Source: Dysidea avara
Lineage: Eukaryota; Porifera; Demospongiae; Dictyoceratida; Dysideidae
Direction: 5' to 3'
Length of the DNA stretch: 64,000 nt
NCBI RefSeq assembly: GCF_963678975.1
Contig: NC_089285.1
Location: 6,248,694 to 6,312,693, forward strand
Shown here: positions 1 to 64,000 of the stretch, piece after piece
Layout of the letters: each line of letters opens with the position of its first letter
Numbering within the stretch: position 1 is the first letter of the stretch
The notes under the pieces: generated by a model
Database searches by the model: none
Told to the model about the DNA's origin: nothing
What the model saw: only the letters and a program-made list of their open reading frames with translations
Made by a program: the position numbers and the translations under genes

Positions 1-28
1 AAATAAACTATCTGAGCTTTGAGCCCTG

Positions 29-592
29 GTGACTCATTCTGATTATCATGTGATAGGTATAACAGAATCATGGTGTAATGACTCTATCAGTGACGGTGAA
101 TTGTGTTTGAAGGGTTACAATCTTTTTCATGCTGATAAAATGTCTGGAACTGGTGGTGGCGTCTTACTGTATCTGCATGAGTCTTTACCGGCCACATTGT
201 GTATTCCTTTAATGGACCTTCATGTTGATGATTCACTGTGGTGTAGTCTCAAGTTGAGGGGCAATGAACTGCTCCTTGTTGGTATTGTTTACCATTCTCC
301 ATCCTCGAGTGACGTCAATAATTGTAGATTACTATCTTCCATTAGAAGTATTAATGAACTTAACTTTTCTCAAGTTCTACTCATTGGAGATTTTAACATT
401 CCTGGCATCAATTGGGAGGACTTAGACTATGCAGGGAATGCATCATCCCTAGCTGCTGACTTACTTGATGCTACTAATGATGCTTATCTATTTCAGCATG
501 TGACTGGTTTTACTCGTCATAAAAGTGGTCAAAAATCCTCTCTTCTTGATTTAGTGTTTACTTTCGATATTAACTTCATTCAATTTGTATAA
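29..592 (+). pseudogene. LINE apurinic-type endonuclease domain (partial)
   Basis: The 187-residue frame carries the APE/exonuclease-III-like endonuclease used by non-LTR elements to nick target DNA. Visible motifs are GITESW near residue 10 (catalytic Glu), GGGVLLYL, a VYHSPSS segment, and LIGDFNIPGINW around residues 117-128 (the Asp/Asn catalytic pair). SLLDLVFT near the end is the usual close of the domain. The catalytic His block, which in this family has the form PLGSSDH, lies after the frame break at 592 as PLGSSYHD, so the Asp has become Tyr. A stop upstream at about 20-22 shows the N-terminus is also broken. Confidence 0.85.
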
Positions 593-604
593 CACCACTC
601 TCCG

Positions 605-865
605 TTGGGTTCTAGTTACCATGACTGTTTGACATGGCAGTATGAATGTTTGTTTGACAACCCAACTGCTGAGAGTCTACCGTGTACTTACAACTACTGG
701 AAAGGAAATTACTTGGCTATGTGTAAAGAATTTAATGAAATTAATTGGGACCTGTTACTCAGCAATGATACTATTGATATCAATTGGAACCTCTTTAAGG
801 AAAAGGTTACGTCTGATGTCGATAAATACGTTCCAAAAGTTGCTAAAAAAATTCCATCAAATTAA
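605..865 (+). pseudogene. LINE endonuclease-RT linker fragment
   Basis: This 86-residue stretch follows the endonuclease block after a frame break. It opens with GSSYHDCLTWQYEC, the degenerate end of the endonuclease, and continues with the acidic, tryptophan-rich linker (NYWKGNY, INWDLL, INWNLF) that sits between endonuclease and RT in CR1/Jockey-type ORF2. It ends in a stop at 863-865. About 170 bp to the next frame are degenerate linker. Confidence 0.7.
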
Positions 866-1034
866 CCTCCATAATGGTCTAGCTCACTTGCAAAAGCGAT
901 CAAGCAGAAATAGCAGTTATACTCCACATTTAAATATACTCACCAACCCTCTGACTATGCTGCATATACCATTAAAAGAAACAAAGTAAAGTCCATGGCA
1001 AGAGCTGCACAGGCTAAACATGACCAACAATTAA

Positions 1035-1961
1035 TTGATAAATTTCATGCTAATCCCAAGGCTCTGTATGGCTATGAGGGACAAATCTGGGCTAAAACCC
1101 AAAATTGGTCAAGTTGCTAAAACTGATGGTACCCTTACTGGAAATGATGGAGAAACTGCTGAAGTCCTTAACAACTTCTTCCACTCAGTGTTTACAAATG
1201 AGTGTGGTGCTACCGAAATCCTCCCTTCTAATGCTGATCAATTGTCTGACATATGTATGACAGAAATTGAGGTCTTTGAGGCACTGGCATCATTAAAACC
1301 TAATAAAGCCCCTGGACCACACAACATACATTCACAGGTACTAAAGAATTGTGCTGAAAGATTAGCTAAACCATTATTTTTATTGTTTACACAATCTATA
1401 AGTACTGGTATACTTCCTAGTGACTGGAGAAGAGTAAACATAACACCTATCTGTAAAAAGGGCTCCAAAATCAGCCCTGAAAACTACAGACCTATTAGTT
1501 TGACATCTCAGGTAATAAAGGTTCTGGAAACTTTGATTAAGTCTAAAATGATGACGTTTTTGGACGAAAATAAAGTTATTGCTAATTGCCAACATGGTTT
1601 TATTAAAAAGAAATCTTGTTTTACCAATCTTTTGATGACTCTCGTGGATTGGACTATTGCAGTTGACCAGGGCTATGGAGTTGACGTTGCCTACCTTGAT
1701 TTCAGTAAGGCGTTTGACTCAGTGCCACATCAAAGGCATCTTCAGAAGTTAGCTAGTTATGGATTTAGTGGCAGGCTGCTGTCTTGGCTTAAGGGATTCC
1801 TCTCGGATCGCTACCAGAGAGTCATTTTGAATGAGTTCTCTTCAAGTTGGTGTGCTGTGACAAGCGGTGTTCCCCAGGAATCTGCCCTGGGGCCACTATT
1901 ATTTACATTATATATTAATGACATACCGAACATCGTTCATACTGACTTGAGTCTTTGCTGA
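1035..1961 (+). pseudogene. LINE reverse transcriptase, fingers and palm
   Basis: The RT domain is clear. LKPNKAPGPHNIHSQVLK is the N-terminal RT block, PSDWRRVNITPICKKGSK and NYRPISLTS form the next blocks, and YLDFSKAFDSVPH is motif A with the first catalytic Asp. SGVPQESALGPLLF is motif B; the usual form is QGS, so Gly has become Glu. The frame ends at 1959-1961, just before the catalytic FADD box, which is present one base out of frame. The loss is therefore recent or simple. It belongs to the LINE spanning 1-2912. Confidence 0.9.
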
Positions 1962-2824
1962 CGATTCTAAGGTCTATACAGTTATTAAGACCCTTGAGGA
2001 TACCCACAAGCTACAGGCAGACCTTGACAGTATTCAAAACTGGTGTCATATATGGTTGTCAAGACTAAATTTACAGAAATGTAAAGATATGCATGTGGGA
2101 TATTCTCACATTGTTGCTGAATATGTTCTGTGTGACAATTCTGGTGAACATATTAAGCTGACAGAAGTTGACCAAGAGAAAGATATTGGGGTCTGGATTA
2201 CCAGTGACCTTAAATCATCTCTGCATTGTTCTAAGGCAGTGGCATCTGCTATGAGAGTTCTCTCCATGATTAGAAGGACATTTGCCAACATTTCAAAAGA
2301 CCTATTTGTGTTTCTTTATAAGACATATGTTAGGCCGCACTTGGAATACTGTGCATCTATATGGAGTCCCAGTCTTGCTAAAGATATTGACGTATTGGAG
2401 AAAGTCCAAAAGCGGGCTACAAAGATGGTTAGGGGCCTTGGACACTTGCCATATGAACAGAGGTTAAAGTCTTTAGATTTTTACACTTTATTTCGTCGAC
2501 GCCAACGTGGTGACCTCATTGAGATCTTCAAGATACTGAATGGGTATTATCAAGAATTAATAACTCTGGGTATTATGAGATAGACCCTACAAAGTTGTTT
2601 ACTTTAACTGATGTCAGCAACACTAGAGGTCATCACATGTAGCTTTTTAAATCTCACACCAGACTGAATGTTCGATCTAACTTTTTTACCCAACGTATCA
2701 TTAACAGCTGGATTAGTTTACCTCAGGAAGTAGTCTCAGCTCATACTATCGCTTCCTTCAAGTTGGAGTTAGACGACTATTGGTCTAGTTCAGGATATGG
2801 ATATGAACAAAGGCTTACAGCCTA
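1962..2824 (+). pseudogene. LINE reverse transcriptase, catalytic FADD box and C-terminus
   Basis: Directly after the stop at 1961 the shifted frame reads LFADDSKVY, the RT motif C with both Asp residues intact. The frame from 2056 holds DIGVWITSDLKSS (RT motif D/E region), FLYKTYVRPHLEYCASIW, LEKVQKRATKMVRGL and FYTLFRRRQRGDLIEIFKIL, the thumb and C-terminal blocks typical of CR1/Jockey elements. After a further break near 2581 the tail continues as NTRGHHM, NFFTQRIINSWISLPQEVV and a terminal WSSSGYGYEQR block ending with a stop at about 2824. Confidence 0.85.
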
Positions 2825-2860
2825 ACTCTACATAATTGTTTGTACTGTGTGTATATCCAT

Positions 2861-5023
2861 AATATGAAATGCGGTAAAATTACGTCATTAATAATGAATG
2901 AAATAAATAAATAAATGTTTGAGAAAACTATGAGACCTAGAGACATGAACTAAGTGGGGATAGATTCGCCTGTGAATGAAGGCACAACCGTATAATAAGT
3001 ACGCCTGTTCGTGCTGATGACTTTACCGTACGTGTAATTCTATATAACGCCCAGCACCACACCCTTGTTTAATTACAGATTTCTCGAAGGAGAAGATTAG
3101 TAAACATCCGCGAAGTGACTACAGCAGAGCCAAAGGCCACCTTACACGTAAACAACAACATTACAAGTATGTTTAAATGTTTGTAACTGTGTATTTTGTG
3201 TGCAGGATATGCACTCCAGGCGTCATGCAGTGAACTACCAGCTGATGACCAGTTGGGATACCAGCTGATGCGCTGGTAAACAACCAGCTGGAACAACAAG
3301 GTAATGAGTAATGTAATACTTGTACCAGTAGTTGTATTATACATCTTCATTATTCCTAGCGGCTGGAATTATTTTCCACTCGGTATAACTACTACTCTAC
3401 TGTGAGTCTGTAATAGCTAAACAAAAAGCCGATGCAGTACTGCATATACAACAATGTGTAACTATCTCCTGTATGTTGTGCATGGCTGTATGCATAATAT
3501 TATAGACTGTTATCACTGTGCCAATGCCACACCGCTGATGTACTGGCACATCACCAGTGGCCTCTAGTTACAACAGAGTCTGTTGTGCCATATTGGCTTG
3601 ATTGGGATCAATTGCTAATTGTGCCTTCACCATGTCCCTTGTTCTACATAGCCTCACTTCACTGCTGAGTCATCTTCAGAGACACGTCACACCTACAATA
3701 TAAACTTTCAATATAGCTAACTTAACTTGGTTTTTGTGTAGGTTGTGTTTTAGTATTGTGGTTTTCTGATGCCAGTTAAACTCCCTTGCCTGTGTACGTA
3801 TGCATATGTATCATTTCCACCAGTATACACACTGCTCTGAGTGCTGCCTATGGCACTGTTTATACTTGCCCAATGGGTATGTTGCAACGTTGGTGAATGT
3901 ACTTGGTTGTATGTGATGCGGTCCTAGTTATACAACCAAGTACTAAGAATAATACGAAATGCGGTAAAATTATGTCATTAATAATGAAGGAAATAAATAA
4001 ATAATAAATAATGTTTGAGAAAACTACGAGGCCTAGAGACATGAACTAAGCGGGGATAGATTCGCCTGTGAATGAAGGCACAACCGTATAATAAGTACGC
4101 ATGTTCGTGCTGATGACTTTACCGTACGTGTAATTCTATATAACGCCCGGCACCACACCCTTGTTTAATTACAGATTGCTTGAAGGAGAAGATTAGTAAA
4201 CATCCTGGAGAGGCCAGGCGCCACTTTACTGGTACACAACAACATTACAAGTATGTTTAAATGTTTGTAACTGTGTATTTTGTGCGCAGGATATGCGCTC
4301 CAGGCGTCATGCAGTGAGCAACCAGCAGATGACCAGTTGGGATACCAGCTGATACGTTCATAAACAACCAGCTGGAACAACAAGGTAATGAGTAATGTAA
4401 TACTTGTACCGGTAATTGTATTATACATCTTCATCCTCCATTTGGCTTGCTAGCGGCTGGAATTATTTTCCAATCGGCTTAACTTCTACTCTACTGTGAG
4501 TCTGTAATAGCTCAAGAAGCCGATGCAGTGCTGCATATACAACAATGTGTAACTATCTCCTGTATGTTGTGCATGGCTGTATGTATAATATTATAGACTG
4601 TAATCACTGTGCCAATGCCACACTGCTGATATACTGGTACATCACCAGTGGCCTCTAGTTACAACAGAGTCTGTTGTGCCATATTGGCTTGATTGAGATC
4701 AATTGCTAATTGTGCGCCTTCATCATATCCCTTATTCTGCATAGCCTCACTTCACTGCTGAGTCATCTTAAGAGACACGTCACACCTACAATATATAGTT
4801 ACTTTCAATATATCTAACTTAACTTGGTTTTTGTGTAGGTTGTGTTTTAGTATTGTGGTTTTCTGATGCCAGTTAAACTCCCTTGCCTGTGTACGTATGC
4901 ATATGCATCATTTCCACCGGTACACGCACACTGTTCTGAGTGCTGCCTATGGCACTGTTTATACTTGCCCAATGGGTAGGTTGCAACGTTGGTGTATGTA
5001 CTTGGTTGTATGTGACGCGGTCC

Positions 5024-5027
<4 letters not shown>
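2861..5027. repeat. Tandem duplication, unit about 1,090 bp, two copies
   Basis: Bases 2861-3950 and 3951-5027 are two direct copies with point differences and small indels. Shared landmarks are AATATGAAATGCGG/AATACGAAATGCGG (2861, 3951), the AATAAATAAATAA tail, GTTTGAGAAAACTA and CGGTCCTAGT. The unit starts inside the LINE 3' end, so LINE tail plus flanking DNA was duplicated together. No protein-coding frame is convincing in either copy; minus-strand frames at 3069-3350 and 4165-4434 are conserved only because the DNA is duplicated. Confidence 0.9.

Positions 5028-5053
<26 letters not shown>
5026..5053. repeat. (TAA)n microsatellite
   Basis: About nine TAA units sit exactly at the end of the second tandem-duplication copy. 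The run accounts for the poly-Leu in a minus-strand frame here. Confidence 0.95.
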
Positions 5054-5054
<1 letters not shown>

Positions 5055-5239
5055 TTGGAAGGACTACATGAGTTTTCGTACCCAAGAAAGAAGTCACACA
5101 GGTTCGTGGTAAAGTTTCTGTTAACATTACATACATACCCTTTTTGCACCACTTTAGTGACAGTGACGTCTTCAACGTACACTGCTGAAGATATATGAAT
5201 TCATGCTGTCAGCTGTTAGTGTGGAATGGATCAAATAAT

Positions 5240-5991
5240 GTTAACATGTAACGACAACTATTTAGGTAAACAAATACACTACAGTAACACAATATCAACT
5301 TACCAGCTGAATATCCAAATCACAATCATCATCATGTGTGTAGTTATACACAATCACATAAAGTAAAAGAAAAATAGTTAAATGTATTGGCTATAATCTT
5401 ACATTAATGTTAACATGTAACGACAACTATTTAGGTAAACAAATACACTATAGTAACACAATATCAACTTACGAACTGAATATCCAAATCACAATCATCA
5501 TCATGTGTGTAGTTATACACAATCACACATAAAGTAAAATAAAAATAGTTAAATGTATTGGCTACATATAATCTTACGTTAATGTTAACATGTAACGACA
5601 ACTATTTAGGTAAACAAATACACTATAGTAACACAATATCAACTTACCAGCTGAATATCCAAATCACAATCATCATCATGTGTGTAGTTATACACAATCA
5701 CATAAAGTAAAAGAAAAATAGTTAAATGTATTGGCTACATATAATCTTACGTTAATGTTAACATGTAACGACAACTATTTAGGAAAACAAATACACTATA
5801 GTAACACAATATCAACTTACGAGCTGAATATCCAAATCACAATCATCATCATGTGTGTATAGTTATACGCAATCACATAAAGTAAAAGAAAAATAGTTAA
5901 ATGTATTGGCTATAATCTTACGTTAATGTTAACATGTAACGACAACTATTTAGGTAAACAAATACACTATAGTAACACAATATCAACTTAA
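5240..5991. repeat. Satellite-like tandem array, about 169-181-bp units (array A)
   Basis: Units begin with GTTAACATGTAACGACAACT at about 5240, 5409, 5584, 5757 and 5938. The last is truncated and runs into ATATCAACTTAAAAATCACG. Each unit also contains CAATCATCATCATGTGTGTA and GTAGTTATACACAATCACAT. The same array recurs at 25727-26370 in front of the same downstream sequence, so the array is part of a repeat family and not an isolated satellite. Confidence 0.95.
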
Positions 5992-8218
5992 AAATCACGA
6001 ACATCAGTATGTTTGAACGCATTAGATTCTGCATCTCGATTAGCCCAGCAGCCTATGACTCGGTCAGTGATACAATCACAGTATAAGACTCACCTGTGGT
6101 GGTCCAGATAACACATGAGTGAACAGTTTGTATCAATGTTGACAAAAGGAGCGTACAACAAGGTTACTCTTCAGAAATAAAAGTGGTTTCATGGGTGTTT
6201 TATTCAGATTTGAATTTCTAACAATGAGCCTCTCCTCATAAATCTTTCTGGTAAAAATCTAGGCATGTAGTAGAGGAGCAAGATCAGGCAGTTCACCTGT
6301 ATCATAGTTCCATACACTACAGTATTAATGTCTATTAGGGATTATGTTCTTCTGGACAGAAATATCACCCACAAATCAGCTTCACAATACCTTCCTGGCA
6401 CCTTGGCAGTATTGGTATAACCAGCCAAAAGTGCTTTCAATAAATTACGACCCTAAATGCTTCCAATGTATTGTTACAATTATTCAATGAATTTTTCTAC
6501 TGACTAACTGCCTTCCTGACTTCAGACAAGTGTAACTTGATAACATCATGGACTTACCTTTGTACTCCTTTGTGTCTCATTTCTTTAACTGACTACCCAA
6601 AGTGTCAATTTCGTGATAGCGTCTGATGGCCTCTCTATGTTTGCAAATAAAAAAAGTCCGTACCTTCTGTGGTGAATGGATTGATTGTAGAAGAGGTTCT
6701 TCTACTGCTCTTCATTTGTAAAGCTGTGTAACAGGCTGAAAATAAGTGTAATGACCACTTCACATTTGAGTCAGTACTGCATAGCAGAAAATTTTCAAAC
6801 AATTCAAAAATAACAATGTATTGTTGGAAAAGTTTTTTTTTGTAATTTATCAGAATTAGCTAGTTAGAGGATCTATATTATACCCACATCTTAAAAGTGC
6901 ATGACAATCAAATGAAAATGTAGCTATAAACCAAGTTTGAGTGCATGTTTTCTACTTTTATCAGTTAACTATAGGCAATGCCGGGGCAACTGGAATTAAG
7001 GGTGAACACGATGTAAGCTATACCATGAGTGACACCATGAGTCTTGAAGCCTAAGAGCTCGAGAAAATCTTTATCCTAGCCTGAGTGAAATGATAGCAAA
7101 TACGTATCTAGGAGGCTGAAAAATGCTAACTACTGAATCATGACTTCATCTGTAGGCCACTCAGTGGATTAAGACCATACAAACCCTGCCAAACAACATG
7201 GTTCATGCCAAGAGGTAGCTATAGACGTAATTCTACCAAAGCCACATGGTTCTTTATACGAATAACTATGCTGAACAATCAAAGCAGCAAATTCTACTGT
7301 AGTTACGTGATCAACACAATCATTGCTAGCTTCCTCCAGTTAACTTTATAAATCTTTCTACGTAGTTAATTATCTACAGTACAAGGTACTCTAGAGGAAC
7401 TGTTTCAAAAAAATTTTCAAACTTACAATCAAGTTTGAACATTTAACCTTTCAAATTTTTCCCTCTATACGGTAATTGACAGTTTAGGCATGCATCTGGA
7501 CAAAAACATTACCTCAATTCTTTCTCTTGATGCAGTATGCGTGGGTTCACCTGTCATCATACAGTATGATAGTACTGTATAGTAGGGACCACAAAGGAGT
7601 GGCTGTGGCCCATGAAACAACATCACCCAAACACTAGCCTCACTTTTCCCCGACGATGATGAGACAGTATTGGTTAGGTAAAACTACACGTCTTCAGATC
7701 AACTCAAACTGCTTTCAACAAGTTGCTACAGAATTTTTTAATTAAATGAGATTTCTACTGACTGACTGACTGATGCCTTTAGACAAGCGTAACTCGATAA
7801 CAGCTAGGACTACGGGCTTGATATTTTTGCTGTTCGACATTCCTTCACCCCAAGAGGTGTCTTTTGGCATACTGCAGTATGTACAATGCCTTCTTCATGG
7901 ACTTACCAGTGTACTCCTTTGTGTCCCATTCATCTATGCTGACAGCACAAGTGTCGATTGACAGTAGTACGTGATGGCTTCCCTTCGTAACGAACATCGC
8001 CTGTATTTTTCATAGTGGCTATTTTGATTGCATAGGTGCTTTTCAAACAGTTCTTGATTCGTAATGCTGTGAAACAGGTCTAACACAGCTGACAACGAAG
8101 TGCAATGGATACTTCACTTTTCAGGCGATAATGATAGCTGGGGCACACAGTGCCATTTCTTTCGCATAATACGTGGGTTTACCAGTCATAATACTATTAT
8201 TTACAAAAAAGTTAACAA

Positions 8219-8512
8219 ACAAGTACACAAAAATTTGGAATTTTCAACTAGAGTAGGGATCGTAGCACATCAATAAAAAGTACTGAAACAAGTTGGAGTA
8301 GCACATGATATTAAATCACAGTAAAACAATAAGTGTTACATCACTACTGCGCATTTCCATTATGGTATCTTGAACACAGTAGGGACATAACACTTCTTAT
8401 TGTTTTACTGTGATTTAATATCATGGACTACTCCAGCTTGTTTCAGTACTTTTTATCGATGTGCTATGGTCCCTACTCTAGTTGAAAATTCCAATTTTTT
8501 GTGTGCACTTGT
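8219..8512. mobile_element. Palindromic MITE with ~120-bp arms (copy in repeat A)
   Basis: The arms open with ACAAGTACAC and close with a degenerate complement. They contain GGAATTTTCAACTAGAGTAG and its complement, then a block that includes AAATCACAGTAAAACAATAA and its complement, around a ~45-bp centre. The same element occurs at 28590-28888, as a half copy at 42684-42840, and split at 62797-63383. Confidence 0.9.
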
Positions 8513-9153
8513 AATTATAACAGTAGACAATTAAGTACAGGGAAAATTAGGATTTTTAAGTTGGATTAGGGATCACAGAACATGACTCAATTAGGGATTA
8601 AATGTCCATTAGCTATAGTATATCTGGTGTCAGAGTAGGTGCGACCAGTGAGGCCACAGCCTTGCCACAAATAAAAAATACTTTTAAATTTGATGAAGCT
8701 AAACTAAAAGTAGTTAACATGTAATACTTGGCATTTATTCAACGGTAACAATGGACAGAAACAACACTTATCTAACCTGTCTTTCACTCAGAACAGCTTC
8801 ACATTGACTTTGTCTCTATTAAGTGCCTCTAAAAATAATGTACGTTATACTAGCTAGCTTTGGCTTTGTTTCTCTGTTTTGGAAACAGTTTATCTCATAA
8901 TTAATAAACTCAAATGATAGTTAAATAGTATTATGGAAGTGCTTTTGGCCAGTCTCTGGTTCTATCATTAATTTTAAGCTTTCTCACACTCGCAGGTCCA
9001 TAGTGGGATGGCATTCACAAAATAGAATAACACTTGTCAAGTAGCTAACTAGCATCTTGCACACACTCAAAGAATGCCTCCAAATAGCATCTCAAGATGT
9101 GCAATTTTACCGGGGGCATGACCACAGACTGAGCCTAACTACTTTACATTAGG

Positions 9154-9776
9154 TTAAATATCACTACAGATAGTGGTACGATCAACAATAGAATGAAGAA
9201 TTGACAGCAAATAGCGTCCAGACCTCACAACTAGTGAAATAAATGCACTTCCTGCCTTCTCCACTATAGCCAGGTTCTTCGTATTCTTTGCCACCTCTCC
9301 GGTTGCAGCAGCTACCCCAGCACAGGAAGCGGCGAAAGAAATACGAGCAGGCTGAGTAGCACTGTGTATAAAGACATCGACATCAGCAAGACGACCAAGT
9401 TGACAATCAGGATGAAGTATACCTTCTGGCTGGCACACATGTGGTGACAAACGGGCAAGATGGTTCCACATATGCCTAACTGTAACATATAAACTGGATG
9501 ACCAGATGTGCATCAGTTCATCACAAGGAAAACTGGACAGCGCCATTATGAAGCAATACATTACATAGTCAATATGTATTTCATGAGTAGCCTGTTTAAA
9601 TGTTTGCCACGGAATTGTGCCATTGGTGCTTTTACCTGTTGGATAACCATAAACCCGGTGTTCTGACCATAACAATGTATAATAACTAACTCTGCAATGA
9701 TTTTACAGGCTGTGAAATGATTTGTGACTGCAGCCCATCTATCAAGGGGGTTTATGAACATCTTATGGCTAGGCAT
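9154..9776 (-). pseudogene. Conserved unidentified ORF of the satellite-headed repeat (copy A)
   Basis: Two overlapping minus-strand frames (from 9776 and from 9675) join through a frameshift into one protein-like region. It begins MPSHKMFINPLDRW and VTNHFTACKIIAEL, then reads PWQTFKQATHEIHIDYVM, SFPCDELMHIWSSSLYVTVR, HMWNHLARLSPHV and GRLADVDVFI, and ends with AGVAAATGEVAKNTKNLAIV. Copy B (30377-30921) keeps the same frame with mostly conservative changes, which argues that an ancestor was coding. I do not recognise the family. It is probably a product of the repeat itself (replication or transposition function is inference only). No membrane segment or zinc-binding pattern stands out. Confidence 0.55.
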
Positions 9777-10065
9777 TGCTTTATTGTAAGTTACTTGTAA
9801 CAGCGTTCAGATTACTAGTGATTTATGGTTAAAAGCACATCTATGTTGCCCTTGCAATCAAGAAACCATATGGAAAGTTACAACATGAAATCAGCTAAGT
9901 TACATTATACCGTATCGCCATTAGTAGGTAGTTTGTGAAATGGCATTGTTACACACTGAACTTGACAGGGGTAGCTACTAGGATTGTTAGGTTACAACAA
10001 AGCAGACTCATAGTTAACAGCAAGTTCTCTACACATTATAGATTCATGTGTGTAGGCCACCACAC

Positions 10066-11159
10066 TGAAAAGCTCCAACTATGTTATGAAATGCATGGAA
10101 AATCGAGTCTGTTAGATGATTCCTCGGTTACTTCAGGTTAGCATTTGTGTGTTGTTGTAAAGGAGACGTATACTGTACATATATTAGAAACCTGAGCAAT
10201 GGTTAGTATTTGGCAAATCTGTTGATCAGTCTCCTGTGCAAGGGGTTGGTTGAAATTTCGAAATTGAACTTCCTAAGTTTAGGTCTTCTATTCGCAATTC
10301 TCTGGAACTACAGAACATATTGATAAGCAGTAAAAGAAAAGTTCAATTTTTATGCACAAAGGCTTTTGTAGTTTAGCATTTGCAGACTACTTTTTTCTGT
10401 CATGGTATACTTACTAATATATCATTAGAGAGTTAATTTGTGAACACATGTATTCAGCCTGTTTTTTATTGCTTACATGTACATAGAGATTGATCTCACA
10501 AAAGTATCTGCTGCCTGTTGGTATAATCAAAAATATCTACTATAGTTTGTACAAGTTGAGCTGCAGGGGGCGTAGCCAGGAATATTTGGAACAAGGTTCG
10601 AATTTTGAAGTGGAATATGTGGGAAATTCCCAGAATATTCCCCCACAGCCAGTTTCTAGACAAAAATTATGCTCTGCCCGGCTGCCTTTAGGTAAAAGCA
10701 TTAAAATTAGCTCTGTGTGCATCAAATCCTACACTGCTGTTTATGCGACTTATGAATACTATAATCCTACGTATTATTAATGAAACTAGCTAACCTTCAC
10801 TTCCGGACAGCGTACTGATTCCCAACTTAATCTTCTAGCACACCGCCCTTCTCCAGGATCCACTCCTGAGCTCCTTTTGTTGGCAAAGCGTTATTCCAAG
10901 TACAACTTTAACATCACTCTTGGATTTCTCTCAACTCGTCATTAGACTGGCATACTTGTACTGCAGTGTAATTGTGGGAATTGGTTGCGTCAAAACTCTC
11001 AACAATTCTCTATATTGTTATCCTGGTTTTCTCTACTGTTTGTACACAATAATGTTGTTGTAGTGTGGTAAAAAGGAGAATGGTACCACCGAAGGACAGT
11101 TAGTAATTTCCCCTTCATTGCGACTATGGTTCTCATTATTTAGAATTCTAAAGCAAGAT
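10066..11159. other. Non-coding interval with repeat fragments
   Basis: Downstream of copy A the homology to copy B stops abruptly at about 10065. Apart from the GGGGCGTAGCC-type fragment (10566-10900) I see no gene. The frame at 10490-10780 runs through that fragment and is not conserved in its relatives. Confidence 0.6.
10566..10900 (+). mobile_element. Non-autonomous TIR element fragment, GGGGCGTAGCCAGG family
   Basis: The left terminus GGGGGCGTAGCCAGG is followed by sequence matching 47517-47780: AGCCAGTTT, a CCTTTAGG/CCCTTAGG block, CTCTGTGTG and CACTTCCGGACAGC. Its own right end is not clear. A related right half lies at 20430-20775, and a matching GTGTGGCTACGCCTC end is seen at about 12520. 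Confidence 0.65.
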
Positions 11160-11550
11160 GGTGTCCAAACGAGATAGAGAAACTGACGGAACACCTAAGG
11201 AAATACGTCAAACCAGTGTGTCACTTGTTCAAAGAATGCTGCAAAAGAGCTAGAGCCTTGAATGTGAGTTTTGCAATCTCAAGGAACATCAAAATGTTAT
11301 GAAATTAGAAGCTGTGCAACTTCGTGCTGCCCATTGGGTGGCTGGCAGCTGTTTTAACAGAAATACTTTTAAATGGTCCAAACCATCACTGGAATGCCGT
11401 AGCCACCTGAACTGGCCTGAGCTGTCTATCCCCTGTCAGTACTTGTCTATGTTAACAGTACATGATATCTTACATGAACATATTGCTCTGAAAATTGGTG
11501 ATTATTTTTCTTTTACTTCAACCAGTGGTATAGTCAGACTTTTATGTTGA
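11160..11550 (+). pseudogene. LINE reverse transcriptase C-terminal fragment
   Basis: The frame 11299-11550 reads LEAVQLRAAHWVAGSCFNR, then WSKPSLECRSHLNWPELS, QYLSMLTVHDILHEHIAL and a YFSF ending. This is the thumb/C-terminal block of CR1/Jockey-like RTs (LEAVQRRAARW...L.W..L..RR...L...YKI). The upstream stretch from 11160 is degenerate RT from the same element. It is a 5'-truncated relic, distinct in sequence from both larger LINEs in this window. Confidence 0.75.
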
Positions 11551-11559
11551 CCAGGGCTA

Positions 11560-12862
11560 CAAGTAAAATTCATCACCAGGGTATCCTGTTGTATTGGTAT
11601 ATAGCAATAAGGTATTGAACAAAAAAGTAGGCACTTAAAAGTGTGTGAAGCAAACTATGCAAAATGCTTTGCATTTTGCCTTCTAGGGGGGTCTGGGGGC
11701 TTGCCCCCCCCAGGAAAATTTTGAAATTTTAGATGCTCTTAGATGCAATTTGCATCAAAACTAGCTCATTTGAAATGGTATTTTGGATGCAGGAGTTAGT
11801 GGATGATTGAGATGTCATAGTGACATAATGTGAAGTTGATATTATTATGTAGCAGCTAAAAGGAGCCATTAATTTTCACATGTAACTTAGCAATTGTGTG
11901 TAGTGCATTATAACAAATATGCATCTTTCAGTTAGTTTCAAATTATTTTCTGAGTATATAGTTATTATAGGTATGAAAATTTTTACTTTTGAGTCTGTCA
12001 GAGTAAGATAATCTATAGCTGTACATAGAGTAGACTATATAAATAGAAGCATGGTGTATATGCATGTACACTTTAAATGGAAGTTTAGCTGCAATTGTTG
12101 CAGCTGCCAAGCTATCACAACTGGATGGCAGTCCCTTTAAATTAATCCATTGAGCCCTTGCAGTACATCACTGGTGCTTATCTTTCTTTTATTCTGGCAA
12201 TCAAGAACGGTAAGTTGGTTAGCAATTCCCTGTTTTGACATAATTATTGAACTAGTAACTTACGTGATTATGGACTGTTCATAGATTTGATTGTGGATAA
12301 TTTTAAGCTTTGTGTATAGCATTGCACGGGATTAGTACAGGTACTGACTGTGTTAAGTATATAGATAGTTTAGTTCATTAACTTAATTGTACAATTATAC
12401 TATGAATATGATTTAGCTGTTTATATGCTAGACTACGCTAGACTACGTATACTTCCTGTAATTCGCTAGGGCTTCATCTTCGGGTTAATTCTTTAATTAG
12501 CAGGGCCTAAGGTTTAGCCCGGGTGTGGCTACGCCTCTGACTTCAACTTGTACAAGGTTACATTCACTTTCTATCATTGCAAATCAACAACAGTTATACA
12601 TACTCGTTTTTTGTACGCAAATACTATTTTCTCTGGAATAAGATTCGTGGATCTATTTTATGCATATCCAATTGTAATCATCAGCTATATTCATTTTTGA
12701 CCACCTGATTTTTGTAGTTCTGTTTTGTTTTATTGTCTTATTTTGTCTCGTACTGTTCTATTTGTGTGTGTGTTTGTATTGTCTTTTCTTTTTGTTCAGG
12801 TTGTATTCCTATAGGTATATGACCTTGTCTCATGACTAAATTGATAAAAATAAATAAATAAT
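11560..12862. other. Repeat-derived non-coding interval
   Basis: No gene is visible. Landmarks are a near-palindromic GCAAAATGC/GCATTTTGC core at about 11657, a GGGGGGTCTGGGGGC/GCCCCCCCCAGG hairpin at 11685-11715, a GTGTGGCTACGCCTC element end at about 12520, and a LINE-like 3' tail ending in AAAAATAAATAAATAAT at 12845-12862 that abuts the next LINE. Confidence 0.6.
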
Positions 12863-12865
12863 CAT

Positions 12866-13572
12866 GTGTGTGCAGGTATCTCTGTAGAAGAATTTGAAGT
12901 GCTAAGTAAAGTGCCATCATCTTGTATCATGTTCCTTTGTTCTATTTGCCATCCAAAGGCATCATTAGCACTAAAATTCTTCAATGATTTCAGCAAAAGA
13001 CAGGAATCACTTGAACATGGGCTAAAACAACTTGAAGATGACTTCAAAATAACCTCCCTGAGCAAAGTGAATCTATGGTAATAGATTCATCTGCTAACAT
13101 TCCTTGTAACGCTACTGACATTGCTGCTACAGCCACCTCAGTAATCAATGAAGAGAGAGAAAAAGATAAATGAAGGTTAAACATCATAGTTCACAACTTG
13201 GATGAATTTGAAGATGAGGATCCGACAAAAAGAAAATCTTATGATGTTACATGAGTCTCAGGTATTACTGAAAAGCATCTAGATACTTAAGTTTCTATCA
13301 CAAATGTGCTAAGAATTGGAGAGACCCCACCTGTTAAAGATATCCCTTGGCTGTCTAGCAAAAAAGATAGCGTTCTTCGTAATTGCACCAAGTTAAGAAG
13401 TTCAAACCACCCAGAAGATATCAGGAAAATTTATATTACGCCTGACCTCATTCTTAAAGAGAAAGAAATAAACAAGAGCCTTAGAGCCAAACTAGTAGAC
13501 ATGAATAATAAAGATGAAAAGCACTATTGTATGAAAAACGTGAAGATAGTGCAGAGGATTCCTCAAACTTAA
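12866..13572 (+). pseudogene. LINE ORF1-like protein (degenerate)
   Basis: Frame 12866-13081 reads CAGISVEEFEVLSKVP followed by a Cys-x-x-Cys segment, resembling the zinc-finger (PHD-like) start of CR1/L2 ORF1. After several stops, RLNIIVHNLDEFED and frame 13306-13572 (LRIGETPP, LLRN-like CTKLRS, IYITPDLILKEKEINKSLR) match the region of ORF1 proteins that binds nucleic acid and precedes ORF2. At least four frame breaks make it non-functional. Assignment rests on motif layout and on its position just before an endonuclease. Confidence 0.65.
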
Positions 13573-13619
13573 CTACCCCTCACTGCACTATTAAATCTGT
13601 TTCCAACAAAATTAATGAT

Positions 13620-14170
13620 AATTTTACCCTGAAATTATTGAATATAAATTTCCGTAGTTTAAGAAGCATATATATCCATAAGAAATGAACTCGCTGCTTT
13701 GTTGATTCATAATGATATTGATACTGTATAGGGATCAGAATCCCATCTAGACTCCTCCTTATTTTCATCAGAAATTCTATCAGATTCATATAAAATTATC
13801 AGAAAGGAAAGATGTTTAGGTGTTTAAGTGCTGGTGGAGTGTTCATTGGTTTCAAAAGTTCTTTACAAATTTCATTTTTTTTAAACTACACATCAGATGC
13901 AGAAATTATTTGAGGCAAACTTCAAATTCAGAAACATAAGCCTTTGTATTTATGCTCATTCTACAGACCACCAAACAATAATCATACTCCTATGATGTTT
14001 TTAACAATTCTTTATCTGAACTTGTTAAAAATGATTCAACAACCTCACCTGAAATCATATTAGGTGGTGATTTCAATTTTCCAGACAAAACATGAGAAGA
14101 TGGTAATGGCTACTTAATTACCACCAAGTTCAACTTATGGAATCACAACTAATCAACTATTCTACAGGAT
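13620..14170 (+). pseudogene. LINE endonuclease, N-terminal part (degenerate)
   Basis: Pieced across frames this reads NIRSLRSIYIHK, then GSESHLDSS-type and IIRKERCLG, GGVFIGF, a LYLCSFYRPPN segment and GGDFNFPD, the standard blocks of a CR1/L2 endonuclease. The catalytic Glu and the GDFN Asp/Asn are recognisable. The domain is cut at about 14175 by the P-type transposon and resumes at about 18180. Confidence 0.75.
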
Positions 14171-15239
14171 TAATGGGTAGAGCTAAAAGCCGGAATGGAA
14201 TGGAATGGAACGGGACACACCCCAAGTTGAAAATTGTTTTTGCAGATTGTACACCGTTTCCTACTGTCACATAAGAATTGTGCTAAAGCTAGTTTTCTTC
14301 TACTTGTAGGCATGCTAGAAATCACTCGCTCAAAGTTTCTATTTAAAGCCCACTACAAGAACGCATTTTTCAATCACCTATGCTGAAAAACTATCATTTA
14401 ATCTGCTGAACTGTTATTTTGTAAGCATTGTGAACATATAATTCACAGCCACTAACATATACTGTGGTTAACTCTCATAAATCTTTGGCAGACTTCAGAA
14501 AACCATCCTCAGTGTTACTAAAGCCTTGGACACAACTATTACATAAAAATACTACAGTAGTTTACCTTTCAGAATGATAAGAAAATAATTCTACATCAGG
14601 ATTAAACAGAACTTAATGGAATCATTTATACAAACCATGGATTGGAAACGCCCGTATTATTTACGTAGCGACATCATAGAATATCCTTGTTAGGGTATGC
14701 CAATTTGCTAACGAAATTGTAGTCATTCCAGTTGAACATTTTGTTTTCTTGTATGCAACAAATTAGTGTTAGTTGTTTCTAATTAGTACAGTAATTATCA
14801 GCACAAATTGAAGCTTGGAATTGGCCTATGGTGTAGAACCACCAAACATCACATTTAAATACAGTGTAAAACTTTGTGCAACTTTCCTGGTGATGTTTAG
14901 CATACAGTGTAGAATATCAGTTCCTTTATGTTTGTTTGTTTATTTGTAATGGGTAACGTGGCTTTAGCTAAATAAATTATTGCAATTTCACTCCATAGTT
15001 GTACTACACTCAATAATTGGCCAAAAAAAAGCTTTACTTTGGGCAATTGTTTTGTAAACGCTACATGTGAATTTGATTCTTCTAAGTATAATACGATGAA
15101 TTTGGCAGTGTCTCTGTAGTGGCATGAGGCCTTTTGAAGTTAAATGAAGTCATTATAAAACAGTAAAAATTAGATTGTTTGTATAGCCTAGATATGGATG
15201 TGGTAGGTCTTCTGTAAAATTTTGGAGTCATTATATACT

Positions 15240-18112
15240 TTCAAATAGGTGATGGCAAGAATAGGAAGGATTCGCAAATATGAGGAAATAATGAAACAAA
15301 ATTTACTGTGCCGTCCAGTTGGTCGTCCACTGAAGCATAAAAATGTTCAGGTGCATAGCTACTTGTAGTTCTTTTATTGATTAGATACATGTTTTTCAGA
15401 TATATGCTTTCAATCACATCAAAAGATTAAAGCTTCCATCATCTCTGTGTGATTGGTACACCAACTCGTCATCTGACTGTCAACAGATTTTCTTTAAGAC
15501 ACAAGAACAATGTAGCTCTAAACATGCTGTAACTATATCTCACTCTTTAAAAGTGGCATCAGATCTATCCTGGTCTTTGACTGTCCATGGCCACATTTTT
15601 GAGTGTCCAGCATTAGTAGGAAATCCTGAAAGACTTACCATCACCTCACTACATGGGTTGCTGCATAAAATAGATTCATTAAAAGTGTGCCCTGGTCATC
15701 CTGATAAGTAATTTGTACAAGTGGCAAAAGCAAAAGGGGGTATCTTTATGTCACAAATACCGTAATCAGCATCTGCAGTTTTAGACACAAATGGTCCATA
15801 TTGTTTGAATGAGAATGTTTATGATGAAACTATTTGATCTGCTAAGTGTCACATTTTGGTCCAGGGTGTCAAGTGCCCTGAGTGTGTGGCTACAGAACCA
15901 TTCTACGAGTGTTGTATTATAAATGGTTAAAACAACAGGACAGTCCAGTGCATGAAAAAACAAATGACAGGTAATTAAACCCTCCACAATTAAGGGACAG
16001 ATTACCAAGTAGAAAGGAAGAAAGTGGATTATTTGAAACAGAAAATCAAGGGAATGTAATGATAGTTCAGCCATCCAAGTAGATGATGAGTTACATGAAG
16101 GTTTGAGACAAATTATGAGGGATTATGCACCAAAAATCAAATGACAGTATGAGCCAAACAGTTTTCATCACTTAATTGAACAGCAAGTGGAAAACATGCA
16201 GAAAGTACCAACCCAGCGCCGTTGGCATCCCATGTTGGTACGTTGGTGTTTACACCTACACATGTTGTCTCCAGCAGCTTATGATGCCATACAACATGTC
16301 CTACTTCTGCCTAGCAACCACACACTCCATGATTATACTCACTATATCAAGTCTGGTATACAAAGTGAAGTCATCATGCAGTTGATGAATGAAGCAAAGA
16401 TTAAAACATCAGAAGAATGGGAAAAGTTTGTTGCTGTGGCATTTGATATTAACCCTTTATTACCGAATGGCTAATATATTGCCTTAACGAGTGCCCTTTA
16501 TAAACAGAGTCATAACTCCTTTTTCCTAGGGGCTACGAAGCAGAAATTGCTACCAAAGTACTCAGAAGGACCGGGCACTTCTAATGAAGTTTACCGTTCG
16601 GCGATAGGAAGAAGCATGGGCAAGTTATGGCACTTGGCAATATAAAATAGCGTATACAAAACAATAATACCTGTTTTAAACTCCATGTTCGCCTTCTCCC
16701 TGCTACTAGGAGGCTTTAGTTAGAATTACTCCATTCCCCACGTGATAGGGATTCTAAAAATAAATAGTGTGATGTCATTGCGTTGATTAGTAAAATGGCA
16801 GCGCCCATCTTTCAATGCCATGACGATATGGAGAAGATACGCTTTCTTCGATTCATAGCGCCTGAGTTGTGTGTGTGATCTGTAAGTATTCTAGCTGTGT
16901 TGGTAGAAGAGAGAGATGGCTATCAAACAGTATATAGCTTAATGGGTTAATTAATGGGTAGGGTCCACTCGTATCACACACAGTTCACACAAGCCATAAA
17001 AGTTTTCACACTTGCAGTTTTGTAAAAAAAACTTCGGTAATAAAGGGTTAAGGAAGGCATTGTGTACAACAAGCACCAATGTAAAATTATAGGATTTGTT
17101 GATTTAGGTACAACAAACAACCATCTATCAGCCTTTGAAAATTCTATTGGTCAACCACAGAATACACTGCCTGTTGCTAAACAAATGTTTACAGTTATGG
17201 TGATAGGGATTTTTACCAACCTTTGTTTTCCATATTCACACTATCCTACAGCTGGAATAACTGGTGAAAAGCTATTTCCAATTATCTGGGAAAACATCCG
17301 AGCCTTAGAATGTGCTGGATTTAAAGTAATGTCGCTAACTGGTGATGGGTGTAGTACTAATAGGAAATTTTTCCGTATGCACAAATTGGCTGCTGGAAAT
17401 ACAGATACATCAAAGCCTACCAATAAAATACAAAATCCATACAGCAAAGAGGAATGCCATTTACTTCTTTGTTGATGTACCACATCTTGTCAAAACAGTA
17501 AGGAACTTTTGGTCCAATTCATTTGGACACAGTTATTCTAGAACTCTATGGGTAAGTATGGATATGTGACTTGTACACTGTAGCTACGTATAATCACTGT
17601 ATAACTGATTAGTTAACTCTCCTTCTCAGATTAATGACCACTACATAAGCTGGCAACACCTAAGAAGTTTATACAACCGACAGTTTGATTCTGGGATGTC
17701 TTTTTTGACAAAACTGACCTTGGAGCACATTAACCTGAATTCATACTCTCGTATGAGAGTGAGAGTATGAGAGTCAACTTGGCTGTTCAGGTATGAAGCC
17801 TTTATGATTATAGTATGTTTATATATGTATAATATGTAGGTACTTAGTAGGTCTGTTGCAGATTGCTTGGATTACTACTCTGAAGCTGATACAATTGAAA
17901 CACAGAGATTTTTAAGGAAGTTTGATATGAACTCACACAACTTGGAAGAGGAATTTTACAAAAAAAAAAAAAAAAAAAAACAGATTTGAAAGCAAACAGG
18001 AAAATTGATGACACACGTTTTGAGGTATACAAAATGAATACACAAACTAATATTACTGAATATAATTTGCTTGAAATTTGGGTTAAAGTCAGAAATGCTG
18101 GGCTACATAGAT
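15240..18112 (+). pseudogene. P-element/THAP9-like transposase, broken
   Basis: DNA transposase of the P superfamily (RNase H-like DDE core with a GTP-binding insertion). Identifiable blocks in order: a poorly kept N-terminal part (VHGHIFECP, LLHKIDSLKVCPGHPD), CHILVQGVKCPECV, RRWHPMLVRWCLHLH, LLPSNHTLHDYTHYIKSG, IGFVDLGTTNNHLSAFE, GIFTNLCFPYSHYPTAG, ALECAGFKVMSLTGDGCS, FFVDVPHLVKTVRNFWS, ISWQHLRSLYNRQFD, KLTLEHINLNSYSRMRV and SVADCLDYYSEADT. Two introns are visible: 17551-17631 (GTAAGT to TCTCAG) and about 17791-17849 (GTATGA to ATGTAG). Damage comprises many stops before 16100, the MITE at 16453, a frameshift near 17440, a 14-bp duplication of GAGAGT units at about 17757, and an A21 run at about 17961. 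A THAP finger is not visible with confidence. Confidence 0.88.
16453..17047. mobile_element. piggyBac-like MITE, 595 bp, TTAA target
   Basis: Perfect 13-bp ends CCCTTTATTACCG and CGGTAATAAAGGG are flanked on both sides by TTAA (16449-16452, 17048-17051), the target and end rule of the piggyBac superfamily. Subtracting the element and one TTAA puts the P-transposase frame back in register, so the insertion post-dates a coding P element. The interior has no ORF. Confidence 0.92.
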
Positions 18113-18181
18113 GAATGGAAGAATTGCGTGAAAAAGAGGGATTCACCTGTTCCATTCCGTTCCGGCTTATAGCACTACCTG

Positions 18182-18535
18182 AATTGTTTCCCACTTGTGC
18201 CAATAACATACTCGATTTGTTACTTACTTCACACTTAATCACTAATGTCCAAACAATTCCTGGAATATCCGATCGTGAAGTTGTTTCTTACCAACTCAAC
18301 TTTCGTGGCAAATCCCTACCTGATGAAATTGCATGGCCTATTTACTTATACTACAAATGCAATACAACTTTCAATCTCAGTTTCTCACCGATAATCCATA
18401 TCTCAATTCTGTTGAAGAAAACTGGCAAAGATTTAAAAGTGCCATCCACAAAGCTATATTAACTCATATACCACAGAGACCAACCAAACCAACAACTGAC
18501 CTCCCATGGCTATCTCCTCCAATTAACAACTAATG
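18182..18535 (+). pseudogene. LINE endonuclease end and linker (continuation)
   Basis: After the P-type insertion the LINE resumes with LFPTCANNILDLLLTSHLIT, TIPGISDREVV and the linker NPYLNSVEENWQRFKSAIHK, THIPQRPTKPTTDLPWLSP, typical of CR1/L2 ORF2 between endonuclease and RT. The two parts lie in different frames (18115 and 18333 starts). Confidence 0.8.
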
Positions 18536-18739
18536 AATCAACGCACTCGACTATATAAAAGAGCTAGACACCTCCAGACTGAGGATGCTTGGTCCAACTA
18601 TAAGAAACCAAATTACAGAAAGTATCCATGATTCTCATGCTAGGCATCAAAAACATCTGTTGACTCATGATGGAGTATCGAATCAGAAAAAATCTGGAAG
18701 TACATTACAGCCACTAGCAAAGATCAACATGGAATACCT

Positions 18740-19600
18740 CCACTAAATGTGAATGGTAAGAGTACCACTATATCTGAAGATAAGGCTAATGTAAGCAATC
18801 AATTTTTAAGCTGTATTTACCAATGAAGATATCAGTCTGATTGTGATGATTCCCCCCACACCCATATGTCTGACATAGCTATCTCCATCGATGGTGTACA
18901 AAAGTTACTTGTAACTCTTGATACTAAAAAAGCTACTGGTCCTGATAATATTCCAACCTATGTTCTGAAACTTTATGCTGAGGAAATAGCACCAGTTTTA
19001 ACAGTGATCTATACCTAATCTCTAAATTCTGGTCACATTCCAAGAGATTGGTTAACAGCAAATGTAATTCCCATATTTAAGAAAGGGGATTGTAGTAATC
19101 CAAGCAACTATAGACCCATTTCCTTAACGTCAGTGTGTTGCAAGTTACCTGAATACATACTGTATCACCATATATCAAAGATAATCATATTCTGACTAAT
19201 CAACAGTTTGGTTTCTGTCCTAGAAACACAACTTATCTCTGTTGTTGAAGATACTCAGAAGACACTAGACCAAGGTTCTCAAGTTGATGTAATATTTATA
19301 GATTATAAAAAGGCTTTTGATTCCGTCCCACACCAAATACTACTTTACAAACTTCATCATTACAGAATTCAAGGGAAAGCACTTCAGTGGATAAATGTTT
19401 GGTTGACTCAGTGAACCCAACATGTAGTTATCAATAGTCATGAATCCAACTTTGTCAAAGTTCTATCTGGTGTCCCCCAAGGCAAGTACTTGGACCTTTG
19501 ATGTTTCTAGCATACATTAATGACATCACTACAGGGGTTTCTTCTACTATATGATTGTTTGCTGTTGACTGCATTCTTTACCAAACAATTACTCGTGAAC
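18740..19600 (+). pseudogene. LINE reverse transcriptase with mutated catalytic box
   Basis: RT blocks are LDTKKATGPDNIPTYVLK, SGHIPRDWLTANVIPIFKK, NPSNYRPISLTSVCCK, FIDYKKAFDSVPHQ (motif A) and VLSGVPQGK (motif B). The catalytic box reads FAVDCILYQT, so the first Asp of the usual FADD/YADD has become Val. Stops and frameshifts occur throughout, for example TAA within the block after LTVIYT at about 19016. The sister copy at 34907 has fewer breaks over the shared part. Confidence 0.88.
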
Positions 19601-19642
19601 TAGACCATTTACAACTTCAATCTTATAGTTAAATGAGCAGAA

Positions 19643-20254
19643 GTGTGGCAGAGGGGTTTGAATGTCAGTAAATGCACAATTCTTACATGTAGTAGACTAT
19701 TATCACCATCTTTCTTTGTTTACACTATTGGCAATCTCCCTGTAACCCGTGTTTCTCGGCATCCTTATCTGGGTGTCACATTTGATTCAAGTATGTGCTT
19801 CACTTGTCACTTAGAAAATATTGTTTTGAAAGGCACAAGAATGTTGAACTTTATTAGACAGAATCTTTACAATTGTACAATGAATATCAAACATATGGCT
19901 TTTATTACCATGGTCCGCCCTACCCTAGAATACACATCATCAGTTTGGGACCTACATGTTCAGAACTCTATTCATTCTGTAGAAATGGTACAAAGATGAG
20001 GTACTCGACGAGTGACATTCAACTACGATTGGAATAGTAATGTTACATCTATGCTTGAAGACTTTCATTGGCCCACCTTATCACATCAACGTATGATTTC
20101 AAGACTAAAATTGTTCTATAACTCTATTAATGATCATTTGGCCTTCCATATTTTTCCACCACCTCCTATCCTACATGCCACCAACATTCACTTCATTTCA
20201 CCACTCCTTCAGCCAATTCATACAAATTCATTTTTCCCCCAGAACAATAAATGA
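19643..20254 (+). pseudogene. LINE RT C-terminal region
   Basis: Frames 19643-19999 and 20012-20254 carry the post-catalytic RT blocks: NVSKCTILTCSR, HPYLGVTFDSSM, LNFIRQNLYNC, ITMVRPTLEYTSSVWD and VEMVQR, then MISRLKLFYNSINDHLA. A single stop (TGA at 19997-19999) and a small shift separate them. The 3' untranslated region follows to about 20425. Confidence 0.8.
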
Positions 20255-20429
20255 TCAGAATAACTTATGTACCAGTTGAAACAATGGAATCTCCCACTGT
20301 TGAACAGTTTTTAGTTAAATTACATCATTTATTGTTGTAACTATTGATTTTTGTAACTTACTCCGGGCTGGTCCCCTGGACATATCAGTGATTCTGTCTG
20401 TCCAGTAATAATAAAAATAAAATATATAT

Positions 20430-20775
20430 AACATCAACACATCACGTACTTGCCTTATGGCACTAAACATCGCACTAAACAGACATTCACAATGTAAATA
20501 TCCAATAGTTTATACCAACCTGACACGTGTATATCGCAATTACTGCAGCTACTGCCTTCCACTAATCTCCAACATTTTCACAATCAGCTCTCCGCCATTT
20601 CCACCAGGTATCATGTGCACAGTTGCTCACATGATACACCCTATAGAATCGCTTCGTTTCATTGTTAAATGATTCACACATTTGAATCTCAGGGGGTTGT
20701 GACAGTGTGCATATACATACTGTAGAGTTCCAAGGCTGAAAGTTTAAAAGGGGGTTTGGGCATGTCTGAACTATC
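20430..20775 (+). mobile_element. GGGGCGTAGCC-family element, right-half fragment
   Basis: Sequence matches 47915-48215: ACAATGTAAATAT, AACCTGACACGTGTATA, ACCAGGTATCA, GACAGTGTGCAT and AAAAGGGGGTTTGG. Both termini are missing. No coding content is supported. Confidence 0.65.
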
Positions 20776-20829
20776 TGAACCCTTCCTGCCTACACTGCTG
20801 AGTTGGATCATGAAAAACAGCTTAAAATG

Positions 20830-22450
20830 AAAACTGGATTTTTATTCAAGAGAATTAACGTTTCAGTCAACCAGATGATTAGTGGCGACAGTAAAAGTGT
20901 CAACAGATATGTGTGGTTTGGCTCCATTACAAGTTTGGGAATGAGTTAAAATAGGTACTGTACTTTTATGGCTTCCATAAGAAAATGTATGGTGGAAAAT
21001 TCAATTGTAAATATTGTGTCAGACATTTGAACGAAAAGATTTTGATACATATTTAACAGGTCAAGCAGTGCTAGAAATGAGCCAAATTTCAAGATCCTGT
21101 GTAATTGCATCCTTGAGTTATTACAGGTCCACTGAAATGGAAAATTCAACTTGCTTTTTGAATAGGTGGTTTGCATGATGCAATGCACAAAAATACCTTT
21201 TGATAATTCCATTATGTTGTTGTACAGAAATATTAAGCCACAAAGTCTACTTACATCACGTTGTGACTTAAGAAAAAGAACTGGAAGTACTATTACTACA
21301 CACTTCGCAGTGGGAAAGGTAGATAAACAGTGAAAGTCTATAAATGTGCAGGTGGCAATACCAAGCTATTCACTGTATTGGACCCTAAATGTATTCAAAA
21401 CATCTAAAAAATCAATGTCAACATGTTTCAACCACTGTACTGTTGATTTACAGGCATTCTCAAGTATTCTTCACCACAAGACCAGCGTAAATTCACTTAC
21501 TAACTCCCGTAGGCTTGTAACTGGTTCATTCTTTTAAGTTGTTATGCTAGATATGACGTGAAACTACATTGAATCTACTGTAGCTGTACAGGTACATGGA
21601 TATTTCTGTTGTTTTAATGGCACCCTACGCGTACTAAAGTTTCTTTGTCTGGTGTATTATAATATAATTGACAAACCACAACACACTAAAATGTGTTATA
21701 TCTACTAAACGGAACAAAATCTGACTAAATCATATGTACCAACCTATCCCACTAGTAGCAAGGATTGATAATAGCCAAAGTGTATTTTACCATTTCAGTG
21801 AACCTATATTTTCAAGGATCCAACTCAATGCGTACATGCTATAGGTGTAGAGTATCAGAGTAGTATGTCACATGATCTCTAATAATGTTGTCACTTGTAG
21901 GCTTGTACTGTGCAGTTAACAGTGAACTATACTGCATCGTTCATATCAACAAATGTAGGAACATTACCTACTGCAACCCATCATTAAAGTCACGACGTAT
22001 GTCTATAAAATGAATACAGTAGGGGTAGACTCAACACTATAACATCACACAGAAGACTTAACTATTTCAACCATCACATTCTCAATAATCACTGGTTGAA
22101 TTGCTGGATCATGTGATACCAACCATCAAATAAACAGAACTACTTGGTAACCGTATCTTAATGCTTGCTATATAAATAAGGAGCTCAAAATTTAATATAT
22201 AATTATGTATTAGGACTGGAACAAATAGTTCAAAACATTCCACTATTTGCTTGATTCCTTAATATTCATAAGCATTAACCACCATTCAAACATTCGTTCT
22301 CTGTTGGCAAGCTCTGTTTCTTTAATTATTTGTCCATGAGATTTCAAACCCCAGTAATAACCTCCACCGTTGTTTTGAACTGTTTTTCTGCCAACTAAGA
22401 AACTATCCAGTCTTTAGATTTTTAGTGCTAAAGAATGTTCAAAACAAAAA
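20830..22450. repeat. Paralogous segment D1 (empty site for the pogo element)
   Basis: Collinear with 37440-38725, 41685-42010 and 42846-42920 (segment D2). Shared landmarks include GTGTGGTTTGGCTCCATTAC, AAACCACAACACACTAAAAT and CAATAATCACTGGTTGAATT. D1 lacks the 2,959-bp transposon of D2: the unoccupied TA is at 21861-21862. Frames in D1 and D2 are not conserved as proteins. Part of the segment resembles the MITE at 22906-23289 in reverse orientation, so D probably contains a larger relative of that MITE. Confidence 0.88.
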
Positions 22451-22905
22451 CTTTTTATCAATTTCATAACTATTTATTATGTTCTGCTCCACTATAAGTC
22501 TTACCATTATGCTGCAGGGAATGTGATAGCAATAGTTAACCAACAATTAAGTATTGGAGATAGTGGTAAGCTTGTATGATGCAATTTGGTCACTATACTA
22601 GTCACATAGGCCAGCTTGCACATGTAAGAATTATCATGATGACAGAGTTGTGTAGCAATTGGGTAAGACGGATTGCTCTAGGACAGATGGCTTGTGTCTC
22701 AGATGGTCTATACATCACTCTATTTTATTCACAGATATCATTGATCAGTTGAGTTTTGGATAACCATTGCTATCACATTCCATGCAGCACAATAGTAAGG
22801 AGTGTATAAGTGCTATAGATCATAATAAGCAATGAGATCCTTAGAAGAGAGTTTTCGCTTATTCCACAACAGGCTGAAGGAAGGTCCCCTGAAGGCACTT
22901 AGCTA

Positions 22906-23289
22906 TAGTATGTTCACGTTGAGCTGAATCCTCAAAAACATTTAATAACTCATGGATGCAATTACACACTATCTTGAAATTTGGCTCATTTGTAGTACTG
23001 CTTGATCCGCTAAAACTTTTTCAAAATCTTGTTGTTCAAATGTTTGACATAATATTTACGGCCAATCAAAATTTTCACAATACATTTCCTATGGAGAAGC
23101 CATATAAGTACAGTGTCCATTAGAGCCCTTTCCCGAACTTGTAATGGAGCCAAACCATACGTGTCTGTTGTTGACACCTTTGCTATTACCAATAATCATC
23201 TGGTTGGCAGAAATGTTAACTCGGTTGAGAAAAAATCCACTTTAAATTTTTAGCTGTTTTTCAGGGTTCAGCTCAACGTGAACATACTA
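22906..23289. mobile_element. TA-flanked MITE, 384 bp
   Basis: Termini TAGTATGTTCACGTTGAGCT and its exact complement at the right end, flanked by TA (22904-22905, 23290-23291). The orthologous position in E2 is an intact single TA at 55815-55816. Interior sequence is a reverse relative of 20830-21080. TA duplication fits the Tc1/mariner/pogo group, but no transposase is present. Confidence 0.92.
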
Positions 23290-23959
23290 TAGCAATACTC
23301 AATAAATCCAACCTTAGCATGTGTAAAATATGTCAGTCCAGTAATCCAGTCCAGCGATTAGTTACACCCTTATCTCAGTTTACATCAGTGTAATAATCAC
23401 AGTGAAGTTATTAAAAGGCAAAATCTAAACTTTAGCCCAAACAAACAGCAGAATCCCAACCATACTTTATGACAAGGTATTCGAATGCTAGAGTGTTTAG
23501 ATCCTCACTCTACGCAAAGGGGACCAGGGGAGGTTGTCATATTGAGCCATATACGTAGAGGGTGTGTAAAGAATATTTGGTCTGGGTGCATGAACAGTCC
23601 GGCTGGACTGATGATGTCTAGCATAAATGGTCTGGTTGGACCAATTGTGAAAATAAAAATAATCCTACCTAAACATAAATGGGCCAGGTTAAAATTTCAT
23701 GAGGTATTGCTAAGTATGGTTGTTAAGTGTATCCATGTATAACCTTTCAAGTTTAAAACATGATATATATCTCACACAGTCTGCTGTTTCTCCACAGGAA
23801 AATCGGCTATTCTCCAGAAGTTTAGCTAGTAGCTAGTTGTATTGGCTCCTCTTCCACTTCATGCATGATGTCAACTGAACTAGTTATAGTGAACTGTAAT
23901 GCAAGACGGTGGATCATGGACCACACCTCAGACCACACTGACAGAGGACCAACCGTTTA

Positions 23960-24500
23960 ACAGAGTTGAATAGTGATAATGACGATTCACTACTAGAGGA
24001 TGTGTATCAATATGTTACCAATAACCAGTACAGGGATGGTATTACTATCAATCAAAAGTATGTTATAAGAAAGAAAAAAACTTTATGTTTCTGATGGTGA
24101 GATGATATTTAAGAGAGAACAGAAAGGAAATAATGAGGTGCGGGAAGTTTGAGATCAAAAGGAACAATTTAGAATTGTTCAAGCATACCACATACATGTA
24201 TAAGAACTATCAGGACATCTTGGCTACAGGAAGACCTTAGCATGGATCACTGAAAGATTTGAAAGGTGTGGTTAGAGATACAACAAAAAATAGTTCAGTG
24301 ATGTGGTTTGGGTCAACGTGTTAACAGAAAGCTAAAAACATAGCCCCAACATTGCACCCAGTCCCAGTGAAGTCTCCCTGGTACCACATGGGAGTGAGCC
24401 AATTGCTTACAAGTCACCAGCAGGAAATCGCTACATCCTAACAATCATGGACTATTTTACAAAGTGGGCAGAAGCTGTTGCATGCAATACCTGACAATTG
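23960..24500 (+). pseudogene. Gypsy-type integrase fragment (E1 copy)
   Basis: Relic of a retroelement-type integrase. The readable parts are LLEDVYQYVTNNQYRDGI, SDGEMIFKREQKG, a degenerate zinc-binding (HHCC) region around 24180-24300, NIAPTLHPVPVKSPWYHMGV and RYILTIMDYFTKWAEAV. The last two are the start of the rve core with an MDYF-type block. The catalytic DFIGPI segment is deleted here but partly present in the E2 copy. Stops and frameshifts are dense and no gag, protease, RT or LTR is seen nearby. It may derive from an LTR element or from an integrase-bearing DNA transposon (GIN/Ginger type). Confidence 0.75.
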
Positions 24501-25389
24501 TAGAGGAAGCAATTTTATTTAGGGGGACTGGAGGTAGGTAGATTTTTCAAGTGGTGGCATATAAAGCACACTAACAAAACATGCCAACCTAGTGGGGGGT
24601 AGGAAATATGCCCCTCATCCCACCAGAAAATTAGACCCCCTGGATTGAACCTGAGAGTGATTTTAGTAGCTACCATTAATATTATTTATTTGACTGTTGT
24701 ATTAGGGTGAATACTCTATTAGAGTATACTGATCTCAATGTTTTTATAGTATAATCTAGTGGAAGTTCAGGTAGCTATATTTGGTGTAATATATACAACC
24801 AGCACAAAATTATTGCTAATGCCACAGATATTTATGAGGGGCTAAGCCCCTCCATAAACTTTTTGACAAAGGATACAGTCCTCATTCTCCGCCGCCCAGT
24901 CTGCAAGTGTAAGCACAACACATTTGAAACCGACGAGTCACAACTACTATATTCAGCTGTAGCTATGGTAGCTAATAACTGCTCTTAAATGAAGATTCCG
25001 AAAATGATGCATTACAATTATAACTCTGCAACAAATGCAGACCATGCATTTTTGTTCATCCTGGACCATATTAGCACCAACACAACTTGTCCCCCTGGAC
25101 CAGTTATGCAAGTACAAGTGGTCCAGCCAGACCAATTACCTAAACATATAAGGTCCGACCGGACCTTATATACACGGAACGCTAGTATGTCGACAGGTGC
25201 CTACAGGCACTATAGTCTATGCTCCAACAACATGTGGTCTAGGCATAAAGGAGTGACATCAGCTGGGATCTCCTAAAAGGGGATACAAACTTGATAATAC
25301 ACTTGTAACAGTAAATCCCTCTAGGCATTGACCGTCCTGGACCATTTTTGCTATCCTCAATAGAGTCAAGTATACGACATTTGGTATCT

Positions 25390-25560
25390 ACAGAGTGATC
25401 TGTTTGTAGCTGAATTCTTTACATGATAGTTCTTTGTCTCTACAAGGTATCTTCTTCTAGCTGATCTCTCTACAGGGTGACTTGTTTCTAGGTGAACTCT
25501 CTACAGGGTGATCTGTTTGTAGATAAACTTTCTAAAGGGTGATTTATTTGCAGCTGAACT
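25390..25560. repeat. Minisatellite, ~30-bp units (CTCTACAGGGTGA...)
   Basis: Short units built from CTCTACAGGGTGA and TTGTTTGTAGCTGAACT. The same array type is longer at 35900-36430. Bases 25565-25640 that follow hold ATATCACGATAT-rich palindromes like those inside the hAT MITE at 43625. Confidence 0.85.
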
Positions 25561-25726
25561 CGTGATATTGTATCGTGATATTGCTAGGCAATATCACGAT
25601 ATTATAATATATCGGGATATTTACTTTTGATATTGTCTTCAAATTATATGTGACCGAATTTACGAAAAGGTACCTTTTTCACACACAAAATTGACCCTCT
25701 ACAGGGTGATTGGTCCTCAATAAAGT

Positions 25727-26370
25727 AAAAGTGTGTAGTTATACACAATCACATAAAGTAAAAGAAAAATAGTTAAATGTATTGGCTATAATCTTACATT
25801 AATGTTAACATGTAACGACAACTATTTAGGTAAACAAATACAATATAGTAACACAATATCAACTTACAATCTGAATATCCAAATCACATGTGTGTAGTTA
25901 TACACAATCACATAAAGTAAAAGAAAAATAGTTAAATGTATTGGCTATAATCTTACGTTAATGTTAACAAGTAACGACAACTATTTAGGTAAACAAATAC
26001 ACTATAGTAACACAATATCAACTCACACCCTGAATATCCAAATCACAATCATCATCATGTGTGTAGTTATACACAATCACATAAAGTAAAAGAAAAATAG
26101 TTAAATGTATTGGCTATAATCTTACGTTAATGTTAACAAGTAACGACAACTATTTAGGTAAACAAATACACTATAGTAACACAATATCAACTTACACCCT
26201 GAATATCCAAATCACAATCATCATCATGTGTGTAGTTATACACAATCACATAAAGTAAAAGAAAAATAGTTAAATGTATTGGCTATAATCTTACGTTAAT
26301 GTTAACATGTAACGACAATTATTTAGGTAAACAAATAGACTATATAGTAACACAAAATCAACTTAAAAAT
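25727..26370. repeat. Satellite-like tandem array, about 159-169-bp units (array B)
   Basis: Same unit as array A; unit starts at about 25804, 25973, 26132 and 26301. It precedes copy B just as array A precedes copy A. Confidence 0.95.
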
Positions 26371-28589
26371 CACGAAACATCAGTATGTTTGCATGCATTA
26401 GATTCTGCATCTCGATTAGCCCAGCAACCTATGACTTGGCCAGTGATACAATCACAGTACAAGACTCACCTGTGCTGGCCCAGATAACACGTGAGTGAAC
26501 AGTTTACACCAATGTTGACTAAAGGAGCATACAGCCAGGTTCCTCTTCAGAAATAAAAGTGGCTTCATGGGCACTTTGTTCAGATTTCAATTTCTAACAA
26601 TGAGCCTCACCTCATAAATCTTTCTGGTAAAAATCTAGGCATGTACTAGAGGAGCAAGATCAGGCAGTTCACCTGTATCATAGTTCCATACAGTATAGTA
26701 TTAATGTCTATTAGGGATTATGTTCTTCTGGCCAGAAATATCACCCAAAACCAGCTTCAGAATACCTTCCTGGCACCTTAGCAGTATTGGTATAACCAGC
26801 CAAAAGTGCTTTCAATATGACCCTAAATGCTTCCAGTATATTGCTACAATTATTCAATGAATTTTTCTACTGACTAACTGCCTTCCTGACTTCAGACAAG
26901 TGTAACTTGATAACATCATGATGGACTTACCTTTGCACTCTTTTGTGTCTCATTTCTTTCACTGACTACCCAAAGTGTCAATTTCGTGATAGCGTCTGAT
27001 GGCCTCTCTATGTTTGCAAACAGAAATAGTCCGTACCTTCTGTGGTGACTGGATTGATTGCAGAAGAGGTTCTTCTACTGCTCTTCATTTGTAAAGTTGT
27101 AATGGGCTGAACATTAGTGTAATGGCCACTTCACATTTGAGTCAGTACTGTATAGCAGGAAATTTTCAAACACTTCAAAAATAACAATGCATTTTTGGAA
27201 AAGTTTTTTTTGTAATTTGTCAGAAATAGCTAGCTAGATGATCTATATTATACCCACATCTTAAAAGTGCATGACAATCAAATGAAAATGTAGCTATAAA
27301 CCAAGTTTGAGTGCATGTTTTCTACTTTTATCAGTTAACTATAGGCACTGCCGGGGCAACTGGAATTAAGGGTGAACATGATGTAAGCTATACCATGAGT
27401 GACACCATGAGTCTTGAAGCCTAAGAGCTCGAGAAAATCTTTATCCTAGCCTGAGTGAAATGATAGCAAATGTGTATCTGGGAGGCTGAAAAATGTTAAC
27501 TACTGAATCATGACTTCATCTGTAGGCCACTCAGTGGATTAAGACCATACAAACCCTGCCAAACAACATGGTTCATGCCAAGAGGTAGCTAGACGTAATT
27601 CTACCAAAGCCACATGGTTCTTTATACGAATAACTATGCTGAACAAGCAGAAAACTCTACTGTAGCTACGTGATCAACACAATCATTGCTAGCTTCCTCC
27701 AGTTAACTTTATGAATCTTTCTACGTAGTTAATTATCTACAGTGCAAGGTACTCTAGAGGAACTGTTTCAAAATTTTTTTCAAACTTACAATCAAGTTTG
27801 AACATTTAACCTTTCAAATTTTTCCCTCTATACGGTAATTGACAGTTTAGGCATGCATCTGGACAAAAACATTAACTCAATTCTTTCTCTTGATGCAGTA
27901 TGCGTGGGTTCACCTGTCATCTTACAGTATGATAGTACTGTATAGTAGGGACCACAAAGGAGTGGCTGTGGCCCATGAAAAAACATCACCCAAACACTAG
28001 CCTCACTTTTCCCCGACGATGATGAGACAGTATTGGTTAGGTAAAACTAAGTCCAAGCACGTCTTCAGATCAACTCAAACTGCTTTCAACAAGTTGCTAC
28101 AGAATTTTTTAATTAAATGAAATTTCTACTGACTGACTGACTGATGCCTTCAGACAAGCGTAACTTGATAACAGCTAGGACTACGGGTTTGATATTTTTG
28201 TTGTTCGACATTGCTTCACCCCAAGAGGTGTCTTTTGGCATACTGCAGTACGTACAATGCCTTCTTCATGGACTTACCAGTGTACTCCTTTGTGTCCCAT
28301 TCATCTATGTTGACAGCACAAGTGTCGATTGGCAGTAGTACGTGATGGCTTCCCTTTGTAACGGACATCACCTGAATTTTTCATAGTGGCTATTTTGATT
28401 GCATAGGTGCTTTTCGAGCAGTTCTTGATTCGTAATGCTGTGAAACAGGTCTAACATAGCTGACAACGAAGCGCAATGGATACTTCACTTTTCAGGCGAT
28501 AATGATAGCTGGGGCACATAGTGCCATTTCTTTCACGTAATGCGTGGGTTTACCAGTCATAATACTATTACTTACAAAAAAGTTAACAA

Positions 28590-28888
28590 ACAAGTACACA
28601 AAAATTGGAATTTTCAACTAGAGTAGGGACCGTAGCACATCGATAAGAAGTACTGAAACAAGCTGGAGTAGCACATGATATTAAATCACAATAAAACAAT
28701 AAGAAGTGTTACATCCCTACTGCACATTTCCATTATGGTATCTTGAACACAGTAGGGATATAACACTTCTTATTGTTTTACTGTGATTTAATATCATGCA
28801 CTACTCCAGCTTGTTTCAGTACTTTTTATCGATGTGCTATGGTCCCTACTCTAGTTGAAAATTCCAAATTTTTTTTGCGTGTACTTGT
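28590..28888. mobile_element. Palindromic MITE with ~120-bp arms (copy in repeat B)
   Basis: Same element as 8219-8512, same position within the parent repeat, ends ACAAGTACAC and GTACTTGT. Its presence at the same place in A and B means it was there before the parent repeat was copied. Confidence 0.9.
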
Positions 28889-28993
28889 AATTCTAAAAGT
28901 AAACAATTAAGTATAAGTAAAATTAGGATTTTTAAGTTGGATTAGGAATCACAGAACATGACTCAATTAGGGATTAAATTTCCACTAGCTATA

Positions 28994-29776
28994 TAGTGCA
29001 AGTCATCAAGAATGTCCAAATATATATTGCACAGTAATTGCACTCACCAAGAATCGGTAACTCTATCTTTTTCACAAGTCGTAGGCACTACTGTGATGAA
29101 GTCACGTATCGATTTTGACGTCAATTGAGCGAATGGTTTTTAATGTATCACCTGTATTATTTTAGCCAATCAGATCACAAGCGGCATCTTTGATATTTGT
29201 GGTTGCCATGGCATGACTATGCGCATTACATCACAACAATAAATATTTTGCACCTTTTGTTGCTTCCTGTCTGTTGTTTGCCACTTCAACAAGTTGTAAA
29301 ATGCATAATATGTCAAGAAAGTGCAAGGTGTCCCTAAGGGAAAGGGCTTCTGAAATGAATAAGCTAAAAGTTGAGAAACGTTTGAGGTCTGGTGAGGTTT
29401 CTTGTGAGGAGGTCAGAGCTGGAACATCAGAAGAGATGAGTGAAGATACCAGAGAAGGCACTAGTGCTGTCGACACCGTTCCATTTGAATATTTGCCGGC
29501 ACCTTTAAAAGAAAATAGTAGTGATGAGGAAGCCAATGAAGGTGAAGATTACGAAGGTTCGATTGCTAAAGATGAAATTCACGCTACATTTGAGGATTGG
29601 GTTAGTGACATGAAGCGCACAGATAAGCAGAAGTTAACGATGATAGTTTATGACAACTACATATAGAGGTTTGGGTTAACCAAGACAGGAGCTGCAAAGG
29701 AACTGGGATACTTTTTAGAGTGAATGAGAAGACAATAATAAGAAGGTGGAGTGGACATTTATAATGACTCGCACCG
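28994..29776 (+). mobile_element. TA-flanked DNA element with transposase N-terminus, 783 bp
   Basis: Inverted termini TAGTGCAAGTCAT and (complement of the right end) CGGTGCGAGTCAT, flanked by TA (28992-28993, 29777-29778). Copy A has the empty site TATAGTATATC at 8615-8625. It encodes only the first part of a transposase-like protein, which suggests an internally deleted member of a TA-targeting (Tc1/mariner/IS630-type) family. Confidence 0.82.
29274..29750 (+). pseudogene. N-terminal part of a Tc1/IS630-like transposase
   Basis: Frame 29274-29666 (130 aa) is acidic and charged (SEEMSEDTREGTS, ENSSDEEANEGEDYEG), then reads MKRTDKQKLTMIVYDNYI. After a stop, RFGLTKTGAAKELGYFL and a degenerate N-E-K-T-I-R-R-W stretch follow to about 29755. 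The second half resembles the helix-turn-helix that precedes DDE_3-type transposases in cnidarian and sponge genomes. The catalytic core is missing. CDS start chosen as the first AUG after the in-frame stop, but the true start could be 29301 or 29328. Confidence 0.5.
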
Positions 29777-30376
29777 TAGTATATCTGGTGTCAGAGTAGG
29801 TGTGACCAGTGAGGCCACAGCCTTGTCACAAATAAAAAATACTTTTAAATTTGATGAAGCTGAACTAAATGTAATACTTGGCATTTATTTAATGTTAACA
29901 ATGGACAGAAACAACACTTATCTAACCTGTCTTTCACTCAGAACAGCTTCACGTTGACTTTCTCTGTATTAAGTGCCTCTAAAAATAATGTACATTATAC
30001 TAGCTTTCGCTTTGTTTCTCTGTTTTGGAAACAGTTTATCTCATAATTAATAAACTCAAATGATAGTTAAATAGTATTATGGTAGTGCTTTTGGTCAGTC
30101 TCTGGTTCTATCATTAATTATAAGCTTTCTCACACTCGCAGGTCCATAGTGGGATGGCATTCACAAAATAGAATAACACTTGTCAGGTAACTAACTAGCA
30201 TCTTGCACAAGCTCAAAGAATGCCTCCAAATAGCATCTCAAAATGTGCAATTTTACTGGGGGCATGACCACAGACTGAGCCTAACTACTTTACGTTAGGT
30301 TAAATATCACTACAGATAGTGGTACGATCAGCAATAGAATGAAGAATTGACAGCAAATAGCATCCAGACCTCACAA

Positions 30377-30921
30377 CTAGTAAAATAATGCACTTCCTGC
30401 CTTCTCCACTATAGCCAGGTTCTTCGTATTCTTTGCCACCTCTCCGGTTGCAGCAGCCACCCCAGCACAGGAACCGGTGAAAGAAATATGAGCAGGTTGA
30501 GTAGCGCTACGTATAAAGACATCGACATCAGCAAGACGACCAAGTTGACAATCAGGATGAAGTATATCTACTGGCTGATACACATGTGGTAACAAACGGA
30601 CAAGATGGTTCCACATATGCCTAACTGTAACATATAATCTGGATGACCAGATGTGCCTCAGTTCATCACAAGGAAAACTGGACAGCACTATTATGAAGCA
30701 ATACATTACATAGTCAATATGTATTTCATGAGTAGCCTGTTTAAATGTTTGCCACGGAATTGTGCCACTGGTGCTTTTACCTGTTGGATAACCATAAACC
30801 TGGTGTTCTGACCATAACAATGCATAATAACTAACTCTGCAATGATTTTGCAGGCTGTGAAATGATTCGTGATTGTAGCCCATCTATCAAGGGGGTTTAT
30901 GAACATCTTATGGCTAGGCAT
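30377..30921 (-). pseudogene. Conserved unidentified ORF of the satellite-headed repeat (copy B)
   Basis: Counterpart of 9154-9776. The frame from 30883 is open for 168 residues and includes LWSEHQVYGYPTGKS, TIPWQTFKQATHEIHIDYVM and AGVAAATGEVAKNTKNLAIV. The overlapping frame from 30921 gives the N-terminal MPSHKMFINPLDRW part, so one frameshift separates them in this copy too. The C-terminus differs from copy A: this copy stops at SALFY. Function unknown. Confidence 0.55.
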
Positions 30922-31329
30922 TGCTTTGTTGTAAGTTACTTGTAACAGAATTCAGATTACCAGTGATTTATGGTTAAAAGCACGTCTATGTTGCCCTTGC
31001 AATCAAGAAACCATATGGAAAGTTACAACATGAAATCAGCTAAATTACATTATACCGTATCTCCATTAGTAGGTAGTTTGTGAAATGACATTGTTACACA
31101 CTGAACTTGACAGGGGTAGCTACTAGGATTGTTTGCTGATGACAAAGCAGACTCATAGTTAACAGCAAGTTCTCTAAACATTATAGATTCATGTGTGTAG
31201 GCCACCACACTGAAATCCGAGAGGTGAACCTACAATTTCTTGGTGATTTGACATGGAATGACCCATAAGTAGCAATAATACATACAGATTACTTACAATA
31301 CAGAAGTACATGATAACTGTCACATTTTT

Positions 31330-34300
31330 TCCCGAAATAGTTCATTCGTCTCGAGTTGATATATATAAATTCCCTTGCAACTGCAACTAAATCTAAGGTA
31401 TCAGTTCTTGGCTGGTGAACATGCATTAGCAACAAGTTATTCAGTTTACATGCGCTCATTGTATTTCCAAATATGTTTAATTTGACGGAGGCTTGAAAAT
31501 GATCTTTCTGCTGTCGCAGTAGTCACTGGAAATGTGTAGTACAGCAGTGGCATAGCTAGGAAAAAAATTTTACAGAGGCAAAGTTTATACATTGGCCTAA
31601 TTGAGAGGACCTGACTCAACTGATTCACGTACACTTTCAAGCATGGGTGGTACAGCATTTACAGGGTTGGATGGAAGAAACGTTTTTAGAAGATTCTGAG
31701 CATTTTTCTACATGTCATTAGTAATTCTCCAACTTATAGTTAATGCTATATATGTATACCATACTCAATTAATAGAGTATAGTTTAATTTGTATTTAACA
31801 CAAAATTGACATACTCTGGTTGAGTGGTTAAGCCATCCATGGACTGTCATAGTCATATACACTATACTTTTATTGATCTGGTGTAATATTTAGTCAGAGA
31901 TTATCTTTTTTTATGTGATGTTCAACTGCATGTACTAAGCATGTCAAGCTAGGGAGTCCGGAAATATGCTCTTTCGAGGAAAATTTTGAAAATATAGCTA
32001 TGTTCTGAAATAGCTAATTTTGATTGTAACTGCTAATGCGTGATAAGCATGATCAATTAGCTCCGAATGCCATGCAGTTGACTCACTGGAACAGCATGCA
32101 GAGTAACGAGAACAGTGGCTATAATCTATACAGAATGCTCTATTAGAGTATATTACGATGACTGCTCTATTAGAGTATCTCAATACAAATTCAAGTAGCT
32201 GACAAGTGATCCAGCCAATGTGTCACCGTGGGCTCCAGTCCTGCATAGTGCTACAACCATAGATTCTATGCGTGTGGTACAGTATTAAATGCTGCCTAGT
32301 AGAGAAACATCGAGCTGCCAAAACTCAGGCCTGCTCAGCCTGAATTGTTGAGCATTTTTTACCGAGGCAGTTGCCTCGGTTGCCTCAATGGTAGCTACGC
32401 CACTGTACAGCAAAAGGAGTTTATTGACTTCACAAAGCATATTTTTATACATTTCTGATTGCAACATGGCATCTGCTATTGTTCTAACATTAGTAACTCT
32501 TTTGATAGTACCATTAAGTGCAGTTTTAATTGCATCATGCAGCATGCACAACTGGACCTTCAAACGTGCTACATCCACATCTCCCTCAAGAAATCTTATA
32601 AAAGCTTGAGATAATGTGTCCACAGCAGTACCATTTGCAGATGTTAGTAAAAGGGTCTCTATATCTAGAATCAATTGGATGTCTGATTGATCAAACCTTC
32701 TTTTAACTTCTTCTGATACTGTATCAATAGCCTCGTAGTATGTTTGCCGATACATATCTCTTGCACATGAGTGTTGATGATGTGCAGATGATCCAGCCTT
32801 CTAGGTAATTTACGGTTTCTCGACAATTTTGGCTCATCATTTAAAGACTGTGAGTCATGGACAACATGGTCATAAAAACGACTGAATGTAGTTTCATTCT
32901 GCATTGAACTAAGATGAGAAGTAAGCATATTGGCATCTTTCATCGCTTCTTGAACAGTGATATCCACAGCTTGGATATTTGTAGAACATTGCTCAGCTGG
33001 AGCAAATATTTGGTGAGACAGCTTTAGGCCGAAAAATGTATCAAACTGTTCCATTCGATTCAGCAAACCACTCGCCTTTGCAGTATATTCATCATGTCCT
33101 TCCTGTATTGTATCAAGTGCAGTCAACAATACTTTGTAATTCTTTAAAATAATTGCTATAGTGCCATGCCTTACAGTCCAGCGAGTTGGACAGAGAGTTC
33201 TCAGTGAAGGTAATGTTTCTCCTGTGTTCAATGTCACATCGCTTCTTAATGTTTCAAAAAGGTTTAACCTTTTAGGAGAAAACTTTATCAGCTGAACCAA
33301 ATTATAAATAAAATTCAAAGTGTTTCGAAGAAGCTTACACTTTTTAGAAACATCTTGTACACACAAATTTAAACTGTGTGCTAAACAATGAACATATAGA
33401 GCTCTCGGTTCTTCTTGCTTAAATAGAGCCTGGGCACCATTCCTTATGCCACTCATATTACTAGCTCCATCATAAGCCTGCCCTCTACATTAAGAAACAG
33501 ACAATGGACACCTCATCAATACATCTTTGACTTCATGGTGGATGGTCATAGCTATAGTATTAGGTAGCTCTTTCAGGCCTAAGAGATCTTCATGAACCTC
33601 ATAGCTATTACTAACCCAACAAACTGACACAGACACTTGCTCAGTACCTGAGATATCAGTGGCTTCATCAGCAATTACAGCATACCACCAGGCACTGTTA
33701 ACATCATTTATGATGCTTATAATAATCAATTTGCCCATTAATTTTATCAGTTCATCTACAATTACTGGAGAAATATACTCACGTTTCTTCAACCATTCAT
33801 TCATGCCTGGACATTCTTCTGCTTACAATAGCAGAAGTTGATACAGGTTGCCCTGAAATGTCTCTGAATTTTCACTATGGCCTCTAATAGCCAGACCCTG
33901 CTTCCCTAAAAATTTGATTGCCCATAACAACTTTAAAAGCATGTGTCTATGAAACTCCTGTTCAGAAGCAGATTTGGTATCTAGGATACAGCCAATGTCG
34001 ATACTGGATGCCCTCTAATGAAGCCATTCTGTTGCTTCACGGTGCATTCCACTTCTTTCATGCATGTCAAATCTTTCAAGGGCCTTGTTCCAGTTACCAA
34101 AGCTTCACTTATAAACGATGAGTTTTTAAGTAGTGAAGTTGACACTAGCCCATGTAGCTTTGCTAAGCAACAAACCCTACAAAATATTTTGTACCGACTT
34201 GTACAAACAGTAATCCAAGGGTACTTCTTATACCACGATGTCTGTATAGTTCTGCAGTATTGCTTTTTCTGCCCTGGCTGCCTTTCCTTGCTAAGATGGG

Positions 34301-34796
34301 ATTGCACAAACTTTGACTGGGACACATCTGATGGCTGATTTGGAATAATTAAATTACTGCAGCCAACGCATTCACATGACTGTGAGTTATCTGACATGCT
34401 ACATGCAGTCACACCCTCAGTCACATCATCAACTACTGCGCCCCTCGTCGAACTAACACTAACTTCCAGTGTACCTACGACATTGCTGCTACTTAGAGAA
34501 TATGCCTGAGAATTTGGTCCTTCAATTTGTACTTCTGATTGTTCAGCACTAACCTGTGGCACCAGCTGTATCTTCGCTTCGCCTTCGTGTCGTCGGACTG
34601 GAGTGCCATCGGAAATGGATTTGCACGTAGTCTGTTCCACTATATCCGTTTCCCGACTATCTGAATCATCGCTGCAATCAATGATTATGATTTTGGACAT
34701 TCCTCTTGTCTTGGCACCCGTGCTAGCAGATTTGCTCTGGGATAATTTTGTCGAAAACTCATAGATTTTTCTCTGACGATTATCCATTATGAACAT
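31330..34796 (-). pseudogene. hAT transposase, ZMYM1/TTF-like (DUF4371 + Dimer_Tnp_hAT)
   Basis: Blocks from the N-terminus (34796 downward): a low-complexity acidic leader; TTF-type finger region with SWYKKYPWITVC and FCRVCC (34200-34100); a DUF4371 part containing WWYAVIADEATDIS (33490-33804); YDGASNMSGIRNGAQALF and LYVHCLAHSLNLCVQ with TLCPTRWTVRH (32671-33492); a C-terminal helical part (32285-32755); and the dimerisation motif TFPVTTATAERSFSSLRQIK (31480-31545). The DEATD and CLAH...CPTRW blocks are the hAT catalytic-region signatures. Defects: a single in-frame TAA at 33490 between two same-frame parts, frame shifts near 33900 and 32700, and the 861-bp insertion. Introns are not needed to explain the order. 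Confidence 0.88.
31545..32405. mobile_element. Non-autonomous TIR element, 861 bp, inside the hAT transposase
   Basis: Ends CAGTGGCATAGCTAGG and GGTAGCTACGCCACTG are inverted repeats flanked by direct TACAG (31540-31544, 32406-32410). Removing the element and one TACAG joins NKLLLL directly to YYTFPVTTATAERSF, the expected run into the hAT dimerisation motif. The interior is non-coding; CTCTATTAGAGTAT motifs occur twice at 32135-32175. Confidence 0.92.
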
Positions 34797-34906
34797 ATCA
34801 CATGATATACGATCACTTGATACAAAGCTAGAGTTTTATAATAGAATAAAAATCCTAGGGGTGCGCCAGCACCCGGCGCACCTGTGGTTCCTACGCCCCT
34901 ATACAT

Positions 34907-35337
34907 CTGAAGATAAGGCTAATGTAATCAATCAATCTTTATGCTGTATTCAATGAAGACATCACTTATGTATCAGCCTAATTGTGATGATTCCCCCCAC
35001 ACCCATATACCTGACATAGCCATCTCCATCAATGGTGTACAAAAGTTACTTGTAACTCTTGATACTAAAAAAGCTACTGGTCCTGATAATATTCCAACCT
35101 ATGTTCTGAAACTTTGTGTTGAGGAAATAGCGCCAGTTTTAACAGTGATCTATACCCAATCCCTAAATTCTGGTCACATTCCAAGAGATTGGTTAACAGC
35201 AAATGTAATTCCCATATTTAACAAAAGGGGTTGTAGTAATCCAAGCAACTATAGAACCATTTCCTTAATGTCAGTGTGTTGCAAGTTACTAGAACACATA
35301 CACACCACATATCAAAGCATATTGAAGATAATCATAT
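34907..35337 (+). pseudogene. LINE RT fragment (second copy of the 12.9-20.4 kb LINE family)
   Basis: Matches 18773-19200 closely: DSPHTHIPDIAISINGVQ, LDTKKATGPDNIPTYVLK, SGHIPRDWLTANVIPIF and SNYRTISLMSVCCKLLEH. It starts where the hAT transposon ends and stops at the hairpin MITE at 35334. The continuation of the same LINE is at 37308. Confidence 0.88.
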
Positions 35338-35656
35338 CTAATCCAAAACCGCCAAGCTGTAAAAAAAGAGTGCGGCCCTCAAAAAGGCTATGGTGAAAAA
35401 AGATGTGAAATCCAAGGTGGCGGCCAAGAAATGGCTGTGATGGTAGGTTAATGGTAAAAATTTTAATAACAATTCAGGTGAATTTTGGTGCCACTTGGTC
35501 TTGGCTCAAAATTCACCTGAATTGTCGTTATTAAAATTTTTACCATTAACCTACCATCACAGCCATTTCTTGGCCGCCACCTTGGATTTCACATCTACCA
35601 TAGCCTTTTTGAGGGCCGCACTCTTTTTTTACAGTTTGGCTGTTTTGGATTAGATA
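35334..35656. mobile_element. Near-perfect hairpin MITE, ~150-bp arms
   Basis: The arms run from ATATCTAATCCAAAAC to its complement GTTTTGGATTAGATAT and include GAGTGCGGCCCTCAAAAAGG and AAATTCACCTGAATTG complements around a ~20-bp loop at about 35490. Inserted into the LINE fragment. The RNA, if made, would form a long duplex. Confidence 0.9.
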
Positions 35657-35806
35657 TCACTTCTTTTTGTATTTATATACCCCAAAGCTGACCTATGGCC
35701 AGTTTTGGGGCTTTTTTAACCTATCTTTTTTTTCTTTTCCACAGGAAGAAGAAAAGATGAAGCAGATGAATACTTTCAATATTTCGGATTTTATCAATAA
35801 ATGTAC

Positions 35807-35810
<4 letters not shown>

Positions 35811-35877
<67 letters not shown>
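35811..35877. repeat. (TA)n microsatellite
   Basis: About 33 uninterrupted TA units. Frames crossing it read poly-Ile-Tyr and are artefacts. Confidence 0.98.
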
Positions 35878-35878
<1 letters not shown>

Positions 35879-35899
35879 GCATATATTTATTACAGAACT

Positions 35900-36430
35900 C
35901 TACATGGTGGTTTCTTTGTAACTGAACACTCCACAAGATGAGTCCTTCTAGCTGATCTCTCTACAGGGTGAATTGTTCGTAACTGAACTATCTACAAGGT
36001 AACTTCTTCTAGCTGATCTCTCTACAGGATGATTTGTTTGTAACTGAACTCTCTACAAAGTAACTTCTTTTAGCTGATGTCTCTACAGGGTCACTAGTTA
36101 GTAGCTGAACTCTCTACAAGGTGACTTCTTCTTGCTGACCTTTCTACAGGGTAATTTGTTTGTAGCTAAACTCTCTACAGGTGATTTGTTTGCAGCTGAA
36201 CTCTCTACATGATGGTTTATTTGTAGCTGAACTCTGTACAGGATAACTTCTTCTAGATGATTCCTCTACAGGGCAATTTGTTTGTAGCTGAACTCTCTAC
36301 AAGATGAGTTCTTCTAGCTGAACTACGTAGTTGAACTCCCTACAAGGTAGCTTCTTCTAGATGATTTCTCTACAAGGTGAATTGTTTGTAGCTTATCTCT
36401 ATACAGGTTACTAGTTTCTAGCTGATCTGT
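35900..36430. repeat. Minisatellite, ~30/60-bp units (CTCTACAGGGTGA...)
   Basis: Around fifteen alternating units of the type GGTGACTTCTTCTAGCTGA and TTTGTTTGTAGCTGAACTCT. Same sequence class as 25390-25560. It is followed by the GACTGCTCTATTAGAGTATC motif at about 36459-36490. Confidence 0.92.
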
Positions 36431-36539
36431 TGAATAATTTTCAGGGTGATTGCTCTATTAGGGTGACTGCTCTATTAGAGTATCTCGATCTCACACTTGC
36501 TACACCAAGTTTGATTTCGTGTTATAACTCTGTGACTTC

Positions 36540-37306
36540 AAGTCTGATTCTTCTACACCATTGAAGATTCTTTCTAAGATGATTACTCCATCTGTACAGC
36601 GAATTTCAAAGCATTACCCCAAGTGGTTTTTCTGGTGGGCGTGGAAAGTAATGGTTTTTTTTTTATTAGTTAATCTCGATTACGTAATTGTTACACACTG
36701 TTGGTTTTTTCGTTGTATCTTCCTGGTTTTTAGCTCGATGTCTTTCAAACCAAAAAAGGTTTGAGGCTCAATAGTTCAATAGTCAATCTATTCACCCACC
36801 GATTTTCAGCTTCTTCCCACATGCAGTTTACCCTGTAGGCGTGACAACATATTGGTGTTATTTTTCATGAATAATCGCTAATAACTCTTTGCCTGTTTAT
36901 CGTATTCCTGCCAAAGTTGGTACAGAGATGCGCCTTTATACCCACCTTCTGTGTGCCAAATTTCAAGGCAATCGGATATTGCGTTCGCGTTTTATAGCGG
37001 TTTTCGTAAGTGTGCAAAAAGAGGAAGAAAAATAAAAAGAAGAGGAAGAAGAAAAAAACACACGAAGAAACTAAGTCAATTTTTGAAGTCGCATATCTCG
37101 GGAATGCTTGAAGCGATTTTGCTCAAAGTTGGAATGTGGAGTACTGAAGTTGGAGGGAGTGTCCATAGCAAAAATCGTCTTGTTTCATCAAGGCAGCACA
37201 GAGCTACGGAGGTGCGAAAATTGCGTTTTCTTTCTTCCTGTCAATATACTCACGGGTGTTGCGCGCCGGCTTCTTGAGCCAAACGACACACTACTGTGTG
37301 TCTTGA
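36540..37306. repeat. Dispersed non-coding repeat unit, part of the insertion in the LINE
   Basis: Sequence with a GAAGAAGAAAA purine run (37020-37065), CATATCTCGGGAATG, CACAGAGCTACGGAGGTGCG and a GC-rich TTGCGCGCCGGCTTCTTGAG end. It lies between the minisatellite and the resumed LINE. Plus-strand frames 36951-37277 and 37108-37404 have repeat-like composition and no recognisable domain. I regard this as a transposable or satellite-associated repeat from its style, not from a second copy in this window. Confidence 0.5.
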
Positions 37307-37307
37307 T

Positions 37308-37400
37308 TCTGATGAATCAACAGTTTCCTGGCCACTTATGTGAAACACAACTTATCACTGTTTTTGAAGATATTCATAGGACATTAGACCAAGGTTCTCA
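37308..37400 (+). pseudogene. LINE RT fragment, continuation
   Basis: GATGAATCAACAGTTTCCTG begins the match to 19193-19285. It encodes ETQLITVFEDIHRTLDQGSQ, the residues just before RT motif A. It is cut by segment D2 at about 37400. The insertion between this piece and 35337 is therefore about 1.97 kb, with TCTAAT/TCTGAT as a possible imperfect target duplication. Confidence 0.85.
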
Positions 37401-38858
37401 ATAGGGCTCTCACAATTAATCTATATTATTTATCTACACAAAACAACCAAGACATGTGTGGTTTGGCTCCATTACAAGTTTGGGAAAGGGTTGAAATATC
37501 TACTGCACTATTAAGGTTTCCCTAAGAAAATGTATAGTGGAAATTTTGATTAGTTGTAAATATTGTCAGGAATTTGAACGAAGAAATACTTTTAGCGGGT
37601 CAAGCAGTGCTACAAATGAGCCAAATTTCAAGATTATGTGTAATTGTATCCTTGAATTACATATTAAAGGTCCACTGAAAATGGAAAATTCACTTGCATT
37701 TTTATTGAACAAATACGTAGGTTGTTTGTATCATACAATGTACAAAAAACACCTTTTTAATAATTCAATTGTGTTCCGAGATATTAAGCCACAAAGTCTA
37801 GTTGCATCATGTTGTGAGAGAACCGGAAGTATTATTATTGCACACTTTGCAGTGGGAAAGGATAAACGGTGAAAGTCTATAAATGTGCAGGTGACAACAC
37901 CAAGCTCTTCTTTTCAACTTCATAGTGTTCCAAGATTACTTGAATGTTTTGCTGGAAGACAATAGGGGACTTATTCAGTAGTTGCCTGTAACAGTTCGTC
38001 CTGTATGTTTCGCACTTCAAAGCTTGGCTCACCTCGAAGCTCACGCTTCATTATGCTTCACTGAACTAAGATTAGTTCGATTTGTTTACAAAGCTGGGAT
38101 AGCAGTACCACAAAACAAACAATGGTATCTATGATATACTTTCCTGAGTAACTTCTCCACCTGGTAGGGATAATATCTCGTGCATATCTTGCCAGTGGCA
38201 TTATTGCAATTGTTTTTCCTCGCATTTCTCTACCTCCATTCACTGTATTGGACTCTAAATGTATTCAAAACATTTAAAAAATAAACATAAATGTGTTTCA
38301 ACCACTGTACTGTTGATTTACAGTCCCTTAAACAGGTGTTCTCGAGCATTCTTCACTACAAGACCAGTGTAAATTCACTTACTATCTCCCGTAGGCTTGT
38401 AAATGGTTGTAGTACAAGATCTTTCAAGTTGTTATGTTAGATATGACATGAAATTACATCGAATCTAGCTGTACATGGACGCTTCTATCGCTTTAATAGC
38501 ACCCTGATGTATTATGATGTAATATAATTGACAAACCACAACACACTAAAATGTGTTATATCTACTAAACAGAACAAAATCTAACTAAATCACATGCACC
38601 AACCTATCCCATCAATAGCAAGGATTGATAATAGCCAAAGTGTATTTTACCATTTTAGTGGACCTTTAAATGTTTTGAGGATCCAACTGAACACGTACAT
38701 GCTATAGGTGTAGAGCATCAGAATACCATATAACAGGTTATTTTCGAAGGGGAAATTTTCGAAGAGCAGCTGATAAAATAAATTTTGAAAGTTTAAATTT
38801 CGAAGTCAATTGCCTAGCATTAGTGCCACTAAAAATAATTTCGCTAGTGTGCGTCAAG

Positions 38859-39380
38859 ATGGCTAGCATGTGTAGTGGTCCAATCAAAATTGCTACAGTC
38901 GTCAGGAGATATCATGTTTATAAAGACATATGGGCTGCTCCTGTAGGAGAAATTTTGTTTTGCCAACAGGAAACCGTAGCCATCGTTGAAGAAAGTCAAG
39001 TTGTTGGCCACATGTGAAGAGAAATCTCGTCGGTTTGTTCCGTATTTCTTTAGTCCGGGACAATAACGTGCAAAGTTACTGGCAGTAGACATTCTTATGA
39101 CCTAGAGCAAGGTGGCATCTGGCATGCATATTCCGTGCAAATTGAGATTTACCTGTTCAGATCAAGAACTCCTGAAGACTAAATGCAAATTGTTGGATCT
39201 CGCTCTAAAGAAGTCTGATTTGGAAATGCCACTTAAGAAGATCAAGCTAGAGCCTGTGGAAGCACCCACTATACTGATACCAAGTACCAGTCACCCTGAG
39301 AGTCACCCCATACCGGTATCATCTGATGAAGTGATGATTGTAAGTGACAACTTGGATTGCAGTAGTGGCTCCACTTAAGT
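38859..39380 (+). pseudogene. HIRAN-like N-terminal region of the transposon protease gene
   Basis: From ATG 38859 the frame reads MASMCSGPIK, then YHVYKDIWAAPVGEILFCQ, VAIVEESQVVGHM, a TGA at 39015, REISSVCSVFL, a second stop, GTITCKVTGSRHSYDLEQGG and, after a frame shift, MHIPCKLRFTC and KTKCKLLDLALKK. This succession (YHVY-D-W, G-Q, V-GH-P-E-S, TGRR-like, then a PC-x-L-F strand) resembles the HIRAN-like domain found in many cnidarian and sponge transposon-associated proteins. HIRAN domains bind DNA ends in other proteins. The usual NPHDRYAV segment is shortened here. It is separated from the protease frame by one more shift at about 39380. I infer they formed one protein, because both lie on the same strand inside one element. 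Confidence 0.6.
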
Positions 39381-39383
39381 TTT

Positions 39384-39992
39384 ATGGCTGCTGAAAAGAA
39401 AGATATTGACACACAGTGGGTTAAAACTGACCGCACAACTTTACTTGACTCTCACAAGAAAGCAATATTACACGGCAACCAGTTAGATGACACCATCATA
39501 AGCTTTGCTCAAAAGTTACTAAAAAAGCAGTTTCCTAACAATAATGGACTTCAGAATACACTGCTACAAGCAAAGAAACAGGTGGATGGAGAGAAATCAC
39601 GACAGCTGCAGGTGGTACATTGTCATAGCAATCACTGGATCCTTGCCTCCACTGTCCATGATGACAGCTCAGACAGGGTAATGACATATGATTCACTGTA
39701 TGATGCTGTAACACTGACAGTCATAAGTGGTTTGTTTGGACCAACAGCTATGCCAGAAATTGTTGAAGTACAAAAGCAGCATGGAACTGCAGACTGTGGA
39801 GTCTTTGCTATTGCATTTGCAATGGCCATTTGTTTTAAACAGGAACTTGCTCCTTTTAACCAAGGCTCGATGCGTCACCACCTAGTCCAGTGCTTTGAAA
39901 AGAGTGCTTGTTTCCATTCCCACTTGTACAGAATTCTTAATGCTTGTACAACACATTTAATTGTATTTAGCTATGTAAAATTATACCAATAA
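39384..39992 (+). CDS. Ulp1-like (C48 family) cysteine protease domain
   Basis: The 202-residue frame opens with an acidic lead and a LDDTIISFAQKLLKKQFPN block, where Ulp1 family members have their W-L-D-I substrate-binding start. VVHCHSNHWILAST at about residues 78-91 supplies the catalytic His, MTYDSLYDAV the Asp, a Q-K-Q-H-G-T block the oxyanion Gln, and TADCGVFAIAFAMAI at about residues 136-150 the Cys. All catalytic positions are kept. Known family members cleave SUMO or related modifiers, or act as viral/transposon processing proteases. The substrate here is unknown. ATG 39384 is the first in this frame but may be internal to a longer gene starting at 38859. No polyadenylation site was assigned; the convergent transposase ends about 90 bp downstream. 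Confidence 0.8.
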   Translation: MAAEKKDIDTQWVKTDRTTLLDSHKKAILHGNQLDDTIISFAQKLLKKQFPNNNGLQNTLLQAKKQVDGEKSRQLQVVHCHSNHWILASTVHDDSSDRVMTYDSLYDAVTLTVISGLFGPTAMPEIVEVQKQHGTADCGVFAIAFAMAICFKQELAPFNQGSMRHHLVQCFEKSACFHSHLYRILNACTTHLIVFSYVKLYQ

Positions 39993-40079
39993 TTATTGCA
40001 ATATTGTAAAACGTACATCATGATCATATCAACTTAATCAGCAAAAATGTTATCAAACACAGTTTAATTATAATTCTAG

Positions 40080-41500
40080 AGCACTTGTGATTCCCACAGC
40101 ACGAAATCCATTCTTTGCCAATGAAGGGTTATTCTGCAAGTAACAGTGTGCTTCCACAAGCCAGTCTGCTCTAAGTGGTTTCAGCTTACTCATGTGTAAA
40201 CCCACAGGAGTGAATTTCCATTCTAGCGGCAAAGGCTTTCTACCTCACTAGAGTACCACTGTTGAAATTTCTTCCTTAAGAATTCTTTTACAGCTTTGTT
40301 CAGTGACAAGTCCATGGGTTGAAGACGGTCAGTACAATTTGGAGGCACTTTAACAACAAAGATGTGATTAGAATCCAACAAGGAAAATATACCAGGGGTA
40401 AGCTGGCCTTTAAACTCATCGTATATAGCCAGTGCTGGATGGTTAGGTGCAACTTTGAGGTCCTTCCTTTTTCCTTGGACATACAGTACAATTATATTGT
40501 CAATGTACTCCTTCATCTTGTCTTCATTACTCCAATGGTTGGGAGTATATGTGACATCCCAATTGTCTGGGAACAGAAATTTGGCAAGCAGGCTGTAGTC
40601 TTGCCCTGGTAAATCAACTGTACTGGTAAAAATTCACCAGCCAATGAAGCACAAAATACTGCCGTTATTTGGCGCTTATCATTAAGACCAGCTAATTCAA
40701 CCCTTTTTGACCCTTTTGGCTCCATGATCCATTGTAATCCAGGGACAATGTTGATCCCAGTGTGGTCCCAGTTAAACACAAGTTCAATTGGAATCTTCAT
40801 CATTTCCACCACAACCTTTATATCTAAAATATACTGTTCTTTAAGTTCATCAAAATGTGATAGATCTATTTTTGCAGTGGTGGTAGCTTTTTGCTTTACA
40901 TAATTCATGCGATTAAGTAAAGATTTAGCCCAATGTCTGGTGAGTTTAATTGGACCTCCGTTATCATGGAAAGCTTTTCATTGCAATGCTTTAATATAGC
41001 TTCTCCAGCTGCTAAAACACTGTTGTGGTAACAGCTCCTTTTCCATCACGTGTAGCACAAACGTAACTCTGAACTTGCTTGTCAAGCTCATTTCCTATTA
41101 ACAGTGGTCTTCCTCGTTTCTTGCTGGGTAAACTGGTCACAACAATTTCTCCTGATTCAGCGTACTTCCCTTCTTTCTGGCACTCTTTTATTGCATTACA
41201 ATATTTAGACTTCCAGGTACTAAGCATACTGTCCTTTATCTCCACATGAAATTCTTTGCTATGTCGAAGAATGGCCGTTTGATTCCCATGGTCAACGGCA
41301 AACTTTGCAACTTGGGCTGCCTGTGTAGATGTAAAACTGCCATATTTTTCTCTGCTACGTTTCTTGCTGCCATTTTTGGTAGCCTGCTCTACACTTTTAT
41401 TCGCCTCCCTGATTGCCACTGATGGCATTTTGTTAGACAAAGGTCTATTAGGATCCGGAAACTTGCTGGAGATGGGTTTAAAATAGCAATGTAAAGCCAT
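40080..41500 (-). pseudogene. pogo/Tigger-like DDE_1 transposase, frameshifted
   Basis: Cut-and-paste transposase of the Tc1-mariner group, pogo branch. From 41500: MALHCYFKPI leader, a basic helix-turn-helix part (GSKKRSREKYGSFT, QAAQVAKFAVDHG), then KKRGRPLLIGNELDKQVQSY; a frameshift near 41012; MNYVKQKATTTAKI; and the DDE_1 core. LVFNWDHTGINIVPG holds the first Asp, HPALAIYDEFKGQ the second and DRLQPMDLSLNKAVKEFLRK the third. The C-terminus resumes after a shift at about 40225 as ADWLVEAHCYLQNNPSLAKNG. All three catalytic acids are present, so the copy looks young apart from about three frame errors: 41012, between the frames 40908-40513 and 40516-40223, and 40223. Confidence 0.9.
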
Positions 41501-42009
41501 AACGCAATGAATATTTCACACTGTTCTTGTTCTGCACGAGGTCTTACGTAAAGTTAGAAATCGATTGTGGTATACTCGATTGCCGTGTAGGTGGATTTAT
41601 ATTCAAAGAGTTAAATTATCATAGAACCTGTGCTTTTCAAATATTTTGAAAATTAAACTCCTTCGAAAATAATCCATTATATGGTAGCATGTCATATTAT
41701 CTTTAATAATGTTGGCTTGTACTGTGCAGCTAACAGCCAAGTGAACTATACTGCATCATTCATATCAACAACAAATGTAGGAACATTATCTGCTGCCACC
41801 CATCATTAAAGTTGTGACATATGTCTATAAATTGAATGCAGTAGGTGTACTCAACACTGTAGCATCACACAGAAGACTAAACTCTTTCAACCATCACATT
41901 CTCAATAATCACTGGTTGAATTGCTGGATCATGTTATACCAACCACCAAATAAACAGAACTACTTGGTAAATGGTAACCATATCTTAATGCTTGCTATAC
42001 ACTAAGGAG

Positions 42010-42683
42010 CTCAAACTTTAATATCATGAACCACGATAGTGGGTTCATAATAGGGATCGTTCATGCTTTTTTTGCAAAAACTCTAATAGAAAGCACACCT
42101 AAAAACCACCTTGGAAAGCATCCTCCAACTCAAAACAACCCTCTGGTGGTTATTTGCAATTAGTATTGGTCCACTAGTAAGTATCAAGTGAAAAGGAAAC
42201 AGTACGTGTATTTAGGACAAAACTGAAATTTGCCATTTTGTTCATCTTCATATTATTTGGTTTCACTCATGTACAGCAAAAGTTATCCACTTTTTCGTGC
42301 TAAAAACTATATAGCTATGCTTACCGAGTGTCCATGACCTATTAATAAGCCTGTATTCCACAGATCGCCAACCACCCTACACCTCGAAAATTTTTCTCTT
42401 CACCATTACACTATTGGCAGCAGCTCCGTATACTAAAGAAGCCAAATAATAATAAAATTACAGGATTCCGTTGTGTGAGCTTCTTTGGGTTTTGTTGCAG
42501 CGTTAATCAAGTACTCAACAGCACTTATTAGACTTAGAAGATTATGCATAGCGTCTATGCGTGTTGAGTATAGTCTACTTCTCCCTGTTAGCACACGATT
42601 GCGATTTGCTACGAGTGACCATTCAAGCACTCTTTCAGAGACATGAGAAGTGATAGCGCTGATGCCAGAGATTATTCATTGTT
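42010..42683. other. Insertion within the D2-E2 region, unidentified
   Basis: Not present in D1. It contains an 80-bp stretch (42080-42155, AAAAACCACCTTGGAAAGCA) that recurs at 52560-52640, so it is repeat-derived. The minus frame 42433-42630 has no recognisable features. Confidence 0.6.
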
Positions 42684-42840
42684 ACAAGTACACGAAAAAA
42701 TTTGGAATTTTCAACTAGAGTAGGGACCATACCACATCAATAAAAAGAACTGAAACAAGTTGGAGTAGCCCATGATATTAAATCACAGTAAAACAATAAG
42801 AAGTGTTATATCCCTACTGTGCTCAAGATACCATAATGGA
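42684..42840. mobile_element. Half copy of the palindromic MITE
   Basis: One arm and the centre of the element seen at 8219-8512. It ends at ATACCATAATGGA, where D homology resumes with AACTAAGAAACTATCCAGTC at 42846. Confidence 0.85.
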
Positions 42841-43294
42841 ATTGCAACTAAGAAACTATCCAGTCTTTAGATTAGTTACTTTTTTAATGCTAAAGAATGT
42901 TCAAAACTTTACTTTAAAAAAAATCATATTGTCCCAGGGATACAACTAATCACTGGGCTGGACTACTAGACTAATATATTTTAGTTTTCACACATTATTT
43001 ATTGAGTCTTGCTAGCTAAGGGCCTTCAGGGAATCTTCAGCCCACTACTAAATAATCAATATAGAGCAATACAATAAGTAGAAACTAACGTTAATTAATT
43101 ACCCTTCAAGGACTGAATTAATTTTCAAGTATGGAGGAATGTGTAACTTTGTGTTATAAGGAAGGCAGTGGTCTTCTGCAAAACAAAGACGGATTATTGT
43201 TTGGAACAATGAACTGGCGATGTAATCTCTATTGAACGCCCACTTTGTTATTTCTTTACCGCGAGTTCGCGAGGTAGTCACGTGATCTTTTGTA

Positions 43295-44734
43295 TAGGGC
43301 TGAAACGAATATACCAAATATTCAAATTTGTATTTGATTCAAATTCGTTCGAAGCAATTATTGTAACTCAAAACATCGAAATTATAGTAAAGATGACAGA
43401 CACTAGTAATGAGGAATCTTTGTCAGTCTCTACAACTTCAACAACAGCAGACACTGGAGAGATGTACGGATTGGTGATCATGAGGGTGATCAGATCGATT
43501 GCCGATATGCCTTCCATATTCAGTAATAATGGGCACAAACGCTGTATGAATCCATAAGTTTGCATGGCCAGCTGTAAATGAAAAGCCTTTTTGCTTACTA
43601 TAAACAAATAGAAAACCTCTCTATTAGGACTGAGCGATACTACCGTTTTAGCGATATATCGCGATATTTTGAAAGTATCGATATCACGATATTTCGTTAT
43701 TAACTATCGTGATACCATGCCTGTACATTTCTGTCATTAAAAATCCATTTGTTATGCAGTACTAGGCTAAGAATCCTTGTAAGTCATAACCTGGTTACCC
43801 CTGCAGAGAGGTGTGAACACCATAACATAACTTCAAAGCATGTGTTACAATAGCTGTTGCTGTAAACAAGGTTGACAGTGGCTAGTTTGATGCTACTTTT
43901 GAAGACTTCCTGGAGGAATACTGAGGAATACACTATGTAGCACCAGCTATGATTGACTTATTTGTAAGTATCGTGAACTATTCAGTATCGTGAATAGTGG
44001 CTTTAGTATCGATCGTGATACTAAAATGGCAGTATCGCTCAGCCCTACTCTCTATACTATTCTATGAAATGCTAAGTTACGATAAGCCATACGACTGCAC
44101 GTGTGAGTGTTGCTATTAGTGTTAAATATTATTACCCAGAACAGTAGCTGTTATAAGATAAAAAACTGCACTACAGGAAAACTAAACTGATCATCTGTGT
44201 ATAACAGCCATCTTGGTAACTAATCAAAACACGAAGTAATCCGGACAAGGGAGCATGCATTAAAATATTTGTGGTGCCTCATTGTCTGGGTTGTGTAATA
44301 GAGGCCACACCACCATAGGTAGTCGTGCAATATAGCAAAGTTACATCACTTCTCTTTTTTCAATGCTACAAATCAATAGAATATACATCATACAGAAGCT
44401 ACACATGTAGTTCTATTTGATTTACAATTTACAGAATATACAATAATTTAATTGGTATATAATCAGTATCAGCTCTTTTAGGTACAAATTAATCGGATAT
44501 CGATACAACTGAAAAATCCTTATTGGTACACCTCTAGTAGCTATACCATCAGACAATTTCAAAAGCTGCCTACTGAGGTTTTAAGATATCAAATTTTAAT
44601 GATGTTTTACAATTGAATAATAAGAAATAACACATATACACTGTATTTCAGTGTTACACTATATAGAATATTCTATTATTCATTCTTGACTAAAAATATT
44701 CGTTCTTTCATTTAGAATATTCGTTTTAGTCCTA
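43295..44734. mobile_element. hAT-like element, 1,440 bp, with 8-bp target duplication
   Basis: Termini TAGGGCTGAAACGAATAT and, as the complement of the right end, TAGGACTAAAACGAATATTC. Exact 8-bp flanks CTTTTGTA at 43287-43294 and 44735-44742. It contains a short frame from ATG 43393 (MTDTSNEESLSVSTTSTTAD, to 43557) with no known domain, and a second hAT MITE nested at 43625-44047. No transposase is recognisable. Confidence 0.92.
43625..44047. mobile_element. hAT MITE, 423 bp, nested
   Basis: Termini TAGGACTGAGCGATACTACC and complement GGCAGTATCGCTCAGCCCTA, flanked by exact CTCTCTAT at 43617-43624 and 44048-44055. The interior is rich in ATATCGCGATAT palindromes. Related to the MITE at 48531-48882. 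Confidence 0.95.
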
Positions 44735-45049
44735 CTTTTGTATACAAATTGAATCGCCATCACATGCTAAGTCTGATGGCGTTTAGTTTGATGCACTAAG
44801 ACAAAGTACCATCAAGATAAGTAGCAGGCGTAGAGTAATGGCGGACAATAATGGAAGAGCTACTGTTTTTTTTGCGGCCTAGCAGCAGATTCTCTTCAAA
44901 CAAAGCGATATTTGTGTGATTTTGTCAGGAATTTCATGGTGAGTATCATGGTATTAGCGAATTCTTTCTATTGTGTACTGATAAGTAGTTATAACAGCTT
45001 ATACCAGCCCATGTACTTGTGTCCAATACATTGGACTTTGGTCTTCAAA
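44735..45049. other. Short unannotated interval
   Basis: Sequence between the hAT element and the start of E2 homology. An ATGGCGGACAATAATGG start is followed by only 14 codons. I see no supported gene. Confidence 0.5.
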
Positions 45050-45219
45050 GGGTTAATCAATTTCACTATTATCTATTACACTCTGCTCCACTTATAAGTC
45101 TTATCCTTATGCTGCAGGGAATGTGATAGCAATAGTTAACCAACGATTAAGTATTTGAGATAGTGGTAAGCTTGTACAATGCAATTCAGTCACTACACTA
45201 GTCACACACAGTAAAAACA

Positions 45220-45475
45220 GATGTGCTGTTTTAACACACTTAAGTGTGCTGTTTTAACACACTTAAGTGTGCTGTTTCACAAAAAACAGCACACTTAGGT
45301 GTGTTATTTCAGAAACTTCAACACACCAGTGTGCTTAACTGACTACATTGAAAAACAGCACACTTTGATTAGCACACTTAGACGTGCAATTTTAGCACAC
45401 CAGCGTGCTGCTTAACAGAAACAGCACACTACTGTGTTATTTTAGCACATTAGCATGTTGTTTACGGTATTCCTT
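45220..45475. repeat. Left subterminal repeats of the 10.3-kb element
   Basis: About nine copies of a TTTTAACACACTTAAGTGTG-type palindromic unit in both orientations. Similar units occur at 55425-55510. Such arrays are transposase-binding sites in CACTA elements. Confidence 0.8.
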
Positions 45476-45855
45476 TGATGACGAATTCCATTCGTTTCGT
45501 GACGTAATAGTATAAAGCACCTGGTGAAAATGGAGGACGCCTGCCCTACGCAGGCTACGTTAACGTATTGGGTGAGAGGCGGCTGAGGCGTGATGTACAT
45601 CGAACTCTGATGATGATCCCCAGGATGGAACAGAGGTACGCTGTTTTTTTTTTTTACTCTTGTTCGATTCAACCCCCCGTTCCAAATAGTGTTATCTTTA
45701 ATTCGTTAAAAAATATTTTAATCTATGTTAAGGCCACTGTATTGTTTCCCATTTGCCGCTCGCATGCAATGTATTTTCACGTGGCATGGATTGATACGCA
45801 TGGCACTTATTCAAACCTGTATTTTGTGTAATGTCCTTACGTAGATCAGTGACGT

Positions 45856-46364
45856 AGCCTAGTCTGGCGCGGCCGCCCCTTCACATAAAGAGGAAGGGTC
45901 TGGTCACTCTAGCATTACAGAGTTGTAACAGTGTAGGGATTACATCACAATGACAGCAAGAATGGCACTTCTGATGACCATACAAAGTAAGTAGTTCTCG
46001 TAACAAACAGCTGCTACATAATCAAAGTTTCTTTCCATATTGATTAGACAGTAGAACGAGTACATCAAATCCAACTACACAAGACTTTTACTACCTCAAT
46101 CTTTCCTTCTTTTAAAGAATGCCCTATTGGCGACTACAAGCAGCCTCAATCGTATCGCATCTTCGCAAAACTGTCTTCCACACGTTATGTAATTCTCTAG
46201 TATCTATGGTATCTCCAAAACAAACGTCACTAAAATTAGTAATTACCAACAACATGATCTGATTGGTGTTACCTATTTTCTGTAACACGCTACAAATTTT
46301 GAATGTTAGAGTGACCAGACCCTTCCTCTTTATGCGAAGGGGCGGCCGCGCCAGACTAGGCTTA
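45856..46364. mobile_element. MITE with ~53-bp GC-rich inverted repeats, ~509 bp
   Basis: Left AGCCTAGTCTGGCGCGGCCG and its complement at the right end, each followed by CCCCTTC, ATAAAGAGGAAGGGTC and TGGTCACTCTA. NotI-like GCGGCCGC sites in both arms stand out from AT-rich surroundings. No ORF. Confidence 0.92.
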
Positions 46365-47516
46365 GCCTAAACTCTGGTAACTGGAGCGCAATCTGCCAGT
46401 TTAAAGAACTGCATGTTGGTAGTAATTTCAGGCCTCCCAGTATCAATAAAACAGTGTAGCAGTATGCGGCAATTAACAAATAACATCTTTTTGCCTTTGT
46501 GCTATGGATACTGACAAAATAAATGATGTCATAATTTGTTGGTGTGGGACTTCATCACAAATCAACAAGACTGAGCCTTGTTTGCGGTTTTCACAACTTG
46601 AAGGCTATTAGATAATGAAGATAAAAGACTAATAAGAGTGTTGTTGTGATGCAAAATAAACCCGTCTAGTAAAGGAAGCAGACATAATTATAAGTTCTGA
46701 TATGGATGCAAAATAGTGGACATTTGTATTGTAAGTAAATATCCATGCGTCACCTTCATCCATGCTGGAACATATAACAGTGAAATATCATCTCTCCCAA
46801 TAGCCCCCTCTACAAAGTCCCCACACTATCAAAGCTATTTTTAAATTGTAACATCAATGCGGATATGGTCCAGGCAGCCATATATAGAGTAAAAAATTAT
46901 GGTTCCTGCCCACCACTGCACCTGTTTACTGTCAGCACTAAAATGCACTGCCCGCATGTGCTTAAATGTTGCAATATTCCGTTCAGTCGTGTGGCAGAGA
47001 TTTTGCCATGATGGGGCAGTGACTGGCTGTTCCTACAAGCTTATGCATGAATCTATCCTTAGCTATCTGTATGCAGGAATTGCTTAACTACTTTGTTGAT
47101 GGCTATTCTATGCAATATTTCAGTGTGGGAACACCCACTTCCTTACAGCCCTAAAACTTCTTAAAGCCCTGGGCACTACATTATCATGTGATGGCAATTG
47201 CAATCTGCAAGCAGAATAAACCAAGTAACGTGTTCACAAATTACAATGCTCCATGCCATTATAGCTGTCTCTTAAGCACAAAGTATGCAGTTTTTATTTT
47301 AGGTTTCCGTGCCTTTTTCAGGCTGCGTGTCTGCTCCTTTCTATGCTATGAAAGTGAACAACTCCAAACACACTGATACATATGTATGACACTTTGGCTT
47401 GCTTGTTGACTGGCACTAGCCCAAACCTGGTTTGAAATCACCTTGCCATGCATGGCCAGTTGAGAGTCTCGCAATCTCTAATAATAAAAACTTCTATTTA
47501 ATGCCTTACATGTGAC
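46365..47516. other. Interior of the 10.3-kb element, no gene seen
   Basis: Frames up to 62 codons (46899, 47188) lack coding signature. No repeat shared with the rest of the window was recognised. Confidence 0.5.
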
Positions 47517-48254
47517 GGGCGTAGCCAGGGTTCTCTAGAGGAAGGTTCGAATCAGAAGTGAAGTACTGACTCACAGCCAGTTTTTAGATGCATACAGCAT
47601 TGCATACACAAAATTTGCCCTTAGGCAGAAACATTAAAATGGCCTCTGTGTGTACTACTAAACTATAGCTGAAACCTATACACTGATGTTTTTATACACT
47701 ATAAACCTACTGTAATATTAGTAATTTCACTTCCGGACAGCATCATAGCTTCAATCTCTTCTCAGGAACTCACCGCTTTTCTCCACACCCTGGCAACCCA
47801 TTTGTTGATTTTCAGAAGGCAAACATTATTCTTGGTCTCCTGTCAGCAGGCAACATCTTGTACTCCAATTTATTGGACACATCATGTGCCCTCCTCATGG
47901 CCATAAAAACAAGCATACAATGTAAATATATATGAAGTATTCAACATTTTATGCTAACCTGACATGTGTATAACACGACCACTGAAGTTTATTGCAGCTG
48001 AAACAGCCTCATCTAAATTCGCGTTCACTTCAGTTTACCGACACCAGGTATCACGTATGTGATTAATCATGTAATACACCAGCATTCATATCGTTGATGA
48101 TTCATCGTTGGTATGACTCATTAATGCAGGTCTGAGACAGTGTGCATCTATACCTGGAGTGCTCCAAGACTAAACGTTTGGTATATAGTTATTAAAAAAA
48201 ATCTGCTACTGAAAAAGGGGGTTTCGTCCAAACCCCTACTGGCTACGCCCCTGA
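47517..48254. mobile_element. Non-autonomous TIR element, GGGGCGTAGCCAG family, ~738 bp
   Basis: Ends GGGCGTAGCCAGG and CTGGCTACGCCCCTGA. A likely flanking duplication is CATGTGAC/TATGTGAC (7 of 8). Partial relatives are at 10566-10900 and 20430-20775. No transposase. Confidence 0.85.
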
Positions 48255-48530
48255 TATGTGACAAAAGCAAAACCCCTAGGGAAAACCTCTTACCATTTGC
48301 GCTTTGACACCCAAACATGTTGATTTGTGAGTTATAAGTATAAAAGAATTGATATATTTACTGTGAAAACATGAATAAAGTGTTATGATGCACAGCTCGC
48401 ATGAGGCTGGCTTAACTTTGAAGAAATGATAGTATGGCAGACAACCCTGATGCCAGTACAATGCCCTGGTTTACTCCAGTGTGGCTGCACCACTGATTCT
48501 GTCTTCTTCCATTATTTTCTGAGTAAATAA

Positions 48531-48882
48531 AAGGGCTGGGGGATAGTATGTGCGTGTCGGAATATCGAGATAGTATCACTATCGATATCAATATATCGTT
48601 TGAAAAGTTACTATCGGACAGTAATTAACAAGTAAAATTACACAGAAATAACTGCAAAATACTTTATAAAGTAAAAACTTTTGGAACAAGAATCAGCCTA
48701 AAAAGGCTGTTTAATATCTTGCGCAAGAAAACATGCATGGGTACATTCCTTCTTACAAATCTCTTTGAAGGCGATAAATAGGTATTGGGTGAATTATCAC
48801 TATCGTTTTACTATCATCAATTGTGTACTGCAGTGTCTTAATATCGTTCGAGCAGTGAAAAATTCACTATCGCTCAGCCCTA
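48531..48882. mobile_element. hAT MITE, 352 bp
   Basis: Ends AAGGGCTGGGGGATAGT and ACTATCGCTCAGCCCTA, flanked by GTAAATAA (48523-48530) and GTATATAA (48883-48890), 7 of 8 identical. The interior carries ATCGATATCAATATATCG-type palindromes, as in the 43625 MITE. Confidence 0.87.
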
Positions 48883-49329
48883 GTATATAATACTTGCATA
48901 CTGTGCATGCCCTGTAAAAACAGTTCTTTAAGGGTATCAGCTCATGTGTCTGTATGTTATCAAGTTAGCATGAAATTGCAGTGTGCTACAACTGCAGTGT
49001 ATGGTTGTGCTATATAAACAGAAAATAACTTGAAATGCTGCTATAATCTAATAGTGAAACTAGACATAAAAAATGCAAAATTGGAAATAAAGAGCACCCA
49101 GACCCCCCAGAGCAGCATTCATGTCTATTGTATGCTTCGGAATCTGCTCAAAGTCATGTACTCTTTTGCAACATTTGCCTGATGATCACCTGACACAAAT
49201 TTTTGTCAGAAATTTTATATTGAGTATTGAGTGCCCTTAAGTTAAGCGTAATATATTGAGTAACCAATGCAATGTTATTTGACTGCCAGACCACATCAAC
49301 TTAGACTATCAAAATGTATGGTAAGAAAA

Positions 49330-49893
49330 CAGAGGAGGGCCAACACTTCCATGTGAGCCATAGAGTTTGTATAGAGAAACTATTTCTGTTTAAAACTAGG
49401 TGCCAATCGAAAGCTTCCATTCCACTAAATCCAGCGGTGTAATCATCAGCCCCATTCAACCCCAGTAGTTTGATGTCAATATACACAGTTTATCCATAGG
49501 AGACTCAATCACGTGATCTAAAACTATCTTGACGAAATGGAGCGACAGCATTCGCCAGGGAGAGGATCATGGCTGAAGCAGACTCTAAATGTCTCCAGTG
49601 AGCCTTATAATCATGCATCTTTGGTTTAGACATTTGTAACAGCCCAGGTGGATGGGAAACTACAAGGACAGACTTAGAGACACTACACAGCTGGCAACAA
49701 CTATATTGTCACATGACTTTTAACATACACACAGTTCTAAATAAAAAGCCTGGTTCTAATTAAGAAGTACCAGTATATAATATGTCCAAGTAAGTATTAT
49801 TGTACAATAGTATAATATGTTACACATTGCTTAAGTGATTTAAAGTTATGCAATTAACTTTGGTGGTGCTTAGATCGTGTCAGCCCTCCTCTG
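49330..49893. mobile_element. Putative TIR element, 564 bp
   Basis: Ends CAGAGGAGGGCCAACAC and GTGTCAGCCCTCCTCTG. Flanks GTAAGAAAA and GTAAGTTAA agree at seven of nine positions. The interior is non-coding. Confidence 0.75.
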
Positions 49894-50996
49894 GTAAGTT
49901 AAAATGTAAACGAACCTCCAACAATAATTAGCAACTTTTAATCAAATTGTTCCGCATAAAATGTAGCGTAAGCAATCAATTATTGACTGACATATATTAT
50001 TGGCCAACTCAACATCTATTATCATCATAGAATCTGGATTCAAACACGCATTGTTGTCAATCACATTGGACTGTTGGTAAATGACGAACCTACAGGATTT
50101 CATTTGGGTTGGGGGGGGGGGGGCAGAGGACTATATTTTGCCACCCCCTGAGTCATTTCCTAGATGAAGCCCTGGAGGTTTGTTAGAATTAGTTTGTGTA
50201 TGCTAGTCTGTTATTCTTGGCATGAAAATGGTATTTGTAGCATACTGAATTTTATCTGTGTTGTTTCTTATATTATAGCATACACCACGTTAAGGGACAA
50301 ACTGCAGTTATTTAAAAGACTCTAGTCATTGGCGGTACTGGCACAATCACCCTTCCGGATGGAATAATGTTGTTTAGAGTAATAAACGTCTGTTACAAGG
50401 AAGTCACAACTGAAAGGAATTGAAATTCGTGTCCTGGCTATTGTGTGAGGTAGTGCTAGATTAGTGGCTGTACAGTGACAGCCGTTATGAATAATTTCTG
50501 CAGACAAAGAAGACGGAAAACCTGCTGTAGTAAATTGGAAGTGATGAACAATAGAGCTACCTAGAAGGAAATAGTTCACAAAGCAAGGTGAAGCATAGCA
50601 CAGTCTTATAAGGCTACCTAAACAACAGGAGAATTGACTACATAAGCAATCGTAAGCTGGAAGAGTGTTTGTAATTCAAGTTACACAACTTTCAAGCACC
50701 AATGACTCACTTACATTTGGATTTTAGTAGTTTGAAGGTTTGTGACATGTTGTCAAGGGTTGAAGATGTGTTACACTGCTCAGGAGCAAGCCATAGCATA
50801 GTGGATCCATTCACAGTGGATAGATGTTGGTTGTTATTTGTGGATAAAGAGCATACATCATTGGTTCGGCAGGAAACAAAGTAGCTACAGCTCTTCTCAG
50901 TAGCACCAGGATTACTGTGCTGACCTTTTGTAGTATCTCTAATGGGTCCTGTTTAATTTATTTTATAGAACTTTGCGTGGGTGAGATCAAAGGAAA
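49894..50996. other. Interior of the 10.3-kb element, no gene assigned
   Basis: Contains a 14-G run near 50109. The frame 50702-50884 (60 aa, MTHLHLDFSSLKVCDMLSRV start) has plausible amino-acid composition but no known domain and no conserved copy. Confidence 0.45.
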
Positions 50997-51126
50997 AAGT
51001 GTACTTTAAATTTCATAAAGTACACTCTCAGCTGGCCAACTACTTCATCGACCACAAAGAGTGCTTTATTGCACCGCAGAGTGCTTTATTGAACGAATAA
51101 AGCACTCTTTGTGGGCAATAAAGCAC
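50997..51126. repeat. Pair of short foldback hairpins
   Basis: AGTGTACTTTA/TAAAGTACACT at 50999-51029, and AGAGTGCTTTATTG with its complement ATAAAGCACTCT and a further CAATAAAGCAC at 51058-51126. Same style as the hairpins at 51614 and 54190. Confidence 0.8.
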
Positions 51127-51613
51127 AGTTGCCCACGTGCCTTAGTGTAGGCTAATAGCCTACGGGGCTCGCGCCAGTACGATTAATCACCCAAGCCGGT
51201 GAAGGCTGATAGCCTTGCCGCGCTGAGTGATCAATCACCCCAGCCAATACGAGTTCCACTACTGGATTGCTTTTATAGACATGCCTAAATGCTTCGATGA
51301 TGGGTGGGAGAAGGTAACGTTGCTGTTACGTTTGTTAATGTAAACGGACAAGTCCTGGAGATATCACGGACATACTTCACCATGTGACTCACAATAGAAT
51401 CGATTGTGGGTTGTGAGCAAAACCTGCCAAAATACGTGATGAACGTCTACTATGCCAAACTATGGTGAAATACGCATGAGTTACTTTGTTAAACTAGTTT
51501 GTGTGCGTTCAGGCTGCTAATAGTTCGTGCAACGCTTGTTAATTACAAGTCCTAGTGTATGGTGAAGCTACACGACTAGAAAGTTCCATAAATCATTTAA
51601 AGCACAGCCTTGC

Positions 51614-51678
51614 TCGTGCTATATGAAAAATAAAGTACTCGGCCGCGCGCCTCGTACTTTATTTTTCATATAGCACTC
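51614..51678. repeat. Perfect hairpin, ~25-bp stem
   Basis: GTGCTATATGAAAAATAAAG and its complement flank a GTAC...GTAC-ended GC-rich loop (GGCCGCGCGCC). CTCGTGC/GCACTCG-type flanks recur in the other hairpins. Confidence 0.9.
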
Positions 51679-52896
51679 GCGGCTATACTTTAACATATAC
51701 ATAAAGTTTAAAATATCAAGTGTTTGCTTCATTAGAAATTGATTTGAGCGTATTTTGAATATCACACATACTTTCTTGAAATTTTGGTGGAATTACAATT
51801 AGTAGTGGTAGACTGTTTTGTACTATTGACAAGATTTAATTTTGAATTGTGTGGGAATGCCAAGCAAAATAACTCAATAATTGATGTACCAAAGTTATCA
51901 AGTGGACAGTGTTAAAACGAAGTCGACTGACAATATATGACTGATGACTTACGCTACTGCCTTTAACCGGATGCTGCTGAGGAGTGCCACTGCATTGGAA
52001 GATGGTACGTTATATACTACTATGGTTATTTTAAATTGTTTATTGTTGGGTATAAAAAGTTTGTGTATATCTTGCTCCAAATGAAATCCCCATAGGTTGG
52101 CATACTGCAAGGCCAACAATTGATTGTTTACCCTGATCACCAATGCTTTGTGATGGGAATTATATAGGGTAACATGTGTGGACTTACCAGCATATGTCTG
52201 TGTCTTCTTTTCAACATCCCAGTTAATGTGAAACCCAAGGCCTTGTAGTCTTGTGCATAAATTTGTTGTTTTTCTAGTGGTACCCTATGCACAATGCACT
52301 TGTTATTTACTTTTTATTATATCATGTACCATAATAGCAGAAAGAGGTTTGTTAAAAATATGCATCCTTAGCAGTGCATAGCAACGTGTTTCGGGAATTA
52401 CAAGTAATTCATGAATTACAAAATACAGTAATTAATATTCATAACTCCATAGTATATTATCTATGATAAATGTATTTATGCATTAGTGATTGAATCCAGG
52501 TATAGCTGCACAGTGGCGCCTGGCTTTTTAGTAGTACAACATCAACTTGTTTGCAAAAATCCTAATGGAACACATACAGTACCTAAAAACCACCTTGGAA
52601 AGCATCCTCCAACTCAAAACAACCCTCTGGTGGTCCTTGCACTGATTTACATTCATAATGAACTAGTTTACTGTATGCTGTTACACTGTCAGAGTACACT
52701 AGTAATGGTACAATATATTGTATATCGTGATAATTATATCATAACAAAAGCTATATCATGATCAAAGTTGGGGTCATTGTGTGTGTGTGTGTGTGTGATG
52801 TTAAAGTTAGTTGTATGTACTATTAGAGTGATTTACATACGTAAATATAATGTATGGATATGTATTATTACAATGTTACATGTTTTGTGTTGGTAG
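51679..52896. other. Interior of the 10.3-kb element, no gene seen
   Basis: Contains the 80-bp repeat shared with 42080 (52560-52640) and a short (GT)n at 52780. The frames are not convincing. Confidence 0.5.
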
Positions 52897-53017
52897 CAAA
52901 CAAAACGTAGATCAACAGACTGGACCACAAGACAAAGGACTTCGACGTGATTCAGATTCTGATCTTAGTCCAGAGAGAAGTGGACACAAGTCACAACTTA
53001 TGAAGTGGTCTTGTTAA
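52897..53017 (+). pseudogene. Exon-like fragment with BUD13-like DSDSDLSPER motif
   Basis: Preceded by a GTTGGTAG splice-acceptor-like sequence, the frame 52898-53017 reads KQNVDQQTGPQDK, then RRDSDSDLSPERSGHKSQLM and a stop. BUD13, a spliceosomal RES-complex protein, carries repeated R-x-D-S-D-S-D-L-S-P-P-R motifs in its disordered N-terminal half, and this fragment fits one such unit. Evidence is one short low-complexity match, so it could be chance or another SR-like protein. If real, it is host exon sequence captured by the 10.3-kb element. Confidence 0.25.
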
Positions 53018-53196
53018 TACAGAGTGTGCGTAATGTATGTGTACATAATATGTATTTACTATGACTTCTCTATGCACGTTACTGCCTTATCGCCACCTTA
53101 AATACTGTATGCTCTTAATATGCTAGCAAGAATTACTACTCTAGTAAGTACTGCAATTTTTATTACCACAGGAAGTATAAGAATACACTCATTGTA

Positions 53197-53379
53197 CTAT
53201 AGAATATTTAGTGCCTCTACATTAAAAATCTTCTCATCTCCATATACATATATATCTCTAATACAACAATAGAAAAATGGGTCTAGTTCACCAATTCGTA
53301 TGGTGCCTTTGGCTCTAATTACGTCTCCATTTGCATATTTAATTCCATAAATTTTCACATGGTTGACCCTACAGAGCAA
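53197..53379 (-). pseudogene. Fragment of an unidentified repeat-type protein
   Basis: The 60-residue minus-strand frame reads VNHVKIYGIKYANGDVIRA, IGELDPFFYCCIRDIYVYGD and IFNVEALNIL. The pattern (G-x-x-Y-x-x-G-D-V-I, then a P-x-F-x-x-I-x-D-I-Y beta-strand series) looks like the C-terminal module of uncharacterised transposon-associated proteins in cnidarians and sponges. I cannot name it. Confidence 0.35.
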
Positions 53380-53449
53380 TGTATGTAATGTGAAGTAATA
53401 CTATTGCATTACAGTGCCTTATCCTAAATGACATCACAAGATTGGAGAC

Positions 53450-53452
<3 letters not shown>

Positions 53453-53490
<38 letters not shown>
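53453..53490. repeat. (GT)n microsatellite
   Basis: About 18 GT units followed by GCGTGCG. Frames across it read Cys-Val repeats. Confidence 0.97.
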
Positions 53491-53493
<3 letters not shown>

Positions 53494-54189
53494 CGTCGTG
53501 TTGTGTGTGGCCTGTCTATACCTGTATGTTCAATTGGGAACGAAAACCCGGCTAGTTTGCATTTTTCTCACACTTCATTTTATGATTCCTTTGTTGTTGA
53601 GAGGAAAAAACCAATGGGCTGTTAAAGTTTCAACCTTATCTGGTGAATGCTTTTGGAATTATATTATTATAACAGTAGACAGTGAGAAGAATTTATTTGT
53701 ACAGTGGCTATACGGAAAATAAAATGCAGGCACTCGTTTAATCTTTGATAAGTTACCAGTGCAACAAGCTACGGAGATGGGACTTGTGCTATTGTGTTCG
53801 TCATGAACTAGGGTATTCATTAAGTAGCCAGTGTGAATAGTAAGAATTAGACTAGTATTGTTTAGTAGTTAGGTTTTGTTTACTTAAACCGTCTATTTAG
53901 CTGTTTTTTTCGCTCGAGAGAATCATTATGGTGATTAGTCTGGTGCTTAGTCTATATGGCACGCTGGTATACTGAGCACTACATGATGAGAGTCGAACAG
54001 CGAATGCAGGTTAGTGATATAACTCATAGCGTACTAGCTTTCAATATCTCAGGTGGCTGCAGTACTGCAGGGGGAACGTCATCGCAACGTCTGGCTTGGT
54101 TACCCACAATCGATGTTAGAAACCTGGCCTTTATAAGTGTTACAGTTGTATTGAGAGACTCTCCCCACCTATTGGGTGAGTGGTACATA

Positions 54190-54306
54190 ACAGTTATACA
54201 ACGTGCACTCGTGCTCTGCCTGTATAAACGCACTTGCCTTCGGGCCTGACGGCCCTCAGGCTCGTGCGTTTATATCAGGCAGAGCACTCGTGGCCGTTGT
54301 ATAACT
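54190..54306. repeat. Foldback hairpin, ~45-bp arms
   Basis: AGTTATACAACG, CTCGTGCTCTGCCTG and TATAAACGCAC pair with complements across a GC-rich loop that itself contains GGGCC/GGCCC. Confidence 0.9.
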
Positions 54307-54579
54307 ATATAATGTACACCGTATGTTTCACAGGTATAATTGCAGTGCATTTTAGTTCGGCGTCTGCCACCAGGCTATCCTTATCTATAGGGTTATAAAT
54401 AATAACATGTTGTTATGGCTGTTTGTGAATGCAGTTCTGATGCCATAATATATGCAACGTTGTATACAAATGATTGTAGTTTAATGCAATTATCCAATTT
54501 TTGTCGTGAATTTAGTGGATGAGATTGTTGACAGTTGATGCTCTTCAAAATATATCAAAGTGACTCGCAATGTTTATAT

Positions 54580-55130
54580 GGTCTACATGTTTCTCTGTCA
54601 ACAGTTAAACACTCAGACAGTGTAAAAATCAAGTGAGTACACTGTAAATACAGCAATACTTTAACCACTCTGTGTTTGTAGGGACCTAAACAGCCAGATC
54701 ATTACTTATGGCTAAGGCAGCATCACACGGCATTGCCATTAACATAGACACCAGGTGTGATGAATATTCAAACTGTAACCTATCTTTACAATATTGTTTT
54801 TCAGATATTGAGCAGTGACGATTTCCTCATATATCATACTGTATGAATGTACCACTCTATCAAAATGCACACTCAGGCAGGCTCAACTAGTGCCCTAGCA
54901 TCAATTGAGTGCTCATTACAACTGCAATATGCTGTACCCTGTGTACGGTGTTTGTAAGGAATAAACAAGCCAGACTACCACTCAAGACAATGTCACACAA
55001 CTTGTCGTTAACAAAGATGCCAGGTGTGATCAAATTCATACTATAAGATCTGTGTTTATATTTCAATATTTTTCTCAGGATTTGAGCTGTGACAACTGTT
55101 CTCATTATTCTTCGTTAGGTTTGGCATCAT
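54580..55130 (+). repeat. Degenerate tandem duplication, ~300-bp unit
   Basis: The unit carries GTGTTTGTA(G/A)GG, AACA(G/A)CCAGA, CACCAGGTGTGAT/GCCAGGTGTGAT, and TTTTTCAGATATTGAGC/TTTCTCAGGATTTGAGC followed by TGTGAC-like sequence. Both copies keep splice-like AG and GT boundaries, but no shared reading frame is open. A third, weaker copy may begin near 55190. Confidence 0.55.
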
Positions 55131-55424
55131 ATCCTGTATCAATTCTTCTACACTTGGAGCCTTGCGCAAATCATTTTTGGGCAGCTATAATGAAGTGTTG
55201 TGTCTATCACTGAACTTTTAACAGGTGAGGAGTCAAAACTTAATTGTATGTAGTAGCTACACTCTGTACCACTATCTTTTTGTAGTTTTGAGGTGATCAA
55301 CATACCTGCAACAATACTAACATAGCTACAGTAGGAGAAAGATGGAACTTGGTTACTTACAAAACTCTGTTTACGCTGTGTGTGCTTTTTATCTTACTTT
55401 TGTGTAACACTAAATTTGCTAAAA

Positions 55425-55524
55425 CAGCACACTTGGCCAAACAGCACATGTGCACTGTGCTAAAACTGGAGACATTACTTTAGCACACCTAAATGTGCTA
55501 TTTTAACACACCTGTTTTTACTGT
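55425..55524. repeat. Right subterminal repeats and terminus of the 10.3-kb element
   Basis: AACAGCACACTTGG, AACAGCACATGTG, TTTAGCACACC and TTTTAACACACC units run to the CTGTTTTTACTGT end. They mirror 45207-45475. Confidence 0.8.
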
Positions 55525-56464
55525 ACATAGGCCAGCTTGCACATGTAAGAACTATCATGATGGCAGAGTTGTGTAGTAATTGGGTAAGACAGATTGTCCT
55601 AGGACTGTGTCTCAGATGGTCTGCATCACTTTATTTTATTCACGAATATCATTGGTAAGTTGAGTTTTGGATAACCATTGCAATCATATTCCGTGCAGCA
55701 CAATAGTAAGGAGTGTATAAGTGCTATAGATCATAATAAGTAGTGAGATCCTTAGAAGAAAGTTTTCGCTTATTCCACAACAGGCTGAAGGAAGGTCCCC
55801 TGAAGGCCCTTAGCTAGCAACACTCAATAAATCCAACCTTAGCATGTGTCAAAACAATAAAAATAGGTCAGTCCGTTAGTCCAGTCCAGCAATTAGTTAC
55901 ACCCTTATCTCAGTTTACATCAGTGTATTATTTAAGGCAAAATCTAAACTTCAGTCCAAACAAACAGCAGAATCCCATTATGACAAGGTATTCGAATGCT
56001 AGAGTGTTTAGATCCTCACTCTGTGCAAAGAGGACCAGGGGAGGGTGTCATATTGAGCCACATATGTAGAGGATGTAGGCGGTGGTGTCTGGGTGCATGA
56101 ACAGTCCAGCTGGACCAATTGCGACAATAAAAATGATCCTACCATTAAATGGTCCAGGTTAAAACTTCATGAGGTATTGCTAAGTATGGTCACTAAGTGT
56201 ATCCACGTATAACCTTTCAAGTTTAAAACATGATATTCACGTAATTATATATCTTACACAGTCTGCTGTTTCTCCACAGGAAAATCAGCTATTCTCCAGA
56301 AGTTTAGCTAGTAGCTAGTTGTATTGGCTCCTCTTCCGCTTCATGCATGATGTCAACTAAACTAGTTATAGTGATCAGTGTAATTAACCGTAGCAAGAGA
56401 GTATAAGATGGTGGATTATGGACCATGCCTCGGACCACACTGACGGAGATTCATTGGACCAACC

Positions 56465-57005
56465 GTTGAACAGAGAGTTGAATAGTGATAATGACAATTC
56501 ACTACTAGAGGATGTGTATCAATATGTTACCAATAACCAGTACAGGGATGGCATTACTATTAATCAAAAGCATTTTATAAGAAATTTACATTTCTGATGG
56601 TGAGATGATAATAAGGAAATAATAAGGTGCGGGAAGTTTGAGATCGAAAAGAGCAACTTAGAATTGTTCAAGCATGCCACATAGAAGAACTATCAGGACA
56701 TGTTGGCTACAGGAAGACCTTAGCACGGATCACAGAAAGATTTTATGGAAAGGTGTGGTTAGAGATACAAAAAAAATAGTTCAGTGATGTGATATTTGTC
56801 AACATGTAAACAAAAAGCTAAAAACATAGCTCCAACATTGCACCCAGTCCCAGTGAAGTCTCCATGGTACCACATGGGAGTAGATTTCATTGGGCCAATT
56901 GCTTAGCAGGAAATCGCTACATCCTAACAATCATGGACTATTTTATAAAGTGGGGCAGAAGCTGTTACATGCAATACTTGACAATTCTGGAGGATGCAAT
57001 TTTAT
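56465..57005 (+). pseudogene. Gypsy-type integrase fragment (E2 copy)
   Basis: Counterpart of 23960-24500. It preserves some parts lost in E1: GYRKTLARITERF (after the zinc-binding region), a VDFIGPI-type start of the rve core written as AGTAGATTTCATTGGGCCAA, and RYILTIMDYFIKW. Frames are interrupted several times. No LTR, gag or RT accompanies it. Confidence 0.75.
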
Positions 57006-57084
57006 TTAGGGTGGACTGGAGGTAGGTAGACTTTTCCAGGGATGATGGTGTATAAGCACACTAGCATGCAAAACATGCAAACCT

Positions 57085-57107
57085 GGGGGGGGGGGGGGGG
57101 GGGGGGG
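57085..57107. repeat. Poly-G tract, 23 bases
   Basis: Uninterrupted G23 in E2. E1 has GGGGGG at the homologous place (about 24593), so the run expanded after duplication or is prone to sequencing error. Confidence 0.9.
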
Positions 57108-57634
57108 CGTAGGAAGCATGCCTCTCATCCCACCAGAAAATTTTGAAAATTGAAATTGAACCTGAGAGTGATTCTAGTACTTACCATTAATATTATTTAT
57201 TTGACTGTTGTGTTAGGGTGACTACTCACTCTACTAGGGTATACTGATCTCAATGTTTTTATAGTGGAATTGCAGGTAGCTATATTTGGTGTAATATATA
57301 CAACCAGCACAATTATTGCTAATGCCACAAATATTTTTGAGGGGCTAAACTTTTTGATAGGGGATACAGCCCTCCTTCTCCGCTGCCCCTGGCTACAAGT
57401 GTAAGCACAACAAAAAATTGAAACCAACAAGTCAGAGCTACTATGTAGCTGTAGCTATTAACTGTTATTAAGTGAAGGTTCTGATATGTACCATGATTAT
57501 AAATATAACTGTGTAGCAAATGCAGATCTTTTTTTGTTCAGCCCAGACCATTTTTTCTTTAGCACAAGTTGTCCCCTTGGACCAGTTATGCAAGCACAAG
57601 TGGTCTGGCCAAACCAATTGCTAACATATAAGGT

Positions 57635-57904
57635 CAAGGGGGTGTCACGTAGGTATGCACTGTAGGTAGATCTGCAACCGCAGTCAAAGTCTTGACTGGC
57701 TGAAATTTTACTTTGACCTGTGACTAAGAGCCTTTTTCGACCTTTGACCGGTGACTTAGCGATGATATTTCAGCACTTTTCGATTGTGGGTTGGAAGCTT
57801 TTACCCTTGACCGTTGAATTGGCACAATTTTGGTGGCCTTGACCTTTGACTTAGACCACGGTTGCAGACCTACCTACAGTGAGTGCCTGTGTGTCACCCC
57901 CTTG
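57635..57904. mobile_element. MITE, 270 bp, 5-bp AAGGT duplication
   Basis: Ends CAAGGGGGTGTCACG and complement of the right end CAAGGGGGTGACAC, both leading to CTGTAGGTAG(A/G)TCTGCAACCG; the arms are ~46 bp. Flanks AAGGT at 57630-57634 and 57905-57909. The E1 counterpart at 25148 on is uninterrupted. The interior has four TGACCTTTGAC-like words. Confidence 0.92.
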
Positions 57905-58007
57905 AAGGTCCTTATATACCCGGACTGTTAGTGCGTTGACAGGCATAAAGGAGCGACAACTGGGATCTCATAATAGGGGATAAGAACTTGATAGTACACC
58001 TGTAACA

Positions 58008-58775
58008 CCACAGATAATGTATGTCACATGGATTGGAAACGCCTGTATTATTTACATAGTGACGTCATGGGCTATCACTGTTCTTGTAACCAGCAAATTA
58101 GTGTTTGTTGTTTACAGCTGGGTTAGTTGCCACCCACACTTATTGGAGGCTGGACTGGGTAGGTAGTAAACAACAGCGTAAGAAAATTCAGGTTCAAAGG
58201 TGAAATATGGTGTTTCAAAACAGTTGTGCAAATTTCCTGAAGAAACAGAAAGTGTAGCATTGTTTTTTGCTGCTGTTTACACCACTTGTAGCAGGTAGAG
58301 TGTAGTAGGCTAGCTAGATATTCACTGCTTCACTGTATACTTCCACTGCTTCAATAAAACGTCAGAAAACAGGCACTACTTTGTGCTACTGTTTAGCTCA
58401 AGCTGAGTAGTACTGTAGCATAAAATGTATTTCAATGTATCACACATTTCTTTGATTGCATAAATGCGGTGACGAGAAGTTGGCTAATAGCACTGCTGCT
58501 GAATTATTAGCTGGTGCGTACCTGCCATTGTCACCTGTTGCAAACAATATTTCTCCCAGTGCCCACAGACACGCTGTGTTCTTGTTCAGTACACAACGCA
58601 ACACAATAAACAATTTAAAAGGAATGTCCATGCCTTCAAACCTTCAAACAAGCGAGAGAAAGCAAAACAGTCACTCAACAAATTTCCCAATGTATTGGCG
58701 CACCGTATTAACTAGGATAGGAAAATAATTTAACGGACGTTTCCAATCCATTAGGAACGCATACATTATCTATGG
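58008..58775. mobile_element. TIR element, 768 bp, TAACA duplication
   Basis: Ends CCACAGATAATGTATG and complement CCATAGATAATGTATG, followed by ATGGATTGGAAACG in both arms. Flanks TAACA at 58003-58007 and 58776-58780. E1 has the single TAACA at about 25304. The block GGATTGGAAACGCC...GTATTATTTAC is shared with the P-type transposon interior (14638), so it may be a deletion derivative of a related family. Frames inside (58456 plus, 58631 minus) are not supported. Confidence 0.88.
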
Positions 58776-58874
58776 TAACACTAAATCCCTCTAGGCATTG
58801 ACCGCTTTTGCTATCCTAAATACCGGCTAATTCTTTCATTAATATAGCGTACGTACACTTGAACCTCAATTCAC

Positions 58875-59013
58875 CTGATGAATGCGAGGACCTATCATCC
58901 TCGGCTTCTTCAGATTGCTCTTGTGTCTCCTTGTCCATCTTCGGCAAACCGACACCGAGGTCCGGCTGATACTCGATCACAGTCTCAGCTAGTAGTAGTA
59001 AGCGAAGTAACTT
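58875..59013 (-). CDS. Candidate exon of an unidentified gene
   Basis: Minus strand: an AAAATCGATTTTATTTTAG acceptor precedes 59013 and a CATCAG|GTGAATT donor follows 58875, enclosing 139 bp. It is open in the frame reading KLLRLLLLAETVIEY and includes an internal start, MDKETQEQSEEAEDDRSSHS, which I favour as the N-terminus of a protein beginning in this exon. A second spliced-looking block lies upstream at about 59059-59150 (TCTCTTAG to AAAG|GTAAAC). It faces away from the ORF at 59362, so the two could share a promoter. No homology is recognised; the case rests only on splice signals and frame. Confidence 0.35.
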
Positions 59014-59361
59014 CTAAAATAAAATCGATAACATTCTTTCAAGTGACACTAATAAACTGTTTACCTTTCCACTTAGTAACTGGGTAGGGCTCAAGGTAGG
59101 GCTGATGGAGGTTTACATTCGTGTCCAGACCCCGTGTTATCGTACAGCGGTTCTAAGAGAAAAGGTCAACAAACAAGCAAAATCACGTGCATGAGATTTT
59201 GTCCAATCAAATCAATTCACATTTGAAGTTCAAATTATATTAGCGCACGTGACGTATTGTTGACGCACAGTCGAGCCGCTTGTGATAAACAGTGGGTGGG
59301 GCTAGGGGTGGGGTCTGGGCACGAGACTACGAGTTCAGTGGACGAAATAATTAAAATAAAG

Positions 59362-59613
59362 ATGACTTCACGTGTACAGTTTATAAGACTGCTACACTCA
59401 TGTAGACCATTCCTGAGGACGAGAAAACCTGCAGATAAGCCATACAGAGAAGACCTAGCTAAAATTACTCCACTATCACAATGGGGTAAGGCGCCACTAC
59501 AGGAGGGATGCTCCGAGTGGTACTATAACAGGAACCCGCGTAGTTTGGAGCTACTTGGAGCAGTTGAAAAGCCTAGGGATTTCACCGACAGCGAAAACGA
59601 GTTGGAAGAATAG
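59362..59613 (+). CDS. Small mitochondrial-type protein with uL18m-like motif
   Basis: An 83-residue ORF from ATG 59362: a basic, Arg-rich presequence (MTSRVQFIRLLHSCRPFLRT, suited to mitochondrial import), then KPYREDLAKITPLSQWGK and YYNRNPRSLELLGAVEKPRD with an acidic end. The NRNPRSLELLG block matches the conserved start of mitochondrial ribosomal protein uL18m (MRPL18), where NRNPRNLELL is typical, but the rest of MRPL18 does not follow and no good splice donor is seen before the stop. It could be a separate small mitoribosomal or assembly protein, or a truncated/duplicated first exon. The longer frame from 59257 is less likely because its extra N-terminus has no presequence character. 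This is the least repeat-like coding stretch in the window. Confidence 0.5.
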   Translation: MTSRVQFIRLLHSCRPFLRTRKPADKPYREDLAKITPLSQWGKAPLQEGCSEWYYNRNPRSLELLGAVEKPRDFTDSENELEE

Positions 59614-59641
59614 ATTACCATAGATTATATATTCCTATGAG

Positions 59642-60163
59642 CAGTGTTGGGCAAGTTACTTTGTAAAAGTAACTAGTTACATATTACATATTACTTGCAG
59701 CTGAACTATTTAGTTACAGTTACATATTACCCATAAAATAAAGTAACTGTAATAATATTACATATTATATTACTTTGTGTCCATAGCCTTAAGCTATCAC
59801 GTGTGAAACTACCACCTTATCACGTGACACGATTGCGATGTTGGAGAATGTGCAAGTCTTGATATAAGTAAGTAGCTGGTGAATAAGCCTCATTTAGTAG
59901 GCTTCATTACTTCGTTGTGGCTAGGCGTTACTCAGTGGGTTACTAACGAGATTAGTAACTTCGTTACTTTTAGTAATAATATTACGTAATATTAGATTCG
60001 TTACAGTAACTATATTACTTAGGTAACGCGTTACATTTGCAAGTAAAGTAACTTGAGTTATATTACCTGTTTTTATAGCGTATTTCGTTATATTACTTTG
60101 TTACCACAAAAGTAATAATATTACGTAACGCTTTACATAAGTATCGCGTTACTCCCAACACTG
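59642..60163. mobile_element. hAT MITE (CAGTGTTGGG type), 522 bp
   Basis: Ends CAGTGTTGGGCAAGTTACTT and complement CAGTGTTGGGAGTAACGCG, flanked by exact CCTATGAG at 59634-59641 and 60164-60171. AGTAACTNNNTTAC words fill the interior. This terminus type is widespread among animal hAT MITEs. It sits 28 bp after the stop codon of the small ORF. Confidence 0.96.
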
Positions 60164-60469
60164 CCTATGAGATTACTATCACAAGTGAGTAATTATCAAG
60201 TCTTCTATGATCAATACAAAATTAAAGAAGATTTGTATGAATGGAACAAATAACCTATCTCTTGCAGATTTGTATAGGTAATCACACACATTTGAGTGTA
60301 ATTTTGGCTTTTACGAGTACAATTATTCCATAATTGCATGAAAATGCGTGTGATTGCCACATAGTGACCACCCTTCGTGGTTTGTAGTACACATCTATCC
60401 AGTTCTATGTGGCCATTAACTTCTACCAGGTGATTGCATCATCCTTCTTTGTATTACATCATTTGTTTT

Positions 60470-60650
60470 TGCACTTAAAAGGCTTCACGTGTCAGCAATT
60501 TTGATTGGCTAATCAAAATGTCTACATTTGTTGCATTTAAAAGGCTTCTATTGTCAACTTCTTTGATTAGCTATTCATTATATCACTTTCTTGTTGTACT
60601 TAAAAGGCTTCTGTGATTCTGCTACTTTATTGGCTACTTTACAGTGCAAT
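60470..60650. repeat. Short tandem repeat, three ~62-65-bp units
   Basis: TTAAAAGGCTTC starts each unit (about 60476, 60538, 60602), followed by a TTTGATTGGCTA/TTGATTAGCTA/TTATTGGCTA word. The ATTGG words resemble CCAAT boxes, but nothing else supports a promoter. Confidence 0.75.
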
Positions 60651-60744
60651 TACAGAAACAAGGCCTTGTGATTTGGGATTAATTGCACTCCTACTATTGA
60701 GACTAATGTATGGCAAATTAAATCACTATGTGATTATTAACGTA

Positions 60745-62225
60745 AAAATTGGCATCTTCAAAATAATTTGCTAACTACTGGACTAACTCCCACTTGAACA
60801 GTGACAGTAAATTCTGTTGCCTTCTTGGGGTGGAAATCAATCGAAATAATTATCTTCTGATCACAAGATGACGAGCTCTAACTCCCGGAAATGACTACAC
60901 AATACTGCACTTCAACCTCTGTGAGCAAACCTTCACCCAAAAGTATTGGTAGTTTGATTGGTGAAGCATGATTTCCACCATTGCATCATTTAGACAGGAT
61001 TGTGGGATCCAAAAACAGATTTTCATACATGAAGGCCAAACGAATAACAACCAAAACTTCCTCACCTCACAGTAGTCACCCATCAAGAAAGAAGTCACGT
61101 ACCAAGTTTGACTAATTTCTGAGGTTAACTATCTGGGTGAGTCCAGCATTGGGCAAAAATCATTGAAATAGCATCTTTATTTTCATCACTTGCTCTCTTA
61201 ATAACTCTCTCTCTCTCAGTTTATTTTTGCAATTTCTAACAGCAGTGCTAGTTATGGATCTTAAAGTGTTTTATGTCAAGAATTATGGTTTAAGTTGTTG
61301 AGAGAGCAAGTGATGAGAAAAAGATGCCATTTTGGGTGATTTTAGCCCAATAGCAGGCTCACCCAGATAGTTAACAACCTCAGAAATTAGTCATACTTGG
61401 TACGTGACTTCTTTGCTGATGGGTGACTACTGTGAGGTGAGGAAGTTTTGGCTATCATTCATTTGGTCTTCATGGACAAAAACCCGTTTTGGACCCCAAA
61501 ATCCTGTCTAAATGATGCAGCAATCTTTTTTATTATTAAGGTTTAGCAGCACAAGTGCGAAGATCTGTAGGACACCTGGTCCTACAATCAAACCACCAAT
61601 AATTTTTGGTAAATGTTTGCTCATGGTTGAAGGCTGAAATGCAGTATCGTGATAAAAGATTGTCATTTCCGGGAGTTAGAGCTCATAATCTTGTGATTTG
61701 CAGATATTTCAATCAATTTCCTCGCCAAGAAGGCAACTGCCACTGCAGCTGTATTTAGGGGTGCAGTAATTATGCTGAAATAATTTTTAGCATAATGCCA
61801 GAATCATTATGCTAGCATTTTGAAAGAATTATTAAAGATTTCATGAATGAATGATCGATATACTCTAATACAACACTCACCAGATCGAGATGTATACTCT
61901 AATAGAACATTTACCTATATATATTCTGATAAATCAATCAATCCTATTTTTTGCATGTTACTCTATTAGAACAATGAAATATTTTGTTTATGTGCAATAA
62001 TTTACCATAGAATTTTAAATACACAGTCAATTCTACTTTCCTATTTCAATTTATTGGAATAATTTTGAGAATAATGCATAAATTTTGGAGCATAATGCAA
62101 GCTTTTTCCAGGAAATTCTGAATAGAATAATGCAAAGAATCATGAGCATAATTACCTTAGCCCTAGCTGTATTCAAGTAAGAGTTAGTCCAACATGTAAC
62201 AGTTAGTGACTTATTTTGAAAATGT
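60745..62225. repeat. Long foldback (inverted repeat) with ~430-bp arms
   Basis: Left arm about 60745-61190, right arm about 61290-62225 (after subtracting the 410-bp MITE at 61756 and a ~60-bp insertion near 61530). Matching blocks include GAGCTCTAACTCCCGGAAAT/ATTTCCGGGAGTTAGAGCTC, ACAGTAGTCACCCATCA and its complement, and GTTAACTATCTGGGTGAG and its complement. The loop is about 100 bp and contains a (CT)n run. An AT-rich terminal word GACTAACTC/GAGTTAGTC marks the outer ends. Confidence 0.92.
61756..62165. mobile_element. hAT-like MITE, 410 bp, in the foldback right arm
   Basis: Ends TAGGGGTGCAGTAATTATGC and complement TAGGGCTAAGGTAATTATGC, flanked by exact GCTGTATT at 61748-61755 and 62166-62173. 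The interior has TACTCTAATA words and ATAATGC repeats. Confidence 0.95.
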
Positions 62226-62316
62226 CTTTTTTTTTACACTGGTAACCCTAAATACACCAACAGATGAGTGGTAGCTTGTTTTAATGTTTTTAAAATGTGC
62301 CTGGAAAATACCTTAC

Positions 62317-62752
62317 CCAGCTTGTAAATTACTGCAGCTTTGTTTGCTACTGCACAACTTACAGTATCTGTAGTGTTAACTACGATAATCACTAACATTG
62401 GCTGTGTGAACTCCTTCAAGTCCTCTGAGTCATTAGTTAATCCAATAATATCCTTTAGTAACCATACCATTACTTCTGTGATGACCTTCTCATCAACTGC
62501 TTTACCACCAATATTGGCACATATTTAATATTCAATTTCCATCCTGATGATAAGTAGGCTATAAAAATAGCTTGCATTTGTATGGCTTACTTAGTGGTAG
62601 GTCATTAACAAAATGTGACCAGATTTGTGAAAACTCAGTATAATGGTGGATTTTTGAATTTGTTAATAATACTGAATATTTACAATCTATGTAGCCAAAT
62701 GTGTGCTCTGGTAAAGTTTCAGCCTCATATGCCAACAACTTCGTTAACAGCC
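62317..62752 (-). CDS. Two linked exons of an unidentified host-like gene
   Basis: Minus strand. The first exon visible, 62752-62591, follows a TGTTGCTACTTTGTAG acceptor and reads GLLTKLLAYEAETLPEHTF, YIDCKYSVLLTNSKIHHYTE and FSQIWSHFVNDLPL. It ends at a GTAAGCC donor. A ~94-bp intron ends in GTAAAGCAG, and the second exon, 62496-62317, continues in phase as IDEKVITEVMVWLLKDIIGL, TNDSEDLKEFTQPMLVIIVV and NTTDTVSCAVANKAAVIYKL, then a strong GTAAGG donor. The helical, hydrophobic pattern could be a HEAT/ARM-type protein, but I cannot identify it. Neighbouring exons were not found; the palindromic MITE at 62797 lies just upstream and the foldback just downstream. It may be a live gene with repeats in its introns or an isolated relic. 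Confidence 0.5.
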
Positions 62753-62796
62753 CTACAAAGTAGCAACAACGAAAAGATTGATTTAAGTATATATAG

Positions 62797-64000
62797 ACAA
62801 GTACACTAAAAAAATTGGAATTTTCAACTAGAGTAGGGACCATAACACATCGATAAAAAGTACTGAAACAAGCTGGAGTAGTGCATGAATCAGCTCTATG
62901 AACATTTTATGTAGGTGATTTTCACATTTCATGTAGATGAGTGGGTGAATGACCATTAGCATGAAAGTTATCCACATAAAGAGAGTTAAATCTCAGTGGT
63001 GAAGCTGAAATGTTTCTAAAAGTCTCCTTAACAGTATTGGCTTACAATGAAGGCAGTCTATAAAACACAATAGAAATGCTCTCTTGTAAAACTAAAGATT
63101 CATTCATTCACAAAAAAACGCTGCTAAAGTTACCTCATATGATGCATCACTAACTGTCTGGTTGGCTAAAGTGTTGTTTGTCATTTTAAAAATCATTTTA
63201 ATCACAGTAAAACAATAAGAAGTGTTGTATCCCTACTGTGTATTTCCTTTGTGGTATCTTGAGTACAGTAGGGATATACGTAACACTTCTTATTGTTTTA
63301 CTGTGATTTAATATCGTGCACTACTCCGATTTGTTATGGTCCCTACTCTAGTTGAAAATTCCAAAAAAAAATTGTGTACTTGTTTGTTAACTTTTTTTGT
63401 AAAAATTATTATGACTGGTTAACCCATACGCATCAAAAGAAAGAAATGGCGCAGTGCTCCAGCTATCAATTATCATCTGAAAAGCGAAGTATATCCATTA
63501 CGCTTCATTGTCAGTTATGTTACACAGCATTACGAATCAAAAACTGTTTGAAAAGCATCTCTGCAATCAAAATAGCTACTATGAAAGATATGGACGATTT
63601 CCAAAGCCATCATGTGCTACCGCCAATTCAACACTTTTTGTTGTCAACAAAGATGAATGGGAGACAAAGGAGGACACTGGTAAATCCTTGAAGAATGCAT
63701 TGTACGTACTGCGGTAGGCTAAAAAGCACTTCGTGGGCCATAGCAATGTTGAACAGTGAAAAAATCAAGCCCGTAGCCTTAGCCGTTATCGAGTTATGCT
63801 TGTCCGAAGGCATCAGTCAGTCAGTCAGTCAGTCACTAGAAAATTCTGTTTAATAATTTTCTTTTTAAATTCCGTAGCAACTTGTTTAAAGTGTTTCGGG
63901 TTGATCTGATGGCTTGGTTTTACCTAGCCAATACTACTTCATCATCAGGGAAAAGTGAGGCTCGTTTTTGGGTGATGTTTTTCATGGGCCATGCCTACAA
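62797..64000 (-). repeat. Partial inverted copy (copy C) of the satellite-headed repeat
   Basis: Bases 63383-64000 are the reverse complement of about 27970-28590. They include GACTGACTGACTGATGCCTT in complement, with extra GTCA units. 62797-63383 is the palindromic MITE, here split after GGAGTAGTGCATGA by about 300 bp of unrelated sequence (62890-63190). The copy continues past the window edge. Confidence 0.9.
63508..63717 (+). pseudogene. Conserved short frame in copy C of the repeat
   Basis: The 69-residue frame reads MSVMLHSITNQKLFEKHLCN, QNSYYERYGRFPKPSC, FVVNKDEWETKEDTGKSLK. The minus strands of copies A and B contain the same residues (ELLEKHLCNQNSHYEK-like, DEWDTKEYTGKSMKKALYIL) across frameshifts. 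This implies the ancestral repeat coded here on the strand that is plus in copy C, the same strand as the minus-strand ORF at 9154-9776. Function unrecognised. Confidence 0.45.

Follow-up and report, generated by a model that had tools for sequence, protein, structure and literature searches.

To our knowledge, the role proposed for Ulp1-type proteases in transposons has never been demonstrated. Ulp1-type domains occur in several unrelated mobile elements, as described in parts of three reports (PMC2836005, PMC3212892, PMC4640811). Ginger1 is an animal DNA transposon in which the Ulp1-type C48 domain forms the C-terminus of a Gypsy-integrase-like transposase (PMC2836005). Mutator DNA transposons, cited in the same paper, are cut-and-paste elements that also encode a Ulp1-type domain. 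Oomycete CryptonS and CryptonF carry a C48 peptidase alongside a tyrosine recombinase (PMC3212892). NeSL and Utopia are non-LTR retrotransposons with a Ulp1-like cysteine protease domain (PMC4640811).

The pogo superfamily, as far as one survey describes it (Gao et al. 2020, PMC7386202), is composed of elements of 1.2-5.2 kb with a TA target site, short terminal inverted repeats (TIRs), and a DDE_1 transposase. The catalytic acids are spaced as DD35D in Passer and in Fot/Fot-like elements. N-terminal helix-turn-helix (HTH) domains listed there are CENP-B_N, HTH_ABP1_N, HTH_psq, HTH_Tnp_Tc5, and BrkDBD.

HIRAN is best compared with the domain of HLTF, a protein reported to combine it with a RING-type ligase that ubiquitinates PCNA and with a translocase of the SWI/SNF type. 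The HLTF HIRAN domain binds a 3'-OH ssDNA end, and it recognizes the 3' end freed in the Cas9 post-cleavage complex, which the N90A-N91A substitution impairs (PMC11237066, in part).

The element described here lies in a 64,000-nucleotide stretch of contig NC_089285.1 of the sponge Dysidea avara (the window). It shares the TA target site, short TIRs, DDE_1 transposase, and DD35D spacing of pogo elements, and its length falls within their range. Unlike the pogo elements of the survey, it has a second, unrelated, convergent gene, and its TIR starts with CCRTA. This gene is separate, fused to HIRAN, and placed beside a pogo transposase, in contrast to the domain of Ginger1. Mutator elements belong to another transposase superfamily, and the passages on them mention no HIRAN. 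The Cryptons differ in using a tyrosine recombinase where the sponge element uses a DDE enzyme, and NeSL and Utopia differ in being retrotransposons. Where HLTF pairs HIRAN with a ligase, the sponge gene pairs it with a protease of a tag-removing type. Among the papers listed in the literature searches, none describes a HIRAN-C48 gene in a pogo element.

The Window Copy

The preliminary description had placed both genes in one unit bounded by TIRs and TA dinucleotides, and this holds (Table 1). The inverted repeats (38724-38750 and 41660-41686) span 27 nt including the TA and are 89% complementary. Full-length relatives have the same ends (L002, L003, L005, L006, L008, L009, and L010), and TA is found at both ends in five independent insertions of the window subfamily. 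Because relatives elsewhere in this genome terminate at identical bases, with TA on both sides, the boundaries are not due to chance.

Table 1. Features of the pogo-type element, in window coordinates.
Feature	Position	Strand	Basis
Pogo-type DNA transposon, relic copy, 2959 bp	38726..41684		TIRs and full-length relatives with the same ends
TA target-site duplication, left	38724..38725		Sequence and relatives' ends
TA target-site duplication, right	41685..41686		Sequence and relatives' ends
Left TIR (protease side)	38726..38750	+	Inverted-repeat match; relatives' ends similar
Right TIR (transposase side)	41660..41684	-	Inverted-repeat match; relatives' ends
HIRAN domain region of accessory gene, frame-broken	38859..39157	+	Frames 38691-39017 and 39106-39378; relatives match PF08797 and HLTF HIRAN
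Linker tetrapeptide IKLE (psi-K-x-E), adjoining basic NLS-like stretch	39241..39252	+	Window frame; motif count in family linkers
C48 (Ulp1/SENP-type) protease domain	39384..39914	+	Window frame, tblastn, SENP1 profile, alignment
Catalytic codons of C48	His 39633-39635, Asp 39690-39692, Gln 39777-39779, Cys 39795-39797	+	Alignment to L009
DDE_1 (pogo-type, DD35D) transposase gene, several frames, convergent with protease gene	40071..41515	-	ORFs, Pfam, tblastn, alignment

The window copy (L001) is a frame-broken relic and sits inside a segmental duplication. Its accessory gene is split over three frames, the two given for HIRAN in Table 1 and 39366-39992; the last, the C48 frame, departs from the family sequence near its end. 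The transposase is spread over three or more long frames (40223-40633, 40513-40977, 41012-41515) and is recovered as five pieces in tblastn. On the window's own ORFs, Pfam scores DDE_1 with an E-value of 2.3e-7. The earlier HIRAN-like and C48 calls are borne out in relatives, which match both domains, but not in the window's broken ORFs, where Pfam finds no HIRAN and C48 is under the cut-off (E 0.09). A structure predicted for the window protein alone had a mean pLDDT of 37 and was discarded.

The Family in the Sponge Genome

Family counts, trees, and ratios refer to one 551-Mb genome. The window element belongs to a large family with at least 99 transposase places there. A protease-gene match adjoins 83 of the 84 places examined, and the remaining one (L018) has the HIRAN part only. 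The convergent order read in the window is found in 68/68 listed pairs. Both matches are free of stops in 20 of the 52 pairs compared. One relative (L005:2853-4340) has the transposase as a single open frame of 496 aa. Both frames are open in the TIR-bounded elements L081 (498+394 aa), L082 (490+449 aa), and L083 (557+438 aa). Read by eye, the ends are TA/TA in L081 and L083, and in L082 one end carries TA while the opposite end has a different dinucleotide.

Whether the same TIR family also occurs without the protease, raised beforehand as a sign of chance capture, is answered mostly in the negative. Against the 83 adjoining matches stand three fragmentary transposase places from the DNA search (L019/L020, L023, and L029), whose fetched flanks gave no protease match, also with more queries. 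Short derivatives with nothing but the element's ends exist as well, and the protease is therefore not needed in cis. The reverse case, a protease away from its transposase, is seen at one locus (L039), where no transposase match was found, again with more queries. A control with other pogo lineages is weak, as it sets only top-ranking listed places against each other: of the best 150 PF03184 places, 0/150 overlap the first transposase list, 1/150 lies within 4 kb of a place in the first protease list (at 3.3 kb), and 6/150 lie within 4 kb of a listed HIRAN place.

Alignment A1 was also run against viral contigs (37 stretches fitted the pattern) and a collection of genome contigs (49 stretches), and alignment A2 against viral contigs (33 stretches); no relative was confirmed in these searches.

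The Transposase

Of the 12 transposase rows, 11 have a DDE_1 match, the best at E 2.2e-15. The three catalytic acids first recognized in the window are seen in the alignment as D-D-D in 11/11 covering rows, the second and third separated by 35 residues. At E <=0.1, HTH_Tnp_Tc5 is found in 2/12 rows (best E 0.0048), and CENP-B_N, HTH_ABP1_N, HTH_psq, and BrkDBD in none of the 12, some of which lack the N-terminus. The transposase profile has no match in the PDB at E <=0.1.

The Accessory Protein

In the protein encoded by the accessory gene, HIRAN is N-terminal and the C48 isopeptidase domain C-terminal, and the linker between them bears NLS-like and SUMO-attachment-like motifs. The Pfam HIRAN model passes its gathering score in L009 (E 2e-5; 24.8 bits vs 24.7) and L005 (E 2.7e-7), and matches 9/12 rows at E <=0.1 (best E 2.5e-7). 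Against HLTF HIRAN, the family profile gives a short match of modest score (E 0.009). The N-x-x-D and VGH motifs are common to both. All 11 covering rows have an Asn at the position of HLTF N91 and, three residues further, an Asp; we take this Asp to correspond to HLTF D94. The position of HLTF N90 is not conserved in the family.

Pfam C48 matches 11/12 rows at E <=0.1 (best E 3.4e-6), with L009 and the window ORF under the curated cut-off. The family profile matches SENP1 (E 1e-5), and in this match the His, Asp, and DCG blocks line up. The catalytic His, Asp, Gln, and Cys follow one another in this order, with HW and DCG blocks. His, Trp, and Asp are kept in 12/12 rows and Gln and Cys in 11/12; the exception, L005, is frame-shifted upstream of them. 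This conservation extends over 37-64% identity to L009. The His, Asp, and Cys blocks of the original reading are placed in the window by alignment and are shared by its relatives. C48-like enzymes may act on SUMO, NEDD8, or ubiquitin.

In the linker, the SUMO-attachment consensus psi-K-x-E occurs in 9/13 sequences vs 1.6 expected, a count prompted by looking at alignment A1 and including both L005 and L008 of one subfamily. Outside A1 and its close kin it occurs in one of three linkers (present in L072, absent from L057 and L077). The nuclear-localization-like K[KR]x[KR] is found in 5/9 linkers vs 1.2 expected. The general SIM motif is not enriched (8/13 linkers vs 6.3 expected); a narrower VVDLT-type motif, picked after looking, is present in 3/13 vs 0.33 expected.

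Selection on the Protease Gene

Between L005 and L009, the protease gene has a dN/dS of 0.22 (95% bootstrap 0.16-0.30) at a dS of 0.71. Each part is below 1 (HIRAN 0.16, linker 0.24, C48 0.26), and the transposase is at 0.10. Among near-identical copies the ratio runs from 0.21 to 2.09 where dS is above 0, a scatter of the kind that neutral decay after insertion would produce. The ratio below 1 anticipated across copies is found between lineages; near-identical copies have no clear constraint among themselves. The protease and transposase trees, whose agreement was the other check proposed, are largely congruent (Mantel r 0.84), and two well-supported conflicts persist.

Pairing, co-divergence, and between-lineage constraint together uphold the earlier view of the protease as a conserved accessory gene, and they support the conclusion that it is no chance passenger of the pogo family. 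This sponge family offers numerous copies within a single genome in which both genes are paired and open, and each protease-gene domain is under purifying selection. Almost certainly, the window unit is what is left of an autonomous pogo-superfamily lineage with two genes, in which the accessory function is conserved.

Proposed Function and Alternatives

The second gene suggests that the element may manipulate host protein tagging at its own DNA, and the HIRAN module suggests where a transposon-borne protease would act. Judging from its domains, the accessory protein probably has SUMO-type isopeptidase activity. The DD35D transposase would make free 3' DNA ends. The HIRAN-C48 protein would enter the nucleus and dock on these ends or on the element's chromatin. 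There it could remove SUMO or a ubiquitin-like tag from the transposase, or from repair or silencing factors. Transposition and repair would then go ahead, and host repression would weaken. This full account, a HIRAN-guided isopeptidase for SUMO or ubiquitin-like tags on the ends of the element's DNA or on its chromatin, has perhaps an even chance of being right. Guidance by HIRAN specifically to 3' ends is a tentative proposal. Somewhat more doubtful is the broadest version, an old, many-lineage pogo strategy in the sponge in which a transposon-encoded, DNA-end-guided deSUMOylase finds the 3' ends made by the element itself and removes SUMO or ubiquitin-like tags from anything that the host loads on them, the chemical inverse of the ligase-type HLTF. 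If true, it would tie transposition to the control of post-cleavage repair and chromatin. The family makes the recurrent Ulp1 curiosity testable through end binding, isopeptidase activity, and effects on excision or silencing.

A rather unlikely alternative is that the protease desumoylates host silencing proteins on the element, piRNA-guided or other heterochromatin factors, with HIRAN merely a tether to DNA or chromatin and no part in the transposition reaction. The SENP-type profile match and the NLS-like linker motifs are consistent with this, and the faster evolution of the protease than of the transposase would fit a host-facing protein. In Drosophila, SUMO and Panoramix are reported to be linked to piRNA-guided transposon silencing. 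A HIRAN domain that binds DNA ends would be an odd choice for such a role.

It is improbable that the protease instead acts on the transposase, stripping a SUMO or ubiquitin-like tag from it or clipping it, and in this way controls how stable or active it is. The two proteins are tightly paired and co-diverge, but any two genes on one element are expected to co-diverge.

A protease captured once and carried without function is very improbable. Ulp1-type domains in unrelated elements, the lack of clear constraint among near-identical copies, and transposase fragments without protease would fit such a passenger; the near-complete pairing, the low ratio across a dS of 0.71, and the catalytic residues kept in distant copies argue against it.

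Two unrelated relics between unrelated repeats, joined by annotation, might be suspected from the broken window copy with its weak or unscored C48 and HIRAN parts, but independent insertions that share their ends, together with copies that are complete and open, make this negligible, and with the convergent pairs, tree agreement, pairing counts, and dN/dS they lead to the rejection of chance capture and annotation artefact alike.

Structure and copies of the element

The accessory gene of this pogo-type family encodes HIRAN, a linker and a C48 (Ulp1/SENP-type) domain. On sequence comparison, it is a selected gene that is nearly always paired with the transposase gene and has SENP-like and HIRAN-like domains. 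In the window copy, Pfam recovers DDE_1 clearly, C48 at just E 0.09, and HIRAN not at all; the C48 and HIRAN calls are weak or absent there because frameshifts break both genes. A 9-10 bp motif, found by eye, occurs as two direct copies within the ends of this element and of two complete relatives, L081 and L083, and is perhaps a transposase site.

Features of the window (Dysidea avara NC_089285.1) and of other places in the same genome
Feature	Position	Strand	Remark
Pogo-type element	38726-41684		Inverted ends of 27 nt including TA, 89% complementary; TA on both sides
HIRAN then C48 coding region	38859-39914	+	Frameshift-broken
Transposase coding region	40071-41515	-	Frameshift-broken; convergent with HIRAN-C48 region
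Frames resembling a non-LTR retrotransposon	23-2583	+	Endonuclease and reverse transcriptase, by eye
TTF-zinc-finger/hAT-type transposase gene-like frames	32671-34835	-	By eye
Repeats of the segment that holds the window element	C14 4.48-6.29 Mb		Several along C14; flanks 89-99% identical
HIRAN joined to transposase (L013-L018)	C10 ~17.62-17.88 Mb		Six similar copies
Putative end-only piece, ~0.5 kb	G000:C4:1067760-1068273
Putative end-only piece, ~0.5 kb	C13:2112944-2113449
Putative end-only piece, ~0.5 kb	C3:271323-271843
Separate HIRAN frame (L061)	C1:2783730
Separate HIRAN frame (L073)	C15:9254406
Separate HIRAN frame (L076)	C2:33182792
HIRAN frame by another transposase (L084)	G000:C2:6701600-6704000

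The window's own assembly (550.8 Mb, 108 contigs) was searched. Full-length relatives of 80-97% identity share their ends and TA flanks with the window element. On contig C14, the window copy (L001), L002, L003 and the partial L004, L007/L011 and L012 have one or both flanks in common and are therefore segmental duplicates of a single insertion; L009 and L010 likewise share flanks and represent one insertion. The window subfamily thus has five independent full-length insertions (the C14 set, L005, L006, L008 and L009/L010). L005 has an open transposase of 496 aa and a protease that is frame-shifted ahead of Cys, its match stopping at residue 353 of 409. In L009 the accessory frame is open, over 409 aa of matched sequence or 361 aa when counted from Met, and the transposase is split over two frames. 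Three further elements are complete, with TIRs and both frames open: L081 (498+394 aa), L082 (490+449 aa) and L083 (557+438 aa). All three TIRs start with CCRTA; TA lies on each side of L081 and L083, and on one side of L082, where the other side has a non-TA dinucleotide.

Altered forms are also present. In L013-L018, HIRAN is joined to the transposase around residue 400, and the C48 part and transposase C-terminus are absent. Match positions in the three putative end-only pieces suggest that both ends are kept and the genes are gone; this suggests MITE-like derivatives, which would need mobilisation in trans. In the subfamily of L061, L073 and L076, HIRAN has an open frame of its own (166 aa), set apart from the C48 match, which would reflect an intron or a shared frameshift.

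Pairing of the two genes

With the L009 protease and the L005 transposase as protein queries, 130 and 88 matches were listed, which merge into 101 protease and 86 transposase places. Among the matches listed, 52 pairs lie <5 kb apart, all convergent (52/52), with gaps of 92-538 bp; 20 of the 52, L005 among them, are stop-free in both matches. Another 34 listed transposase places were unpaired, and all 20 for which 1.5 kb downstream was examined have a convergent protease match. Queries from a second subfamily raised the listed transposase places to 99: 68 are paired within the lists (68/68 convergent), 15 are paired via flanks and 16 remain. One of these, L018, keeps the HIRAN part alone, five have a HIRAN match convergently downstream by coordinates, and the last ten lie outside the examined set.

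The preliminary description held that the protease is a conserved companion of the transposase, and this is borne out by a protease-gene match at 83/84 examined transposase places, which include segmental duplicates and so represent fewer independent insertions. Each protein search scored the best 86-102 of 1454-1752 first-look candidates, and the pairing counts are therefore not a census. Three transposase places among the fragments from the DNA search (L019/L020, L023 and L029), each of them truncated, have no protease match in the flanks examined, with more queries included. From the protease side, 20/21 loci (L039-L059) are flanked by a transposase match; none was found at L039, with more queries included. 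Among the matches listed, 68/139 merged protease places have a listed transposase <5 kb away, the remainder being mostly outside the examined set.

Protein domains

The catalytic residues recognised in the window copy recur across the family. The transposase D-D-D triad, its second and third Asp separated by 35 residues, is present in 11/11 covering rows (aligned family sequences). The C48 His, Trp and Asp are found in 12/12 rows, and Gln and Cys in 11/12, the exception being the frame-shifted L005. The C48 profile matches SENP1 at E 1e-5, and in that alignment the His, Asp and DCG blocks coincide. PF08797 (HIRAN) is matched by 9/12 rows at E up to 0.1, and the HIRAN profile matches HLTF (E 0.009). 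All 11 covering rows (11/11) have an Asn at the position of HLTF N91 and, three positions further, an Asp; the position aligned to N90 is variable. A structure model of the window protein reached just pLDDT 37 and was discarded.

The linkers vary in length and sequence. The SUMO-attachment consensus psi-K-x-E occurs in 9/13 linkers vs 1.6 expected by shuffling (0/10000), and the reversed motif in 0/13. In a 9-linker set, psi-K-x-E occurs in 7/9 (1.7 expected) and the NLS-like K[KR]x[KR] in 5/9 (1.2 expected). Both motifs were spotted before testing and two of the 13 linkers belong to one subfamily, so this enrichment is a lead.

Selection and co-divergence

Between L005 and L009, protease dN/dS is 0.22 (dN 0.160, dS 0.714, 358 codons, bootstrap 0.16-0.30), in line with the predicted value below 1; by part it is 0.16 for HIRAN, 0.24 for the linker and 0.26 for C48. 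The transposase value is 0.10 (0.07-0.14). Pairs among L001, L005, L006, L008 and L009 give 0.22-0.59 (protease) and 0.10-1.00 (transposase), with the closest pairs accounting for the high values, and pairs with the decayed L004 reach 0.64 and 0.80. In four other subfamilies, near-identical copies (dS 0.00-0.09), most of them on separate chromosomes, give scattered values of 0.21-2.09, as expected from neutral decay after insertion combined with selection during transposition.

The expected agreement of protease and transposase trees holds in large part. Distances correlate across 22 paired loci (r 0.835; 0/9999 permutations as high) and with near-duplicates removed (16 loci, r 0.67; 0/9999), and 13/19 splits are common to both trees. 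Agreement fails at two well-supported conflicts, which involve L057 and L082 and may be rare exchange or tree error.

Proposed role of the accessory protein

Ulp1-type domains are carried by Ginger1 elements (PMC2836005), Mutator elements (as cited in PMC2836005), Crypton elements (PMC3212892) and NeSL/Utopia elements (PMC4640811), according to excerpts of these papers. By term counts, "protease" is absent from the main text of two pogo papers (PMC7325037 and PMC7386202). Titles and abstract openings of the papers listed by searches of the open-licence PMC literature, a set outside which Repbase reports fall, yielded no pogo element with a HIRAN-C48 gene. No relative was found in prokaryote and viral sequence collections, the window's own genome being the only eukaryotic genome covered.

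The accessory protein would act in the nucleus as an isopeptidase that HIRAN tethers to the element's 3' ends or its chromatin. The precedent is HLTF, whose HIRAN domain guides it to an exposed 3' end within a post-cleavage protein-DNA complex (excerpt of PMC11237066). HLTF joins HIRAN to a ubiquitin-ligase domain and a translocase, whereas here HIRAN accompanies a predicted isopeptidase; the accessory protein would therefore be HLTF's chemical opposite. The main rival explanation is an anti-silencing role of the protease.

HIRAN elsewhere in the genome

At L084, a HIRAN ORF of 144 aa is 38% identical to the L009 HIRAN over 125 aligned positions. Next to it, in divergent orientation, is a DDE_1 transposase of a very different kind (459 aa within the 2.4-kb piece, Tigger-like by eye), whose best alignment with the family transposase spans 32 residues. 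By eye, no C48-like ORF is seen in the 2.4 kb examined. More than one pogo lineage may have recruited a HIRAN domain. The domain is amplified in this genome: among 100 HIRAN places, 30 fall within the first protease list, a further 11 lie beside the first transposase list, 6 are near other DDE_1 places and 53 are elsewhere or unresolved.
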